DNA from: Futiania mangrovi
GTDB lineage: Bacteria > Pseudomonadota > Alphaproteobacteria > Futianiales > Futianiaceae
Direction of reading: 5' to 3'
DNA: 64,000 bases
Assembly: GCF_024158125.1 (NCBI RefSeq)
Contig: NZ_JAMZFT010000001.1
Coordinates: 186,001-250,000 of the forward strand
This document shows positions 1 through 64,000 of the stretch, piece by piece. The position numbers and the translations under genes are program-made. Every line of letters starts with the position of its first letter. Within the stretch, counting starts at the first letter, position 1. The notes under the pieces are model-generated. The model ran no database searches, was not told the DNA's origin, and saw nothing but the letters and a program-made list of their open reading frames with translations.

Positions 1-15
1 ATGGACCGGGCATGA
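1..15 (+). CDS. C-terminal end of the upstream gene, probably ftsQ (partial)
   Basis: The first 15 bases read as four codons and a TGA stop that overlaps the ftsA start by four bases (ATGA). In alphaproteobacteria the gene directly before ftsA is normally ftsQ, and such overlaps are common there. Only four residues are visible, so the identity rests on gene order alone. Confidence 0.4.
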
Positions 16-1295
16 CGACGCTTGCACGGCAAGGATATGTCGCCGCTCTCGACGTCGGCACGACGAAGATCTGCTGCCTCATCGCCAAGGTGGACGGCTC
101 CAAGAACATCGCGCGGGGCGAGCCGCTTCCGCTCGGCGCGGTTCGTGTCGTGGGCATCGGCCACCAGTTGAGCCAGGGCTTGCGCCAGGGGGCGGTCGTG
201 GACATGGGCGCGGCAGAGGCGGCGATCCGCCATGCCGTCGACGCGGCAGAGCGCATGGCGGGCGAGACGATCGACCGCGTCGTCGTGAACGTCTCCTCGG
301 GGTTTCCGCGCAGCCAGGCGCTCGAAGCGGACATCGCGCTGGGCGGTCATGCGATCACGGACCGCGATATCCGCCGGATCGTGGACCATGGGCGCGCCGA
401 ATTCGATCCGACCGACCGGGAACTGATCCACGCGATTCCGACGGCCTTCTCCGTGGACGGCAACGGAGGCATCCGCGACCCGCGCGGCATGCACGGCGAC
501 CGGCTGGGTGTCGCCATGCACTTCGTTACGGCCTCCGTCGGTCCCTTGCGCAACCTCGCGATCTGCGTGGAACGCTGCCACCTGGAACTCGGCGGTCGCG
601 TGCTCTCCCCCTATGCCAGCGCGCTGTCGACGCTGGTCGAGGACGAGCGCGACCTCGGCGCGGTCTGCATCGACATGGGCGGGGGCACGACCTCGCTCGC
701 CGTCTTCCACGGCGGGGAGTTCGTCTATTCCGACGTGATCCGCGTCGGCGGGCATCACATCACGAAGGACATTGCGCAGGGGCTTTCGACCTCGCTCGCC
801 CACGCGGAACGGCTGAAGACGCTTTATGGCTCGGCGCTGCCATCCTCCTCCGACGAGCGCGAGATGATCACGGTGCCGCACCTCGGCGACGACCTCGATG
901 CGCCCTCGGCTCAGATGCCCCGCTCGCTGCTGACCGGCATCATCCGCCCGCGGATCGAGGAGACGTTCGACCTGGTGCGCGATTCGCTGCGCCGGTCGGG
1001 CATGGACCGGCTCACCTCGCGCCGCGTGGTGCTCACGGGCGGGGGGAGCCAGCTGAACGGCGTGCGCGAACTGGCCGCCCGCATCCTCGACAAGCAGGTC
1101 CGGCCGGGCCGGCCGATCCGCCTGACCGGTCTCTCCGACGGGGTAAGCGGCCCCGCCTTCGCGACGGCCGCGGGCCTCGTCGCGCACGCGGTCGGGGGCA
1201 CGGAGGAGCCACTTCTCGCCGCGCCCGACCTGCGCCGGGGACGCGCGGCGGGAACGCTCGGCCGCATCGGGCAATGGCTGAAGGAAAACTTCTGA
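12..1295 (+). CDS. ftsA: cell division protein FtsA
   Basis: Actin-like ATPase that anchors FtsZ to the inner membrane and helps recruit the later divisome. At 427 residues it has family length. The phosphate-1 motif DVGTTK is at residues 14-19, the phosphate-2 motif DMGGGTTS at 221-228, and an adenosine motif (LTGGGSQL) near residue 350. The last residues ([11 protein letters not shown]) form the amphipathic membrane-targeting helix typical of FtsA. It starts within the stop of the preceding gene, which suggests translational coupling, and is followed after 92 bp by ftsZ. Identification is secure from motifs and neighbour. Confidence 0.97.
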
Positions 1296-1387
1296 GAAAA
1301 GGCCCGGAAAGCACAAGATCGTCCGCACGAAGGCTCTTCAAACGCCACAAGTTGTGCGAAACTCAGGTAACGAATCGGAGGCGCGGC

Positions 1388-2914
1388 ATGACACTCAATC
1401 TCAAGGTTCCGGAACCCACCGAACTCAAGCCCAAGATCACCGTCATCGGTGTCGGCGGCGCCGGCGGGAACGCGGTCAACAACATGATCCGTTCCGAGCT
1501 GGAGGGGGTCGACTTCGCGGTGGCGAACACGGACGCGCAGGCGCTCGCGCTGTCGCTGACCAACAACCGGATCCAGGTTGGCCGCAACATCACGCAAGGT
1601 CTCGGCGCCGGTGCCAAGCCGGAGATCGGGCGCGCGGCGGCGGAGGAGTCGCTCGACGAGATCGTCGAGCACATCTCGGGCAGCCATATGTGCTTCATCA
1701 CCGCCGGCATGGGCGGCGGTACGGGCACGGGCGCCGCGCCCGTCGTCGCCCGGATCGCGAAGGAGCACGGCATCCTCACGGTCGGCGTGGTCACCAAGCC
1801 CTTCCAGTTCGAAGGCGCGCACCGCATGCGCCTCGCGGAGAGCGGGATCGAGGATCTGCAGCAATACGTCGATACGCTGATCATCATCCCGAACCAGAAC
1901 CTGTTCCGCATCGCCAACGAGCGCACGACATTCGCCGAGGCCTTCACGATGGCCGACGAGGTGCTGCACTCCGGCGTGCGCGGCATCACCGACCTGATGG
2001 TCATGCCGGGTCTCATCAATCTCGACTTCGCCGACGTGCGCTCGGTCATGAGCGAGATGGGCAAGGCGATGATGGGCACGGGCGAGGCCGAGGGCGACCG
2101 CCGGGCGCTCGACGCGGCCGAGGCCGCGATCTCCAACCCGCTGCTCGACGACGTGTCGATGAAGGGCGCGCGCGGTGTGCTCATCAACATCACCGGCGGC
2201 ATGGACATGACGCTGTTCGAGGTGGACGAGGCGGCGAACCGGATCCGGTCCGAGGTCGACCCGGATGCCAACATCATCGTCGGCTCGACCTTCTCCGATG
2301 CGCTCAACGGCCGCATTCGGGTTTCGGTCGTGGCCACCGGCATCGACATCGACGAGGAGCATGCGGCGCAACTGCATCGCGCGGCAGCAACCATCACGCC
2401 GCGCAGCGAGCCGCGCAAGGCACCGGCACCGGTGGCGCGTCCCGCCGCTGCCGCAGCGGCTGCGGCACCCGCGGCCGTCGAATTGGCCGATGACGCGGAT
2501 GAGGATCTGGGCGTGGATGTGGACGAGGCGTTCATCGCGCCCGCGCCCGCCAGCGTGCAAAAGCCTGCTGCCGCCCCCGCTCCGGCCGTGGAACGCGCCC
2601 CTGCCGCGGAGTTGCCACTGGCTGCCGATCCGGAAATGGCGGAGCGTGCACATGACGGGGACGAGGCGAGCCCCTTCGTCAAGCGTTCCCTGAGCCTTCT
2701 GGAGCGCATGGCCGGCAGCCTTGCCCGGCGCGACGACGAGGAGCGTGCCGAGGCGCCGCAGGTGCCGGACAATCGCCTGCGCGTCGCGGCCGCCGACGAG
2801 GCGCCGCCCACCCGGGGGGAGCCGCGGACCCGCCAGGAAGAACGCCTCTTCCCCGCTGCGGAGGAGGATGACCAACTGGAGATTCCGGCCTTCCTCCGCC
2901 GCCAGGCGAACTGA
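1388..2914 (+). CDS. ftsZ: cell division GTPase FtsZ
   Basis: Tubulin-like GTPase that forms the Z-ring. The start chosen gives [10 protein letters not shown] and has GGAGG at 1377-1381, six bases upstream; an in-frame extension to 1274 would run into ftsA and lacks family similarity. The GTP-binding tubulin signature GGGTGTG is at residues 109-115 and the catalytic T7 loop NLDFADV at 211-217. The globular part ends near residue 330, followed by a long Ala/Pro/Glu-rich linker and the conserved C-terminal peptide (IPAFLRRQ) that binds FtsA and other partners. The 508-residue length is typical of the long-linker FtsZ of alphaproteobacteria. A terminator follows. Confidence 0.98.
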
Positions 2915-2970
2915 ACGGAGGCGGGGGTCCCGGCGCACGGGTGCGCCAGCCGCCGCGTGTCATTGCAACG

Positions 2971-3009
2971 AAAAGGCTGCCCCGCTGGGAAGCGGCGGCA
3001 GCTTTTTTG
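2971..3009 (+). terminator. Rho-independent terminator after ftsZ
   Basis: A GC-rich hairpin pairs GCTGCC with GGCAGC, with an inner CCGCT/AGCGG stem and a GGGA loop. A-residues precede it and a run of six T follows at 3003-3008. It sits 56 bp after the ftsZ stop and would separate division genes from lpxC. The remaining 2915-3238 shows no gene that I can support. Confidence 0.75.
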
Positions 3010-3238
3010 TCTAACCCCCGGTCGTCGTGACGCTTTCCCGGCCGCCGCCTGCGTAACACTCCGTCACATAGCGTGATTTGTTCTGGCCCGGCGTTAAGGC
3101 TACCTATGCGCTGCGGGATCGGGCCCTTGCCGAATCGTCTGCATCAGCCGAGGGGGGCGAAATGCGGGGTAAGGGACTGGAGCCTGCAACGGGCCGCCAT
3201 TGCGGCGGGCCGCTCAAGTTCAGGTCAGGGTTGGGATC

Positions 3239-4147
3239 ATGCTTCAGACGACCATTCGCAACAGCATCAATTGCACCGGTACGGGCCTGCACTCGGGCGA
3301 GACGGTGCGGATGTGCCTGCGCCCGGCGCCTGCGGCGACCGGCATCGTCTTCGTCCGGACCGACCTTGAGCGGCGCATCGCCAAGGTGCCCGCGATGTGG
3401 GACCTGGTGACGGAAACGACGCTCGGCACCACGCTCACGAACGAGCATGGCGTATCGGTCGCCACTGTCGAGCATCTGATGTCCGCGCTCGCGGGCGCCG
3501 GCATCGACAATGTGTTCGTCGAACTCGACGGTCGCGAGGTGCCGATCATGGATGGCAGTTCGGCGCCCTTCCTGTTCCTGATCGATTGCGCCGGGATCCG
3601 GCGGCAGGAGAGCCCGCGCACGGCGATCGAGATTCTCGAGACCGTGCGGGTCGAGGAGGGCGACAAGTGGGTGACGCTCGAGCCCGCGGACCGGTTCGAG
3701 GTGTCGTTCAGCATCGATTTCCCGACCCCGGTGATCGCCAGCCAGTCGTTTGACCTGGTGGTGAACGAAGAAACCTACAAGGCGGAACTGGCGCGTGCCC
3801 GCACCTTCGGGTTCGCGCCGGAGGTCGACTATCTCCGCTCGCGCGGACTTGCCCGGGGCGGCTCGCTCGACAATGCGGTCGTCATCGACGGCGACCGCGT
3901 GCTGAACGAGGGCGGCCTGCGTTTCGAGGACGAGTTCGTGCGGCACAAGGCGCTCGATGCGGTCGGCGACCTCTACCTGGCGGGCGCGCCGATTCTTGGC
4001 CGGTACACCGGGCACAAGGCAGGGCACGCGCTCAACAACCGCCTGCTTCGGGCGCTCTTCGCGGAGGCGGATGCCTGGCGCACGGTGCCCATGACGCGCG
4101 GCGTGGTGCGCAGCGCAGCCCCGGCGTTCGCCGCCGTCGCTCTCTGA
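3239..4147 (+). CDS. lpxC: UDP-3-O-acyl-N-acetylglucosamine deacetylase LpxC
   Basis: Zinc-dependent deacetylase that catalyses the first committed step of lipid A synthesis in the cytoplasm. The start at MLQTTIRNS gives 302 residues, the family length. The zinc ligands are visible at His79 (VEHLMSAL), His236 and Asp240 (RHKALD), and the catalytic His is at 263 (GHKAGH). Its position after ftsZ is conserved in proteobacteria. In-frame upstream codons exist but do not resemble the family N-terminus. It follows the ftsZ terminator, so it is probably transcribed from its own promoter, which I could not place. Confidence 0.97.
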   Translation: MLQTTIRNSINCTGTGLHSGETVRMCLRPAPAATGIVFVRTDLERRIAKVPAMWDLVTETTLGTTLTNEHGVSVATVEHLMSALAGAGIDNVFVELDGREVPIMDGSSAPFLFLIDCAGIRRQESPRTAIEILETVRVEEGDKWVTLEPADRFEVSFSIDFPTPVIASQSFDLVVNEETYKAELARARTFGFAPEVDYLRSRGLARGGSLDNAVVIDGDRVLNEGGLRFEDEFVRHKALDAVGDLYLAGAPILGRYTGHKAGHALNNRLLRALFAEADAWRTVPMTRGVVRSAAPAFAAVAL

Positions 4148-4166
4148 ACCCGATTCCTTTTGCGCC

Positions 4167-4202
4167 AAGGCGGGCACGGCATCTGGCCGGGCGCCCGCCT
4201 TT
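4167..4202 (+). terminator. Possible terminator after lpxC
   Basis: AAGGCGGGC at 4167-4175 pairs perfectly with GCCCGCCTT at 4193-4201 around a 17-base loop. The T-run is short (CCTTTCC), so termination may be partial. Confidence 0.5.
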
Positions 4203-4253
4203 CCGCTAAAAGGGCTGCCTGACGTCATCGCGCCGGGAATCGAAGAGCGTCTC

Positions 4254-5087
4254 ATGTCCATGCTGCAGCGGCTCAGCCGCCTGACGATTGCCATTCTCCT
4301 GCTTGCGGGGCTGTCGGCCTGCGCCTCCGGCGAGCCGGAGGACGTGCCTTATGTCGAGCGCCCGGTCGAAGATCTCTACAATTCGGCGATGAATGCGCTC
4401 AACGAGGGCGACAACGAGATTGCGGTGCAGCTTTTCGACGAGGTGGAACGCCAGCACCCCTATTCTGTCTGGGCGCGGCGCGCGATCCTGATGGGGGCCT
4501 TCGCCTCTTACAGGGAGAACGACTACACCGCCGCAATCGCGGGGGCCGAGCGTTACCTCGAACTGTATCCGGGCAGCGATGACGCGGCCTACGCCCATTA
4601 CCTGGTGGCGCAGTCCTACTACGAGCAGATCTCCGACGTGCACCGCGACCAGGGCTTCACGCAACTGGCACTGCGGAATCTGCGCGAGGTGGTCCAACGC
4701 TATCCCGACAGCGACTATGCACGCGATGCGAAGGTGAAGATCGACCTCACGCTCGATCACCTGGCGGGCAAGGAAATGGCGGTCGGCCGCTACTACCTGG
4801 AGCAGCGCAAGTACATCGGCGCCATCAACCGCTTCCGCAAGGTGGTGGAGGACTACCAGACCACCTCCCACGTGCCGGAGGCGCTGCATCGGCTGGTCGA
4901 GAGCTACCTCGCCATGGGCCTCAAGTCGGAGGCGCAAACGGCTGCCGCGGTGCTGGGCTACAATTACCCGGGCAGCCCGTGGTACGCGGACAGCTACTAT
5001 GTGCTGGAGGGCAAGGACCTGCGGCCGGAGGTGGACGAGGGGTCCTGGCTGTCGCGGCTGATGCGGTCGCTGCGCAACGCAATCTGA
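4254..5087 (+). CDS. bamD: outer membrane assembly lipoprotein BamD
   Basis: Lipoprotein subunit of the BAM complex, which inserts beta-barrel proteins into the outer membrane (older name ComL). The N-terminus is a lipoprotein signal with a hydrophobic segment and the lipobox LSAC, giving the acylated Cys at residue 23. The rest is a set of TPR-like helical repeats (for example the DLYNSAMNALNEGD and RYLELYPGSDDAAYAHY regions). The 277-residue length fits. The lpxC-bamD-recN-ligA order is common in alphaproteobacteria. Identification is from lipobox, TPR pattern and context. Confidence 0.93.
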   Translation: MSMLQRLSRLTIAILLLAGLSACASGEPEDVPYVERPVEDLYNSAMNALNEGDNEIAVQLFDEVERQHPYSVWARRAILMGAFASYRENDYTAAIAGAERYLELYPGSDDAAYAHYLVAQSYYEQISDVHRDQGFTQLALRNLREVVQRYPDSDYARDAKVKIDLTLDHLAGKEMAVGRYYLEQRKYIGAINRFRKVVEDYQTTSHVPEALHRLVESYLAMGLKSEAQTAAAVLGYNYPGSPWYADSYYVLEGKDLRPEVDEGSWLSRLMRSLRNAI

Positions 5088-5124
5088 TCCCCTTGTTCGG
5101 GGCAGGTCCCAGGTCCGAGGTGCC

Positions 5125-10092
<4,968 letters not shown>

Positions 10093-10255
10093 CTGGCGCG
10101 GTTCGGGATCGCCGGCGATGGCGGGCGTCGCCGGATCTGTGGCGTAGCTGGGCACGAAATTCAACCTGGGGGCGAAACGAAGGCAGTTCGAGCATGCGCC
10201 CTTGCCGGAAAACCGGCAAGAGGAGGTGCGTGCATGGGACGTCTGCGCCGCCGCC

Positions 10256-12073
10256 TCAGACCGGTTCGGTCGCCCGTGCAAGCCAGGCGGCCGCATCCGC
10301 GTCGAGATGCGGGGTGAGCGTGTCGCGCACGCGCGCATGATAGGCGTTGAGCCAGTCGCGCTCGTGCCCCAGCAGCAGGCCGGGCGCGATGCAGGCCCGG
10401 TCGATGGGCGCGAGCGTGAGTGTCTCGAACCCCATCATCTCGCGCTCCCCGCCCACGACGCCTGAGGGGGGGGTAACGACCACGAGGTTCTCGATGCGGA
10501 TGCCATAGGCGCCCTCGCGGTAGTAGCCCGGCTCGTTGGAGACGATCATGCCAGGCTCCAGCGCCACGTCGACCGCGCGCTTGTGGATGCCCTGCGGTCC
10601 CTCGTGCACCGAGAGATAGCTGCCCACCCCATGTCCCGTCCCGTGGTCGAAGTCGAGCCCTGCCTGCCACAGCCAGTAGCGCGCGAGCCCGTCGAGCACC
10701 GCGCCCGTCGTGCCCTTGGGAAAGCGCGCCCCGGCGATGCCGATATGGCCCTTGAGCACGCGGGTGAAGCGGTCGCGCATCTCCTCCGTCGGGGTGCCGA
10801 TGGCGACGGTACGGGTCACGTCGGTCGTGCCATCCACATATTGCCCGCCGGAATCGACGAGGAACAGGCTGCCCGGCTCCAGCACCCGGTTCGTCCGCTT
10901 GGTCACGCGGTAATGCACGATCGCCCCGTTCGGACCCGCGCCGGAGATGGTGTCGAAGGAGATGTCCTTGAGGCAGCCCGTTTCGCGGCGGAAGGCCTCG
11001 AGCCGCTGCGTCGCCTCGATCTCCGTCACCGTGCCGTCGCCCGCGGTCGCCGCCAGCCAGTGCAGGAAACGGACGAGCGCCACGCCATCGCGTTCATGCG
11101 CGGCGCGCGCGCCGGCGACCTCCACGGGTGTCTTGCGCGCCTTGGGCAGCTGGCATGGGTCGCGCGCCTCGACAATACGTGCACCCGATCCGGTCAGCGC
11201 GCGGCGGATCGCTTCGGCGGTGCGGTCCGGATCGATCCAGACCGCCGCGCCGCGCGCGCCCAGCCGACCCAGCGCGTCGGTGAAGCCCTCGGGCGACAGG
11301 ATGATCACCTCTCCCCCCAGGTGATCGCGCACCTCCGCGCCCACCTTCTCCGGCGCGACGAACCAGTCGACGCGCCCGTCGGCATGCACCACTGCGAAGC
11401 TCAGCACGAAGGGCGTGTGCGGCACGTCCGCGCCGCGCACGTTCAGGAGCCAGGCGATGGAGTCGGGCGCGTTGAGGACGGCCGCGTCGCAGCCCTTGCT
11501 TGCCAGCGCCTCGGCCATCTCTTTGCGCTTCTCCGCGCTCTCCCGCCCCGAGAGGGCGAGGGGCTGCACGACAGCCGGGGCCATCGGCGGCGCAGGCCGG
11601 TCGGTCCAAACGGCGTCGACCGGGTTCTGCGGCACGGGCACGAGGTCGATGCCCGCACGCTCGCACGCCTCGCGCAGGCTCTTGACCGCGGAGGCCGTGT
11701 GCAGCCACGGGTCGAAGCCGAGGCGCGCGCCGCGGGGCACATTCCCGCCGATCCATTCCGCCGTCGTCGTATCCGCGATATGGACGATCTCCACGAGGTC
11801 GGTGTCGGTCTGGTCGCGCGCCTGCAGCGTGTAGCGCCCGTCGACGAATAGTGCCGCGCGGGCCTCCAGCACCACGGCCTGCCCGGCCGATCCCGTGAAG
11901 CCGGTGAGCCAGGAGAGGCGCTCGGCGCAGGCCGGCACGTACTCGCCCTGGAACTCGTCGGCGCGGGGCACGATGAAGCCGTCGAGCCCGCGGTCGCCAA
12001 GCCCGGCACGCAGCGCCTCGAGCCGCGGTCGCACGCGGGCCGGATCGGCGCGATCTTCGAAGTCCTGAAACAT
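10256..12073 (-). CDS. pepP: M24 family aminopeptidase P (Xaa-Pro aminopeptidase)
   Basis: Metallopeptidase that removes the N-terminal residue from peptides with proline in position 2. The 605-residue, three-domain form resembles the eukaryotic-type aminopeptidase P rather than the roughly 440-residue E. coli PepP. The metal ligands are visible in order: DSGGQYVDGTTDVTRT (two Asp), HGTGHGVGSYLSVHE (His), NEPGYY (Glu) and the late RIENL (Glu). The N-terminal two thirds hold two creatinase-like domains. It is transcribed away from the DUF1127 gene and appears to be a single-gene unit. The symbol is used in the broad sense. Confidence 0.92.
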   Translation of the reverse strand: MFQDFEDRADPARVRPRLEALRAGLGDRGLDGFIVPRADEFQGEYVPACAERLSWLTGFTGSAGQAVVLEARAALFVDGRYTLQARDQTDTDLVEIVHIADTTTAEWIGGNVPRGARLGFDPWLHTASAVKSLREACERAGIDLVPVPQNPVDAVWTDRPAPPMAPAVVQPLALSGRESAEKRKEMAEALASKGCDAAVLNAPDSIAWLLNVRGADVPHTPFVLSFAVVHADGRVDWFVAPEKVGAEVRDHLGGEVIILSPEGFTDALGRLGARGAAVWIDPDRTAEAIRRALTGSGARIVEARDPCQLPKARKTPVEVAGARAAHERDGVALVRFLHWLAATAGDGTVTEIEATQRLEAFRRETGCLKDISFDTISGAGPNGAIVHYRVTKRTNRVLEPGSLFLVDSGGQYVDGTTDVTRTVAIGTPTEEMRDRFTRVLKGHIGIAGARFPKGTTGAVLDGLARYWLWQAGLDFDHGTGHGVGSYLSVHEGPQGIHKRAVDVALEPGMIVSNEPGYYREGAYGIRIENLVVVTPPSGVVGGEREMMGFETLTLAPIDRACIAPGLLLGHERDWLNAYHARVRDTLTPHLDADAAAWLARATEPV

Positions 12074-12145
12074 GCAACGAGTCTATAGGGCGGGGCACTC
12101 TCCGGGGCAATCGGCACGCGCGGAAGAACCCCTGTCATGTTGCAG

Positions 12146-12181
12146 ATGCGTTAATCCTTTTCGCACATGCACAAAACGCAT
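12146..12181. promoter_or_regulatory. Inverted repeat in the divergent pepP/DUF1127 intergenic region
   Basis: ATGCGTT at 12146-12152 is mirrored by AACGCAT at 12175-12181, separated by 22 bases. The 237-bp divergent region must hold promoters for both genes; this repeat could be an operator, but no regulator is indicated. Confidence 0.3.
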
Positions 12182-12310
12182 CGCTGGGGTGAGAAAGCGT
12201 CACTTTTGCTTTGAAGCGGGCGGGACCATCTACCCGCTCCAAGAGAAACGCACGCAGCCCGGCTCGCCCTGTCCCGCCCTGCTGCGCCACTGTCTGAAAG
12301 GTTGAACGCC

Positions 12311-12598
12311 ATGACCGCCACGGTCGACACCCAAACCGCCGCCACCGGCACCTTCGCGCGCCTGCGCACTGCCTTCGTCGCCATGATGACCGCCGCTGCC
12401 CGCCGGCGCGCCGCGCGGGAACTCCGCCGGCTCGACGACCGGATGCTTCGCGACCTCGGCATCGACCGCGGCGACATCGACGCCGTCGTCTATGGCCTCG
12501 ACAGCCGCCGCGCACAGAAGTCCGCTCCGGTCGCGGCCGCCCCGGCCTCGTCTGCGAACGACAACGCCGACGCCGTTCAGACGCCTCGCGCCGCCTGA
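12311..12598 (+). CDS. DUF1127 domain small protein
   Basis: 95-residue basic protein with the DUF1127 core near the middle (RELRRLDDRMLRDLGIDRGD), a short Arg-rich helix pair found in many small alphaproteobacterial proteins. Some family members influence phosphate uptake or RNA turnover, but this one has no assigned role. The ATG has an AAAGG ribosome site nine bases upstream. A low-complexity Ala/Ser tail follows the domain. The 3' end overlaps the convergent prmA gene by 22 bases. DUF1127 genes are often strongly stress- or growth-phase-regulated; that is family knowledge only. Confidence 0.85.
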   Translation: MTATVDTQTAATGTFARLRTAFVAMMTAAARRRAARELRRLDDRMLRDLGIDRGDIDAVVYGLDSRRAQKSAPVAAAPASSANDNADAVQTPRAA

Positions 12599-13494
12599 AC
12601 CCGCCTGAGGACGAGCGTGGCCCAGTCGCCGCGCTCGACCCTGGCCACCAGGACAAGTCCCCGGCTGGCATAGGCGTGCGTGACCCAGCGCGCCTGCCAG
12701 CCGAGGATTCCTGACAGCACCACGTGTCCGCCGGGCGCCAGCGCGTCCGTGATGTCGCCCGCCAGCGCCACCAGCGGCCGGGCGAGGATATTCGCCACGA
12801 TCAGGTCGTAGGGCGCGCCCCCGGCGATCGCGGGATGCCGCATGCCGGGCGCGGTCGCGCAGCGGACCATGTGAGAGAGTCCGTTGATCCGGGCGTTCTC
12901 GCGTGCAACCGCCACCGCCACCTCGTCGATGTCGGTCGCGAGCACGGAGCGCCCGAAATAGCGCGCCATTGCCATCGCCAGGACGCCCGTGCCCGTTCCC
13001 ACGTCGAGCATCCGGCGCGGCCGCGTGCGCCTTGCGAGTGCGTCGAGCGCCAGCAGCACACCCTGGGTCGTCTCGTGATGGCCGGTGCCGAAGGCCAGGC
13101 CTGCGTCGATCTTCAGCGCGATGCGTCCGTCGCGCAGCGGGCGCGGATGGTGACTGCCGTAGATGTGGACGCGGCCCGCGTGCAGTTCCGTCAGGTCGCG
13201 CAGCGAGGCCGTCACCCAGTCGGTGTCGGCGATCTCCATGAGGTCCAGTTCCGGCACCGGGTCCAGGCCCGCCGCCGCCAGCGCGAGGCGCACCCGGTCG
13301 AGGTCGGGAACCGCGTCGAACAGCGCCTCCGCCGTCGTCAGGCCCTTGGGCAGGGGGGCGGCCTCCACGATCTCGCCCACGGCGACGGAAACGGCGTCCG
13401 TCCGGTCGTAGAGCGCGTCGGACACCGCGTCCTCGTGCGTTTTCGGAATGACCGCCGAAACCCGGTGAAACACGCGCACCACCACGTCAGGCAC
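12577..13494 (-). CDS. prmA: ribosomal protein L11 methyltransferase PrmA
   Basis: SAM-dependent methyltransferase that methylates lysines and the N-terminus of ribosomal protein L11. The SAM-binding motif I reads DVGTGTGVLAMAM and the later catalytic-site motif VANILARPL is diagnostic for PrmA. At 305 residues it is full length. Translation starts at a GTG that overlaps the end of the upstream helicase gene by eight bases, so the two are probably translationally coupled. It converges on the DUF1127 gene. Confidence 0.94.
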   Translation of the reverse strand: MPDVVVRVFHRVSAVIPKTHEDAVSDALYDRTDAVSVAVGEIVEAAPLPKGLTTAEALFDAVPDLDRVRLALAAAGLDPVPELDLMEIADTDWVTASLRDLTELHAGRVHIYGSHHPRPLRDGRIALKIDAGLAFGTGHHETTQGVLLALDALARRTRPRRMLDVGTGTGVLAMAMARYFGRSVLATDIDEVAVAVARENARINGLSHMVRCATAPGMRHPAIAGGAPYDLIVANILARPLVALAGDITDALAPGGHVVLSGILGWQARWVTHAYASRGLVLVARVERGDWATLVLRRVQAARGV

Positions 13495-15751
13495 GCTCCA
13501 CGAAACTGGAAATCACCTTCTTCGTCCCCGCCTTGTCGAATGCGACCACCAGCTTGTTGCCGTCGGCCTGCTGGATGCGTCCATAGCCGAATTTCTGGTG
13601 GAAGACACGCATGCCTTTCGCAAAGGCGTTGGCTGCGGCGGGATCGTTCGTGGCCACGAGTTCGGCCACGCTGTCTACCACGGGGCTGCGGGCATAGCGG
13701 CCCTGCGCCACGTTCTCCCGCAGCCGCGCCCAGCCGGGGCTGGAATAGGTCGAGGGGGCATGGCCTGCGCCCCGGAACGGGTCGTGCGTCGAATAGGAGG
13801 CATAGAGCCCGGGCGCGCTTTCCTTCTCGACATGGGCGTCGGGGATCTCCTCCAGGAAGCGCGACGGCAGGGCAGATTGCCACTGGTTGTAGAGCCGGCG
13901 GTTCGAGGCATGCGTGATGATCGCCCGGCGCTTGGCCCGCGTGATGCCGACATAGGCGAGGCGGCGTTCCTCCTCCAGGCCCTTGAGTCCGCTCTCGTCG
14001 AGCGTGCGCTGGGAGGGGAAGAGCCCTTCCTCCCACCCGGGCAGGAAGACCGTGTCGAACTCCAGCCCCTTCGCCCCGTGCAGGGTCATGATGGAGACCT
14101 TCTCGCCCTCCGCCGACTGCTCGTTCTCCATGACGAGCGAGACATGTTCGAGGAAGCCGCCGAGGTTCTCGAACGCCTCCATCGCGCGGACAAGCTCCTT
14201 GAGGTTGTCGAGCCGGCCCGGCGCTTCCGGAGAGCGGTCCATCTGGAACATCTCGGTATAGCCGCTCTCGTCGAGCACGGTTTCGGTCAGTTCCGGGTGT
14301 GGCAAGACCTCAGCCGCCTGCCGCCACCGCGCAAAATCGTCGAGCAAAGCCGCGAGCGCATTGCGCGCCCTCGGCTTCAGCTCGTCGGTCTGGACGAGCG
14401 CGCCCGCCGCCGCCGTCAGCGACACGCCTTCGAGCCGGGCGGCGGCGTGCAGCGCCTGCAGCGTCGCGTCGCCGAGCCCGCGCTTGGGCTTGTTCACGAT
14501 CCGCTCGAACGCGAGGTCGTCGTCGGGCGACTGGATGACGCGCAGATAGGCGAGCGCGTCGCGGATCTCCATCCGCTCGTAGAAGCGCGGGCCGCCGATC
14601 ACGCGGTAGGGGATGGCGGTGGTGACGAAGCGCTCCTCGAACTCCCGCATCTGGGAGGATGCGCGCACGAGGATCGCCATGGTGTCGAGGGACTGGCCCT
14701 GGCGGTGCAGCGTCTCGATCTTCTCGGCGACGAAGCGGGCTTCCTCCTCCCCGTCCCAGAGGCCGCGCACGCGGATCTTCTCGCCCGCGTCGCCCTCGGT
14801 CCACAGCGTCTTGCCGAGCCGGTCCTCGTTGGTGGCGATAAGGCCCGAGGCCGCGCCGAGGATGTTGGGCGTCGAGCGGTAATTGCGCTCCAGCCGGATG
14901 ATCTTCGCGCCGGGGAAATCGCTCTCGAAGCGCAGGATGTTGCCGACCTCAGCACCGCGCCAGCCATAGATCGACTGGTCGTCGTCGCCGACGCAGCAGA
15001 TGTTTTTCGAGCCCTGCGCGAGCAGCCGCAGCCACAGGTATTGCGCCGTGTTGGTGTCCTGGTACTCGTCCACCAGCACATAGCGGAACTTGCGGTGATA
15101 GTCGGCGAGCACGTCGGGATGGTCCTGGAAGAGCCGCGTCGTCAGCAGCAGCAGGTCGCCGAAGTCGACGGCGTTCAGCACGCGCAGCCGCTCCTGGTAC
15201 TGGCGGTAGATGTCGAGGCCCTTGCCGCCCGCGAGGTCGTGTGCCTCGCCCCCCGGCACCTGGTCGGGGCCGAGGCCCTTGTTCTTCCAGCGGTCGATCT
15301 GGGCGTGGATCATGCGCGCGGGCCAGCGCTTCTCGTCCACGCCCTCGGCCTGCAGCAACTGCTTGATGAGCCGGATCTGGTCGTCGGCGTCGAGGATGGT
15401 AAAGTTCGATTTCAGCCCCGCAAGCTCCGCATGGCGGCGCAGGATCTTGGCGGCGATCGCATGAAAGGTGCCGAGCCAGGGCATCCCCTCCACCACGCCG
15501 CCGACCAGCGCGCCGATCCGCTCCTGCATCTCGCGGGCGGCCTTGTTGGTGAAGGTCACGGCGAGGATCTGCGACGGCCACGCAAGGCCCGTCGCCAGGA
15601 TGTGCGCGAGGCGCGTGGTCAACACCCGCGTCTTGCCGGTCCCGGCGCCCGCGAGCACGAGCACCGCACCGTCCGTCATCAGCACGGCTTCGCGCTGTGC
15701 CTCGTTGAGGCCGGCGAGATAGGGGGCAGCAGTGTCGGGCGTGTGCGTCAT
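13487..15751 (-). CDS. uvrD: UvrD/PcrA-type superfamily 1 DNA helicase
   Basis: 3'-5' DNA helicase of nucleotide excision and mismatch repair. Visible helicase motifs in order are AGAGTGKT (Walker A), DEYQDTN (motif II), GDDDQSIYGWRGA (motif III), LERNYRS (motif IV), TLHGAKGLEFD (motif V) and YVGITRAK (motif VI). The chosen start (MTHTPDTAAPYLAGLN) gives 754 residues; 55 further in-frame upstream codons do not look like the family. The C-terminal Tudor-like region (GYGRIQQADGNKLVVAFDKAG) matches PcrA/UvrD. Its stop overlaps the prmA start. Confidence 0.94.
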   Translation of the reverse strand: MTHTPDTAAPYLAGLNEAQREAVLMTDGAVLVLAGAGTGKTRVLTTRLAHILATGLAWPSQILAVTFTNKAAREMQERIGALVGGVVEGMPWLGTFHAIAAKILRRHAELAGLKSNFTILDADDQIRLIKQLLQAEGVDEKRWPARMIHAQIDRWKNKGLGPDQVPGGEAHDLAGGKGLDIYRQYQERLRVLNAVDFGDLLLLTTRLFQDHPDVLADYHRKFRYVLVDEYQDTNTAQYLWLRLLAQGSKNICCVGDDDQSIYGWRGAEVGNILRFESDFPGAKIIRLERNYRSTPNILGAASGLIATNEDRLGKTLWTEGDAGEKIRVRGLWDGEEEARFVAEKIETLHRQGQSLDTMAILVRASSQMREFEERFVTTAIPYRVIGGPRFYERMEIRDALAYLRVIQSPDDDLAFERIVNKPKRGLGDATLQALHAAARLEGVSLTAAAGALVQTDELKPRARNALAALLDDFARWRQAAEVLPHPELTETVLDESGYTEMFQMDRSPEAPGRLDNLKELVRAMEAFENLGGFLEHVSLVMENEQSAEGEKVSIMTLHGAKGLEFDTVFLPGWEEGLFPSQRTLDESGLKGLEEERRLAYVGITRAKRRAIITHASNRRLYNQWQSALPSRFLEEIPDAHVEKESAPGLYASYSTHDPFRGAGHAPSTYSSPGWARLRENVAQGRYARSPVVDSVAELVATNDPAAANAFAKGMRVFHQKFGYGRIQQADGNKLVVAFDKAGTKKVISSFVERA

Positions 15752-15857
15752 GGGAGCTCGTGCGAATCCGGTGGTTGGGCGATGAGTATAGGGCAAGGGG
15801 ACGCCCGCGTCGGCCCCGGCGGCGGCGAAATCCGGCCAACTGGCTGCGCGGCCGCGC

Positions 15858-17468
15858 CTAGCGGTGTTCCTCTTCATGGGCATCGAGGAGGGCGCGTGCA
15901 AGGGTCCGGTAGGCATCCGAGCGCCGAACGACGCCGATGGCCCGCTCCGGCTCGTCGGGATCGACGATCCAAACGGCCTCGCGGTTTTCCCGCTCCATCA
16001 GGTCCAGCGCCGCGGCGAGCGATGCGTCGGGGGCAATCCGTGGGGTATCCTCGTTGAGGCCGATGCCGGGCGGTAGCTCCGGCGCCTCGCGCATCACGTC
16101 GGTCACGGTGACGCCGTCGAGCACGATCCGCGTCGGAGGCTCCTCCACCGGTACGCCCGAGCGGACAAGCTGCATGCGGAAGAAGCCCGAGCCCGCGAAA
16201 TACTGCATCGCCATCGACGAGATCGAGGCCGCGATCATCGCGAAGATCGCGACCTGGTAGTTGCCGGTCAGTTCGAAGCTGATCAGCGTGGTCGAGATCG
16301 GCGCGCCGAGCACCGCCGCCGAGACGGCCGCCATGCCGATCAGGGCGTAGAGCCCATGCGGCCCCGCAAGCTGCGGAAACGCGGCCGCCGCCACGATCCA
16401 GAAGGCGGTTCCCGTCACCAGCCCGACATAGAGCGAGGGCGAGAAGACGCCAGAGCCTGCACGTCCGCCGATCGTGATCGCGGTGGCCGCCGTCTTTGCC
16501 GCCGCAAGGGCGACCAGCATGACGAAGCCGGGCGGCGCCTCCAGCAGGCGGCCGACCGCCTCGTACCCCACGCCGAGCACCTGCGGCATCTGCGTTGCGA
16601 TCGCGCCGACCAGCGCACCGGCGAGCGTGGTCCTGAGCCAGATCGGGGCCCGCGTGCGTGCCGCGACGTCCTCCACGAGGAAGATCGAGCGCGTGAAGGC
16701 GATCGCGACCAGGCCACACACCAGCCCCAGCAGCGCGAAGGCGGGAATTTCCCAATAGGACTGGAGGGTGAAGATCGGCACCTCGAACACGTGCGCATTG
16801 CCGAGGTGCAGGCGCGAGACGAGCGTGCCCATCACGCTGGCGATCACGATGGGCGCGAAGGCGGAGGGCGCGTAGTGGCCGAGCACCACCTCCAGCGCGA
16901 ACAGGACGCCCGCGATCGGCGCATTGAACGAGGCCGACACGGCCGCCGCGACGCCGCAGCCCAGCAGGATGCGCCGCTCCCGCTGGGGAAGGCCGATCCG
17001 CCGCGCGAAGAGGGTGGAGAGCGTGGCGCCCAGGTGCACGACCGGACCCTCGCGGCCCATGCTGAAGCCGGAGCCGAGCGCGATCACGTTGCACAGGGCG
17101 CTAATGAGCCCGATGCGGCGGCTCATCTTCGCGCGGCGCAGAAGGCGGGCCTTTATGACATCGGCGACGCCATGGATACGCCGGTCCTCGATGGTGAAGC
17201 GCAGGATCAGCCCGACGAGGAGACCGCCGCCCGCCGTCACCGCCACGACGCGCCACGCGGGCAGGGCCTCGGCACCGGTTGCGAGCGCCGCCTCGTTCGC
17301 GCCGAACGCCAGCGTCTGCAGGAAGGAGACGCACCACCAGAAGAGCAACGCGCCATAAGCCGCCACGGTGCCGAGCGCAAGCGCATAGAGCCAGACGACC
17401 GGTTGCGTGCTGTGCGTCAGGTCCCACCAGAGGCGCTTGGCCGCCGCTGCTTTCAGATAGTCGCGCAT
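15858..17468 (-). CDS. ClC-family chloride channel/antiporter with C-terminal CBS-like region
   Basis: Integral membrane chloride transporter of 536 residues. The anion-selectivity motifs are recognisable as GSGFSMGREGP, which includes the gating Glu, and GGRAGSGVFSPSL. The gating Glu is present in both channels and antiporters, so the mode is open. After about residue 430 comes a cytoplasmic region with weak CBS-repeat character (VTVTDVMREAP, then IVDPDEPERAIGVVRRSD). The start at MRDYLKAAAAKRL is preferred over 47 extra low-complexity codons upstream. It lies 34 bp downstream of the pentapeptide-repeat gene on the same strand. Confidence 0.9.
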   Translation of the reverse strand: MRDYLKAAAAKRLWWDLTHSTQPVVWLYALALGTVAAYGALLFWWCVSFLQTLAFGANEAALATGAEALPAWRVVAVTAGGGLLVGLILRFTIEDRRIHGVADVIKARLLRRAKMSRRIGLISALCNVIALGSGFSMGREGPVVHLGATLSTLFARRIGLPQRERRILLGCGVAAAVSASFNAPIAGVLFALEVVLGHYAPSAFAPIVIASVMGTLVSRLHLGNAHVFEVPIFTLQSYWEIPAFALLGLVCGLVAIAFTRSIFLVEDVAARTRAPIWLRTTLAGALVGAIATQMPQVLGVGYEAVGRLLEAPPGFVMLVALAAAKTAATAITIGGRAGSGVFSPSLYVGLVTGTAFWIVAAAAFPQLAGPHGLYALIGMAAVSAAVLGAPISTTLISFELTGNYQVAIFAMIAASISSMAMQYFAGSGFFRMQLVRSGVPVEEPPTRIVLDGVTVTDVMREAPELPPGIGLNEDTPRIAPDASLAAALDLMERENREAVWIVDPDEPERAIGVVRRSDAYRTLARALLDAHEEEHR

Positions 17469-17502
17469 GCGCCCCCGGCCGGTCCCTCCTTCTGGCCCCT
17501 CG

Positions 17503-18006
17503 TCACTCGCAGATGCCGACGGAGCCTTCGCTGCAGACCGTCGTGCCGTCCGTCCAGGTGGCGCCGGACAGGTCGGCGCCGAGAAAATCGGCGCCGTCGA
17601 GCCTTGCACCTGTCAGGTCGGCATCCCGCAGGTTTGCGCGAAACAGCTTCGTCCGGCGCAGGTCCGTCTCGACCAGGGTCGCGCCCGCGAATACCGCGCG
17701 GGACAGGTCGGCCCCCGTCATGTTCGCCCCCGAAAGGTCGGCACCTGTGAAATCGGAGCCCAACGCGCGCGCGCGCCTGCCGTCGATCCCGGCGAGCGTG
17801 GCCTCTCGCAGGCTCGCCTGGTTCAGCCGCACGTCGCGGAGGTTGGCGCCGGTCAGGTCGGCTCCGTCGAAGACCCGTCCGTCCATCACGCAACGCCGCC
17901 AATCGGCGCCCGGCCGCGGCGGATCGGTACAGTCCGCCATCGCCGCCCCCGCCAGAATGGGCAGCGTCAGCAATGCCAGGCCAAGGCAAGCAACAGCTTT
18001 TTTCAT
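17503..18006 (-). CDS. exported pentapeptide-repeat protein
   Basis: 167-residue protein with a cleavable signal peptide (MKKAVACLGLALL, then an AxA-like site before residue 25) followed by about 20 pentapeptide repeats of the A(D/N)LXX kind, for example TGADLSGANMTGADLSRA. Such repeats form a right-handed quadrilateral beta-helix. The protein should be periplasmic. Cys residues near both ends (CTDPP and CSEGSVGIC) could form disulfides. The start ATG overlaps the stop of the thioesterase gene (TGATG), and a GTG one codon earlier is possible. Function unknown; the family has no single role. Confidence 0.85.
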   Translation of the reverse strand: MKKAVACLGLALLTLPILAGAAMADCTDPPRPGADWRRCVMDGRVFDGADLTGANLRDVRLNQASLREATLAGIDGRRARALGSDFTGADLSGANMTGADLSRAVFAGATLVETDLRRTKLFRANLRDADLTGARLDGADFLGADLSGATWTDGTTVCSEGSVGICE

Positions 18007-18518
18007 CACGCCCCCGGTTTCCGCCTGATTCCCAGCTGTGCGCCGACCTGCGGCGGCAGGGGCAGGTCGCGGTGCGCGGCCATCAGCGCCTCAACCTTCA
18101 TACGGGTCTCCTCCGTGAAGGGGCGCGTCTTGCGTGTCTTTAGGTCGACGAACACCGTTATCTGCTCCAGCGTGGCGGCGAGGTAGCCCTTGTCCGCATG
18201 GTACATGCTCAGGAAGTAGTGCACCTTCTTCGCATCGTGATCGATAAGTTGGATCGTGATGCGTAAAGGATCGCCTTCCCTGACCTCGCGCATGAAGAAG
18301 ATCTGGTTCTGCAAGGCAAACGGTCCGGCCCTGTCCTCCCTTGCCGATTTCGCCCCGATGCCCAGTTCGTCGAAAAACGGGTCGGTGGCCTTGTCGAACG
18401 CGAGCAGGTAATAGGCGACGTTCATGTGGCCGTTGTAATCGATCCATTCGGGACGGACGCTCAGGCGTACCACCTCGATCGGCTCTGCAGGATAGTGGAA
18501 GTCGTCTTTGGCAGTCAT
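18006..18518 (-). CDS. hotdog-fold thioesterase (4HBT-like)
   Basis: 170-residue acyl-CoA thioesterase-like protein. The sequence RPEWIDYNGHMNVAYYLLAFD carries the conserved hotdog motif with the catalytic-region Asp and the NGHMN helix start. It resembles the thioesterase found next to, or fused with, carnitine dehydrogenases in alphaproteobacteria, although no carnitine gene is nearby here. First gene of a three-gene minus-strand run (thioesterase, pentapeptide protein, ClC transporter) with overlapping or near-touching ends. Substrate unknown. Confidence 0.85.
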   Translation of the reverse strand: MTAKDDFHYPAEPIEVVRLSVRPEWIDYNGHMNVAYYLLAFDKATDPFFDELGIGAKSAREDRAGPFALQNQIFFMREVREGDPLRITIQLIDHDAKKVHYFLSMYHADKGYLAATLEQITVFVDLKTRKTRPFTEETRMKVEALMAAHRDLPLPPQVGAQLGIRRKPGA

Positions 18519-18652
18519 TGCAACCCGTGTACGCTGTCATGTGTTTTGGGGCCCGGATGTGGGGCCGAACCCACACTTAAGACCGGGGGCGCGCGCATGA
18601 CAAACAATTCGGCGGCTGCGGCGGCGGCCCGTGCTTGCCAGGAGGCATTTCG

Positions 18653-20044
18653 ATGAGCGTACTTTCCGATCCGGGAACGGAATGTCTGGCCGAACTCGCG
18701 GCGCTCCTCGGCGGCCGAATGACGCAGAACGCGGCGATCCGGGAGCGTCACGGCACCGACGAATCCTTCCACCCGACCGCTGCCCCGGATGCCGTCGTCT
18801 TTCCCCGCACGACGGAGGAGGTGGCGGAAATCGTTCGCATTTGCGCCCGGCACGGGACGCCGGTCATCCCCTATGGCACCGGCACGTCGCTGGAGGGGCA
18901 CATCGCCGCGCTGAGGGGCGGGATCAGCATCGACCTCGGCCAGATGGACCGCATCCTCCGGGTCGGTGCGGAAGACATGGACTGCACCGTCGAGGCGGGC
19001 GTCACGCGCAAGCAGCTCAACGCCTATCTTCGGGATACGGGCCTGTTCTTCCCGATCGACCCCGGTGCTGATGCAAGCCTCGGCGGCATGACGGCGACCC
19101 GGGCAAGCGGGACGAACGCCGTGCGCTATGGCACCATGCGTGAGAACGTGCTGGGCGTTACGGCGGTGCTGGCCAGCGGCAAGATCGTGCACACCGCGCG
19201 CCGGGCACGGAAGTCCTCGGCGGGCTATGACCTCACGCGGCTCTTCGTCGGTTCGGAAGGAACCTTGGGCGTGATTACCGAGGTGACGCTGCGCCTCTAC
19301 CCCCAGCCCGAGGCGGTGGCCGCCGGCGTGTGCCCCTTCCAGGACATGGAAGGCGCCGTCAACGCCGTGATCACGACGATCCAGATGGGTCTGCCGGTCG
19401 CGCGGATCGAACTTCTCGACGAGGTCCAGCTTGCCTCGGTGAACCGCTACGCGGGCTTCGACTACAAGGTGGCGCCGACGCTTTTCCTCGAGTTTCACGG
19501 CACCGATGCCTGGGTGAAGGAGCAGTCCGAGCGGTTCGGCGAGATCGCGAGGGACTTCGGCGGCGGCCCGTTCCGATGGGCCACGGAGCAGGAGGAACGC
19601 AGCGCCCTCTGGGACGCGCGGCACAAGGCGTGGTACGCCAACCAGGCGCTCAAGCCGGGAAGCCGGGGCTGGGCGACGGACGTATGCGTTCCGATATCGC
19701 GCCTGGCGGAGTGCATTCTGGAGACCAAGCTGGATATCGAGGAGTCGGGGCTCGTCGCGCCGCTGGTCGGCCATGTGGGTGACGGCAATTTCCATCTCTC
19801 GATCCTCGTCAACCCGGACGATCCGGAGGAGCTCGAGCGCGCGGAGGCACTGAACGACCGCCTCGTACGCCGGGCGCTTGCCATGGACGGCACCTGTACC
19901 GGCGAACATGGCGTCGGCTACGGCAAGATGGGCTACCTGCGCGAGGAACTGCCCGACGCGGTGCCGGTCATGGCCGCGATCAAGCGGGCGCTCGATCCGC
20001 AGGGGATCATGAATCCGGGCAAGATCGTTCCCAGCGAACCGTGA
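18653..20044 (+). CDS. FAD-linked dehydrogenase, D-lactate (cytochrome)/glycolate oxidase GlcD family
   Basis: FAD-dependent oxidoreductase of 463 residues that oxidises a D-2-hydroxy acid such as D-lactate or glycolate. The PCMH-type FAD-binding domain occupies the first 220 residues (PYGTGTSLEGH and GSEGTLGVITEVTLRL motifs). The C-terminal cap carries HVGDGNFH and GEHGVGYGKMGYL, which hold the conserved metal and substrate residues of this family. The start has AGGAGG seven bases upstream. GlcE/GlcF partners are absent, which favours a stand-alone D-lactate dehydrogenase over a glycolate oxidase subunit. The stop overlaps the asmA-like start. Confidence 0.88.
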   Translation: MSVLSDPGTECLAELAALLGGRMTQNAAIRERHGTDESFHPTAAPDAVVFPRTTEEVAEIVRICARHGTPVIPYGTGTSLEGHIAALRGGISIDLGQMDRILRVGAEDMDCTVEAGVTRKQLNAYLRDTGLFFPIDPGADASLGGMTATRASGTNAVRYGTMRENVLGVTAVLASGKIVHTARRARKSSAGYDLTRLFVGSEGTLGVITEVTLRLYPQPEAVAAGVCPFQDMEGAVNAVITTIQMGLPVARIELLDEVQLASVNRYAGFDYKVAPTLFLEFHGTDAWVKEQSERFGEIARDFGGGPFRWATEQEERSALWDARHKAWYANQALKPGSRGWATDVCVPISRLAECILETKLDIEESGLVAPLVGHVGDGNFHLSILVNPDDPEELERAEALNDRLVRRALAMDGTCTGEHGVGYGKMGYLREELPDAVPVMAAIKRALDPQGIMNPGKIVPSEP

Positions 20045-23043
20045 GCCGGGGGCAGCCGAGAAAGGCCGGGGTCGTGAAGCGGCGTCCGTGGGGGCGGCTG
20101 GCGCTCGTCACGGGCGTGTTGCTGGCCCTTGCCGCGGGGGCGGCGGTCCTGGCGGGCCCGCGTCTCGTCGACTGGCAGGCCGAACGGCCGCGGGTCGCCT
20201 TCGTGCTGTCGGCGCTCACCGGCCTCGACATCGAGATCGGCGGTACGCTCGACCTGTCGCTGCTGCCAGCGCCGCGGCTCTCCGCGTCCGGGGTGCGCAT
20301 CGCGGGTGCCGGGGGGCGCGGTGCGATGACGGTCGAGCGGCTCGATGCGCGTGTGAGGGTGATGCCCCTGCTGATCGGGCGGCTCGACCTCTCGGGGCTG
20401 CGCCTTTACCGGCCGGTGCTGCGCCTGGGCGATGTTGCGGTGCCGGAGCGGCTGGCGCCGGACCTGCTGCCCGCCGCGCTGTCGGATGTGCTGGTTGAGG
20501 ACGGCCGGGTCGAGTTCGCCGCGATGACCGGTGGCCGGGACGCGGTAGACATTCCCGTCGGCACCATCGAGACGCACCCCGAAACAGGCCTCGCGCGGCT
20601 CACGGGCGAGGTTCGGGTTGGCGGCCTTCCAGGCTCCTTGACGCTGGAGGCGACCGTGCGTGGGCGCGCGCGCGAGGTGCCGGTGCGTGCGAGCCTGCAA
20701 TTCGCCGATGCCGATGCGGCGGCGAAGTTCAGCGGTGCGCTCGCCCACGACGGCGTTCGCGGCCGCATCTCCGGCGAGGCGGCGCTCGCTGCGGCCGAGG
20801 GGCAGCCGGTGCCGCTGGCCTTCGCGGCTACGGTCGCGCCCGGACAGGGCGGCCATGTCCTGCGCGAGATGGAGGCCTCGGTCGGCGGGCAGGTGCTGCG
20901 CGGCGAGGCCCGCATGATCGGCGGCCCGGCGCCGGGGCTGACGCTCGCGCTGTCGGCGCGCCGGTTCGATGCACGCCCGCTGGGCCGCGCCTCGAAGGGC
21001 ATGGCGCGCCTTGTTTCGGGGATGGATACGGGGGTCCCGATTTCCCTCGCCATCGAGGCCGACAGGGTCATCCTGCCGCGCGGGACGGTGCGCGACATGG
21101 ATGTGCGCGCGCAGATCCGGGATGGTCTCATCCTGCTCAGCCGCGGTCATGCAGTCCTGCCGGGAGATGCCCGTCTGGGCCTGAGCGGACGGATCGTTCC
21201 AGATGGGGACCGGCTTGCGTTCAGCGGCGACGGCGATCTGCAGATCCTTCGGCTGCGCGAGACGCTTGCATGGGCCGGTATCGCGCTGCCGGACGCGGCG
21301 GGGGACCGGTTGCGCACGTTCACCGGGCGGTTTTCGCTGGAACGGCGCCCCGGCGAGACGCGCGTTCACGCCGTTTCGGGTCAGCTTGACGGCGTGCCAG
21401 TCGCGGGCGAGGGACACAGGGTTCGCGATGCCGACGGCTGCCGGATGGAGGCGAGGCTGTCGCTGACCGTTCTTCCCCTTCACGCCTATGGCCTGGGCGA
21501 ATGGCCCGGCACCGCGGAGGCATGGGCCGCGCCCTTGCGGACCTGTCCGCTCGAACTCGACGTCGCCGCTGCCGAGGTGCGGCTCGGGGCCGTCTCGCTG
21601 TCGGGCGTGGATGCGCGGCTTGCCGTCGCCGGAACGGCTGTCCGCGCCGAACTGGCCGTAGCGGCGCTGCCGTCTGGCGGCCGCCTCTCCGGCACGGCGG
21701 GCGCCGCCGACGGACGGCTCCGTACCGTCACGGGGCGGCTTGAGACGCCGGACCTCGCGGACGACCTGGCTGGCACCGGCTTCGCGGTGCCGGACTGGCT
21801 GGGACCGGATGTTCCAGCGTCGCTTGACGTGGCCCTCGACGCCGAGGGGGCGCTCAGCCTGTCAGGCACGGTGGCCGGTGCGGCCCTCGATGCGGTGGGG
21901 CAGATGGCGGACGGCCGGGTATCGGCCCTGTCGGCAACGCTCGATGGCCTGGTCGGCGGGCAGGTGCGGCAGGTTCTGGATGCGGCCGATCTCGGTGCCC
22001 TGACCCCGCTGATGCCGGATGCGTCGGGCAGACCGGTCAGTGCGTCGGCAGCGTGGGATGCGGAGGGGCGGCTGGACCTGCGTCTCTCGGGCGCTGGGAT
22101 CGGACTGACAGTCGCGGGCGAGGGGGGCGTCGGGGCCGGACAGCAGCGTCTCGCGCTGGAGCGCGCCGATGTCCTGGCGCAGGCCGAAGACGGCACATGG
22201 CAGCTGGGAGGTGTGCTGACCCGCGGCGACGGCGCGATGCGGCTGGGCCAGGCCCGGCTTGTCTTCGGGGCGAGCGAGGTTACCGGATCGGCGACGCTGG
22301 CCGAGGGGGAACTGGGGATCGTCCTCGATGGCGGCACGGTACAGGAAACCGATGCGCGCGCGCTGCTCGGGCATCTGCCGAAGCTGCTTGCGGGCGTCGA
22401 GCGGCTTCCCTACGCGGCGCTGCACCTCGAAGGCGCGATCGGCCGGCTGACGCTCGCCGGGATGGCGTTGCGGACGGTGACGCTCGATGCCGACCTCACC
22501 GGGCGCGCGCTGACGCTCAGCCGCCTGGACGCGGAGGCCGGGGCGGGGGGGCAGCTTGCCTTCTCAGGCGGCCTGGTGCCGGGTGGGACGGGCGAGGAGC
22601 CGGTCGCGCGCATCGCCCTGAACATCGCCGGTGTACCGCTGGACGGCATCCTCGCGCGGTTGACCCCGCTCGACCTGCACGCCGAAGGCGACCTGTCCGG
22701 TGAGGTCTCGGGCATCCTCACGGAGACGGGTGGCCTGAGCGAGCCGACGGGGGAACTGGCTTTGGTCGCGGGGGCCGGGCGCCTCGACGGCCTCGGCGCG
22801 TTGCCGCCGATCGCGTCGGAGTTCCAGCAGGACGGCGGCCTGGTCTTCGACCGGCTGTCAGGTGAGATCAGTCTCGCGGGGGCGCGCCTGCTGCTGCGAG
22901 ACATCGTCGCCGAACGCGCGGGGGCAACTGCCCGCATGACCGCGCTGCTGGTTCCCAGGACCGGGGCGCTGCGGGGCGCGGTCGAGGTGCGCAGCGCGTC
23001 CGGCATGAGCCTGCGCGCACCGCTCGATCCCGCCGCTCCCTGA
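20041..23043 (+). CDS. AsmA family protein
   Basis: 1000-residue protein with one N-terminal membrane helix (LALVTGVLLALAAGAAVLAG) and a long periplasmic beta-rich part containing the AsmA opening (VAFVLSALTGLDIEIGGTLDLSLLP). It probably belongs to the AsmA/TamB/YhdP group of bridge-like proteins implicated in lipid transport to the outer membrane. The middle is Ala/Gly/Leu-rich and poorly conserved. The GTG start overlaps the previous stop (GTGA), so it depends on upstream translation; a second GTG lies at residue 12. Why it is coupled to a lactate-type dehydrogenase is unclear. Confidence 0.85.
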   Translation: MSRGQPRKAGVVKRRPWGRLALVTGVLLALAAGAAVLAGPRLVDWQAERPRVAFVLSALTGLDIEIGGTLDLSLLPAPRLSASGVRIAGAGGRGAMTVERLDARVRVMPLLIGRLDLSGLRLYRPVLRLGDVAVPERLAPDLLPAALSDVLVEDGRVEFAAMTGGRDAVDIPVGTIETHPETGLARLTGEVRVGGLPGSLTLEATVRGRAREVPVRASLQFADADAAAKFSGALAHDGVRGRISGEAALAAAEGQPVPLAFAATVAPGQGGHVLREMEASVGGQVLRGEARMIGGPAPGLTLALSARRFDARPLGRASKGMARLVSGMDTGVPISLAIEADRVILPRGTVRDMDVRAQIRDGLILLSRGHAVLPGDARLGLSGRIVPDGDRLAFSGDGDLQILRLRETLAWAGIALPDAAGDRLRTFTGRFSLERRPGETRVHAVSGQLDGVPVAGEGHRVRDADGCRMEARLSLTVLPLHAYGLGEWPGTAEAWAAPLRTCPLELDVAAAEVRLGAVSLSGVDARLAVAGTAVRAELAVAALPSGGRLSGTAGAADGRLRTVTGRLETPDLADDLAGTGFAVPDWLGPDVPASLDVALDAEGALSLSGTVAGAALDAVGQMADGRVSALSATLDGLVGGQVRQVLDAADLGALTPLMPDASGRPVSASAAWDAEGRLDLRLSGAGIGLTVAGEGGVGAGQQRLALERADVLAQAEDGTWQLGGVLTRGDGAMRLGQARLVFGASEVTGSATLAEGELGIVLDGGTVQETDARALLGHLPKLLAGVERLPYAALHLEGAIGRLTLAGMALRTVTLDADLTGRALTLSRLDAEAGAGGQLAFSGGLVPGGTGEEPVARIALNIAGVPLDGILARLTPLDLHAEGDLSGEVSGILTETGGLSEPTGELALVAGAGRLDGLGALPPIASEFQQDGGLVFDRLSGEISLAGARLLLRDIVAERAGATARMTALLVPRTGALRGAVEVRSASGMSLRAPLDPAAP

Positions 23044-23052
23044 CGCTGCCTG

Positions 23053-23295
23053 CTAGTCCGCGGCGGGGATGTCGCCGCGCCGGGCGGCGTGCAGGACGTG
23101 GAGCCGCAGCGCACCCGCAAGGCCGGTGTCCGATCCGTCGCGCACGCGGGCGCCGTCGATGCGGGCGACGAAGGCGGCGAGGCTCAGGCCCTCGCGCGCG
23201 CAGAGCGCATCGACCGCGTTCCAGAACTCGGGCTCCAGCGCGACGCTGGTGCGGTGGCCCGCGATGGAGACCGAGCGTTTTACCGGCCGGGACAT
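23053..23295 (-). CDS. ribbon-helix-helix domain protein
   Basis: 80-residue protein starting MSRPVKRSVSIAGHRTSVAL, with the short beta-strand plus two helices of the RHH_4 type (EPEFWNAVDALCAREGLSL). Proteins like this sit close to fumC in many alphaproteobacteria. It may bind DNA, but the family lacks a settled function. Start 23295 is supported by family similarity; a GGGAAG lies about 7-12 bases upstream. It follows fumC by 20 bp and is probably co-transcribed with it. Confidence 0.82.
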   Translation of the reverse strand: MSRPVKRSVSIAGHRTSVALEPEFWNAVDALCAREGLSLAAFVARIDGARVRDGSDTGLAGALRLHVLHAARRGDIPAAD

Positions 23296-23315
23296 CGCGG
23301 GCAACTTCCCGTCCG

Positions 23316-24710
23316 TCAGGCGCCGGGACCGATCATCTTCTCGGGGCGCACGACCTCGTCGAACTCCGCTTCCGTGACGAAGCCGAGGCGCAGCGCCTCC
23401 TCCTTCAGCGTGGTGCCGCGCTTGTGCGCTTCCTTCGCCACCTTCGTCGCATTGTCGTAGCCGATCTTGGGCGCGAGCGCGGTGACCAGCATCAGCGACC
23501 GCTCCATCAGCACGCGGATGTTGTCGCGATTGGCCTCGATGCCCACGACGCAATTGTCGGTGAAGGCACGCGCGGCGTCCCCGATCAGGCGGATCGACTG
23601 CAGCAGATTGTAGATCATCACCGGCTTGTAGACGTTCAGCTCGAAATGTCCCTGGCTGCCGGCGACCGTGACGGCGGTGTGGTTGCCGAACACCTGGCAG
23701 CAGACCTGCGTCAGCGCCTCGCACTGGGTCGGGTTGACCTTGCCCGGCATGATGGACGAACCGGGCTCGTTCTCCGGCAGCGACAACTCGCCCAGGCCCG
23801 AGCGCGGGCCCGAGCCCAGCAGGCGGATGTCGTTGGCGATCTTGAAGAGCGAGGCGGCGACCGTGTTCACCGCGCCAGACATGTCGACGACCGCGTCGTG
23901 GGCGGCCAGCGCCTCGAACTTGTTCTCCGCCGTGCGGAACGCATAGCCCGTGATCTTCGCGATCTCGGCGGCGATCTTCTCGGCGAAGCCGACGGGCGCG
24001 TTGAGGCCGGTGCCGACCGCCGTGCCGCCCTGAGCGAGCGCCAGGAGGCCGTCGAGCGACCGCTCGATGCGCGCAATGCCATAGGCGACCTGGGTGGCAT
24101 AGCCGCCGAATTCCTGCTCCAGCGTCAGGGGGGTTGCGTCCTGCGTATGCGTGCGGCCGATCTTGATGATGCCGGCGAAGGACTTCGCCTTCTCCTCCAG
24201 CGCCGCGTGCAGGTGCTTCAGGCCGGGAATGAGGCGGTCATGGATCTCCATCACGGCCGCGACGTGCATGGCCGTGGGGAAGGTGTCGTTCGACGATTGC
24301 GCCCGGTTCACATGGTCATTGGGATGAACTGGCGACTTGGTGCCGAGCGTGCCGCCCATGATCTCGATCGCACGGTTCGAGATGACCTCGTTCGCGTTCA
24401 TGTTCGACTGGGTGCCCGATCCCGTCTGCCAGACGACCAGCGGGAAATTGTCGTCGAGCTTGCCGTCGATCACCTCCTGCGCGGCAGCATCGATGGCCTT
24501 GGCGACGTCGCCGTCGAGATTGCCGAGCGCGGCATTGGTGCGCGCGGCGGCCTGCTTGATGACGCCCAGTGCGCGCACGACCGGGATCGGCATCCGCTCG
24601 CCGCCGATCGGGAAGTTCTGGATCGACCGCTGCGTCTGTGCGCCCCAGTACTTGTCGGCCGGGACGTCGATGCCGCCAAAGCTGTCGGTTTCGGTGCGGG
24701 TGCTGCTCAT
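23316..24710 (-). CDS. fumC: class II fumarate hydratase FumC
   Basis: Iron-independent TCA-cycle enzyme that interconverts fumarate and malate, active as a homotetramer. The 464-residue length is normal. The superfamily signature [11 protein letters not shown] with the catalytic Ser loop is present, as are the substrate-site motifs [24 protein letters not shown] and [10 protein letters not shown]. It lies 126 bp downstream of sspB on the same strand, with the ribbon-helix-helix gene following. No iron-dependent class I fumarase is seen in the window. Confidence 0.97.
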
Positions 24711-24836
24711 GGGTCGGGCGTCCTCGCGTCAGGAGAAGAGAGTCGCGGGTTCGTTTAGCAGCGGGGCGGGCGCACTGCCAAGTGTGCGCGTGCGTGGGGG
24801 AAGAATGCGCGCCGCGCGGGGCGCGCACCGGCCTGT

Positions 24837-25328
24837 TCAGGTCTTCTTGCGGAACTGGTCGAGGCTGATGACCTCGCCGCGTGCATCCTCGCCCGTCTCC
24901 GCAGGTGCCGGGCTTGCGTCCGGGTTTTCCTGCGCGCTCCCTGCCGGAGAGACCGGCGCCTCCGGCGCGCAGGGCACGGCGACGGTGAATTGCAGGCCGA
25001 ACTTCACGCTCGGATCGTAGAAATGCATGATCGAGGAGAACGGGATCGTCAGGCGTGCCGGCACCGAGTTGAAGTTCAGCGTGACGGAGAAGGCGTTCTC
25101 GCCCACCTCCAGATCCCAGAACTCGTGCTGCAGGACGATCGTCAGCTCGTCGGGAAACCGCTCGCGCAGGTGGGCCGGCATGTCGACGCCGGGCACGCCC
25201 GTTGCGTAGGTGATGTAGAAATGATGCTCGCCCGGCAGGCCGTCCTCGGCCACCTCGCGCAATGCGTGGCGCACGACGCCGAGCATGGCGTCCTGAACCA
25301 TTCTGTCGTAGCGCAACCGGTCACTCAT
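24837..25328 (-). CDS. sspB: alpha-type SspB, ClpXP adaptor for ssrA-tagged proteins
   Basis: 163-residue homologue of the SspB adaptor that binds ssrA-tagged substrates and hands them to ClpXP. The SspB fold region spans about residues 15-125 (HHFYITYATGVPGV, LTIVLQHEFWDLEV and FSVTLNFNSVPARLTIPFSSI). A disordered, Pro/Ala/Glu-rich linker follows, and the C-terminal tail VISLDQFRKKT is the ClpX-docking type. The start MSDRLRYD has AGGAA seven bases upstream; an ATG ten codons earlier is less likely. The tmRNA gene that makes its substrates lies about 160 bp upstream on the same strand. Confidence 0.9.
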   Translation of the reverse strand: MSDRLRYDRMVQDAMLGVVRHALREVAEDGLPGEHHFYITYATGVPGVDMPAHLRERFPDELTIVLQHEFWDLEVGENAFSVTLNFNSVPARLTIPFSSIMHFYDPSVKFGLQFTVAVPCAPEAPVSPAGSAQENPDASPAPAETGEDARGEVISLDQFRKKT

Positions 25329-25488
25329 GCTGCATTCCTGAACGCGGGAGACGATCACCCCTCATGCCCGAGGCACCATATCCGCGCAGCGGCTGCGTGA
25401 AAAGGCGCGCTGCACGGATCGGCTGAAAAAGCCGGAGCAGCGCCAGGACGGGCGCCGGGAGAGGCAAAAACGAAGGGAGAGGGGAAGT

Positions 25489-25816
25489 GGAGGGCTTCTG
25501 TTGCCAGGCGCCCTCCGGACCCCGCCACGGCTTGTGCAAGCCGTGGACTTTAGGAGTGGATCACTCCGGCTGCATTACGCAGCCATCGCCATCCGTGCAC
25601 GATTGTTGTCATTCGCAACTGTGCTTACGGCCCGATAACGGCGGAACCATGCCGGGCGAAAGATGCGTCTTTACACGTCCGTCGATCCTGGTTCGCCCCC
25701 ATCAGAAGCCCGCGAAGCAACACGTTCGCGGGCTTGTGGTGGAGGCGCCGGGTACTGCCCCCGGGTCCGGTCCGCTTATTCCACGCCCCGTTTATCGCCA
25801 TAGCCGGATGCCTCCG
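25489..25816 (-). ncRNA. ssrA: two-piece (circularly permuted) tmRNA
   Basis: Reading the minus strand, the acceptor piece ends with CGCCTCCACCA, its CCA terminus at 25737. After a 36-base intervening loop with a perfect GCCCGCGAA/TTCGCGGGC hairpin, the coding piece begins at 25700 with GGGGGCGAACCAGGATCGAC. GGGGGCG pairs with CGCCTCC to make the acceptor stem. The tag frame starts with GCG at 25616 and ends at TAA 25577-25575: ANDNNRARMAMAA, giving AANDNNRARMAMAA after the charged Ala. The T-arm is non-canonical (GGGGGCAGTACCC). The outer ends are estimates: the 5' end from the promoter position, the 3' end from a hairpin at 25489-25516. Confidence 0.93.
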
Positions 25817-25824
25817 GCACACCC

Positions 25825-25853
25825 TATATAGGCGGGATCGGCCGCCAGTTGAA
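25825..25853 (-). promoter_or_regulatory. Putative ssrA promoter
   Basis: On the minus strand TTCAAC (25853-25848) and TATATA (25830-25825) are separated by 17 bases and would start transcription near 25816, just before the acceptor piece. The -35 match is weak. The divergent thyA gene starts at 25933. Confidence 0.45.
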
Positions 25854-25932
25854 GAGGGCGCGCGCGGTTCGGCTTTGACCGGGGGCGCGACGATGCCGAC
25901 AATGGCGGCGGGCCAGCGATGGGGAATCGGCG

Positions 25933-26727
25933 ATGCAGAGCTATCACGCGCTTCTGGAGCGGATCCTGAAGGAGGGCGCGCGCAAGGAAGACCGCACGGG
26001 CACGGGCACGCTCTCGGTCTTCGGCCACCAGATGCGCTTCGACCTGTCGGAGGGCTTCCCCCTCGTCACCACGAAGAAGCTGCACCTGCGCTCCATCGTG
26101 CACGAGCTTCTCTGGTTCCTGAAGGGCGACACCAACATCGCCTACCTGAAGGAGAACAAGGTCACGATCTGGGACGAGTGGGCGGACGAGACGGGCGACC
26201 TCGGCCCGGTCTACGGCAGGCAATGGCGCGCCTGGCCCGCACCCGACGGGCGCACGATCGACCAGCTGGGCCAGATCCTGGCGGAGATCCGCCGCAACCC
26301 GGATTCGCGCCGCCTCGTCGTCAGCGCGTGGAACGTCGCGGACCTTCCGGCCATGGCGCTCGCGCCCTGCCATTGCCTCTTCCAGTTCTACGTGGCGGAC
26401 GGCAAGCTCTCCTGCCAGCTCTACCAGCGTTCGGCGGACGTGTTCCTGGGCGTGCCGTTCAACATCGCGTCCTATGCGCTGCTCACCCACATGGTGGCGC
26501 AGGTCTCGGGGCTGGAGCCGGGCGATTTCGTCCACACCTTCGGCGACGCGCACCTCTATCTCAATCACATCGAGCAGGCGGAGCTTCAGCTGATGCGCTC
26601 CCCCCGCGCCCTGCCGCGGCTGGAGCTGAACCCGGACGTCACCGACCTTTTCGCCTTCACCTACGACGACATCCGGATCGTGGGCTACGACCCGCATCCG
26701 GCCATCCCCGCGCCGGTCGCGGTCTGA
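25933..26727 (+). CDS. thyA: thymidylate synthase ThyA
   Basis: Makes dTMP from dUMP using methylenetetrahydrofolate, yielding dihydrofolate. At 264 residues it matches the E. coli enzyme in length. The active-site nucleophile is Cys146 in the [11 protein letters not shown] motif, as in E. coli. Other conserved pieces are [11 protein letters not shown], the folate-site [12 protein letters not shown], and [20 protein letters not shown]. folA follows after three bases, so the dihydrofolate produced here is recycled by the next gene product. It is divergent from ssrA. Confidence 0.98.
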
Positions 26728-26730
26728 CGC

Positions 26731-27285
26731 ATGGCGAACGCAGCCCAGCCGGTCGTGACGCTGGTCGTCGCGGTCGCGGAAAACGGCGTGATCGGGGCCG
26801 AGGGCGGTCTGCCCTGGCACCTGCCGGCGGATCTGAAGCATTTTCGCGCCATGACCATGGGCAAGCCGATGGTGATGGGGCGCCGCACGTTCGAGAGCAT
26901 CGGCAAGCCCTTGCCGGGACGCACCTCGCTCGTCGTCTCGGCGACCCGCACCGACTGGCCGGAGGGGGTGGAGTGCTTCGCCACACTGGAGGGTGCGCTC
27001 GACCGCGCCCGCGAGATCGCCCGCCGCGACGGCATGGACGAGATCGCGGTGATCGGCGGTGGCGCGCTCTACCGGGCGGCGCTGCCGTTCGCGGGCCGCA
27101 TCCACCTGACGCGCGTGGCGCTCTGGCCGGACGGGGACACGCATTTCCCGCCGCTCGATCCGGCCGAGTGGGCCGTCACCGATCGCCGCGAGGTGCCCGC
27201 GTCCGGCGGCGAGCCCGCGATGGTGTTCGAGACGCTGGAGCGCACACGGCCTGCGGAAAGCGCTGCAAGCGATCGCGGCGGTTGA
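26731..27285 (+). CDS. folA: dihydrofolate reductase FolA
   Basis: NADPH-dependent reduction of dihydrofolate to tetrahydrofolate, the partner reaction to thymidylate synthase. The 184-residue protein has the DHFR motifs GVIGAEGGLPWHLPADLKHF (folate-site Trp and Asp), the NADPH-binding GRRTFESIGKPLPGRTSLVVS, and IGGGALYRAALP. The ATG lies three bases after the thyA stop, so the two form one transcription unit. A short, poorly conserved tail ends the protein. Confidence 0.96.
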   Translation: MANAAQPVVTLVVAVAENGVIGAEGGLPWHLPADLKHFRAMTMGKPMVMGRRTFESIGKPLPGRTSLVVSATRTDWPEGVECFATLEGALDRAREIARRDGMDEIAVIGGGALYRAALPFAGRIHLTRVALWPDGDTHFPPLDPAEWAVTDRREVPASGGEPAMVFETLERTRPAESAASDRGG

Positions 27286-27305
27286 ACTTTCGGTGCCTGC
27301 CCCCC

Positions 27306-27334
27306 TTGGGAAAACGTCCCCGTGACGCTATATG
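27306..27334 (+). promoter_or_regulatory. Putative promoter of hflK-hflC operon
   Basis: TTGGGA (27306-27311) and TATATG (27329-27334) are separated by 17 bases, about 50 bp upstream of the hflK start. It has the right spacing for a sigma-70 type promoter; no experiment supports it. Confidence 0.4.
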
Positions 27335-27384
27335 GCCCGCAAGGTTTATCGATCAGAGTCAACAGAGAGGGGAGGGGCGTCTTC

Positions 27385-28575
27385 ATGCCCTGGAATCAAG
27401 GCAACGGAGGCCCTTGGGGCGGCGGTGGCGATAACGGCCATGGCGGCGGTGGCGGCCAGGGTCCCTGGGGACAGGGACCGCGCGGCGGCGGCGGGCCGGG
27501 TGGCGGCGGGCCGCAGCCCCCGAACCTCGACGACCTGATCCGGCAGGGGCAGGAGAAGCTGAAGCGCGCGCTGCCCGGCGGCATGGGCGGCGGCGGCGGC
27601 AAGAAGAGCTGGCCGATCATCGCGCTCGTCGCCATTGCGGGCCTTGTCGCGCTCGACTTCATCGGGCAGGCGAACATCTTCTTCTACCGCGTGCAGGCCG
27701 ACGAGCAGGGCGTCGTGCTGCGCTTCGGCGAGTACAACCGCACGTCGGCGCCCGGCCTGCACATGAAGCTGCCGACTCCGGTGGAGACGGTGCTGACCCC
27801 GACGGTCACGCGCGTGAACCGCATCGACGTGGGCTATGTCTCCGGCGCCGAGCAGGGGCGCAGCGACCTCGTCCGCGACATGCCGCAGGAAAGCCTGATG
27901 CTGACCGGCGACGCCAACATCGTCGACATCGACTTTGCGATCTTCTGGCGCATCAAGGACGCGGGCCAGTACCTGTTCAACGTCGCCGACCAGGCCGGCA
28001 CGGTGAAGGCGGTCGCCGAATCCGTCATGCGCGAGGTGATCGGCCGCAGCGAGATCGAGCCGATCCTAACCGAGGCCCGCCAGGAGGTCGAGCAGGCCGT
28101 GCGCGAGGGCGCGCAGCGCACGCTCGACGACTATGGCGCGGGTATCGAGGTGGCGCAGATCCAGCTTCTGAAGGTGGACCCGCCGGCGCAGGTCATCGAC
28201 GCCTTCCGCGACGTCGAGGCGGCGCGCCAGGACCAGCAGCGCCTGCGCAACGAGGCCGAGGCCTACGCCAACCGCGTGATCCCCGAGGCGCGCGGCCAGT
28301 CGGAGCAGATCCGCCAGGGCGCGGAAGGCTATCGCGAGCAGGTCGTCGCCGACGCGCAGGGCGAGGCGCAGCGCTTCCTCGACATCCTCGAGGAGTACCG
28401 CAAGGCGCAGGACATCACCACGGAACGCCTGTTCCTGGAGACAATGGAAGACGTGCTGGCGGGCAAGCAGAAGGTCATCATCGACCAGGCGCCCGGCGAG
28501 GGGCAGGGGGTCCTTCCCTACCTGCCGCTGCCCGAGCTTCAGCGCCGCACGCCGCGCGCCGGCACGTCCAACTGA
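27385..28575 (+). CDS. hflK: HflK, FtsH-modulating SPFH protein
   Basis: Inner-membrane protein that with HflC forms the cage-like complex surrounding the FtsH protease. 396 residues: a Gly/Trp-rich cytoplasmic N-terminus, one membrane helix around residues 72-92 (IIALVAIAGLVALDFI) and a periplasmic SPFH domain, then a long coiled coil (RLRNEAEAYANRVIPEARGQ). The ATG is preceded by a GGAGGGG ribosome site. hflC, a DUF2065 gene and a degP-type protease gene follow, the common alphaproteobacterial order. Confidence 0.95.
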   Translation: MPWNQGNGGPWGGGGDNGHGGGGGQGPWGQGPRGGGGPGGGGPQPPNLDDLIRQGQEKLKRALPGGMGGGGGKKSWPIIALVAIAGLVALDFIGQANIFFYRVQADEQGVVLRFGEYNRTSAPGLHMKLPTPVETVLTPTVTRVNRIDVGYVSGAEQGRSDLVRDMPQESLMLTGDANIVDIDFAIFWRIKDAGQYLFNVADQAGTVKAVAESVMREVIGRSEIEPILTEARQEVEQAVREGAQRTLDDYGAGIEVAQIQLLKVDPPAQVIDAFRDVEAARQDQQRLRNEAEAYANRVIPEARGQSEQIRQGAEGYREQVVADAQGEAQRFLDILEEYRKAQDITTERLFLETMEDVLAGKQKVIIDQAPGEGQGVLPYLPLPELQRRTPRAGTSN

Positions 28576-28599
28576 TCGCCGCGAGAGGGGAGAAACGAC

Positions 28600-29490
28600 A
28601 TGACCCGCACAGGGATTATCATCGGCCTCATCATCGCGGTGCTGATCGTCGCGTCGAGCGCGCTGTTCACCGTGCGCGAGACGGAGCAGGCGCTGGTGCT
28701 GCGCTTCGGCCGCATCATCGGCGAACCGATCAGGGAACCGGGCCTGAAGTTCAAGATGCCCTTCGTCGACAATGTCGAGTTCATCGACAAGCGCGTCCTC
28801 ATGGTCGAGACGCAGGAGGAGGAGGTCATCACCGCCGACAAGAAGCGCGTCCTGATGGACGCCTTCGCGCGCTACCGGATCGTCGACCCGCTGCTGTTCT
28901 ACCAGACGGTGCGGACGGAGCTGGCGCTGCGCTCGCGGCTCGAGACGATCCTGAACTCCAGCCTGCGCGGGCAGATCGGCCGCTCCGACCTCTTCTCGGT
29001 GCTGTCGGGAGAGCGCGCGCAACTCATGCTCGCCATACAGGAAAGCGTGAACACGGAGGCGAAGTCGCTCGGCATCAACATCCTCGACGTGCGGATCCGG
29101 CGTGCCGACCTGCCGACCACGATCTCCGAATCGATCTACGCGCGGATGCGCACCGAGCGCGAGCGCGAGGCCCAGTCGGCCCGTTCGGAAGGTGAGGAGG
29201 AAGCCCGCCGGATCCGCGCCCGCGCCGACCGTACGGCGACCGTCCTGCTCGCCGAGGCGCGACGCGACGGCAACATCCTGCGCGGCCAGGGCGATGCGGA
29301 GCGCAACCGCATCTTCGCCGAGGCGTACAGCCAGGATCCCACGTTCTTCACGTTCTACCGCTCGATGCAGGCCTACCGGCAGGCGATGGGCGACGACACG
29401 ACCACATTCGTCCTGTCGCCGGATTCCCAGTTCTTTCGGTATTTTGGGTCGCTGAGCGGTGAAGGCAGCGGCCTCAGCGCACCGAAATGA
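28600..29490 (+). CDS. hflC: HflC, FtsH-modulating SPFH protein
   Basis: Partner of HflK. 296 residues with an N-terminal membrane helix (GIIIGLIIAVLIVASSALF), an SPFH domain (RETEQALVLRFGRIIGEPI) and a C-terminal coiled coil rich in Arg/Glu/Ala (EREREAQSARSEGEEEARR). The late segment TFFTFYRSMQAYRQAM is conserved in HflC. It begins 24 bp after hflK with its own ribosome site (GAGAGGGG). Confidence 0.96.
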   Translation: MTRTGIIIGLIIAVLIVASSALFTVRETEQALVLRFGRIIGEPIREPGLKFKMPFVDNVEFIDKRVLMVETQEEEVITADKKRVLMDAFARYRIVDPLLFYQTVRTELALRSRLETILNSSLRGQIGRSDLFSVLSGERAQLMLAIQESVNTEAKSLGINILDVRIRRADLPTTISESIYARMRTEREREAQSARSEGEEEARRIRARADRTATVLLAEARRDGNILRGQGDAERNRIFAEAYSQDPTFFTFYRSMQAYRQAMGDDTTTFVLSPDSQFFRYFGSLSGEGSGLSAPK

Positions 29491-29536
29491 GGCCGGCAGC
29501 GCCCAAGAGGAGACGTGGACATGACCGGGGGCGGCG

Positions 29537-29722
29537 ATGAGCGATCTCGTCGCCGCCTTCGGTTTGATGCTCGTGCTGGAAGGGGTGCTCTACGCCTTGT
29601 TTCCCGGCCTGCCCCGGCGCGTGATCGAGGTTGTGGCGGCCACGCCGGAACAGACGATTCGCCGGATCGGACTGGGCGTCGCGTTCGCGGGATTGGCACT
29701 GGTGTGGGTCGTGCGCAGCTGA
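29537..29722 (+). CDS. DUF2065 small membrane protein
   Basis: 61-residue protein with two hydrophobic segments (DLVAAFGLMLVLEGVLYALF and GLGVAFAGLALVWVV), matching the DUF2065 family. Homologues commonly lie between hflC and degP in alphaproteobacteria or near hflKC in gammaproteobacteria, so a link to the FtsH-HflKC complex is plausible but unproven. A second in-frame ATG is not present upstream; the gene is short but complete. Confidence 0.82.
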   Translation: MSDLVAAFGLMLVLEGVLYALFPGLPRRVIEVVAATPEQTIRRIGLGVAFAGLALVWVVRS

Positions 29723-29954
29723 TGTGCGCTGTCGCGCGTGCACGATCTTTCCGGTTTCTGCCCACGTTTTGGCCACATGCGCTCATTAGCCATTCCTCCG
29801 CGGCATGCGGATCCTGGGGGATGACAGTTGCCTGAGTGGCGCGGTCGTTCCACCTTGGTCTGGCAGAGGACCGCTCCTGGTGCTTCGGCAGACTGCAGGG
29901 CAGACAAGGCATCGCCGGACGCGCGGAACAGACAAGCGAAGGCAGGTTCGACAC

Positions 29955-31433
29955 ATGATCACAGGACGATTCTTCAAGGCGGTTCGAGGGGCAGGACTCG
30001 GGCTCGCGCTTATCGGCGCCGCGGCCGTGGCCGCGGGGACTGTCCACCCCGTCTATGCCCAGCGCGGCGTGCCGGAAAGCTTCGCAGACCTGGCCGAGCA
30101 GCTGTCCCCGGCGGTCGTTAACATTGCGACGTCGCAGACGGTGCAGAGCCAGCGGCCGGATATTCCGATGCCGCAGTTCCCCCCCGGCACCCCGTTCGAA
30201 GAGTTCTTCAAGGACTTCTTCGACCGTCAGCAGCGCGGCAACGGACAACCCCGCCGCGTGCAGTCGCTGGGTTCCGGCTTCGTGATCGACGCGAGCGGCT
30301 ACATCGTGACGAACAACCACGTCATCGAGGGCGCCGACGAGATCGAGGTCAATTTCGCAGACGGCAGGACGCTTCCTGCGGAACTGGTGGGCACAGACCC
30401 CAAGACCGACCTCGCGCTTCTGAAGGTCGAGCCGGAAGAGCCGCTCGTCTCCGTGTCCTTCGGCGATTCGGACGCGTCGCGCGTCGGCGAGTGGGTGATG
30501 GCCATCGGCAACCCCTTCGGGCTGGGCGGATCGGTCTCTGTGGGCATCATCTCGGCCCGCAACCGCGACATCAACGCTGGTCCCTACGACGATTTCATCC
30601 AGACCGACGCGGCGATCAACCGCGGCAACTCCGGCGGTCCGCTGTTCAACATGAACGGCGAGGTGATCGGGGTGAACACGGCGATCATCTCGCCGAGCGG
30701 CGGCTCGATCGGCATCGGTTTCGCCATCCCGTCGTCGATCGCGCAATCGGTCGTCTCGCAGCTGCGCGAGTTCGGCGAAACGCGCCGCGGCTGGCTCGGC
30801 GTGCGGATCCAGAGCGTGACCGACGAGATCGCCGAGAGCCTCGGCCTCGACCGGGCGCGCGGTGCGCTCGTGGCAGGCGTGAGCGACGGGGGCCCGGCTG
30901 CCGAAGGCGGCATCGAGCCGGGCGACGTCATCGTCTCCTTCGACGGCAAGGACGTGCTGGAAATGCGTCAACTTCCGCGCATCGTCGCCGAGACGCAGGT
31001 GGGCAAGACTGTCGACGTCGATGTCATCCGCCAGGGGGAGACGCGCACGCTGCAGGTTCGGGTGGGGCGCCTCGAAGAAGCCGAGGAGCCGGCCGCGGCG
31101 GCTGCAGGTTCCGAGGTGCCGTCGGCGGAACAGACCGTTTCCGCGCTCGGCCTGACGCTCAGCCCCCTGACCGAGGAGGCGCGCACCCAGTTCTCCGTGC
31201 CCGTAGAGGTGACGGGTGTGCTCGTCTCCGAAGTGGCAGGGGACAGCGCCGCCGCCGAGAAGGGCATCCGTCCGGGCGACGTGATCGTCGAGGTGGCGCA
31301 GCAGGAAGTCTCATCCCCCGCCGATGTCGCGCGTCTCGTCGAGGAGACGAAGGCGGGCGAGCGCAAGTCCATCCTGCTGCTGCTGAACCGCGGCGGCGAT
31401 TTGCGCTTCGTCGCCGTGCGGCTCGACAAGTAG
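29955..31433 (+). CDS. degP: periplasmic DegP/Do-like serine protease with two PDZ domains
   Basis: HtrA-family envelope protease-chaperone of 492 residues. A signal peptide (GLGLALIGAAAVAAG, cleavage after about residue 35, VYAQ) precedes the trypsin-like domain with catalytic His122 (NNHVIEG), Asp152 (KTDLALL) and Ser226 (GNSGGPL). Two PDZ domains follow, about 290-375 and 400-485. The start at MITGRFF is preferred over 50 upstream codons without family similarity. It ends the hflK-hflC-DUF2065 run, as in many alphaproteobacteria. DegQ or MucD are alternative names for the same subgroup. Confidence 0.93.
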   Translation: MITGRFFKAVRGAGLGLALIGAAAVAAGTVHPVYAQRGVPESFADLAEQLSPAVVNIATSQTVQSQRPDIPMPQFPPGTPFEEFFKDFFDRQQRGNGQPRRVQSLGSGFVIDASGYIVTNNHVIEGADEIEVNFADGRTLPAELVGTDPKTDLALLKVEPEEPLVSVSFGDSDASRVGEWVMAIGNPFGLGGSVSVGIISARNRDINAGPYDDFIQTDAAINRGNSGGPLFNMNGEVIGVNTAIISPSGGSIGIGFAIPSSIAQSVVSQLREFGETRRGWLGVRIQSVTDEIAESLGLDRARGALVAGVSDGGPAAEGGIEPGDVIVSFDGKDVLEMRQLPRIVAETQVGKTVDVDVIRQGETRTLQVRVGRLEEAEEPAAAAAGSEVPSAEQTVSALGLTLSPLTEEARTQFSVPVEVTGVLVSEVAGDSAAAEKGIRPGDVIVEVAQQEVSSPADVARLVEETKAGERKSILLLLNRGGDLRFVAVRLDK

Positions 31434-31456
31434 GGGGCGTGCAGGCGCGCCGCCGG

Positions 31457-32374
31457 TCAGCCGGCGGCGATCTCGTCCGTGCGGTATCCCTGAAGATACA
31501 GAAGCGACGTGAGGTCGCCGTGATCGATGCGGATCGCGGCGGCCTCTGCCACGATGGGCTTGGCCCTGTAGGCGACGCCGAAGCCCGCGTGGGCGAGCAT
31601 TTCCAGGTCGTTCGCGCCGTCGCCGACGGCAAGCGTCTGGTGCGGCGCGAGGCCGAGCCGGTCACGGGTGGAAATCAGCGTCGCACGCTTCGCCGCACGG
31701 CCCAGGATCGGCGGAATGACGGCCCCCGTCAGGCGCCCGTCGGCGGTTTCCAGCCGGTTGGCGAGGTTCTCCGCAAATCCCAGGTACGCGGCGACCCGTT
31801 CGGTGAAGAAGGTGAAGCCGCCGGACACGATCACCGTATGCGCACCGTTGCGCGCCATCGTCTGCGCCAGCGAGCGCGCGCCTGCCATGAAGCGGATGCG
31901 GCTGCGGTAGGTGTCTTCCAGCGCGCCGACCGGCAGATCCTTCAGCAGGCCGACCCGCTCGGTCAGTGCGGCCTCGAAATCCAGTTCGCCGCGCATCGCC
32001 CGTTCCGTGATGGCCGCGACATGCGCGCCGATCCCGGCCACGTCGGCCAGTTCGTCGATGCACTCGTTCTCGATCAGGGTGGAGTCCATGTCGGCCACGA
32101 GCAGTTTCTTGCGCCGCCCGTCCGCAGGCACCGCGTTCGCGTCGACGGGCAGGCCGGAGAGCGCCTCGCGCACCGCCGCAAGGACCGCGTCCGTATCGTC
32201 GGCGAGGATGCCCATCTCCGCCGCGACGCCGTCGGCAAGCCAGGCCGGTGCGGCCAGCGCAGCCGCCCCCGTGTGCCCTGCGACCGCGCGCAGAACGTCC
32301 GCATCGAGCGCGGGCATCGAGGAGGCGCAGGTCAGAACCAGGACGTGATCTGCGCGCGATGCGGTCTGTGACAT
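31457..32374 (-). CDS. serB: phosphoserine phosphatase SerB
   Basis: Last step of serine biosynthesis: dephosphorylation of L-phosphoserine. 305 residues, with an N-terminal ACT-like part and a C-terminal HAD domain. HAD motifs: nucleophile DMDSTLIENECIDELAD, motif II SGGFTFF and motif IV GDGANDLEML. The start MSQTASRADHVL fits the family; longer in-frame extensions look non-coding. It is divergent from miaA, with 95 bp between them, and converges on degP. Confidence 0.95.
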   Translation of the reverse strand: MSQTASRADHVLVLTCASSMPALDADVLRAVAGHTGAAALAAPAWLADGVAAEMGILADDTDAVLAAVREALSGLPVDANAVPADGRRKKLLVADMDSTLIENECIDELADVAGIGAHVAAITERAMRGELDFEAALTERVGLLKDLPVGALEDTYRSRIRFMAGARSLAQTMARNGAHTVIVSGGFTFFTERVAAYLGFAENLANRLETADGRLTGAVIPPILGRAAKRATLISTRDRLGLAPHQTLAVGDGANDLEMLAHAGFGVAYRAKPIVAEAAAIRIDHGDLTSLLYLQGYRTDEIAAG

Positions 32375-32469
32375 GGACAGGAAACCTTCGCCAGAAAAAC
32401 CCGCGCCTACATCGCCTCCCGCCCCCTTCAGGGCAAGGGGGAAGTTGATATGGTGAGGGCGGAACCCCG

Positions 32470-33459
32470 ATGGCGGCGGATGGGTACATGACGGAAGGTG
32501 CACAAGCCGGAGGAGGCGGGCAACGGCCTTCCGCGGTCCTGATCGCGGGGCCCACCGCCAGCGGCAAGACGGCGCTGGCGGTGGCGGTCGCAGAACGTCT
32601 CGGCGCCGACGTCGTCAACGCCGACTCCATGCAGGTCTACCGCGACCTGCCGATCCTCTCCGCACAGCCGGCAGAAGACGAGCGGCGCGGCATCCCGCAT
32701 CATCTCTTCGGTCATGTCCCGGCATCGGTCGCCTATTCGGCGGGCCAGTGGCTGCGGGACGCGGGCGCTGTGCTCGACCGGCTCGAGGCCGAGGGCCGCA
32801 TGGCCGTGATCGTCGGCGGCACAGGACTCTATTTCAAGGCGCTGACCGAGGGGCTGTCCGAGATCCCGGCCATTCCGCCCGCCGTGCGGGAGGCGGCGCG
32901 CGCGCGGCTGGCGGCGGTTGGGTCCGTAGCCATGCACGCCGAACTCGCTGTGCGGGATCCCGAAGCCGCGGCGTCGATCCGCCCAGGCGACGGGCAGCGC
33001 ATCGTGCGCGCGTGGGAGGTGCTCGAGGCGACGGGCCGTCCGCTCGCCGCCTGGCAGGCCGCCGCCGCAGCCCCGCGTCTGCCGCTGTCGCGCACCGTGC
33101 CGGTCGTGCTGACGCCGCCGCGCGACTGGCTCTACGCCCGCATCGACGCGCGCTTCGACGCGATGATGGCGGCGGGCGCGCTGGAGGAGGTGCGGGCGCT
33201 TGGCGCCCAGAACCTTTCCCCCGAGCTTCCGGCCATGCGTGCGCTCGGTGTGCCAGACCTTCTGGCCCACCTGCGCGGCGAGGTTTCGTGCGCCGACGCG
33301 GCGGCCGCGGCCAAGACCGCTTCCCGCCGCTACGCCAAGCGCCAGATGACCTGGGCGCGCACTCAGATGATTGCGTGGAGTGCGCTTGTTGAGAAAGAAA
33401 ATGACAAAAGGATAGCCCTTATCTTTCACTTTCTTTGCGAAAACGGGTTGACCCCATGA
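32470..33459 (+). CDS. miaA: tRNA dimethylallyltransferase MiaA
   Basis: Adds an isopentenyl group to A37 of tRNAs that read codons starting with U. The P-loop is GPTASGKT (residues 27-34), followed by the substrate motif NADSMQVYRDLPILSAQP and the GGTGLYFKAL motif. 329 residues; start at 32470, with an alternative ATG six codons on. The last 20 residues (after VEKENDKRIA) come from unusually AT-rich DNA compared with the rest of the gene. The gene serB is divergent. Confidence 0.95.
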   Translation: MAADGYMTEGAQAGGGGQRPSAVLIAGPTASGKTALAVAVAERLGADVVNADSMQVYRDLPILSAQPAEDERRGIPHHLFGHVPASVAYSAGQWLRDAGAVLDRLEAEGRMAVIVGGTGLYFKALTEGLSEIPAIPPAVREAARARLAAVGSVAMHAELAVRDPEAAASIRPGDGQRIVRAWEVLEATGRPLAAWQAAAAAPRLPLSRTVPVVLTPPRDWLYARIDARFDAMMAAGALEEVRALGAQNLSPELPAMRALGVPDLLAHLRGEVSCADAAAAAKTASRRYAKRQMTWARTQMIAWSALVEKENDKRIALIFHFLCENGLTP

Positions 33460-33519
33460 AGCGTCGGGGCTAGCGTGCCGCCGCCGTCGCGAGGCCAGGC
33501 TGTCGCGAGGCAACCGCAT

Positions 33520-33556
33520 GGCGGTTTGGGAAACCAGGCCGCCTGATCTTTTTGTT
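33520..33556 (+). terminator. Hairpin with T-run between miaA and ilvI
   Basis: GGCGG at 33520-33524 pairs with CCGCC at 33539-33543, with an inner GGTTT/AAACC stem, and is followed by TCTTTTTG. It could terminate miaA transcription or attenuate ilvI. I found no leader peptide rich in Ile, Val or Leu codons beside it, so simple termination is more likely. Confidence 0.5.
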
Positions 33557-33628
33557 GCGTTGGAAGTTCCCTGAGGGCCGAATCCGGTCCGAAGGTTCGC
33601 AAGCTGATCGAGGAAGGAAATCGCGACC

Positions 33629-35392
<1,764 letters not shown>

Positions 35393-35545
35393 CACCGTCC
35401 GACGCGCCTGCCCTGCGGAGCGGAAAGGCCGGCTGCTCCGGCTGGCTCGCCATTCCGCAGGAACGGGCATTCACGTCATTTGTTCTTTTTCAGACGCGCG
35501 GGCATTGGGCTATAAGCCCCGCGCGAGGGGGCAGGGGATACCGCC

Positions 35546-36093
35546 ATGAGAGCGCCAGAACCCATCCGGCAACATACCATCGCCGTTCTCGTCGACAACG
35601 AGTCCGGCGTGCTGGCCCGCGTCATCGGCCTGTTTTCCGGGCGCGGCTACAACATCGAGAGCCTGACCGTCGCAGAAGTTGATTCGGCAAAGAACCTTTC
35701 CCGTATTACGATTGTGACAAGCGGGACCGAGATGGTCATCGAGCAGATCAAGAACCAGCTCGACCGGCTCGTTCCCGTGCATACGGTCATCGACCTCACG
35801 ATCGAGGGGCCGTCGCTGGAGCGCGAGCTGGCTCTGGTGAAGGTGCGCTCGACGGGCGACAAGCGGGTCGAGGCTCTGCGCCTTGCGGATGCGTTCCGGG
35901 CCCGCGTGGTCGATACGACCCACGAGAGCTTCGTGTTCGAGCTGACGGGAGCAACCTCGAAGATCGACGCATTCGTCACTCTGATGCGTCCTCTCGGCCT
36001 GAACGATGTCGCGCGGACCGGGGTCGTGGCCATCAAGCGGGGCGTAGAGCCCCTGGTGGACATGAAGACGGCTTCGCAAGGAGAGAAGTTCAG

Positions 36094-36097
<4 letters not shown>
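35546..36097 (+). CDS. ilvH: acetolactate synthase small (regulatory) subunit
   Basis: ACT-domain subunit that gives valine feedback inhibition and activates the large subunit. 183 residues; the N-terminal ACT domain reads HTIAVLVDNESGVLARVIGL and GRGYNIESLTV, the family signature. The C-terminal half (VDTTHESFVFELTGATSKID) is the conserved second domain. Its stop overlaps the start of the following GST gene by four bases (ATGA). Confidence 0.97.
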
Positions 36098-37858
<1,761 letters not shown>

Positions 37859-37896
37859 GCCATTCGGGCCAGGGCCCATTCTGGCAGTGCGGGAGA

Positions 37897-37919
37897 GGGC
37901 GGCTTCGGCCGCCCTTTTT
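37897..37919 (+). terminator. Rho-independent terminator after ilvC
   Basis: GGGCGGC / GCCGCCC stem with a TTCG tetraloop and five T, an ideal intrinsic terminator. It ends the ilvI-ilvH-GST-ilvC run. A nearly identical hairpin recurs at 38833. Confidence 0.9.
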
Positions 37920-37937
37920 CGTTGTGTGTTTCAATCC

Positions 37938-37965
37938 TTGACACGGGGTGTAGAATGTCTAAATT
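37938..37965 (+). promoter_or_regulatory. Putative sigma-70 promoter of the first orphan gene
   Basis: A perfect -35 TTGACA at 37938-37943, 16 bases, and TAAATT at 37960-37965 (four of six to TATAAT). It lies about 105 bp before the ATG at 38071 and directly after the ilvC terminator. Confidence 0.5.
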
Positions 37966-38070
37966 TGGGACATCCGCGCTCCGCTGGGCTCGTCGCCCTG
38001 ATCAGCTCCGCGGGCAGGTGCTGCCGTTTGCGCGCCGCTGCATGTTTTCAACAGTATTGGAGTATTGGCG

Positions 38071-38364
38071 ATGGCGATCACGAATTCGACCGGCGTGTCG
38101 GATGTTACGGGTGGGGCTGCCTCTGGCGGCATCGCGGAAAACGCCCAGATGTTCAGGGATCTCATGGAGGGCGCGCCCGTTGCGGGGACGGGCGGGGAAC
38201 CGGTGCGGGATATTTCGGGTTGGCCGACGCCGCCCGAAGGGCTGCCGGACAGCAAGCCGGAAGGCTCCGTCGACACGGGACCGAATCCGGGCGGCCTCCC
38301 GAGCGATACCATTCCGGTGATCCCGAGCGATACGGTACCGGTCCCGCCGGGCGCCACGATCTGA
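38071..38364 (+). CDS. orphan small acidic protein A
   Basis: 97-residue protein I do not recognise. The N-terminus (MAITNSTGVSDVTGGAASGG) is Gly/Ser/Thr-rich, followed by an amphipathic stretch (NAQMFRDLMEG) and a Pro-rich tail with an internal repeat (SDTIPVIPSDTVPVPPG). It has no signal peptide, membrane segment or Cys. The ATG has GGAG eight bases upstream and a consensus-like promoter. It resembles its neighbour at 38522 in layout: short hydrophobic start, GVS near residue 9, a helix ending in L-x-x-G, then a Pro-rich acidic tail. Function unknown. Confidence 0.6.
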   Translation: MAITNSTGVSDVTGGAASGGIAENAQMFRDLMEGAPVAGTGGEPVRDISGWPTPPEGLPDSKPEGSVDTGPNPGGLPSDTIPVIPSDTVPVPPGATI

Positions 38365-38464
38365 TCTGCTTTCGTGCATCGGGGCGGGGTGGCTCGGCCA
38401 CCGTGCCCGGAGCATGTCTGCACGCCTGTGCAGAATCCCGACACGCGCATCTCCTGGGCCGGGC

Positions 38465-38479
38465 GGCCGTGAACAGACC
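38465..38479 (+). repeat. 15-bp direct repeat GGCYGTGAACAGACC, first copy
   Basis: First copy of the element shared with 38943-38957. It lies in the 157-bp gap between orphan genes A and B. It might be a shared regulatory site or a remnant of duplication. Confidence 0.45.
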
Positions 38480-38521
38480 GCGCAGAATGTTCAGCAACGA
38501 CCTCAACAGGAGATGTGAGTT

Positions 38522-38746
38522 ATGTCTGTGATCGATTTTGGAGGTGTGTCCGGTGCAGAGGCCTTCGGGCCTGCGGAGGGCGCTCCGGCGCCGGCCGAAT
38601 TCCAGAGCGCGCTCCTCACCGGGAGCAATCCGACCGATGAGAATGGCACCGACGAGAACGGCGACGGCGTGATCATCACCGATCCGAGCGTTCCGGCGCC
38701 GTGGCCGTGCGATTACGACGACGGTTCCAACCCGGCGTGCGGCTGA
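38522..38746 (+). CDS. orphan small acidic protein B
   Basis: 74-residue, strongly acidic protein I do not recognise. It starts MSVIDFGGVSGAEAFGPAEG, has AEFQSALLTG where protein A has a similar helix, and then an Asp/Asn-rich stretch (NPTDENGTDENGDG) with a six-residue near-repeat that could bind cations. The C-terminus has two Cys (PWPCDYDDGSNPACG). No signal peptide is seen. The ribosome site AGGAG is nine bases upstream. The 15-mer GGCYGTGAACAGACC lies 43 bp before the start. Confidence 0.6.
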   Translation: MSVIDFGGVSGAEAFGPAEGAPAPAEFQSALLTGSNPTDENGTDENGDGVIITDPSVPAPWPCDYDDGSNPACG

Positions 38747-38832
38747 GGCCCGCATCGCGCCCCGGCCCCGGGCAGCGTGTCCGGGCCATGCGCATGTGAG
38801 CCGCCAGCGGCGGCGCTTGAGAGAAGACGAAA

Positions 38833-38856
38833 GGGGCGGCTTCGGCCGCCCCTTTT
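38833..38856 (+). terminator. Rho-independent terminator after orphan protein B
   Basis: GGGGCGGC (38833-38840), TTCG loop, GCCGCCCC (38845-38852), then four T. The A-run before it may allow use on both strands. Core stem and loop match the terminator after ilvC. Confidence 0.88.
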
Positions 38857-38882
38857 GCGTCAATCTGAGACATTTTGTGCTT

Positions 38883-38907
38883 GCATATGTCAACCCTCTG
38901 TATATGC
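38883..38907 (+). promoter_or_regulatory. Inverted repeat/possible operator-promoter before orphan protein C
   Basis: GCATAT (38883-38888) and ATATGC (38902-38907) are exact inverted repeats separated by 13 bases in a locally AT-rich stretch directly after a terminator. TATATG at 38901-38906 could be a -10 element, though the -35 is poor. It lies about 117 bp before the start at 39024. Confidence 0.35.
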
Positions 38908-38942
38908 TTTCCTTCATCAGGGCCGATAGCTGAGCCTCCCAA

Positions 38943-38957
38943 GGCTGTGAACAGACC
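38943..38957 (+). repeat. 15-bp direct repeat GGCYGTGAACAGACC, second copy
   Basis: GGCTGTGAACAGACC here and GGCCGTGAACAGACC at 38465-38479 differ at one position. The copies lie 67 and 43 bases upstream of the orphan genes at 39024 and 38522, on the same strand. Confidence 0.45.
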
Positions 38958-39023
38958 CTCTGGCCCGATCTTTTGGTCTGTGGCTTTCGCGGTGACGCCG
39001 CGAGTTGCTTGGGAGGTTGAATC

Positions 39024-39779
39024 ATGTCTCATCGCAGTGCGCATTCCGTTCTCTTCGCCGCCGATGGCGCGGACGACATCGCGTTCCGTCCCGTTCGGGC
39101 CGCTTGCCAGGTGGTCATTTTCGGCAAGATCGCCGATGCCGTGACCGGCGGCGGCGACGGCGGGGGCCTGCTCGGCGGCATCATGGGCGGCGGCGGCCCG
39201 CTCGGTGGCCTTGTCGATGCCGGTCTCGGCGCGCTCGGCCTCGAGGAGTTTGCGCCCTTCGTCGGGATCGGCGTCAATCTGCTGAGCGGCAACTATCTCG
39301 GCGCGGCGCAGGGCCTCGCGGGTACCTTCGGCGCTCCGGACGCCGTGAACGACATGCTGGGCGGCACTGGGCCGTTCGCCGGCCTGTTCAACGGCGAGGG
39401 TTTTGACCCGTTCGCTGCGCTCACGTCCCTCAAGGGTCTCGGCGGCGGGGTCGGCGAGGCGGCCGACCTGGCGCTGACCTTCGGCGAAACGCTGAAGGAC
39501 GGTTTCCAGCGCGAGGACCTCGCGGCGCTGGAGCCCTTCCTCCAATCGGTGAACCCCGATGTGGCGAACGCCGCGCAGGGCGTGATCGGCGCGCTGAACG
39601 GCGGTGACCTGGAAGGGGCGTTCAACGCCCTGCAGTTCGGCCTCTCCGGTGTCGAGGGCGTGGGGCAGACCCTGGCCTTCGTCGGCACGGTGGCCGGCGG
39701 CAACATCGACGCCAGCCAGCTGACGGACTTCAGCGGACTTCCGAACCTGATCATGAACCTGACCGGCGGCAATTCGTAA
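39024..39779 (+). CDS. orphan glycine-rich protein C
   Basis: 251-residue acidic protein I do not recognise. After a 35-residue N-terminus that is not a clear signal peptide, a Gly/Leu-rich stretch (GGGDGGGLLGGIMGGGGPLG) leads into a helical region with repeated motifs such as LGALGLEEFAPFVGIGV and LSGNYLGAAQGLAG. Phe-Asp/Gly phrases recur (FNGEGFDPFAAL). It lacks membrane-length hydrophobic segments. The composition recalls harpins or other secreted Gly-rich proteins, but no secretion system is nearby. The ribosome site GGGAGG is seven bases upstream. Single-gene unit bounded by terminators. Confidence 0.65.
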   Translation: MSHRSAHSVLFAADGADDIAFRPVRAACQVVIFGKIADAVTGGGDGGGLLGGIMGGGGPLGGLVDAGLGALGLEEFAPFVGIGVNLLSGNYLGAAQGLAGTFGAPDAVNDMLGGTGPFAGLFNGEGFDPFAALTSLKGLGGGVGEAADLALTFGETLKDGFQREDLAALEPFLQSVNPDVANAAQGVIGALNGGDLEGAFNALQFGLSGVEGVGQTLAFVGTVAGGNIDASQLTDFSGLPNLIMNLTGGNS

Positions 39780-39874
39780 GCACGCCGATTTGCGCCGGGG
39801 CCGGGTGGGCCGGCCCCCATGCGCACAACCGTCCTGGAACATTGGGGCAAGATGTTCTGGCAGTCTTTCGCAGC

Positions 39875-39910
39875 ACCCCGGCGGTTGGCCCCGCCGGGGT
39901 GTCCTGCTTT
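39875..39910. terminator. Terminator between orphan protein C and the convergent small gene
   Basis: ACCCCGGCGG (39875-39884) and CCGCCGGGGT (39891-39900) form a perfect ten-base stem with a six-base loop, followed by CTGCTTTTC. It lies between two convergent genes and could serve both. Confidence 0.65.
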
Positions 39911-39921
39911 TCGCGGCCGGT

Positions 39922-40164
39922 TCAGTTGATGCCGAGGATCGCCTTGGCCTTGGCGAGCGTGTCGACCGAGGCCTGGTGATTGCCGGCCTTGTGCTGCTGC
40001 TCGCCCTCGGCGCGCAGTTCTTTCACTTCCGCCATCTGCGCGTCGGACAGGTTGGCGGTCTTCAGCGCCTCGTCGATCTGCGCCATGTGCTTCGGGCAAC
40101 TGGACGCGAACGCCGGCCCGGCGAAGAGGGCGAGCACGGCGGCGGTTGCGAGGGTCTTCTTCAT
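39922..40164 (-). CDS. small periplasmic protein of unknown function
   Basis: 80-residue protein with a clean signal peptide (MKKTLATAAVLALFAGPAFA, cleavage before SSCP). The mature part is about 60 residues, helical and charged, with the motif CPKHMAQIDEALK near its start and a single Cys. Similar short proteins occur in alphaproteobacteria without an assigned role. The ATG has GGAGG seven bases upstream; a GTG one codon earlier is possible. It is convergent with orphan gene C and divergent from leuA. Confidence 0.78.
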   Translation of the reverse strand: MKKTLATAAVLALFAGPAFASSCPKHMAQIDEALKTANLSDAQMAEVKELRAEGEQQHKAGNHQASVDTLAKAKAILGIN

Positions 40165-40284
40165 CACAAATCCTCCCGATCAAGTGGATTTCGGATCTGC
40201 CGCGACCCGGGTCGGTGCCGGGCGCAGACAGACACATAGACCGCAGCAAGCAGCTGTTTAGTCCCTGGCGCGAAAGATTGAGGC

Positions 40285-40312
40285 TTGAACGCCACGGCTT
40301 CTTGCGTTTTAT
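40285..40312 (+). promoter_or_regulatory. Putative promoter of the leuA leader
   Basis: TTGAAC (40285-40290) and TTTTAT (40307-40312) are 16 bases apart and would start a transcript about 25 bp before the leader peptide ATG. The sequence match is moderate; the position is right for an attenuator leader. Confidence 0.35.
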
Positions 40313-40343
40313 TTCCTCCCTGAGTTCGAGCGTAACGGAAACC

Positions 40344-40466
40344 ATGACCCAGTTCGCGACCATCGATGCGGCGACCGCCGGGCAGCAGGATCTGCGCCCC
40401 GGTGCGGTGCTGTGCGGTCGCGGTGCGGCGCCGCTCGGCCTTCTTCTTCTCCTTATCTGCCCCTGA
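40344..40466 (+). CDS. leuL: leucine-rich leader peptide of leuA (attenuator)
   Basis: 40-residue open frame that ends LGLLLLLICP and a stop. It contains five consecutive Leu codons at 40440-40454 and a sixth at 40434, the signature of ribosome-mediated leucine attenuation. leuA starts 106 bp downstream. GCGGCGCC inside the leader (40425-40432) can pair with GGCGCCGC at 40477-40484, while GGCGCC at 40477-40482 can instead pair with 40486-40491 inside a larger stem (AGCGT 40466-40470 with ACGCT 40494-40498). This gives mutually exclusive structures. The ribosome site is weak. Confidence 0.75.
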   Translation: MTQFATIDAATAGQQDLRPGAVLCGRGAAPLGLLLLLICP

Positions 40467-40504
40467 GCGTTGGCATGGCGCCGCGGGCGCCGGACGCTTG
40501 GGGG
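40466..40504 (+). promoter_or_regulatory. leuA attenuator hairpin
   Basis: The outer stem AGCGT/ACGCT and the inner GGCGCC/GGCGCC enclose a three-base loop, immediately after the leader peptide stop. The hairpin is followed by seven G and four A rather than a U-run, so it may not be a standard intrinsic terminator. Sequestration of downstream sequence or Rho-dependent action are alternatives. Confidence 0.45.
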
Positions 40505-40572
40505 GGAAAAGCCGGAGCGCAAGGCCCGGAACACACTCATTGTGACCCGATTTTCCGACAAGGACTGCCGAG

Positions 40573-42138
40573 ATGACACCGCAAGAGATCAACGATTCCA
40601 ACTACGTCCGCATCTTCGACACGACGCTGCGCGACGGCGAGCAGAGCCCCGGCGCCTCCATGACGCTGGCCGAGAAGCTGAAGGTCGCAGAAGTTCTCGA
40701 CGACATGGGCGTCGATGTGATCGAGGCGGGCTTCCCCATCGCCTCGAACGGCGACTTCGAGGCCGTGCGCGAGGTTGCCAAGCTGATGAAGCGCTCGACC
40801 GTGGCGGGCCTCTGCCGTGCCTCCAAGGTCGACATCGACCGCGCCTGGGAAGCGCTGCGCCACGCGAAGAGCCCGCGCATCCACACCTTCATCTCCACCT
40901 CGCCGCTGCACATGAAGGTCAAGCTGCAGATGGACCCCGAAGACGTGGTGGCCGCGATCCACGAGAGCGTGTCGCACGCCAGGCGCTATTGCGAGGACGT
41001 GGAATGGTCGGCCGAGGACGGCACGCGCACCGAGCCCGATTTCCTGTGCCGCATCGTCGAGACAGCGATCGCGGCCGGCGCCACGACCATCAACATCCCG
41101 GACACGGTCGGATACACGACGCCGGACGAGTATTTCGACATGTTCCGCATGGTCCGCGAGCGGGTGCCGAACGCCGACAAGGCGGTCTTCTCGGCCCATT
41201 GCCACAACGACCTTGGTCTGGCGGTCGCGAACTCGCTGGCGGCGGTGCGCGCCGGCGTGCGCCAGATCGAGTGCACGATCAACGGCCTGGGCGAGCGGGC
41301 GGGCAACGCCGCGATGGAGGAGATCGTCATGGCGCTGCGCGTGCGCCATGACGCCATGCCCTATGAGACCGGCATCGATTCCACCTATCTGACGCGGGCC
41401 TCCAAGCTCGTCTCGCAGGTGTCGGGGTTCCCCGTGCAGTACAACAAGGCGATCGTCGGCAAGAACGCCTTCGCGCACGAGAGCGGCATCCACCAGGACG
41501 GGATGCTGAAGGACGCCCAGACCTACGAGATCATGACCCCGGAATCGGTCGGCCTGAACAAGTCGAACCTGGTGATGGGAAAGCATTCCGGCCGTCACGC
41601 CTTCAAGGAGAAGCTGAAGGACCTGGGCTACGCGCTGGGCGACAATGCCTTCCAGGAGGCGTTCTCCCGCTTCAAGGACCTCGCCGACCGCAAGAAGAAC
41701 GTCTACGACGAGGACATCGTGGCACTGGTCGACGACGAGCTGAACCGGGCCGGCGACCGCATCCGCGTGAAGTCGCTGCGCATCGCGTGCGGCACCGACG
41801 TGGTGCAGACCGCCGACCTGACGCTGGAAATCGACGGCAAGGTGTCTTCGGCCTCCATGTCCGGAGACGGCCCGGTGGACGCGATCTTCAAGGCGATCAA
41901 GAAGCTGACGGGCGAGTATCCGCACCTGGCGCTCTACCAGGTGCACGCGGTCACGGGCGGCACGGACGCGCAAGCCGAGGTCTCGGTGCGGCTGGAGGAC
42001 GAGGGCCACGTCGCCTCCGGCCAGGGCGCCGACACCGACACGCTGGTCGCGTCGGCCAAGGCTTATGTCAACGCACTCAACCGGCTGATCGTCCGCCGCG
42101 AGAAGAGCGCACCGCAGGGGCTGCAGGCCTCGGCCTGA
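40573..42138 (+). CDS. leuA: 2-isopropylmalate synthase LeuA
   Basis: Condenses acetyl-CoA with 2-ketoisovalerate, the first committed step of leucine synthesis. 521 residues. The N-terminal TIM-barrel begins with the HMGL-family signature RIFDTTLRDGEQSPG, and the metal site HCHNDLGLAVANSLAA and HESGIHQDGMLK are intact. A C-terminal LeuA dimer domain for leucine feedback follows from about residue 390. A leucine leader peptide lies upstream, and the 2-ketoisovalerate it uses comes from the ilv pathway encoded 3-7 kb upstream. Confidence 0.97.
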   Translation: MTPQEINDSNYVRIFDTTLRDGEQSPGASMTLAEKLKVAEVLDDMGVDVIEAGFPIASNGDFEAVREVAKLMKRSTVAGLCRASKVDIDRAWEALRHAKSPRIHTFISTSPLHMKVKLQMDPEDVVAAIHESVSHARRYCEDVEWSAEDGTRTEPDFLCRIVETAIAAGATTINIPDTVGYTTPDEYFDMFRMVRERVPNADKAVFSAHCHNDLGLAVANSLAAVRAGVRQIECTINGLGERAGNAAMEEIVMALRVRHDAMPYETGIDSTYLTRASKLVSQVSGFPVQYNKAIVGKNAFAHESGIHQDGMLKDAQTYEIMTPESVGLNKSNLVMGKHSGRHAFKEKLKDLGYALGDNAFQEAFSRFKDLADRKKNVYDEDIVALVDDELNRAGDRIRVKSLRIACGTDVVQTADLTLEIDGKVSSASMSGDGPVDAIFKAIKKLTGEYPHLALYQVHAVTGGTDAQAEVSVRLEDEGHVASGQGADTDTLVASAKAYVNALNRLIVRREKSAPQGLQASA

Positions 42139-42161
42139 TCCAGGCGCCCCCGATTCGCACC

Positions 42162-42196
42162 GAAGGGGCCGGCGGAATCCATCCGCCGGCCCCTTC
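42162..42196 (+). terminator. Terminator-like hairpin after leuA
   Basis: A 15-base perfect stem (GAAGGGGCCGGCGGA with its complement at 42182-42196) around a five-base loop. The downstream sequence is only mildly T-rich. It separates leuA from the mreB operon. Confidence 0.65.
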
Positions 42197-42274
42197 TGCT
42201 GCGCTTCTTCGTTAAAAAATTCTGCCGGAACAACGCAGATGGTGGAGAATCGTTAACCCTGCCGCGTTACACCT

Positions 42275-43423
<1,149 letters not shown>

Positions 43424-43458
43424 CCTCGAAGGTCTGAAGGAAGGGGGAGCGAACCGGC

Positions 43459-44343
43459 ATGGCGGAACCGCGGCTCCAGTTCCGGCGCGGCGCGCGCCAG
43501 TCCGTTGCCGGCCCCGCCGGCCGCGGGCTGGCGATCTTCCTCGTGCTCGCCGTGGCGCTGTTCGCGGCGGAGCGGACGCGAGTCGTCTCGACCGCCGGTC
43601 TGCGGGCCGCCGTGGACGACGCGCTTGCGCCAGTCCTCGGCCTCGCGCGGGAGCCGGTCGCGGCTGCCGGGCGGGCGGTGGAGACGGTCGCCCAATATCT
43701 TCGCGTCTACGAGGAGAACGCCCGCCTGCGGGAGGAAAACACCCGCCTGCTCGCATGGCAGTCGGTCGCGCTGCGGCTGGAGCAGGAGAACGCCGCGCTG
43801 CGCGCGCTTGGACGCTACGACGCGATGGAGACGGCGACCTTCGCATCGGCGCGCGTGGTGGCCGATGCGGGCGGACCGTTCGCGCGGACACTGCTGCTCG
43901 ACCAGGGCAGCGAGGCCGGGATCGCGCGAGGGGATGCGGTGGTTGCAGCCGCCGGGCTGATCGGCCGCGTGGTGCAGGTGGGCCGCACATCGGCGCGGGT
44001 GCTGCTGCTCACCGACCTCAACAGCCACGTGCCAGTCATGGTTGAGCAGACCCGGGACCGCGGAATGTTGACGGGCCGCAACGCACCGCTGCCCCGGCTC
44101 GATTTCCTGACCGGCGATACACCGCCGGCGCGCGGGGCGCGGTTGCTCACGTCGGGCGATGGCGGGGTTTTTCCGCCGAACCTGCCCGTGGGCACCGTGA
44201 AGTCCATCGACCGGTCCGGCGCGCAGGTGTCGCTGTTCGCCGACCTGGAGCGGCTGGACTATGTGCGCGTCATGCGGCGCGCAGAGCATCGGCCCGGCAG
44301 CGACTTCGGGGCGGAGGCCGGGACGTCCGGCCCCGGCACCTGA
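43459..44343 (+). CDS. mreC: rod shape-determining protein MreC
   Basis: Bitopic membrane protein linking MreB to PBP2 in the periplasm. 294 residues: cytoplasmic Arg-rich start, one membrane helix (GLAIFLVLAVALFAA), a coiled coil (YEENARLREENTRLLAWQSV), and a beta-rich periplasmic part with the conserved GRVVQVGRTSARVLLLTD. The following mreD gene starts ten bases after its stop. Confidence 0.95.
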   Translation: MAEPRLQFRRGARQSVAGPAGRGLAIFLVLAVALFAAERTRVVSTAGLRAAVDDALAPVLGLAREPVAAAGRAVETVAQYLRVYEENARLREENTRLLAWQSVALRLEQENAALRALGRYDAMETATFASARVVADAGGPFARTLLLDQGSEAGIARGDAVVAAAGLIGRVVQVGRTSARVLLLTDLNSHVPVMVEQTRDRGMLTGRNAPLPRLDFLTGDTPPARGARLLTSGDGGVFPPNLPVGTVKSIDRSGAQVSLFADLERLDYVRVMRRAEHRPGSDFGAEAGTSGPGT

Positions 44344-44353
44344 GGCGGCGGCC

Positions 44354-44866
44354 GTGGCAGCGCTTCCGCGCAGTGGACGTGCGGCGCTCGTCTCGGCAGT
44401 TCCCGTGGCGACCTGCACCCTTGTCATGCTGTTCGGCGCCGCGCTGACCGGTACGGCCATCGCCCCGATCGTCGCGCCCCCGCTGGCCGTGGCCGCGATC
44501 TATTTCTGGACGCTGAACCGCGCGGACCTCATGCCGGTCGCGGCTGCGTTCTGCGTCGGGCTGGTGCAGGACTTCGTCTCCGGAACGCCGCTCGGCGCCT
44601 GGGCACTGGCTGCCACGCTCGTCTGCGGGATGACGCACGGTCAGCGGCGTGCCCTGGCACTGCGGCCGTTTCCGATTGCCTGGCTGGCGTTTGCCGGTAT
44701 CGCCGGCGTCGCGATGCTGGTGATCTGGGGGCTCGTGTCCATCGCCGCGTTTGCACCGCCGCCGGTGTCGCCGGTGCTGATCCAGTATCTGCTGCTGTTG
44801 GGCGCCTATCCGCCGATTGCGCTGGTGCTGGGGCGCGTGCAGCTTGCAACGCTGCGCTATGCGTGA
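44354..44866 (+). CDS. mreD: rod shape-determining protein MreD
   Basis: 170-residue integral membrane protein with about five hydrophobic helices, including the conserved GLVQDFVSGTPLGAWAL region. It starts at a GTG just after mreC; longer in-frame starts would overlap mreC heavily and add non-membrane sequence. It is poorly conserved in sequence but identified by length, hydrophobicity, that motif and operon position. Confidence 0.88.
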   Translation: MAALPRSGRAALVSAVPVATCTLVMLFGAALTGTAIAPIVAPPLAVAAIYFWTLNRADLMPVAAAFCVGLVQDFVSGTPLGAWALAATLVCGMTHGQRRALALRPFPIAWLAFAGIAGVAMLVIWGLVSIAAFAPPPVSPVLIQYLLLLGAYPPIALVLGRVQLATLRYA

Positions 44867-44875
44867 GGGAGAGCG

Positions 44876-46747
44876 ATGAACTCGACCGCGCGCCAGCATG
44901 AACGAAGTTTCACCCGCAGGGCGCTGTTGCTCGGCGGCTTGCAGTTGGGTGCATTCGTGGTGCTCGGGGGGCGCCTCTACCAGTTGCAGGTGGTGGACGG
45001 GGAGCAGTTCCTTCTTCGTGCCGAGGACAACCGGATCAACATGCGCCTGCTGGTGCCGGAGCGTGGCCGGATCCTCGACCGCAACGGACGCCCGCTTGCC
45101 GTGAACCGTCCGAATTACCGCGTGCTCATCGTCCCGGAGGACACCGAGGACATGGAGGCGACGCTCGACGCCGTCGCCGGCATCGTTCCTCTCGACGAGA
45201 AGACCCGCCAGCGTGTGCGCCGGGACGTTGCGCGCAACCGCTCGTTCGTGCCTGTCACGGTGGTCGAGAATCTCGACTGGGAGACCTTCGCGGCGGTGAA
45301 TGCGCACCTGCCCTCGTTGCCGGGCGCCGTACCCGATGTGGGTGCCGCGCGGGATTATCCGCTGGGTCACACCGCTGCGCATCTCGTCGGATACGTCAGC
45401 AACGTGTCCGAGCGCGACGTCGCGGCAGAGCCCGACAATCCCCTGCTCGGCCAGCCGGCCTTTCGCATCGGCAAGGGCGGGGTCGAGAAGGAACAGGACC
45501 TGGTGCTGCGCGGCCAGGCGGGATCGAGCCGCGTCGAGGTGAATTCGATGGGGCGGGTGATCCGCGAGGTCGGGCGCAGCGATGCCGTCGCGGGCCAGGA
45601 CGTGACCCTGACCATCGATGCCGACCTGCAGGAGTACGCCTTTGCCCGGCTGTCGGGCGAGAGTGCCGCGGCCTGTGTCATGGACGTGCGGGTCGGCGAT
45701 GTGCGCGCGCTCGTCTCCACGCCCGGCTACGACCCCAATTCCTTCGTTACCGGCATCTCGCGCAAGGACTGGCAGGCGCTGCTCGCCGATCCCTACAATC
45801 CGCTGCTCAACAAGGCGATCGCGGGTCAGTATCCGCCCGGTTCGACCTTCAAGATGCTGGTCGCGATGGCGGCGCTGGAAAGCGGTGCGGTCGATCCCGG
45901 GCACACGGTCGTCTGCAACGGCAGCTACCGGCTCGGCAACCACACCTTCCATTGCTGGCGTCGCGGCGGGCACGGGAGGGTCGACTTCAAGGACTCGCTG
46001 AAGCACTCGTGCGACGTATTCTACTACGACATCGCGCGCCGGACCGGCATCGACCAGATCGAGGCGATGGCGAAGGCCTTCGGGATCGGCACGCGCCTCG
46101 ACATCGGCCTGCCGTCGGAGGGCGAGGGGCTGATGCCTTCGCGCGAATGGGTGCGGGCTGCCAAGGGGCGGAGCTGGCTACAGGGCGAGACGCTCATCAC
46201 GGGGATCGGCCAGGGGGCCGTCCTCGCCACGCCGCTGCAGCTTGCGACCATGACCGCACGCATCGCCAACGGCGGACTGGCGATCCGGCCACGCCTGTTC
46301 CGCGCGGTTGGCGGGCAGGAGCTGGAGGTGCCGCCGCTGCGCCAGATCCCGGTGTCGGACGCGGTCATGCGCGTCGTCCGCGAGGGCATGGATGCGGTGT
46401 CGAACGAGCAGGGCGGAACCGCCTATCGCAGCCGCATCGCGCACGAGGGGCTGGAGATTGCCGGGAAGACAGGCACCTCGCAGGTTCGCCGTATCACCAA
46501 GGCGGAGCGTGCCCGCGGCGTGACGCGGAACGAGGATCTGCCCTGGAACCGCCGCGACCACGCGCTGTTCGTGGCCTACGCGCCGCGCCACGACCCGCGC
46601 TACGCGATCTCGGTGGTGGTCGAGCATGGCAGCAGCGGTTCGGGGGCTGCAGCCCCGGTGGCGCGCGACATCCTGATGGAGACGATCCGGCGCGACCCGA
46701 TCCTTTCGGCGCGCCTGCGCGAGGATACGGACGTGGAAAGGTCCTGA
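44876..46747 (+). CDS. mrdA: penicillin-binding protein 2 (peptidoglycan transpeptidase)
   Basis: Transpeptidase of the elongasome that crosslinks peptidoglycan during lateral growth. 623 residues with an N-terminal membrane helix (ALLLGGLQLGAFVVLGGRLYQ), a PBP dimer domain (PERGRILDRNG), and the transpeptidase domain with active-site Ser323 and Lys326 (GSTFK), the SCD triad at KHSCDVFYYD, and the KTGTS motif. It forms the synthase pair with RodA, encoded four bases downstream. Confidence 0.97.
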   Translation: MNSTARQHERSFTRRALLLGGLQLGAFVVLGGRLYQLQVVDGEQFLLRAEDNRINMRLLVPERGRILDRNGRPLAVNRPNYRVLIVPEDTEDMEATLDAVAGIVPLDEKTRQRVRRDVARNRSFVPVTVVENLDWETFAAVNAHLPSLPGAVPDVGAARDYPLGHTAAHLVGYVSNVSERDVAAEPDNPLLGQPAFRIGKGGVEKEQDLVLRGQAGSSRVEVNSMGRVIREVGRSDAVAGQDVTLTIDADLQEYAFARLSGESAAACVMDVRVGDVRALVSTPGYDPNSFVTGISRKDWQALLADPYNPLLNKAIAGQYPPGSTFKMLVAMAALESGAVDPGHTVVCNGSYRLGNHTFHCWRRGGHGRVDFKDSLKHSCDVFYYDIARRTGIDQIEAMAKAFGIGTRLDIGLPSEGEGLMPSREWVRAAKGRSWLQGETLITGIGQGAVLATPLQLATMTARIANGGLAIRPRLFRAVGGQELEVPPLRQIPVSDAVMRVVREGMDAVSNEQGGTAYRSRIAHEGLEIAGKTGTSQVRRITKAERARGVTRNEDLPWNRRDHALFVAYAPRHDPRYAISVVVEHGSSGSGAAAPVARDILMETIRRDPILSARLREDTDVERS

Positions 46748-46751
46748 GGCG

Positions 46752-47891
46752 ATGGCGCTCACCCGCGTTCAGGACGACCGGACGATTGGCGCCCGCCTGC
46801 TGGAGGTGAACTGGGGCCTGCTGCTGCTGTTGTGCACCGCCGCCGCCATCGGCACGGCGATGCTGTTTTCGGCGGCGGACGGCAGCTTCTCTCCCTGGGC
46901 CGGGCGGCACATCCTGCGTTTCTCGGTGTTCCTGGGCCTGGCGGTCGCGATTGCCGTCATCGACATCCGCTTCTGGATGAAGCTTGCGTATCCGGCCTAT
47001 CTCGTGGCGCTGGTCCTGCTGATCGGTGTGGAGGTCGCGGGCGTGCGCGGCAAGGGTGCCGAGCGCTGGATAGACCTCGGCGTGCTTCAGCTTCAGCCGT
47101 CCGAGATCATGAAGATCGCGCTCGTGATGGCGCTTGCGCGCTATTATCACGGGGTACCCTACGACCGCATCCGCAGCCCGCTGACGCTCGTTGTCCCGGC
47201 GCTGATGGTGCTCGCGCCCGTGGCGCTGGTGCTGCGCCAGCCCGATCTCGGCACAGCGCTGCTGCTGGTGTTCGAAGGGACGGCGCTGGTGCTGGCGGCG
47301 GGCGCAAGCATCTGGCTTTTCGTTGCTGCCGGTGCAGCCGCGGCGGGCTTCGCACCGATCGCCTGGAGCTACCTGAAGGACTATCAGAAGGACCGGATCC
47401 TCACCTTCCTCGATCCCGAGCGCGACCCGATGGGGGCGGGCTATCACATCATCCAGTCGAAGATCGCCTTCGGGTCCGGCGGCGTCTGGGGCCGCGGCTA
47501 CATGCAGGGGCCGCAGAGCCAGCTCGACTTCCTGCCCGAGAAGCAGACCGACTTCGTCTTCACGATGATCGCGGAGGAACTGGGCATGGTCGGGGGCTTG
47601 TGCGTGCTCGCCCTCTATCTGCTGATCGTCGCCTATGCAATCGCGATCGCGCTTCAGGTGCGGCACGTCTTCGGCCGGCTGCTGGCGCTTGGCGTCAGCG
47701 TCGTGATGTTCCTCTACGTCTCGATCAACACGGCGATGGTCATGGGGTTGATCCCGGTGGTCGGGGTGCCGCTGCCGCTTATATCCTACGGCGGAACGTC
47801 TATGCTCACCGTGATGACGGGTTTCGGTTTGCTCATGAGTGCCTATGTCTGGCGCAACGTCGAGATTCCGAGGTATCAATCTCGCCTGTGA
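46752..47891 (+). CDS. rodA: peptidoglycan glycosyltransferase RodA
   Basis: SEDS-family polymerase of 379 residues and about ten membrane helices that makes glycan strands during elongation. Conserved SEDS pieces include RWIDLGVLQLQPSEIMKIAL, VLRQPDLGTALLLVFEG, PEKQTDFVFTMIAEELGMVG and VGVPLPLISYGGTSML. The catalytic-site Asp lies in the ...EKQTDF/QPDLG loops. It is the last classical gene of the mre operon, but transcription may run on into xpaC. Confidence 0.96.
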   Translation: MALTRVQDDRTIGARLLEVNWGLLLLLCTAAAIGTAMLFSAADGSFSPWAGRHILRFSVFLGLAVAIAVIDIRFWMKLAYPAYLVALVLLIGVEVAGVRGKGAERWIDLGVLQLQPSEIMKIALVMALARYYHGVPYDRIRSPLTLVVPALMVLAPVALVLRQPDLGTALLLVFEGTALVLAAGASIWLFVAAGAAAAGFAPIAWSYLKDYQKDRILTFLDPERDPMGAGYHIIQSKIAFGSGGVWGRGYMQGPQSQLDFLPEKQTDFVFTMIAEELGMVGGLCVLALYLLIVAYAIAIALQVRHVFGRLLALGVSVVMFLYVSINTAMVMGLIPVVGVPLPLISYGGTSMLTVMTGFGLLMSAYVWRNVEIPRYQSRL

Positions 47892-47914
47892 GGCGAACCG
47901 GGAGGGACCTTTTC

Positions 47915-48010
47915 GTGACGGCCGGATGGATGCGCGCGCTGGGGTTTCTTCTGCTGTTCGGGACGACCGGGCTGTTCTGCCTGCGCGCCATCGGCTCCGC
48001 GGGATTCTGA
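47915..48010 (+). CDS. possible 31-residue single-helix membrane protein
   Basis: A short frame beginning with GTG, preceded by GGGAGGG eight bases upstream, that encodes one hydrophobic helix (LGFLLLFGTTGLFCLRAIG). It fits in the 136-bp space between rodA and xpaC without overlapping either. Small TM peptides at such positions exist, but length alone cannot prove coding; a longer GTG start at 47888 would overlap rodA. Confidence 0.4.
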   Translation: MTAGWMRALGFLLLFGTTGLFCLRAIGSAGF

Positions 48011-48027
48011 ACGGGGACAGCGGGGCC

Positions 48028-48858
48028 ATGCCTGAACTCTACACCGGCGACAGGGCGCGCACGCTGGCCAGCAACGCGGTCTGGCTGCACCTGCTGCCCT
48101 TGCCCCTGATCTTCGCGGCGCTGGGATCGCTTGCCGGCGGGCGGCTGGGTGAGCTTGCGCTGGAGGTGTGCGGTTTCGTGGGCCTGATGGCGGGCGCGAT
48201 CCTCGTGCGCCAGGGGCTCGTGCGGGAGCGCGACTACAACCGGCGAACCGTCGCCCGCGCCCCGCGCCTTCCGCGCAAGCTGCTGGGAGCCGCCCTCTAC
48301 GGCGTGTCCACCGGGGCGGTCGTCCTGGCGACGGGCATGGGCCTGAGCGTGGCCGCGGTGGCGGCATCGGGCGCGGCGCTGGGCGTCGCGTTCGTCTATG
48401 GCCTCGATCCGCGCCGAGACAAGGCGGTGCAGGGTGCAGGCGGCGTCACCACGGCGGAGGTCGAGGAGACGGTCAGGACCGCGCTGGCCAAGATCGCGGG
48501 CATCGACGCCGCGGCCCGGCAGATCGGCAACATGGAGTTGCGTGCCCGCCTCGGCCGGATCGCGTCGCGTGCCCGGGACATCGTGGGCGTGCTCGAGAGC
48601 GACCCGAAGGACATCCGCCGCGCGCGCAAGTTCCTGCATGTCTACCTGGACGGCGCGCGCGATGTCGCCGCCAAGTACGCCGCCACCCATGCGCGTGTCG
48701 AGAGCGGGGAACTGGAGGAGAATTTCCGCCGTGTGCTCGAAGGCATGGAAAAGACGTTCGAGGCGCAGCATATGCGGCTTCTGGCTGACGACGTGAACGA
48801 CCTCGACGTCGACCTCGAGGTGTTGCGGCTGAGGCTCAAGGAGGAAGGCGTCGTCTGA
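48028..48858 (+). CDS. XpaC-like (5-bromo-4-chloroindolyl phosphate hydrolysis family) protein
   Basis: 276-residue protein with membrane segments in the first 120 residues (LHLLPLPLIFAALGSLAGG, LCGFVGLMAGAIL-like, AALYGVSTGAVVLATGMGL) and a helical cytoplasmic C-terminal half (SRARDIVGVLESDPKDIRRARKFLHVYL) that matches XpaC. XpaC homologues are almost always paired with TelA, which follows directly here. The exact function is unknown; the pair is linked to toxic-anion and envelope stress tolerance. Start chosen at MPELYTGD. Confidence 0.82.
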   Translation: MPELYTGDRARTLASNAVWLHLLPLPLIFAALGSLAGGRLGELALEVCGFVGLMAGAILVRQGLVRERDYNRRTVARAPRLPRKLLGAALYGVSTGAVVLATGMGLSVAAVAASGAALGVAFVYGLDPRRDKAVQGAGGVTTAEVEETVRTALAKIAGIDAAARQIGNMELRARLGRIASRARDIVGVLESDPKDIRRARKFLHVYLDGARDVAAKYAATHARVESGELEENFRRVLEGMEKTFEAQHMRLLADDVNDLDVDLEVLRLRLKEEGVV

Positions 48859-48924
48859 CGGGCGGGCCGTCGGGGGGCGGGTAAATGGATCGCGCCTTGT
48901 GCGCTGGTAGAGGAGGCTGGGTAG

Positions 48925-50055
48925 ATGGCTGACCGGATCGAAACCGCCGAGACGGAGTTGCGCGACGCGCTGGCTCCGCTGTCCGAGATCAAGGCCGAGA
49001 TCGTCCCTGCCGAGGCGACGCCGGAAGAGAACGCGCGCATCGCCCAGATCGCCGCGGCCATCGACCTGAGCAACTCCAACGCCATCGTGACCTTCGGGGC
49101 AGAGGCGCAGGAGAAGCTGACCGACATCTCCGACCAGATGCTGGGCGACGTGCGGAACAAGGACACCGGGCCCGCGGGCGACGCGATCCGCCGCGTTGTC
49201 ACCGCGATGCGCGGCTTCGACGTCGAAGGGCTGAAGAACAAGCAGGGCTGGCTTGCCCGGCTGTTCCGCCTCGCCGACCCGCTGGTCCAGTTCGCCCAGA
49301 AGTTCGAAGGCGTGCAGAAGCAGATCGATACGATCACGATCGAGCTGGAAGGCCACAAGACCAAGCTGATGAAGGATGTGGTCGCGCTCGACCGGCTCTA
49401 CGACGCGACGCGCGACTATTACCACGAGCTTGCGCTCTACATTGCGGCGGGCGAGCAGCGGCTGGCCACCCTCGACAAGGAGGAGCTGCCGGCGCTGGAG
49501 GCGGCGGCGAAAGCCTCGGGAGAGATGCTGGACGCGCAGAAGGTGCGCGACCTGCGCGCCGCGCGCGACGACCTGGAGCGGCGCGTCCACGACCTGAAGC
49601 TGACCCGCCAGGTCACGATGCAGTCCATGCCGTCGATCCGCCTCGTGCAGGAGAACGACAAGGGCCTCATCACCAAGATCAACTCGACCATCGCCAACAC
49701 GGTCCCGCTGTGGAAGCAGCAGATCGCGCAGGCCCTGACCATCCAGCGCTCGCGCCAGGCGGCGGCGAGCGTGAAGCAGGCGACGGACCTGACGAACGAG
49801 CTTCTGACCGCGACGTCGGAGACACTGGGGATCGCCAACCGCGAGGTGCGCACGCAGCTTGAGCGCGGCATCGTCGACATCGAGACGCTGAAGAAGGCGA
49901 ACGACGCGCTGATCGGCACCATCAACGACGCGCTCAACATCGCCGACGAGGGGCGCAAGAAGCGGGCCGAGGCCGAGACGCAGTTGAAGGTCATGGAAGA
50001 GGAACTGAAGCGCACGCTCGCCGCCGCGAAGGCGCGCACGGGAACGGGCAGCTGA
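48925..50055 (+). CDS. telA: TelA family toxic anion resistance protein
   Basis: 376-residue, almost wholly helical soluble protein of the TelA (YceH) family, named for tellurite resistance. Family-type segments include SNAIVTFGAEAQEKLTDISDQML, FRLADPLVQFAQKFEGVQ and the central VTMQSMPSIRLVQENDKGLI. The C-terminal helix pair ends with an Arg/Lys/Glu-rich tail. It pairs with the XpaC-like gene 66 bp upstream and precedes an SPFH gene. No ter genes (terB-F) are in the window, so tellurite tolerance itself is not implied. Confidence 0.9.
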   Translation: MADRIETAETELRDALAPLSEIKAEIVPAEATPEENARIAQIAAAIDLSNSNAIVTFGAEAQEKLTDISDQMLGDVRNKDTGPAGDAIRRVVTAMRGFDVEGLKNKQGWLARLFRLADPLVQFAQKFEGVQKQIDTITIELEGHKTKLMKDVVALDRLYDATRDYYHELALYIAAGEQRLATLDKEELPALEAAAKASGEMLDAQKVRDLRAARDDLERRVHDLKLTRQVTMQSMPSIRLVQENDKGLITKINSTIANTVPLWKQQIAQALTIQRSRQAAASVKQATDLTNELLTATSETLGIANREVRTQLERGIVDIETLKKANDALIGTINDALNIADEGRKKRAEAETQLKVMEEELKRTLAAAKARTGTGS

Positions 50056-50089
50056 GCGGCGCGGCAGCGTACCGGACGGGAGGAACGAC

Positions 50090-51223
50090 ATGAGCCTTTG
50101 GGACCGCCTGATGGGCGAGTTCATCGACGTCATCGACTGGGTCGATTCGTCGAACGACACGATGGTCTGGCGGTTCGAGCGGCACGGCAACGAGATCAAG
50201 TACGGCGCAAAGCTGACCGTACGGGAGGGGCAGACGGCGGTCTTCGTGAACGAGGGCAGGCTAGCCGACGTTTTCCCGCCGGGCATGTATTTGCTCGAGA
50301 CCAAGAACCTGCCGATCCTCTCGACCATCCTGCACTGGGACCACGGCTTCCAGAGCCCGTTCAAGGCCGAGGTCTATTTCGTCAGCACGCGGCGGTTCAC
50401 GGACCTCAAGTGGGGCACCAAGAACCCGATCATGTTGCGCGATGCAGAGTTCGGGCCGGTGCGGCTCCGGGCCTTCGGCACCTACGAGGTGCGCGTCGCC
50501 GACCCGACCCGCTTCCTGCGGGAGATCGTCGGCACCGACGGCCACTTCACGACGGACGAACTGACCGACCAGCTGCGCAACCTGATCGTGTCGCGCTTCG
50601 CGACCGTGCTGGGGGCCTCGGGCATTCCGGCGCTCGACCTCGCCGCGAACTACCAGACGCTCGGCCGCTATGTGACGGACAAGATCGCGGGCGATTTCCT
50701 CGCCTATGGCATCGAGCTGACCAATCTGCTCGTGGAGAACGTGTCGCTGCCGCCGGAGGTGGAGGCGGCGCTGGACCGGCGCACCAGCATGGGGGTGGTG
50801 GGCGATCTCGACCGCTACACGCGCTTCCAGTCGGCGGAGGCGCTGAGAACCGCGGCGGCCAATCCGGGCGGTGCGGCGGGTGCGGGCGTCGGCATCGGCG
50901 CGGGCGTCGCCATGGGCCAGACGATGGGCGCCGCCCTCGGCGGGGCCGCGCCCTGGGGTGCGCGGTCTGCGCCGCAGCAGCCCGCCGCAACGCCGCCGCC
51001 ACCGCCGCCGCCGCCCGCGGGGCCGGTTTTCTGGATCGCCGCGAAAGGGGAGCGGCAGGGCCCCTTCGACATGGGCACGCTCAAGGGACTGGCGCGCGAG
51101 GGCAAGCTCACGCCCGACACGCTGGTCTGGACCGACGGCATGGAGGGCTGGGAGAAGGCCAGCGCCGCGCCCTCGCTGAGCGTCCTGTTCGGCGCCATGC
51201 CGCCGCCCTTGCCGGGGGCGTGA
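50090..51223 (+). CDS. SPFH-domain protein with C-terminal GYF_2 domain (YdjI-like)
   Basis: 377-residue protein. The first 250 residues are a virion-core/SPFH domain (QTAVFVNEGRLADVFPPGMYLLET, RDAEFGPVRLRAFGTYEVRV) of the B. subtilis YdjI type, without a membrane anchor. A Gly/Ala/Pro linker with a PPPPPPPPAG run leads to a GYF_2 domain (FWIAAKGERQGPFDMGTLKGL and VWTDGMEGWEKAS). GYF_2 domains bind peptides or membranes. In B. subtilis the relative lies in the pspA-linked ydj operon; here it follows telA and precedes a zinc-ribbon gene. Confidence 0.85.
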   Translation: MSLWDRLMGEFIDVIDWVDSSNDTMVWRFERHGNEIKYGAKLTVREGQTAVFVNEGRLADVFPPGMYLLETKNLPILSTILHWDHGFQSPFKAEVYFVSTRRFTDLKWGTKNPIMLRDAEFGPVRLRAFGTYEVRVADPTRFLREIVGTDGHFTTDELTDQLRNLIVSRFATVLGASGIPALDLAANYQTLGRYVTDKIAGDFLAYGIELTNLLVENVSLPPEVEAALDRRTSMGVVGDLDRYTRFQSAEALRTAAANPGGAAGAGVGIGAGVAMGQTMGAALGGAAPWGARSAPQQPAATPPPPPPPPAGPVFWIAAKGERQGPFDMGTLKGLAREGKLTPDTLVWTDGMEGWEKASAAPSLSVLFGAMPPPLPGA

Positions 51224-51236
51224 CGCGGGAGGCCGC

Positions 51237-52349
51237 ATGACCGACGCGGCGGAGGAGGGCAGGCGCTTCCCCTGCGCCATGTGCGGGGCGAAGCTCGCCT
51301 ATGCGCCCGGCACCGAGGTGCTCGCCTGCGCCTATTGCGGGCACGAGAACCGGATCGCGGCACGGGGAAGCGTCGAGGAACTGGACTATCTCGCGGGCCT
51401 GCGCGACCTCGCCGCGACCGTCCCGACGGAGGAGCGGCGAACCGTCAAGTGCGACGCCTGCGCGGCGAGCTTCGAGTTCGATCCGAAGCTGCACGCAAGC
51501 GCTTGTCCCTTTTGCGGCAGTCCGATCGTCGTCGCGCCGACGCTCACCCGCGTGTTCCAGCCGCAGGGCGTGCTGCCGTTCCAGATCGCGGAGCGCGATG
51601 CGCGCGCCGCGCTCAAGACATGGCTCGGCTCGCGCTGGTTCGCGCCCAATTCCCTGGCGACTGCAGCCGAACAAAACGGTTCGCTGTCCGGGCTCTACGT
51701 GCCGTTCTGGACCTATGACTCGCAGACGGCAACGGCTTATACCGGGCAGCGGGGCGATGCCTATTGGGTAACGCAAACCGTCACGGTGAACGTCAACGGC
51801 AAACCCCAGCGCCAGACCCGGCGCGTGCGCAAGATCCGCTGGACACCGGTCAGCGGCCGCGTGGCGCGCGCCTTCGACGACGTTCTGGTGGTGGCGAGCC
51901 ACAGCCTGCCGCGCCGATATGTCGAGGCGCTGGCGCCCTGGCCGCTCGGCGCGGTGAAGCCCTATGACGCGGCGTGGCTCGCGGGCTACCGGGCGGAAAC
52001 CTACCAGGTCGCGCTCGACGACGGGTTCGAGGACGCGCGCCACCAGATGGACGCGGTGATCCGCGGCGACATCCGGCGCGACATCGGCGGCGACGCCCAG
52101 CGCATCGGCCACGTCGACACGCGCCATGCGAACGTGACCTTCAAGCAGGTCCTCTTGCCCGTGTGGATGGCCGCCTACCGTCACGGCGGCAAGAGCTATC
52201 GTTTCATGGTCAATGCCGCGACCGGCGAGGTGCAGGGGGAGCGTCCCTATTCCTGGGTGAAGATCGCGCTCGCCGCGGCAGCCGCGCTGGTCGCGGCGGG
52301 CATCCTCGCCATGGTCTATGCCGGGGGCGGGTTCGAGGGGCTGAACTAG
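51237..52349 (+). CDS. zinc-ribbon membrane protein (YdjG-like)
   Basis: 370-residue protein with two zinc-ribbon pairs: CAMCGAKL...CAYCGHEN at residues 13-40 and CDACAASF...CPFCGSPI at about 80-100, like TFIIB-type ribbons. A long central domain with aromatic residues (LSGLYVPFWTYDSQTATAY) is followed by one C-terminal membrane helix (IALAAAAALVAAGILAMVYAG), so most of the chain is probably cytoplasmic. In B. subtilis ydjG-ydjH-ydjI a similar protein accompanies the SPFH protein. It converges on tusA with a four-base overlap. Confidence 0.82.
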   Translation: MTDAAEEGRRFPCAMCGAKLAYAPGTEVLACAYCGHENRIAARGSVEELDYLAGLRDLAATVPTEERRTVKCDACAASFEFDPKLHASACPFCGSPIVVAPTLTRVFQPQGVLPFQIAERDARAALKTWLGSRWFAPNSLATAAEQNGSLSGLYVPFWTYDSQTATAYTGQRGDAYWVTQTVTVNVNGKPQRQTRRVRKIRWTPVSGRVARAFDDVLVVASHSLPRRYVEALAPWPLGAVKPYDAAWLAGYRAETYQVALDDGFEDARHQMDAVIRGDIRRDIGGDAQRIGHVDTRHANVTFKQVLLPVWMAAYRHGGKSYRFMVNAATGEVQGERPYSWVKIALAAAAALVAAGILAMVYAGGGFEGLN

Positions 52350-52573
52350 CCCTTCACGCAGCGCAGGACGAAGACGAGCGTGTCGCCCTCCTCGCGCTGC
52401 TCGACCAGTTCATGTCCGCTGGTGTCGCAATAGTGCGGGAAGTCGATGCGCGCGGCCGGGTCGGTGGCGAGCACGGTCAGCAGCGCGCCGGGCGCAAGGC
52501 TGCCCATCCTCTTGCGCGCCTTCAGAACCGGAAGCGGGCATTGCAGCCCGCGCACGTCGAGCGTTTCGGTCAT
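52346..52573 (-). CDS. tusA: TusA-family sulfurtransferase
   Basis: 75-residue sulfur carrier. The active-site Cys12 lies in the LQCPLPVLKA motif that defines the family. The start MTETLDVRG has AAGGACGG upstream. TusA passes persulfide sulfur to tRNA thiolation, and in E. coli also affects molybdenum cofactor enzymes. It is placed beside a formate dehydrogenase/cofactor cluster that needs sulfur delivery (FdhD), though on the opposite strand. Other small sulfurtransferases of the same fold cannot be separated by sequence alone. Confidence 0.88.
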   Translation of the reverse strand: MTETLDVRGLQCPLPVLKARKRMGSLAPGALLTVLATDPAARIDFPHYCDTSGHELVEQREEGDTLVFVLRCVKG

Positions 52574-52751
52574 CTTCCGTCCTTGAGCCTCGCCTGCAAG
52601 CTGGCATGCTGTCCGTCTATGCCACGGGCGGCGCAGACGCGAAAAGAGGGCGCGTGCGCACCGCGACATGTCGCTCGTGCGATGGCCGGGACGGACGGCT
52701 TGTGCGTGTTATCTTCATGGCCAACGCACCGGCGGAAAATACTTGGAACGC

Positions 52752-54467
52752 ATGACGATGGCAGATGGCGGCGGCGAGATGGAGAGACCCCCGATCCCCG
52801 GCGGGCGGGGTGGGCGCAAGGCGCGGCCCACGCCCAGGGGGCGGCAGGCCGATCCGGCGGCGCTGGAAGAGGTTCGGGCGTTGCTCGGCGACCGGCCCCG
52901 CGGGCGGGACCTGCTGATCGAGCATCTGCACCTGATCCAGGACGCGCGCGGGCACATTTCGGCGGCACACCTGAGGGCGCTCGCCGCTGAGCTGCGCTTG
53001 TCGCAGGCCGAGGTCTATGAGGTCGCGACCTTCTACGCCCATTTCGACTTGGTGAAGGAAGGGGCGATGCCGCCGCCTGCGACCACAATCCGGGTTTGCG
53101 ACTCGCTCACCTGCGCGCTGAAGGGGGCCGAGGCTCTGAGGGGCGCGCTGGAGGCCGGTACGGACCCGGCGGAGGTGCGCGTCGTGCGTGCGCCCTGCAT
53201 GGGGCGGTGCGCCGTGGCCCCGGTCGCGGAGGTCGGCCACGCTCACGTGGACCATGCGACGCCTGAGGCGGTGCTGGAGGTGGTTGCGTCGGGTGTGCGG
53301 AGCCCGGAGATCCCGGACTACGCGGGCCTCGACGACTATCGCGCGGGCGGCGGCTACGGGCTGCTCGCCCGCGTGCGGTCGGGCGCGGTGGCGGTGGAGG
53401 ACCTGATCGCGACGCTGTCGGACGCGGGGCTGAGGGGCCTCGGCGGCGCGGGTTTCCCGGCGGGGCGGAAATGGCAGATCGTGCGGGGCTTCGACGGCCC
53501 GCGCCTGATGACGGTCAACGGAGACGAGGGAGAGCCCGGCACCTTCAAGGACCGCTACTGGCTGGAGCGCGATCCGCATCGTTTCCTCGAGGGCATGCTG
53601 ATCGCCGCCCACGCCGTCGCGGCCGAGCGGGTCTATATCTACATGCGCGACGAATATCCCGCCGTGCTGGCGATCCTGGCGCGCGAGATCGCCGCGCTGG
53701 AGGCCGCGGGACTGACAGCGCCGGGGTTCGTCGAGGTGCGGCGCGGTGCGGGCGCCTACATCTGCGGCGAGGAGAGCGCGATGCTCGAATCGATCGAGGG
53801 CAAGCGCGGGCTGCCGCGCCACAAGCCGCCCTATATCGCCGAGGTGGGGCTCTTCGGGCGACCCACGCTCAACCACAATGTCGAGACGCTGTTCTGGATC
53901 CGCGACATCGTGGAGAAGGGGGCCAACTGGTTCGCGGGCCAGGGCATGAACGGGTCGAAGGGCTTCCGCTCCTGGTCGGTGTCGGGGCGGGTGCGGGAAC
54001 CGGGCGTGATCGTCGCACCCGCGGGCGTGACGGTGCGCGACCTGATCGCGCGCGCGGGCGGCATGGAGGAGGGGCACGTCTTCAAGGCCTATCTTCCAGG
54101 CGGAGCGTCCGGCGGCATCCTTCCGGCGGCGATGGACGACGTGGCGCTCGACTTCGGCGGGCGGCTGGCGGAGCTTGGCTGCTTCGTCGGCTCGCACGCG
54201 GTGGTCATCCTGTCGGACAAGGACGACATGCGAGAAGTTGCCATCAACCTGTTGAAATTCTTCGAAGATGAAAGCTGCGGGCAATGCACGCCCTGCCGCG
54301 TGGGCTGCGAGAAGGCGGTCAGGCTGATGGAGCGTGAGCGCTGGGACGCAGGCCTGCTGGAGGAGTTGTGTGCGGCGATGGCCGACGCCTCCATCTGCGG
54401 GCTGGGGCAGGCGGCGCCGAACCCGATCCGGTCCGTCCTGCGCTTCTTCCGGGAGGAGGTGGCATGA
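52752..54467 (+). CDS. NAD-dependent formate dehydrogenase beta subunit, NuoE-NuoF fusion
   Basis: 571-residue diaphorase subunit that passes electrons from formate to NAD+. The N-terminal 150 residues are a NuoE/FdsG-like domain with [2Fe-2S] ligands (CDSLTC and APCMGRC). The rest is NuoF/FdsB-like: NADH/FMN motifs GLRGLGGAGFPAGRKW, GDEGEPGTFKDR and GAYICGEESAMLESIEG, then the [4Fe-4S] site CGQCTPCRVGC with the later ICG. Other FDHs keep gamma and beta separate; a fused form is known in Methylobacterium FDH1. Its stop overlaps the alpha subunit start. Confidence 0.93.
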   Translation: MTMADGGGEMERPPIPGGRGGRKARPTPRGRQADPAALEEVRALLGDRPRGRDLLIEHLHLIQDARGHISAAHLRALAAELRLSQAEVYEVATFYAHFDLVKEGAMPPPATTIRVCDSLTCALKGAEALRGALEAGTDPAEVRVVRAPCMGRCAVAPVAEVGHAHVDHATPEAVLEVVASGVRSPEIPDYAGLDDYRAGGGYGLLARVRSGAVAVEDLIATLSDAGLRGLGGAGFPAGRKWQIVRGFDGPRLMTVNGDEGEPGTFKDRYWLERDPHRFLEGMLIAAHAVAAERVYIYMRDEYPAVLAILAREIAALEAAGLTAPGFVEVRRGAGAYICGEESAMLESIEGKRGLPRHKPPYIAEVGLFGRPTLNHNVETLFWIRDIVEKGANWFAGQGMNGSKGFRSWSVSGRVREPGVIVAPAGVTVRDLIARAGGMEEGHVFKAYLPGGASGGILPAAMDDVALDFGGRLAELGCFVGSHAVVILSDKDDMREVAINLLKFFEDESCGQCTPCRVGCEKAVRLMERERWDAGLLEELCAAMADASICGLGQAAPNPIRSVLRFFREEVA

Positions 54468-57241
54468 GCGGCGATACGGTTCGTTTCACGCTCGACGGCC
54501 GTGAAGTCGAGGCCCGGCCCGGCGAGACCATCTGGCAGGTGGCCGCGCGGGAGGGCACGACGATCCCGCACCTGTGCTGGCGGCCCGCACCCGGCTACCG
54601 CGCCGACGGCAATTGCCGCGCCTGCATGGTCGAGGTGGAGGGGGAGCGGGTGCTCGCCGCCTCCTGCCTGCGCCAGCCCGCCGACGGCATGGTGGTGAAG
54701 ACGCAAAGCGACCGCGCGGTGAAGGCGCGCGCCATGGTCATGGAGCTTCTGGTGGCCGACCAGCCGCCGCAGGAGGTGGCGCACGACACGGAGGCGAGCT
54801 TCTGGCGCTGGGCGGATGCTCAGGGGATCGCCACCTCCCGCTTTCCGCGCGCCTGGGACGAGGAGAGCGCGCCTGCGCCCGACACCTCGCACCCGGCGAT
54901 GGCGGTCAATCTCGACGCCTGCATCCAGTGCAATCTGTGCGTCCGCGCCTGCCGCGAGGTGCAGGTGAACGACGTCATCGGCATGGCCTATCGCGGGCCG
55001 GACGCGCTTATCGTCTTCGATTTCGGCGACCCGATGGGGCAGTCGACCTGCGTGGCGTGCGGGGAGTGCGTGGCCGTCTGTCCGACAGGCGCGTTGATGC
55101 CTGCCTCCATCGTCGACATGGCGACCCAGACCGGCGGCCGCGTGGCGGATGCGGAGGTGGCGAGCGTCTGCCCCTATTGCGGGGTCGGCTGCCAGATCAG
55201 CTACAAGCTGCGCGACGGAAAGATTGCGTGGGTCGAGGGGCGCGACGGCCCCGCGAACGAAAACCGGCTGTGCGTTAAGGGCCGCTTCGGCTTCGACTAT
55301 GTCAGCAGCCCGGAGCGGCTGAGCGTGCCGCTGATCCGCAAGGAAGGCGCGCCCAGGGGCCTCAACGTCGATCCGGCCAACCCCTGGACGCACTTCCGCC
55401 CGGCAAGCTGGGAGGAGGCGCTGGACGCCGCCGCGGACGGGCTTGCGGCGCTTCGGGACGCCCACGGCGGGCGGGCGGTCGCGGGCTTCGGCTCGGCCAA
55501 GTGCTCGAACGAGGAAGCCTATCTCTTCCAGAAGCTGATCCGCACGGGCTTCGGGCACAACAATGTCGACCATTGCACGCGGCTCTGCCACGCATCCTCG
55601 GTCGCGGCCCTCATGGAGGGGATCGGATCGGGCGCGGTGACGGCCACGTTCAACGAGTGCCTGAAATCCGACGTGATCGTCGTGATTGGGGCAAATCCGA
55701 CGGAAAATCATCCGGTTGCCGCCACATACTTCAAGCAGTCTGTGAAGAATGGCGCGAAGCTGATCGTCATGGATCCGCGCGGCATGGGGCTGAAGCGCTT
55801 CGCCACGCACATGCTGCAGTTCCGGCCCGGCACCGACGTCGCCATGCTCAACGCGATCATGCATGCGATCGTGGAGGAGGGGCTCTACGATACCCAGTAC
55901 CTGCAGGCACACACCGACGGGTTCGAGGCGCTGAAGGCGCATCTCGCCGACTATGCGCCGGAGAAGATGGCGGAAGTCTGCGGCATCGACGCGGCAACGC
56001 TGCGAGAGGTGGCGCGCCTCTATGGCACGGCAGAGCGGGCAATGATCTTCTGGGGCATGGGCGTCTCGCAGCACACGCACGGGACGGACAATGCGCGCTG
56101 CCTGATCTCGCTGGCGCTGATGTGCGGCCAGTCGGGCCGGCCGGGGACGGGCCTGCACCCCTTGCGCGGGCAGAACAATGTGCAGGGCGCCTCCGACGCG
56201 GGCCTGATCCCGATGGTGCTGCCGGACTACGCCAAGGTCTCGCTGGCCGAGGCGCGGGAGAAGTTCGGCGCGCTGTGGGGGGCGGAGATCGACCCGCAGC
56301 CGGGCCTGACGGTCGTCGAGATCATCGACGCCATCGCGCGCGGCGACATCCGTGGCATGTACGTCATGGGCGAGAACCCGGCCATGTCGGACCCGGATGC
56401 CGCCCACGCGCGAGAGGCACTGGCGGGGCTCACGCATCTCGTGGTGCAGGACATCTTCCTGACCGAGACGGCGATGATGGCGGACGTGGTGCTGCCCGCG
56501 ACGGCGTGGCCGGAGAAGGACGGCACCGTCACCAACACCAACCGGCAGGTCCAGATGGGCCGCAAGGCGGTCGCTGCACCGGGCGGGGCGAAGCCCGACT
56601 GGTGGATCACGGTGGAGATCGCGCGCAGGCTGGGCCTCGATTGGGACTACACGCACCCGCGCGAGGTGTTTGCGGAGATGGCCCGCGGCATGGCCTCGCT
56701 CGACAACATCACGTGGGAGCGGCTGGAGCGGGACGGGGCGGTCACCTATCCCTCGCTCTCGCCCGAGGATCCCGGGCAGGCGGTCGTTTTCTCCGACCGG
56801 TTCCCGACGGTGGACGGGCGCGCGCGCCTCGTGCCCGCTACGGGGGTCTCGCCGGCGGAAAGTCCGGATGCCGAGTATCCGATGGTGCTGACCACGGGCC
56901 GGCAACTCGAACACTGGCACACAGGCGCGATGACGCGGCGGGCGGGCGTGCTCGACGCGCTGGAGCCAGCGCCCACGGCCTCGCTCCATCCCTTCGCGCT
57001 GCGGAGGATGGGCATCGCAGCGGGCGACATGGTGCGGGTGACGACGCGCCGCGGCGCGATCACGCTGCAGGCGCGCGCCGACGAGGCGCTGCAACACGAC
57101 ATGGTGTTCATCCCCTTCGCCTATGTGGAGGCGGCGGCGAACATCCTGACCAACCCGCAGCTCGATCCCGACGGCAAGATCCCGGAGTTCAAGTACGCCG
57201 CCGCGCGAGTGGAGAAGGCGGAGGCCGAGGCCGCGGAATAG
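54464..57241 (+). CDS. NAD-dependent formate dehydrogenase alpha (molybdo/tungsto) subunit
   Basis: Catalytic subunit, 925 residues, oxidising formate to CO2. In order: N-terminal [2Fe-2S] ferredoxin domain (CWRPAPGYRADGNCRACMVEV), two [4Fe-4S] ferredoxin motifs (CIQCNLCVRAC and CVACGECVAVC), then the bis-MGD domain with a [4Fe-4S] site CPYCGVGCQISYKL. The active-site metal ligand is Cys, in NVDHCTRLCHAS, not selenocysteine. The last 120 residues are the molybdopterin dinucleotide-binding domain. GGAGGAGG precedes the start. Mo or W cannot be told apart. Confidence 0.95.
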   Translation: MSGDTVRFTLDGREVEARPGETIWQVAAREGTTIPHLCWRPAPGYRADGNCRACMVEVEGERVLAASCLRQPADGMVVKTQSDRAVKARAMVMELLVADQPPQEVAHDTEASFWRWADAQGIATSRFPRAWDEESAPAPDTSHPAMAVNLDACIQCNLCVRACREVQVNDVIGMAYRGPDALIVFDFGDPMGQSTCVACGECVAVCPTGALMPASIVDMATQTGGRVADAEVASVCPYCGVGCQISYKLRDGKIAWVEGRDGPANENRLCVKGRFGFDYVSSPERLSVPLIRKEGAPRGLNVDPANPWTHFRPASWEEALDAAADGLAALRDAHGGRAVAGFGSAKCSNEEAYLFQKLIRTGFGHNNVDHCTRLCHASSVAALMEGIGSGAVTATFNECLKSDVIVVIGANPTENHPVAATYFKQSVKNGAKLIVMDPRGMGLKRFATHMLQFRPGTDVAMLNAIMHAIVEEGLYDTQYLQAHTDGFEALKAHLADYAPEKMAEVCGIDAATLREVARLYGTAERAMIFWGMGVSQHTHGTDNARCLISLALMCGQSGRPGTGLHPLRGQNNVQGASDAGLIPMVLPDYAKVSLAEAREKFGALWGAEIDPQPGLTVVEIIDAIARGDIRGMYVMGENPAMSDPDAAHAREALAGLTHLVVQDIFLTETAMMADVVLPATAWPEKDGTVTNTNRQVQMGRKAVAAPGGAKPDWWITVEIARRLGLDWDYTHPREVFAEMARGMASLDNITWERLERDGAVTYPSLSPEDPGQAVVFSDRFPTVDGRARLVPATGVSPAESPDAEYPMVLTTGRQLEHWHTGAMTRRAGVLDALEPAPTASLHPFALRRMGIAAGDMVRVTTRRGAITLQARADEALQHDMVFIPFAYVEAAANILTNPQLDPDGKIPEFKYAAARVEKAEAEAAE

Positions 57242-57305
57242 GCGGGGGGACTCAGCTCGCCCTGCGCCTTGTCGCGCGGGAGGGGCCGACCCATACTCAC
57301 CCCCC

Positions 57306-58184
57306 ATGGACGAGTTTCACATCCGCCCCGATCCGCACGACCCGCGCCTGACGCAGGCTGTCGAAGGCCTCGACCAGGACAGCAAGCCCGTCGCCTCGCG
57401 CGTGGTGATGGAGCGCCCGCTGACGATCTTCCTGAACCGGCAGGAGGTGGTGACGTCGATGACCATCGGCGACCATCCGGAGATGCTGGCGGTCGGCTTC
57501 CTGCTGAACCAGAACATGCTGCGCGCCGACGACGAGATCGTCGCCATCGACCATGACGAGGACCTCGACATCGTGGTCGTTCGCACAGCACGTGAAACGA
57601 ATTACGAGGAAAAGCTCAAGAAGAAGATCAGGACCAGCGGGTGTGCGCAAGGCACGGTCTTCGGCGACATTATGGAGACGTTCGGGCAGGCGAAGCTCGC
57701 GCCGGATGCGCGCGTGCGCACGTCCTGGCTCTATGCGCTGTCGAAGAAGATCAACACGAGCCCGAGCCTCTATCTCGAGGCGGGCGCGATCCACGGCTGC
57801 GTGCTCTGCCAGGAGGACCGGCCGCTGGTCTACATGGAGGACGTCGGCCGCCACAACGCCGTCGACAAGATCGCGGGCTACATGCACATGAACAAGGTGC
57901 CCGCGGCGGACAAGATCTTCTACACGACGGGACGCCTGACCTCGGAGATGGTCATCAAGACGGTGCAGATGGGGATCCCCGTACTCGTCTCCCGGTCCGG
58001 CTTCACGGCGTGGGGTGTGGAACTGGCGCGGCAGGCGAACCTGACGCTCATCGGGCGGATGAAGGGCAAGCGGTTCCTTGCGCTCTCCGGCCTCGACCGG
58101 ATCGTGTTCGACGCCGACCTCGGCCGCGTCGAGGACGAGGACCGCCGCCACGCCCGCAAGGCGAGCCACGCCGATGCCGATTGA
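57306..58184 (+). CDS. fdhD: formate dehydrogenase accessory sulfurtransferase FdhD
   Basis: Transfers sulfur to the molybdenum cofactor of formate dehydrogenase, which needs it for activity. 292 residues. The family core is present: an early [33 protein letters not shown], and the late [15 protein letters not shown] and [13 protein letters not shown] CxxC pair (GCVLC) sits just before the EDVGRHN motif. It follows the alpha subunit by 65 bp and overlaps mobA by eleven bases. Confidence 0.95.
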
Positions 58185-58812
58185 GCCTGCCCGCGACGTC
58201 GTCGGCGTGCTGCTGGCGGGTGGCCTTGCGCGCCGCATGGGTGGGGGCGACAAGCCGCTGAAGGAGATCGGCGGCAAGAGCATTCTCGAGCATGTGATCG
58301 GCCGGGCCCGGCCACAGGTCCGTGCGCTGGTCTTGAACGCGAACGGACCGGCGGAGCGGTTCGCGCACTTCGGCTTGCCGGTCGCGGCGGACGTGGTGGA
58401 GGGGTTCGCGGGGCCGCTCGCGGGCATTCTCACGGGGCTCGAATGGGCCGGAGCCAACGTGCCCGAGGCGACCCACGTCGCAAGTTTCGCGACCGACACG
58501 CCCTTCCTGCCGCACGACCTGGTGGCGCGGATGGCGGCCGAGATGGAGCGGGCGGGTGCGCGGCTTGCCTGCGCTGCGAGCGGCGGGCGCACGCACCCGG
58601 TCTTCGGGCTCTGGCCGGTCGATCTCGCCGACGACCTCGCCCGCGCGATGCGGGAGGAGGAGGTACGGAAGGTCGACCTCTTCACCGCGCGCTATCCGCT
58701 GGCCGAGGTTGCCTTCGCTTCCGAACCGGTCGATCCCTTCTTCAACGCCAATCGTCCCGACGACCTGACGGAGGCCGAACGGCTTCTCGACCGGATCGCC
58801 GTCGCGGACTAG
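58174..58812 (+). CDS. mobA: molybdenum cofactor guanylyltransferase MobA
   Basis: Adds GMP to molybdopterin to form the MGD cofactor used by the neighbouring dehydrogenase. 212 residues; the nucleotide-binding N-terminus [19 protein letters not shown] is diagnostic, with the metal-site Asp at [13 protein letters not shown]. The ATG lies inside the end of fdhD. A 34-bp gap separates it from mobB. Confidence 0.95.
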
Positions 58813-58846
58813 GGTTGCGGCCAAACGGGATGAAGAGGCGGCAGAC

Positions 58847-59368
58847 ATGCGGATTTTCGGAATCACGGGCTGGAAGAACAACGGCAAGACCACGCTCGTC
58901 GAGCGGCTGGTGACGGAGATCGTCGGCCGCGGCTTCACCGTCTCCACCATCAAGCACGCCCACCACGCCTTCGACGTCGACCAGGAGGGCAAGGACAGCT
59001 GGCGGCACCGGCAGGCGGGGGCGAAGGAGGTGCTGGTGGCATCGGCCGCGCGCTGGGCGCTGATGCACGAGGTGCGGGACGGGGAGGACGAACCGGCGCT
59101 CGCGGACCTGCTGGAGCGGCTCGCGCCCGTGGACCTCGTGATCGTCGAGGGCTACAAGCGCGACACGCACGACAAGCTGGAGGTGCACCTCGTCGAGACC
59201 GGCGGGCCCGGCGGGCGCGAACTGATCGCGCGCAACGATCCGACGATCCGCTTCGTCGCCTCGAATGGCGACGTGGAGGACGTGGACGTGCCTGTGCTCG
59301 ACATCGACGACGTGCCGACCATTGCCGACGCGATCCTCGCGCACGTCGGCCTGCCGGAGCGGAAATGA
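58847..59368 (+). CDS. mobB: molybdopterin-guanine dinucleotide adaptor MobB
   Basis: 173-residue P-loop GTPase thought to assist MobA. It starts RIFGITGWKNNGKTTLVERL, a Walker A variant (GWKNNGKT), and has the LVIVEGYKR motif conserved in MobB. Its stop overlaps the moeA start (ATGA). Together with mobA and moeA it completes cofactor assembly for the formate dehydrogenase. Confidence 0.95.
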   Translation: MRIFGITGWKNNGKTTLVERLVTEIVGRGFTVSTIKHAHHAFDVDQEGKDSWRHRQAGAKEVLVASAARWALMHEVRDGEDEPALADLLERLAPVDLVIVEGYKRDTHDKLEVHLVETGGPGGRELIARNDPTIRFVASNGDVEDVDVPVLDIDDVPTIADAILAHVGLPERK

Positions 59369-60651
59369 CCGGCAAGGCAGACACGCCCGGACCCCGCCTC
59401 GCCGACGATTGCTTCGCCGGGCCGCAGAAGCTGCTGCGCGCAGAGGAAGCGCTGGCCGCGATCCTCGGCGCTGCGGTGACGGTTGCGGAGCGTGAGGAGG
59501 TGCCGGTGGAGGAGGCGGGCGGGCGCGTGCTCGCCGAGGAGATTGCCGCGCCGCAGGACGTGCCCGCCTTCGACAATGCCGCGGTCGACGGCTACGCGTT
59601 CGCCCATGCAAGTCTCGCCCATCCGGGGCCGACGCGGCTGGCCATTGCTGGACGCGCGGCAGCGGGGCATCCGTTCGAAGGTGCCGTCCGGCTGGGCGAG
59701 GCGGTACAGATCCTGACGGGCGCGATGGTGCCCGAAGGGGCCGACACCATCGTCATGCAGGAGGATGTGGAGACCGCGGACGGTCACGTCATCGTCCCGG
59801 CGGGCGCGAAGCCTGGGGCGAACCGGCGCCGCAAGGGCGAGGACGTGAAGGCGGGCAGCGTGATCCTCGGCCCCGGCCACCGGATGCGGCCGCAGGACGT
59901 GGGCGCGGCGGTCTCGCTGGGGCGCGGCCGGCTGAAGGTGCGCCGGCGGCTGCGCGTCGCGATCTTCTCCACCGGCGACGAGATCGTGCCGCCCGGCGCG
60001 GATCTGCCGCCGGGCCAGGTTTACGACGCGAACCGGCCGATCCTGCGCGCGCTGCTCGCCCCGCTCGGCGTCGGCCTGATCGACCTCGGCGTGCTGCGCG
60101 ACGAGCGCGGCCGCGTGCAGGCGGCGCTGGAGGATGCGGCGGCGCGCGCGGACCTGATCCTGACCACGGGCGGCGCATCGAAGGGTGCCGAGGATCACGT
60201 CATGGCCTCGGTCGAGGCGATCGGCAGGCTCCACGCCTGGCAGCTTGCGATCAAGCCGGGACGTCCGCTCGGCATGGGCCAGATCGGCGACACCGTGTTC
60301 GTGGGACTTCCGGGCAATCCGGTCGCGGCCATCGTCTGCTTCCTGATGTTCGTGCAGCCCCTGATGGCGCGGCTGCAGGGGGAGACGTGGCGGCCACCCT
60401 TGCGCGTGCGCGTGCCCGCCCGCTTCGAGATGAAGAAGAAGCCCGGCCGGCGCGAATATCTGCGCGGGATCGGCGTGCGGGAGGCGGACGGCACGCTGAC
60501 CGGCGTCGCCAAGTTCCCGCGCGACGGGTCGGGTATCCTCACCTCGCTGCGGGAGGCCGACGGCCTGATCGAGGTGGCGGAGGAGACGACGCGGATCGCC
60601 GAGGGCGACCTCGTCACCTTCCTGCCCTTCCACGCGCCGGGCCTGATGTGA
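59365..60651 (+). CDS. moeA: molybdopterin molybdenumtransferase MoeA
   Basis: Inserts molybdate into adenylated molybdopterin. 428 residues with the motif PAFDNAAVDGYAF near residue 75, LTGAMVPEGADTIVMQED, STGDEIVPPG, the MoCF-type TTGGASKGAEDHV and FVGLPGNPVAA, and a C-terminal domain IV (RREYLRGI). It is followed by an MFS gene overlapping its stop (GTGA). No moaA-E genes are in the window, so earlier cofactor steps are encoded elsewhere. Confidence 0.95.
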   Translation: MTGKADTPGPRLADDCFAGPQKLLRAEEALAAILGAAVTVAEREEVPVEEAGGRVLAEEIAAPQDVPAFDNAAVDGYAFAHASLAHPGPTRLAIAGRAAAGHPFEGAVRLGEAVQILTGAMVPEGADTIVMQEDVETADGHVIVPAGAKPGANRRRKGEDVKAGSVILGPGHRMRPQDVGAAVSLGRGRLKVRRRLRVAIFSTGDEIVPPGADLPPGQVYDANRPILRALLAPLGVGLIDLGVLRDERGRVQAALEDAAARADLILTTGGASKGAEDHVMASVEAIGRLHAWQLAIKPGRPLGMGQIGDTVFVGLPGNPVAAIVCFLMFVQPLMARLQGETWRPPLRVRVPARFEMKKKPGRREYLRGIGVREADGTLTGVAKFPRDGSGILTSLREADGLIEVAEETTRIAEGDLVTFLPFHAPGLM

Positions 60652-61847
60652 GCGCACCGCCTGCGTCCGGCCCGCGTGGTCCGCGCCTTCCCCCCGCGGT
60701 GGGCGTATCGCTGCTCTATGCGGCGGTTTTCGGACACGTGGGGGCGTTCCTGCCGTTCTTTCCGGTCTGGTTGGAGGGGCGCGGGCTCACCCCCGGTGAC
60801 ATCGGCCTGTTTCTTGGCCTCGTAGGCCTCACCCGCATCGTCGCGGGGCCGGGCGTGGCGCTGCTGATCGACCGCAGCGGCTCGCTGATCCGCTCCTACG
60901 GTCTGATCTCGGTCATCGGCACGCTGGTGCTGCTCTGCTTCGTGCCGGCTGTGCCGCCGCTGGTGCTGCTGGCGATGGCGCCGCTGCTGGCGGCCTTCCT
61001 GCCGACGCTCATCCCGCTCAACGAGACCATCGCGTTGCGCACCGCCGCCGACACGGGCGCGAGCTATGGCGTGATGCGGGCAGTGGGGTCGGCCGCCTTC
61101 ATCCTCGCGGCCATAGGCTGCGGCTGGACGGTCGGCACGATGGGATCGGAGGCCGTGATCTGGTGGATGGTAATCACGGCGGCGCTGGCCGCTGCGGGCA
61201 GCCTGATCGCGACGGAGCCCCGCCCGCAGCCGCGGGGCGAGGGGGAGGCAGAGCCGAAGCGCGCGCGCCTGTCGGACGCGGGCCGGCTGCTGCGGTCGCG
61301 GCCGTTCCTGATGCTCGCGATGGGGGGTGGCCTGATCCAGGCCGGGCACGCGGTCTATTACGCCTTCTCCGCGCTGCACTGGCGCAGGCTCGGCTATGAC
61401 GAGACCACCATCGGTCTGCTGTGGGGCGTGGGCGTCGTGGCGGAGGTGCTGCTGTTTGCGTTCGCGGGCCGGGTGGGGCGCTGGTTCGGGCCGCTGGCGC
61501 TGGTGCTCATCGGCGGGCTGGGGGCGAGCGTGCGCTGGCTGGGGCTCGCCTTCGACCCGCCGCTCTGGGCGCTGTTCGTGCTGCAGACGGGGCACGCGCT
61601 GAGCTTCGGGGCGATGCACCTCGGCGCGGTGCAGTTCCTGCACGGGGCGCTCAGCCCGCGCCTCGGCGTCACGGGGCAGACGCTCTACAACACCATTTCC
61701 GGGGGGATCCTGCTTGCAGGCGCGACGGCGGGGATGGGCCTCGTCTTCGACCGGCTGGGCGCGCTCTCCTACCTGGCGATGGCGGCGATGACGCTCGCCG
61801 GAACGCTCGTCACCTGGCGGCTCATGCGGACGTGGCGGCCTGCGTGA
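60648..61847 (+). CDS. MFS transporter (MFS_1_like family)
   Basis: 399-residue membrane protein with about 12 helices, starting at a GTG in the moeA stop. The opening (VGVSLLYAAVFGHVGAFLPFF, then PVWLEGRGLTPGDIG) resembles the HcaT/LacY-like MFS_1_like group whose members carry aromatic acids or nucleosides. Coupling to moeA suggests co-expression with the formate dehydrogenase cluster; formate or another substrate cannot be claimed. It meets dgcA convergently, ten bases apart. Confidence 0.82.
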   Translation: MSAPPASGPRGPRLPPAVGVSLLYAAVFGHVGAFLPFFPVWLEGRGLTPGDIGLFLGLVGLTRIVAGPGVALLIDRSGSLIRSYGLISVIGTLVLLCFVPAVPPLVLLAMAPLLAAFLPTLIPLNETIALRTAADTGASYGVMRAVGSAAFILAAIGCGWTVGTMGSEAVIWWMVITAALAAAGSLIATEPRPQPRGEGEAEPKRARLSDAGRLLRSRPFLMLAMGGGLIQAGHAVYYAFSALHWRRLGYDETTIGLLWGVGVVAEVLLFAFAGRVGRWFGPLALVLIGGLGASVRWLGLAFDPPLWALFVLQTGHALSFGAMHLGAVQFLHGALSPRLGVTGQTLYNTISGGILLAGATAGMGLVFDRLGALSYLAMAAMTLAGTLVTWRLMRTWRPA

Positions 61848-61857
61848 GGACGATCGG

Positions 61858-62853
61858 CTAGCCCCAGAGCGCGCGCTCGGGCGGGTGGACGGTCGATCCT
61901 TCGAAACGCAGGCCCGGCACCCGGTCGCGGGCGAGCAGCAAGGGCCCGTCGAGGTCCACGACAGCGGCCCCCTGCGCCACCAGCATCGCCGGCGCCATGG
62001 CGAGCGAGGTGGCGACCATGCAGCCGACCATGAGGCCGAGGCCGTGGGTGCGCGCGGCTTCCGACAGCGCCAGCGCCTCGGTCAGGCCGCCGGTCTTGTC
62101 CAGCTTGAGGTTGACCATGTCGTAGCGTCCGGCAAGCTCCGCGACGTTCGCGCTCGTATGGCAGGATTCGTCGGCGCAGATCGGCACCCTATGGGCGAAG
62201 CCCGCGAGGGCTGCATCCTCGGCAGCGGGAAGCGGCTGCTCGATCATTTCCACGCCAAGATCGGCGAGCGGCAGGTCGAGGCGGGCGAGCGTGTCGATGT
62301 CCCAGCCCTCGTTCGCGTCGATCACGAGGCGCGCGTTCGGCGCGCCCTCGCGCACGGCGCGGATGCGGTCGAGGTCTTCCGCGCCCGCGCCCAGCTTGAC
62401 CTTGAGCAGCGGACGCGAGGCGGCCTTGCGCGCGGCCTCCCGCATGGCGTCAGGCGTGTCGATGCCGAGCGTGTAGCAGGTCGTCACGGGGGCAGGGGGC
62501 TGGTCGAGACCGGCGAGCTGCCAAGCGGGCTTGCCCGCCTCCTTCGCCTCGAGATCCCAGAGCGCGCAGTCGAGCGCGTTGCGTGCCGCGCCCGCCGGCA
62601 GCAGGCGGGCGAGGTCGTCCCGTGTCAGGCCGGCCTCGACCGCCGCCTGCACCTTCTCGATCTGCGCGATCGTGCCTGCCACCGTCTCGCCATAGCGGGC
62701 GTAGGGCACGCACTCCCCATGGCCCGAGACGTCGCCGCGGCTCAGCGTGACGACGACGGTCTCCGCGCTCGTCTTCGCGCCGCGCGAGATGCGGAACGCC
62801 GAGGCGAGCGGCCAGCTTTCCGCCGCGACCGCAAGGACGGTGCGCGCGCTCAT
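61858..62853 (-). CDS. dgcA: enolase-superfamily dipeptide epimerase / N-acetyl-D-glutamate racemase DgcA
   Basis: 331-residue enolase-superfamily enzyme. Catalytic-type motifs are KVKLGAG, with the Lys pair, the metal ligands in DANEGWD, EQPLP and ADESCH, and LKLDKTGG at the end of the barrel. Alone it would be called L-Ala-D/L-Glu epimerase; next to the DgcN gene, with a four-base overlap, it is better read as DgcA, which converts N-acetyl-D-glutamate to the L form. Names rest on context. Confidence 0.85.
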   Translation of the reverse strand: MSARTVLAVAAESWPLASAFRISRGAKTSAETVVVTLSRGDVSGHGECVPYARYGETVAGTIAQIEKVQAAVEAGLTRDDLARLLPAGAARNALDCALWDLEAKEAGKPAWQLAGLDQPPAPVTTCYTLGIDTPDAMREAARKAASRPLLKVKLGAGAEDLDRIRAVREGAPNARLVIDANEGWDIDTLARLDLPLADLGVEMIEQPLPAAEDAALAGFAHRVPICADESCHTSANVAELAGRYDMVNLKLDKTGGLTEALALSEAARTHGLGLMVGCMVATSLAMAPAMLVAQGAAVVDLDGPLLLARDRVPGLRFEGSTVHPPERALWG

Positions 62854-63857
62854 GGCACGCAGGCGAGCAGACGGTCGACGATGGGGCCCACGCCGTGGCG
62901 GATCGGGTCCGTTGCGGGCAGACCGTGCTCCCGCTCCAGTCCCTTGAGGTAGCGGGCAACCTCACCTTCCGGGAGTTGCGAGGTGTTGACGGCGATGCCC
63001 ACGCACTGGATCGCCGGATTGGTCAGGCGGCCGAGGTGCAGGATCGTGTCGATGGTCGACCGAATCGAGGGCAGGGGGTAGTCCGTGCCGCGCATCTTGG
63101 TGCGCGTCGGCTCGTGGCAGAGAACGACCGCGTCAGGCTGCGCGCCATGCAGCAGGCCAAGCGTCACGCCCGCGAAGGAGGGGTGCCAGATGGAGCCCTG
63201 CCCCTCGACGAGGTCCCAGTGGTCGTCGTCGTTGGAGGGCGACAGCCACTCCGCGGCGCCGGAGATGAAGTCGGCAATGACCGCGTCCACGGACGTGCCG
63301 CGCCGCGAGATCAGCACGCCGGTCTGGCCGGTCGCGCGGAAATCGGCCTTGAGCCCGCGCTCCCGCATCTCCCGCTCCAGCGCCAGCGCGGTGTACTTCT
63401 TGCCGACGTTGCAGTCGGTGCCGACGGTCAGAACGCGCTTTCCGGTGCGGTGTGCGCCCTTGCCGGTCGTGAACTCCTCCGCCGGTGTGCGGAGATTGTG
63501 GAGCGCACGGCCATGCTTCTCGGCAGCCGCGTTGACCTCCGGGATGGATTGCAGGCGGCGGTGCAGGCCGCTCGCCACGTCGAGGCCCGCCTCGAGCGCG
63601 GTGACGATCGTCTCGACCCAGGAATGCGGCAGGACACCACCCGAATTGACCACGCCGATCACGAGGGTTTTCGCCCCCTTCGCCACGGCCTCGCCGATGG
63701 TCAGGTCGGGAACGCCCGCGTCGGCCTTGCAGCCGGGCAGGCGAAGCTGGCCCACGCACCACTCCGGCCGCCAGTCCACGACGCCAAGAGCGGTCTTGGC
63801 CGCAGGCTGGTCCGGCGCGTCACCCAGAAACAGCAGGTAGGGGGTCTTGATCTCCAC
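62850..63857 (-). CDS. dgcN: DUF1611-family D-glutamate N-acetyltransferase DgcN
   Basis: 335-residue protein of the DUF1611 family. The P-loop-like GTDCNVGKKYTALALE, the SGGVLPHSW motif and LVEGQGSIWHPSFAGVTLGLLHG are conserved. Family members described as DgcN acetylate D-glutamate, giving the substrate for DgcA, whose gene follows. Together they convert D-glutamate, a cell wall component, into usable L-glutamate. The upstream TRAP transporter gene ends 22 bp before it and may supply the substrate. Confidence 0.87.
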   Translation of the reverse strand: MEIKTPYLLFLGDAPDQPAAKTALGVVDWRPEWCVGQLRLPGCKADAGVPDLTIGEAVAKGAKTLVIGVVNSGGVLPHSWVETIVTALEAGLDVASGLHRRLQSIPEVNAAAEKHGRALHNLRTPAEEFTTGKGAHRTGKRVLTVGTDCNVGKKYTALALEREMRERGLKADFRATGQTGVLISRRGTSVDAVIADFISGAAEWLSPSNDDDHWDLVEGQGSIWHPSFAGVTLGLLHGAQPDAVVLCHEPTRTKMRGTDYPLPSIRSTIDTILHLGRLTNPAIQCVGIAVNTSQLPEGEVARYLKGLEREHGLPATDPIRHGVGPIVDRLLACVP

Positions 63858-63878
63858 GGTTCGAGCATCCCGTTCTTG

Positions 63879-64000
63879 TCATTCCAGAAGCTTGCCAGGC
63901 AACCACAGCGCCAGCTCAGGAAACAGCACTACCAGACCGAGACCGGTCAATTGAAGCAGAACGAACGGAATGATGCCCTTGTAGATGTGCTGGATCGTCA
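63879..64000 (-). CDS. TRAP transporter large permease (DctM-like), C-terminal end only
   Basis: The 39 visible residues end with HIYKGIIPFVLLQLTGLGLV and a hydrophobic helix closing at ELALWLPGKLLE, the typical C-terminus of a TRAP large permease. The gene continues beyond the window. Being directly upstream of dgcN, it may import D-glutamate or a related acidic amino acid; that is inference. Confidence 0.8.
   Translation of the reverse strand, partial: TIQHIYKGIIPFVLLQLTGLGLVVLFPELALWLPGKLLE

Follow-up and report, generated by a model that had tools for sequence, protein, structure and literature searches.

Tag charge and SspB charge co-vary across Alphaproteobacteria: a two-piece tmRNA gene of Futiania mangrovi and its neighbor sspB

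Across Alphaproteobacteria, the charge of the first residue after the ANDN start of the tmRNA-encoded tag was found to be opposite to the summed charge at two positions of the proteolytic adaptor SspB (r = -0.601, n = 188), and none of 2000 simulations of independent evolution along the SspB tree reached this value. Judged from these alignments, we consider it fairly probable that tag and adaptor co-evolve by charge in this class, the first post-ANDN residue being mirrored by residues 69 and 88 of SspB. The analysis started from a window of 64,000 nucleotides of the Futiania mangrovi genome, in which the first-pass annotation had noted a two-piece tmRNA gene (ssrA) with an unusual tag. For this locus we regard it as likely that a working two-piece tmRNA is present, that its tag is read by the SspB encoded next to it and that a basic tag residue is balanced by Glu69 of this adaptor. 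The RNA itself is routine; what merits follow-up is the linkage of ssrA and sspB together with the charge co-variation. The features of the locus are as follows.

25825 to 25854, minus strand: promoter-like element of ssrA, CTTCAA (25854-25849), 18 nt, TATATA (25830-25825), recognized by sequence and aligning with CUU.../UAUAUU, which is conserved where RF01849 begins
25737 to 25820, minus strand: tmRNA acceptor piece, ending in an encoded CCA (25739-25737), 5′ end approximate; from the RF01849 alignment and the acceptor stem
25701 to 25736, minus strand: 36-nt intervening segment, presumably removed from the precursor, its hairpin extending the acceptor stem; from the fold and the length range of 157 loci
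25486 to 25700, minus strand: tmRNA coding piece, 5′ GGGGGCG, 3′ end approximate, as in RF01849; from the RF01849 alignment and the acceptor stem
25575 to 25616, minus strand: tag reading frame GCG...GCG TAA (codons 25616-25578, stop TAA 25577-25575) encoding ANDNNRARMAMAA; from the RF01849 alignment and the sequence
24837 to 25328, minus strand: sspB, ClpXP adaptor for tmRNA tags, alternative GTG start at 25358, Glu69 and Ser88 at the co-varying sites; PF04386, single genomic copy, 2QAS, 2QAZ and 2NYS matched by sequence and fold
23316 to 24710, minus strand: fumarase class II gene, next downstream and outside the system; PF00206 and PF10415
25933 to 26727, plus strand: thymidylate synthase gene, divergent from ssrA; PF00303

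The sspB gene, which the first-pass annotation had overlooked, follows ssrA on the same strand, its start lying 157 nt downstream. Its product matches the PF04386 profile with 145.5 bits (threshold 27) and has the fold of the family, and a search of the whole genome revealed one gene each for SmpB, SspB and the ClpX zinc domain. Linkage to ssrA was scored with an SspB profile built here, within the 1.5-2 kb fetched around each locus (less at contig ends). In 122 of the 157 alphaproteobacterial loci listed, and in 49 of 62 when one locus per family was counted, sspB was found downstream of ssrA on the same strand; among the sspB genes found at the 157 listed loci, none was upstream or on the opposite strand. 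Tags could be identified in 21 out of 29 SspB loci. No terminator was found between ssrA and sspB; transcription of ssrA may read through into sspB. Conserved flanking genes of alphaproteobacterial tmRNA genes had already been described in 2007, with a functional link deemed uncertain as smpB is distant, and the word sspB is absent from that study (PMC2245857). No earlier report of an ssrA-sspB linkage or of a co-evolution of tag and SspB was found among the matches listed in searches of an open-licence library.

For the analysis of co-variation, 188 pairs of tag and SspB were used, in which the aligned columns 67 and 86 correspond to residues 69 and 88 of the SspB encoded in the window. Eight of the 196 pairs were left out, their tags not starting with AN[DN][ND]; three of these have Glu at column 67 and Asp at column 86, and one has Glu at both. 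Among basic tags, the net charge of the two SspB columns was -1 in 16 of 23 cases, zero in five and positive in two; among acidic tags it was +1 or +2 in 39 of 52, zero in 11 and negative in two. The co-variation is stronger at residue 88 than at residue 69, and columns 67 and 86 form the best of all column pairs. Only the first residue after ANDN shows such a link, since the other tag positions tested had none to columns 67 or 86. The rule is also not a by-product of gene adjacency, because it also holds for pairs whose sspB was not found next to ssrA, with positive SspB sites in 8/8 cases with acidic tags and negative ones in 3/3 with basic tags. As a separate observation, four genomes of one family (f23: L220, L223, L224, L225) have Trp at column 67 and Asp at column 86 of SspB, with sspB at least 2 kb away from ssrA.

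It is conceivable that the variable tag residues drift neutrally, SspB reading only ANDN and ClpX only the last AA, and Glu69 of the window SspB being unrelated to the tag. The residues following ANDN indeed vary widely among the 157 listed loci, and one genome with Glu at residue 69 carries an acidic tag (L141). Descent was accounted for by 2000 simulations of independent evolution on a tree of SspB itself, along which the charge of the tag is inferred to have changed about 45 times. In none of them were the observed values reached, whether columns 86 and 67 were taken singly or summed, or the best single column among 57 or the best among all pairs of columns was taken; the last is the relevant null, since the sum of columns 67 and 86 was chosen after the held-out result described below. 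When the simulated rate was cut fourfold, column 86 and the sum were still reached in 0 of 1000 simulations, and the best of all columns reached the column-86 value 0, 19 and 19 times per 1000 for all, the first and the held-out sets, respectively. Across 40 pairs of tips independent by descent, column 86 showed about 15 changes opposite to the tag and two with it, and the sum of both columns about 18 versus two; column 67 (residue 69) alone gave eight versus two, which is not significant.

A prediction was moreover fixed before further genomes were fetched. In these held-out genomes, the part concerning residue 69 alone failed (Glu or Asp in 1/10 genomes with basic tags versus 3/64 others, p = 0.45), which is what neutral drift would lead one to expect. 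Column 86 (residue 88), however, passed against acidic tags (16/20 versus 13/54, p = 2.4e-5, a value that ignores descent), and it again ranked first, of 50 columns, with r = -0.574. Given that column 86 and the pair exceed the simulations over all columns and pairs, purely neutral drift appears rather unlikely, and we favor a co-evolution of tag and adaptor by charge.

The SspB encoded in the window retains the consensus in 34 of 38 conserved columns, as judged from the first 122 SspBs aligned. One of its four departures is column 67 (residue 69), where Gln is usual (104/122) and Glu, as in the window, is found in 11/122; nearly all genomes with Glu in this column have a basic tag residue at, or right after, the position following ANDN. 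The C-terminus EVISLDQFRKK, a putative ClpX-binding tail, resembles SVVSLDAFRKK of 2NYS, and a strict motif for such a tail is present in 48 of the 122 SspBs. A predicted model of the protein has a mean pLDDT of 76.5, with 85-95 for most of the folded core and less than 55 for the tail. In this model, the strand 61-66 is directly followed by residue 69, and the turn joining the strands 79-86 and 89-96 contains residue 88. A structure search matched the model to 2NYS and 2QAS with an rmsd of 1.1-1.4, and to 2QAZ as well. With about 50% identity, these alphaproteobacterial proteins (2QAS and 2QAZ from Caulobacter crescentus, 2NYS from Agrobacterium) are close to the window SspB, which differs from the alphaproteobacterial SspBs in having Glu at residue 69. 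The key papers on SspB of C. crescentus are reportedly those of Lessner and of Chien, both from 2007. The gamma-proteobacterial SspB-ssrA complexes 1OX9, 1OU8 and 8ET3 share the fold, with a weaker match (E-values of roughly 1e-4 to 1e-3 at some 16% identity), and the gamma-proteobacterial tag AANDENYALAA differs from the one in the window. A mapping of columns 67 and 86 onto tag-contact mutants of Escherichia coli SspB, such as R73Q (PMC12774585; PMC8993538), gave no sure residue correspondence and is not used as evidence.

In the window itself, the tag begins with ANDN-N-R-A-R and faces Glu69 and Ser88, a net charge of -1. It counts against a charge balance here that the strict charge score of this tag is neutral, since ANDN is directly followed by Asn and the Arg comes one position later. 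When the first charge within the two residues after ANDN is counted instead, SspB has a net charge of -1 for 23 of 36 basic tags (the window included), zero for ten and a positive charge for three. Three relatives with the tag ANDNNRYALAA also speak against it, having Gln at column 67 and Asp, Asp and Asn at column 86. On the basis of the class-wide co-variation and of a net charge of -1 facing a basic tag, the tag of the window is probably matched to its adaptor and not impaired, although our confidence in this single pair is moderate. Glu69 would then be in direct contact with the tag Arg.

The encoded tag is ANDNNRARMAMAA, which together with one further Ala from the charged RNA gives AANDNNRARMAMAA. 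It was compared at the level of the class, as the window genome is the sole member of its genus, family and order among the genomes compared; a match was obtained in 352 of 385 genomes, and tags were counted in 157 loci, nearly all of the matches listed, a sample that is biased to high scores because it was drawn from these. In this sample, 149 tags start with AND[ND], and the endings are LAA (90), VAA (39), MAA (9), AAA (9), IAA (7), QAA (2) and RAA (1), three of the nine MAA tags ending in AMAA. A net charge of at least +1 occurs in five of the 157, at least two Arg or Lys in six, and two Met in the tag of the window alone; of the 149 AND[ND] tags, two have a net charge of +1, namely that of the window and ANDNRAPALKMAA (L082). 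The description of the tag as unusual is thus supported in part; judged by its sequence, the tag lies at the basic end of what Alphaproteobacteria show, yet within that range, and is rare rather than aberrant.

The first-pass annotation had further suggested that this composition may affect recognition by ClpX and SspB, in other words that the tag is a weakened degron. Its rarity, as the only tag with two Met and one of five with a charge of at least +1 among the 157 listed, would fit such a view, but no sign of impairment was seen: the tag retains its terminal AA, SspB, SmpB and ClpX are all present, and the conserved columns of SspB are largely retained. Since endings in MAA are found repeatedly in the class and SspB has a residue opposite in charge to the tag, poor recognition of the tag is set aside as highly improbable.

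Other unusual tags were seen in the class. Seven tags of 20-24 aa contain the ANDN (or SNDN) motif twice (L007, L010, L014, L021, L025, L026, L274), several of them in Micavibrio-type genomes; such tags would perhaps offer two SspB sites each, which would fit a dimeric adaptor. Further tags are very long or aberrant (20-29 aa; L068, L073, L156, L266, L287), some with ANSN instead of ANDN, and both ANSNK tags pair with an SspB that has Glu at column 67 and Asp at column 86. The window genome, from an alphaproteobacterial lineage that stands isolated, lacks genes for photosynthetic reaction centres: no member of the family PF00124 was found in it, which gives no support to a placement with Rhodothalassium, a lone photosynthetic order.

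Regarding the RNA, the covariance model RF01849 (alpha_tmRNA) matched the minus strand end to end from 25857 to 25486 (275.4 bits, gathering threshold 50, E = 1.6e-80, model positions 1-355), as a single copy in the whole 3.39 Mb genome, and the newer model RF04321 (tmRNA_permuted) matched the same locus with 146.3 bits. Both the two-piece tmRNA and the tag frame proposed from the sequence are thereby confirmed, and the proposed extent of 25489-25816 agrees with the transcribed part except for a few bases, the extra 5′ stretch of the model comprising the promoter-like element, which a generic sigma-70 scan did not list. The gene order is permuted, and the acceptor stem pairs GGGGGCG (25700-25694) with CGCCUCC (25747-25741) in 7/7 positions including G3-U70, followed by the discriminator A and the CCA; the frame starts with ANDN and ends with AA and a stop. 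With the same script, a 7/7 stem with G3-U70 was obtained in 155 of the 157 listed loci, the other two probably being mis-picked stems. The intervening segment has a length within the range of these loci, and the region 25689-25760 folds into a strong hairpin (-42.2 kcal/mol, z = -4.77). ARAGORN reported no tmRNA gene at 25486-25857, which could be taken to indicate a decayed copy, but it was also silent at seven of the 56 other loci that RF01849 matches strongly, so that its silence reflects a weakness of the program, and a non-functional copy is in practice refuted by the score of a full-length, single-copy match with intact stem and frame. Where annotation relies on ARAGORN, such missed permuted tmRNA genes will be absent from it (8/57 strong loci).

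The RNA and its mechanism are thus those of an ordinary alphaproteobacterial two-piece tmRNA. The precursor would be transcribed from the TATATA promoter, and the 36-nt hairpin would be cut out of it, leaving two pieces held together by the acceptor stem. Alanyl-tRNA synthetase would charge the tmRNA via G3-U70, and SmpB would deliver it to stalled ribosomes, where ANDNNRARMAMAA would be appended. SspB would then read ANDN together with the residues that directly follow, the basic residue after ANDN-N being balanced by Glu69, and the tagged protein would be passed for degradation to ClpX, which would grip the C-terminal AMAA. The ssrA genes of C. crescentus and Sinorhizobium meliloti (RF01849) are alike in the order of acceptor, intervening and coding segments, the 7-bp stem with G3-U70, the encoded CCA and the ANDN-type tag; the window differs from them by NRARMAM after ANDN and by its strongly paired, G+C-rich intervening hairpin. 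According to the 2007 study, the S. meliloti tmRNA yields RNAs of 82 and 204 nt (PMC2245857).

tmRNA tags differ among species without a clear reason, and the present data show that one variable position tracks two adaptor residues after allowing for descent. This co-variation makes the co-evolution of tag and adaptor directly and cheaply testable by binding, and it supplies a reason for a conserved neighbor of ssrA, the functional meaning of such neighbors having been called uncertain in 2007 (PMC2245857). If tag and SspB co-evolve by charge, lineages would therefore carry their own matched pairs of tag and adaptor, usually side by side as ssrA-sspB. The adaptor-degron pairs of E. coli and C. 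crescentus have been used in parallel as an orthogonal system (PMC8138137). The Alphaproteobacteria may offer a natural supply of degron-adaptor pairs that work independently of one another.

Follow-up and report, generated by a model that had tools for sequence, protein, structure and literature searches.

A conserved XpaC-TelA-SPFH-zinc ribbon operon in Proteobacteria, with a putative single-pass micropeptide upstream of XpaC

In Alpha- and Gammaproteobacteria, genes for XpaC- and TelA-like proteins stand in one operon with genes for an SPFH protein and a zinc ribbon protein (ZnR), and the operon appears to start with an overlooked gene for a membrane micropeptide. This combination and the micropeptide appear to be new; the Bacillus YdjI/YdjG/YdjH/PspA module and the XpaC-TelA pair were known already. 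We propose, with confidence evenly balanced for and against, that Proteobacteria possess a PspA-independent envelope-maintenance complex of SPFH-ZnR and XpaC-TelA, and that the first gene of its operon belongs to an unnamed family of ~28-aa single-pass peptides, which would be dedicated partners of XpaC.

Composition and conservation of the operon

The operon was analysed in a window of 64,000 nucleotides from Futiania mangrovi (contig NZ_JAMZFT010000001.1, positions 186,001 to 250,000). The first-pass annotation had placed XpaC, TelA, SPFH/GYF_2 and zinc ribbon genes on one strand between positions 48028 and 52349. Pfam matches, with the PF10112 and PF05816 genes adjacent to each other, and invariant cysteines in the last protein bear this out (Table 1). 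The number of genes is probably five rather than four, since a small ORF sits between rodA and xpaC. Gaps measure 23 bp between rodA and this ORF, 17 bp from there to xpaC, 66 bp to telA, 34 bp to the SPFH gene and 13 bp to the ZnR gene; a TusA-family gene overlapping the end of the latter by 4 bp marks the end of the operon. TelA and Band_7_1 are encoded by one copy each in the whole genome, and PF13421 was found in the B. subtilis control genome too. A role in anti-phage defence was considered and discarded, as PADLOC gave no match of note.

Table 1. Coordinates of the operon and its flanking genes, counted from the first nucleotide of the window
Feature	Position	Strand	Family matches and remarks
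rodA	46752..47891	+	TIGR02210 (1e-121), PF01098 (2e-96); context, last gene of the mreBCD-pbp2-rodA cluster
Putative 31-aa single-TM micropeptide VTAGWMRALGFLLLFGTTGLFCLRAIGSAGF	47915..48010	+	GTG start, inner ATG at 47930, GGGAGGG before the GTG
xpaC-like gene	48028..48858	+	PF10112 (6.4e-32); aligned with 8 homologues
telA-like gene	48925..50055	+	PF05816 (2.2e-111)
Gene for YdjI-type SPFH (Band_7_1) protein	50090..51223	+	PF13421 (1.2e-101); proline-rich linker, C-terminal GYF_2
GYF_2 domain of the SPFH protein, residues 315-363	51032..51178	+	PF14237 (2e-15)
YdjG-type double zinc ribbon protein, one C-terminal TM helix	51237..52349	+	
TusA-family gene	52346..52669	-	PF01206 (4.7e-22); convergent

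XpaC has a hydrophobic N-terminal half, which likely forms two TM hairpins, and a helical cytosolic domain. TelA is all-helical in an AlphaFold2 model of moderate confidence (pLDDT 70.6), with two very long successive helices (residues 119-198 and 201-312). Its best structural matches are ClyA-type helical bundles (Z < 13), which may reflect the long helices only and stay under the tool's specific-Z for long helices; a PspA/ESCRT-III fold was not adopted for TelA, as the matches listed include none to it. In the SPFH protein, the presence of GYF_2 beside a proline-rich linker suggests self-association.

The zinc ribbon protein gave no Pfam domain over the cut-off. It contains two CxxC..CxxC pairs (Cys 13/16/31/34 and 72/75/90/93), invariant in 45 homologues, and its model (pLDDT 89.8) shows the two ribbons followed by a domain whose strands are ~30 residues long and by a C-terminal helix (340-362) of hydrophobic sequence. 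This predicted layout, together with the hydrophobic helix, suggests a tail-anchored cytosolic protein. Strands predicted for the middle domain (residues 150-330) are unusually long, up to 36 residues; a Foldseek search with the whole model returned no confident PDB match for this beta domain (E-value 0.02 at best), and VIA matches of the model fall mostly on ribbon 1, with Z <= 3.5.

An alignment of the zinc ribbon protein, scanned against 84,980 species, revealed at least 586 relatives, of which the best 80 went into the comparison; these are the closest relatives and not a random sample. Gene order was counted in the 67 loci that extend 5.4 kb or more upstream of the ZnR gene. XpaC, TelA, SPFH and zinc ribbon genes follow one another in the same order and on the same strand in 62 of these 67 loci, drawn from the best 80 of at least 586 relatives. 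Among the hosts of the 80 loci are Rhodobacteraceae, Geminicoccaceae, Competibacteraceae, Methylococcaceae, Granulosicoccus and Thiothrix. The exceptions are two loci with SPFH-ZnR and no XpaC/TelA (L059, L062), two with ZnR alone (L056, L104) and one with a broken TelA and XpaC missing (L063). TelA as such is uncommon in Alphaproteobacteria (24 of 289 sampled genomes over the cut-off), and the window genome is the sole member of its GTDB family in the comparison set. The neighbourhood survey supports the earlier supposition of an under-described module of the membrane-stress type, which is real and conserved.

Some loci carry additional genes. A gene for a DUF2927 lipoprotein (PF11150, 2e-55) lies between telA and the SPFH gene in 57 loci and is usual in Rhodobacterales (e.g. 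L126:5991-6950); the lipoprotein might serve the complex as a periplasmic arm. In one Competibacteraceae locus (L054), a gene of ~365 aa starting with MSIWTLTALALFLVLF lies between the SPFH and ZnR genes, and a relative of it is found near the lone ZnR gene of L104, also from Competibacteraceae.

In open-licence papers, searches for TelA with XpaC and SPFH, for TelA with YdjI and for small membrane proteins associated with these families gave nothing relevant, and no experiments on any member of the XpaC-TelA-SPFH-zinc ribbon operon were found there. TelA and XpaC are mentioned in neither of two PSP surveys. An earlier description may exist outside the open-licence literature.

A small membrane ORF upstream of XpaC

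Just upstream of xpaC, 69 of 72 related regions contain a small ORF with a single TM segment, typically of ~24-34 aa. Markov-resampled regions yielded a mean of 4.1 by chance (maximum 10), and on the reverse strand a TM micro-ORF was seen in 2 of the 72 regions. When pairs were selected solely by TelA identity (27 pairs), the micropeptide showed a pN/pS of 0.42 with synonymous sites near saturation; this replaces an earlier dN/dS of 0.22, which was biased by the filtering of pairs on pN. Variability is lowest at the second codon position, higher at the first and highest at the third. Such a pattern of substitutions is as expected of a micro-ORF that is translated and under purifying selection. 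Micropeptides from Rhodobacteraceae resemble MSxxxLQKIAFVLLxLMFGVxTGWLGGL and those from Gammaproteobacteria resemble MPKPFQRVIGFIILLSTVGMLSCQALVQG; no fitting Pfam or NCBIfam family was found. A second genome survey, whose loci are in part those of the first set, recovered the micro-ORF ahead of cassette-type XpaC as well.

The ORF of the window, at 47915-48010, has 31 codons and one hydrophobic segment, ends 17 bp before xpaC and lies within the 24-40 aa range set for such micro-ORFs. Its score against an HMM of the other family copies is not significant, and for this reason its assignment as a putative member of the family is based on position, length, topology and ribosome-binding site. 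The non-significant score and the very short length would also suit a leader or spacer that is not a protein at all, with an incidental hydrophobic reading. Against this stand the recurrence in the sense direction far above the chance level, the scarcity on the reverse strand, and the synonymous excess with its ordering of codon positions, and we regard a mere leader or spacer as highly improbable.

The operon of plasmid pFER4, which lacks xpaC, also lacks the micropeptide. In at least four genomes (loci L082:3822, L085:3336, L100:4139 and L111:4083) a further, diverged XpaC paralogue is located directly upstream of the cassette, and ahead of it lies a small ORF that ends in a TM segment (..KLAFVALWLLIFSLSY). 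This suggests that micropeptide and XpaC are duplicated together.

Surroundings of the operon: rodA, PspA and Ter genes

From the position of the operon behind rodA, the first-pass annotation had derived a coupling of envelope stress sensing to cell elongation. This adjacency is not conserved. Among the best 80 of at least 586 relatives, mre genes flank one locus only (L102, Aliiroseovarius), in convergent orientation and 2.8 kb off; chance would give ~0.3 loci by our own estimate for 62 loci, 20-kb windows and 4-Mb genomes. In the other cassette genomes that were looked up, rodA lies 115 kb (G130) or ~470 kb (G153) away or on another contig. For the full cassette, the association was thus confined to this genome, and rodA coupling was rejected as a conserved feature. 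Given these distances, the adjacency is best read as local and peculiar to the window genome.

In that genome alone, co-transcription with rodA is plausible from the arrangement of the genes, because the gap to the micro-ORF is only 23 bp; no promoter or terminator match was found in this gap. One may go further and see an accessory operon of the rod complex, co-transcribed with mreBCD-pbp2-rodA and tuning the placement of the elongasome. Both the narrow gap and the missing promoter or terminator match would fit, as would the mislocalised wall synthesis seen on loss of YdjG/H in B. subtilis (PMC8581546) and the listing of L. lactis rodA in the same response as xpaC/telA (PMC3139573). The remoteness of rodA in other cassette genomes and the single, convergent mre neighbour nevertheless render such an accessory role quite improbable. 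In two genomes of one genus from another family (L031, L032), a TelA gene is found ~1.7 kb from rodA; it is on the opposite strand, convergent and without SPFH/ZnR, which does not favour the accessory role either. A functional tie to wall synthesis may exist by analogy, whatever the gene order, since the B. subtilis phenotype points to one. A search of open-licence papers on GltJ, GYF and MreB found nothing.

The first-pass annotation had further noted that terB-F and pspA are missing. This is true of the locus, and neither PspA nor a TerD-family protein, nor a TPM-domain protein (YdjH), was found in the whole window genome. It is not true of ter genes in the genome as a whole, because there is one TerC gene at another site (G000 C1:1142808), ~0.9 Mb from the cassette. 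The absence of PspA was rejected as a sign of its replacement: PspA is present in 48 of 289 sampled Alphaproteobacteria (~84% are without it) and in a similar fraction of cassette genomes (7 of 30, missing from 23), so its absence is uninformative.

The main alternative to membrane maintenance is metal handling linked to TerC. XpaC-TelA would then act with TerC either in metal handling, be it Mn export or metalation of secreted enzymes, or in oxyanion resistance, and SPFH-ZnR would scaffold this machinery. Indeed, ~17 Rhodobacteraceae loci (e.g. L040:6924-7751) have a TerC gene immediately before the micropeptide and xpaC, B. subtilis yceCDEFGH unites TerC and TelA genes (PMC3498285), and TerC proteins metalate exoenzymes (PMC10550928). 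However, most cassettes have no adjacent TerC, the gammaproteobacterial operons listed show none, and in the window genome TerC is remote and TerD missing. We therefore consider a Ter-type function unlikely.

A proposed membrane scaffold and its relation to known modules

That the related Bacillus genes belong to membrane stress, as had been stated at the outset, agrees with the literature. The xpaC-yaaN and pspA-ydjGHI genes of B. subtilis form separate operons, both of the sigmaW regulon (PMC3498285; see also PMC8581546), and in L. lactis overproduction of membrane proteins induces xpaC 10.3-fold and telA1 3.4-fold (PMC3139573). Disruption of TelA in Listeria raises nisin sensitivity, according to work cited in PMC12791056.

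Along its full length, the window zinc ribbon protein shows homology to a counterpart from Enterococcus gallinarum (24% identity, 2e-34), where on pK205-4a-A the SPFH-ZnR pair is followed by a TPM gene. Its assignment to the YdjG type rests on the layout and on the place of the Enterococcus gene, which is flanked by genes for SPFH and TPM proteins. Given this homology and the YdjI-YdjG-YdjH layout described for Bacillus (PMC11237479), the operon would join XpaC-TelA to a YdjI/YdjG core, so that the counterparts of two separate B. subtilis operons are physically joined here. SPFH-ZnR pairs without XpaC/TelA occur in Vibrio, Comamonas and Tsukamurella plasmids. These lone pairs, the TPM partner in Enterococcus and the full-length ZnR homology lead us to view SPFH-ZnR as a widespread core of two genes whose partners can be exchanged: PspA and TPM in Bacillus, TPM in Enterococcus, XpaC and TelA in the window operon, and none nearby in other cases.

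We suggest, considering it about equally probable to be right or wrong, that the operon encodes a membrane-maintenance scaffold in which XpaC-TelA stand in place of TPM-PspA. A tail anchor would fix the zinc-ribbon protein in the inner membrane, leaving its ribbons and long-beta domain on the cytosolic side. The protein would recruit the TM-less SPFH protein, which would form an oligomeric scaffold at the inner leaflet, much as B. subtilis YdjI requires YdjG/H for its membrane localisation (PMC8581546). XpaC, an integral membrane protein, would take the place of YdjH (TPM) as a second anchor, and TelA that of PspA as a long-helix cytosolic partner with a remodelling or stabilising role. The micropeptide would probably bind or regulate XpaC in the membrane.

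TelA and XpaC, envelope-stress proteins of wide distribution, lack a mechanism; a fixed operon with a YdjI/YdjG pair names partners for them. It also makes the TelA/XpaC question testable in the genetically easy Rhodobacteraceae, where the micropeptide offers a small, testable handle on XpaC.

Among known systems, the 'toxic anion resistance - DUF2927 - SPFH - zinc ribbon' operons of Rhodobacteraceae, such as that of Paracoccus ferrooxidans pFER4, are of the same type. They differ from the window operon in the DUF2927 lipoprotein gene inserted between telA and the SPFH gene and, in pFER4, in the missing xpaC and micropeptide. The XpaC-TelA pairs of B. subtilis (xpaC-yaaN, yceG-yceH), L. lactis (llmg_1115-telA1) and L. 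monocytogenes (lmo1966-1967) unite the same two Pfam families in adjacent genes, but in the cited operons without SPFH/ZnR, whereas the window pair is joined by these and by the micropeptide. The E. gallinarum trio shares with the window an SPFH gene adjoining a full-length ZnR homologue; its third gene is TPM, XpaC/TelA are absent and its SPFH protein ends in a zinc ribbon. Finally, B. subtilis pspA-ydjG-ydjH-ydjI (PMC8581546, PMC11237479) resembles the window operon in having a Band_7_1 SPFH protein without a TM segment of its own, as well as a protein that combines two zinc ribbons with a further domain and a single TM segment. In contrast to it, the window operon has neither pspA nor a TPM (ydjH) gene, its SPFH protein ends in GYF_2 and not in a C-terminal zinc ribbon, and XpaC, TelA and the micropeptide are added.
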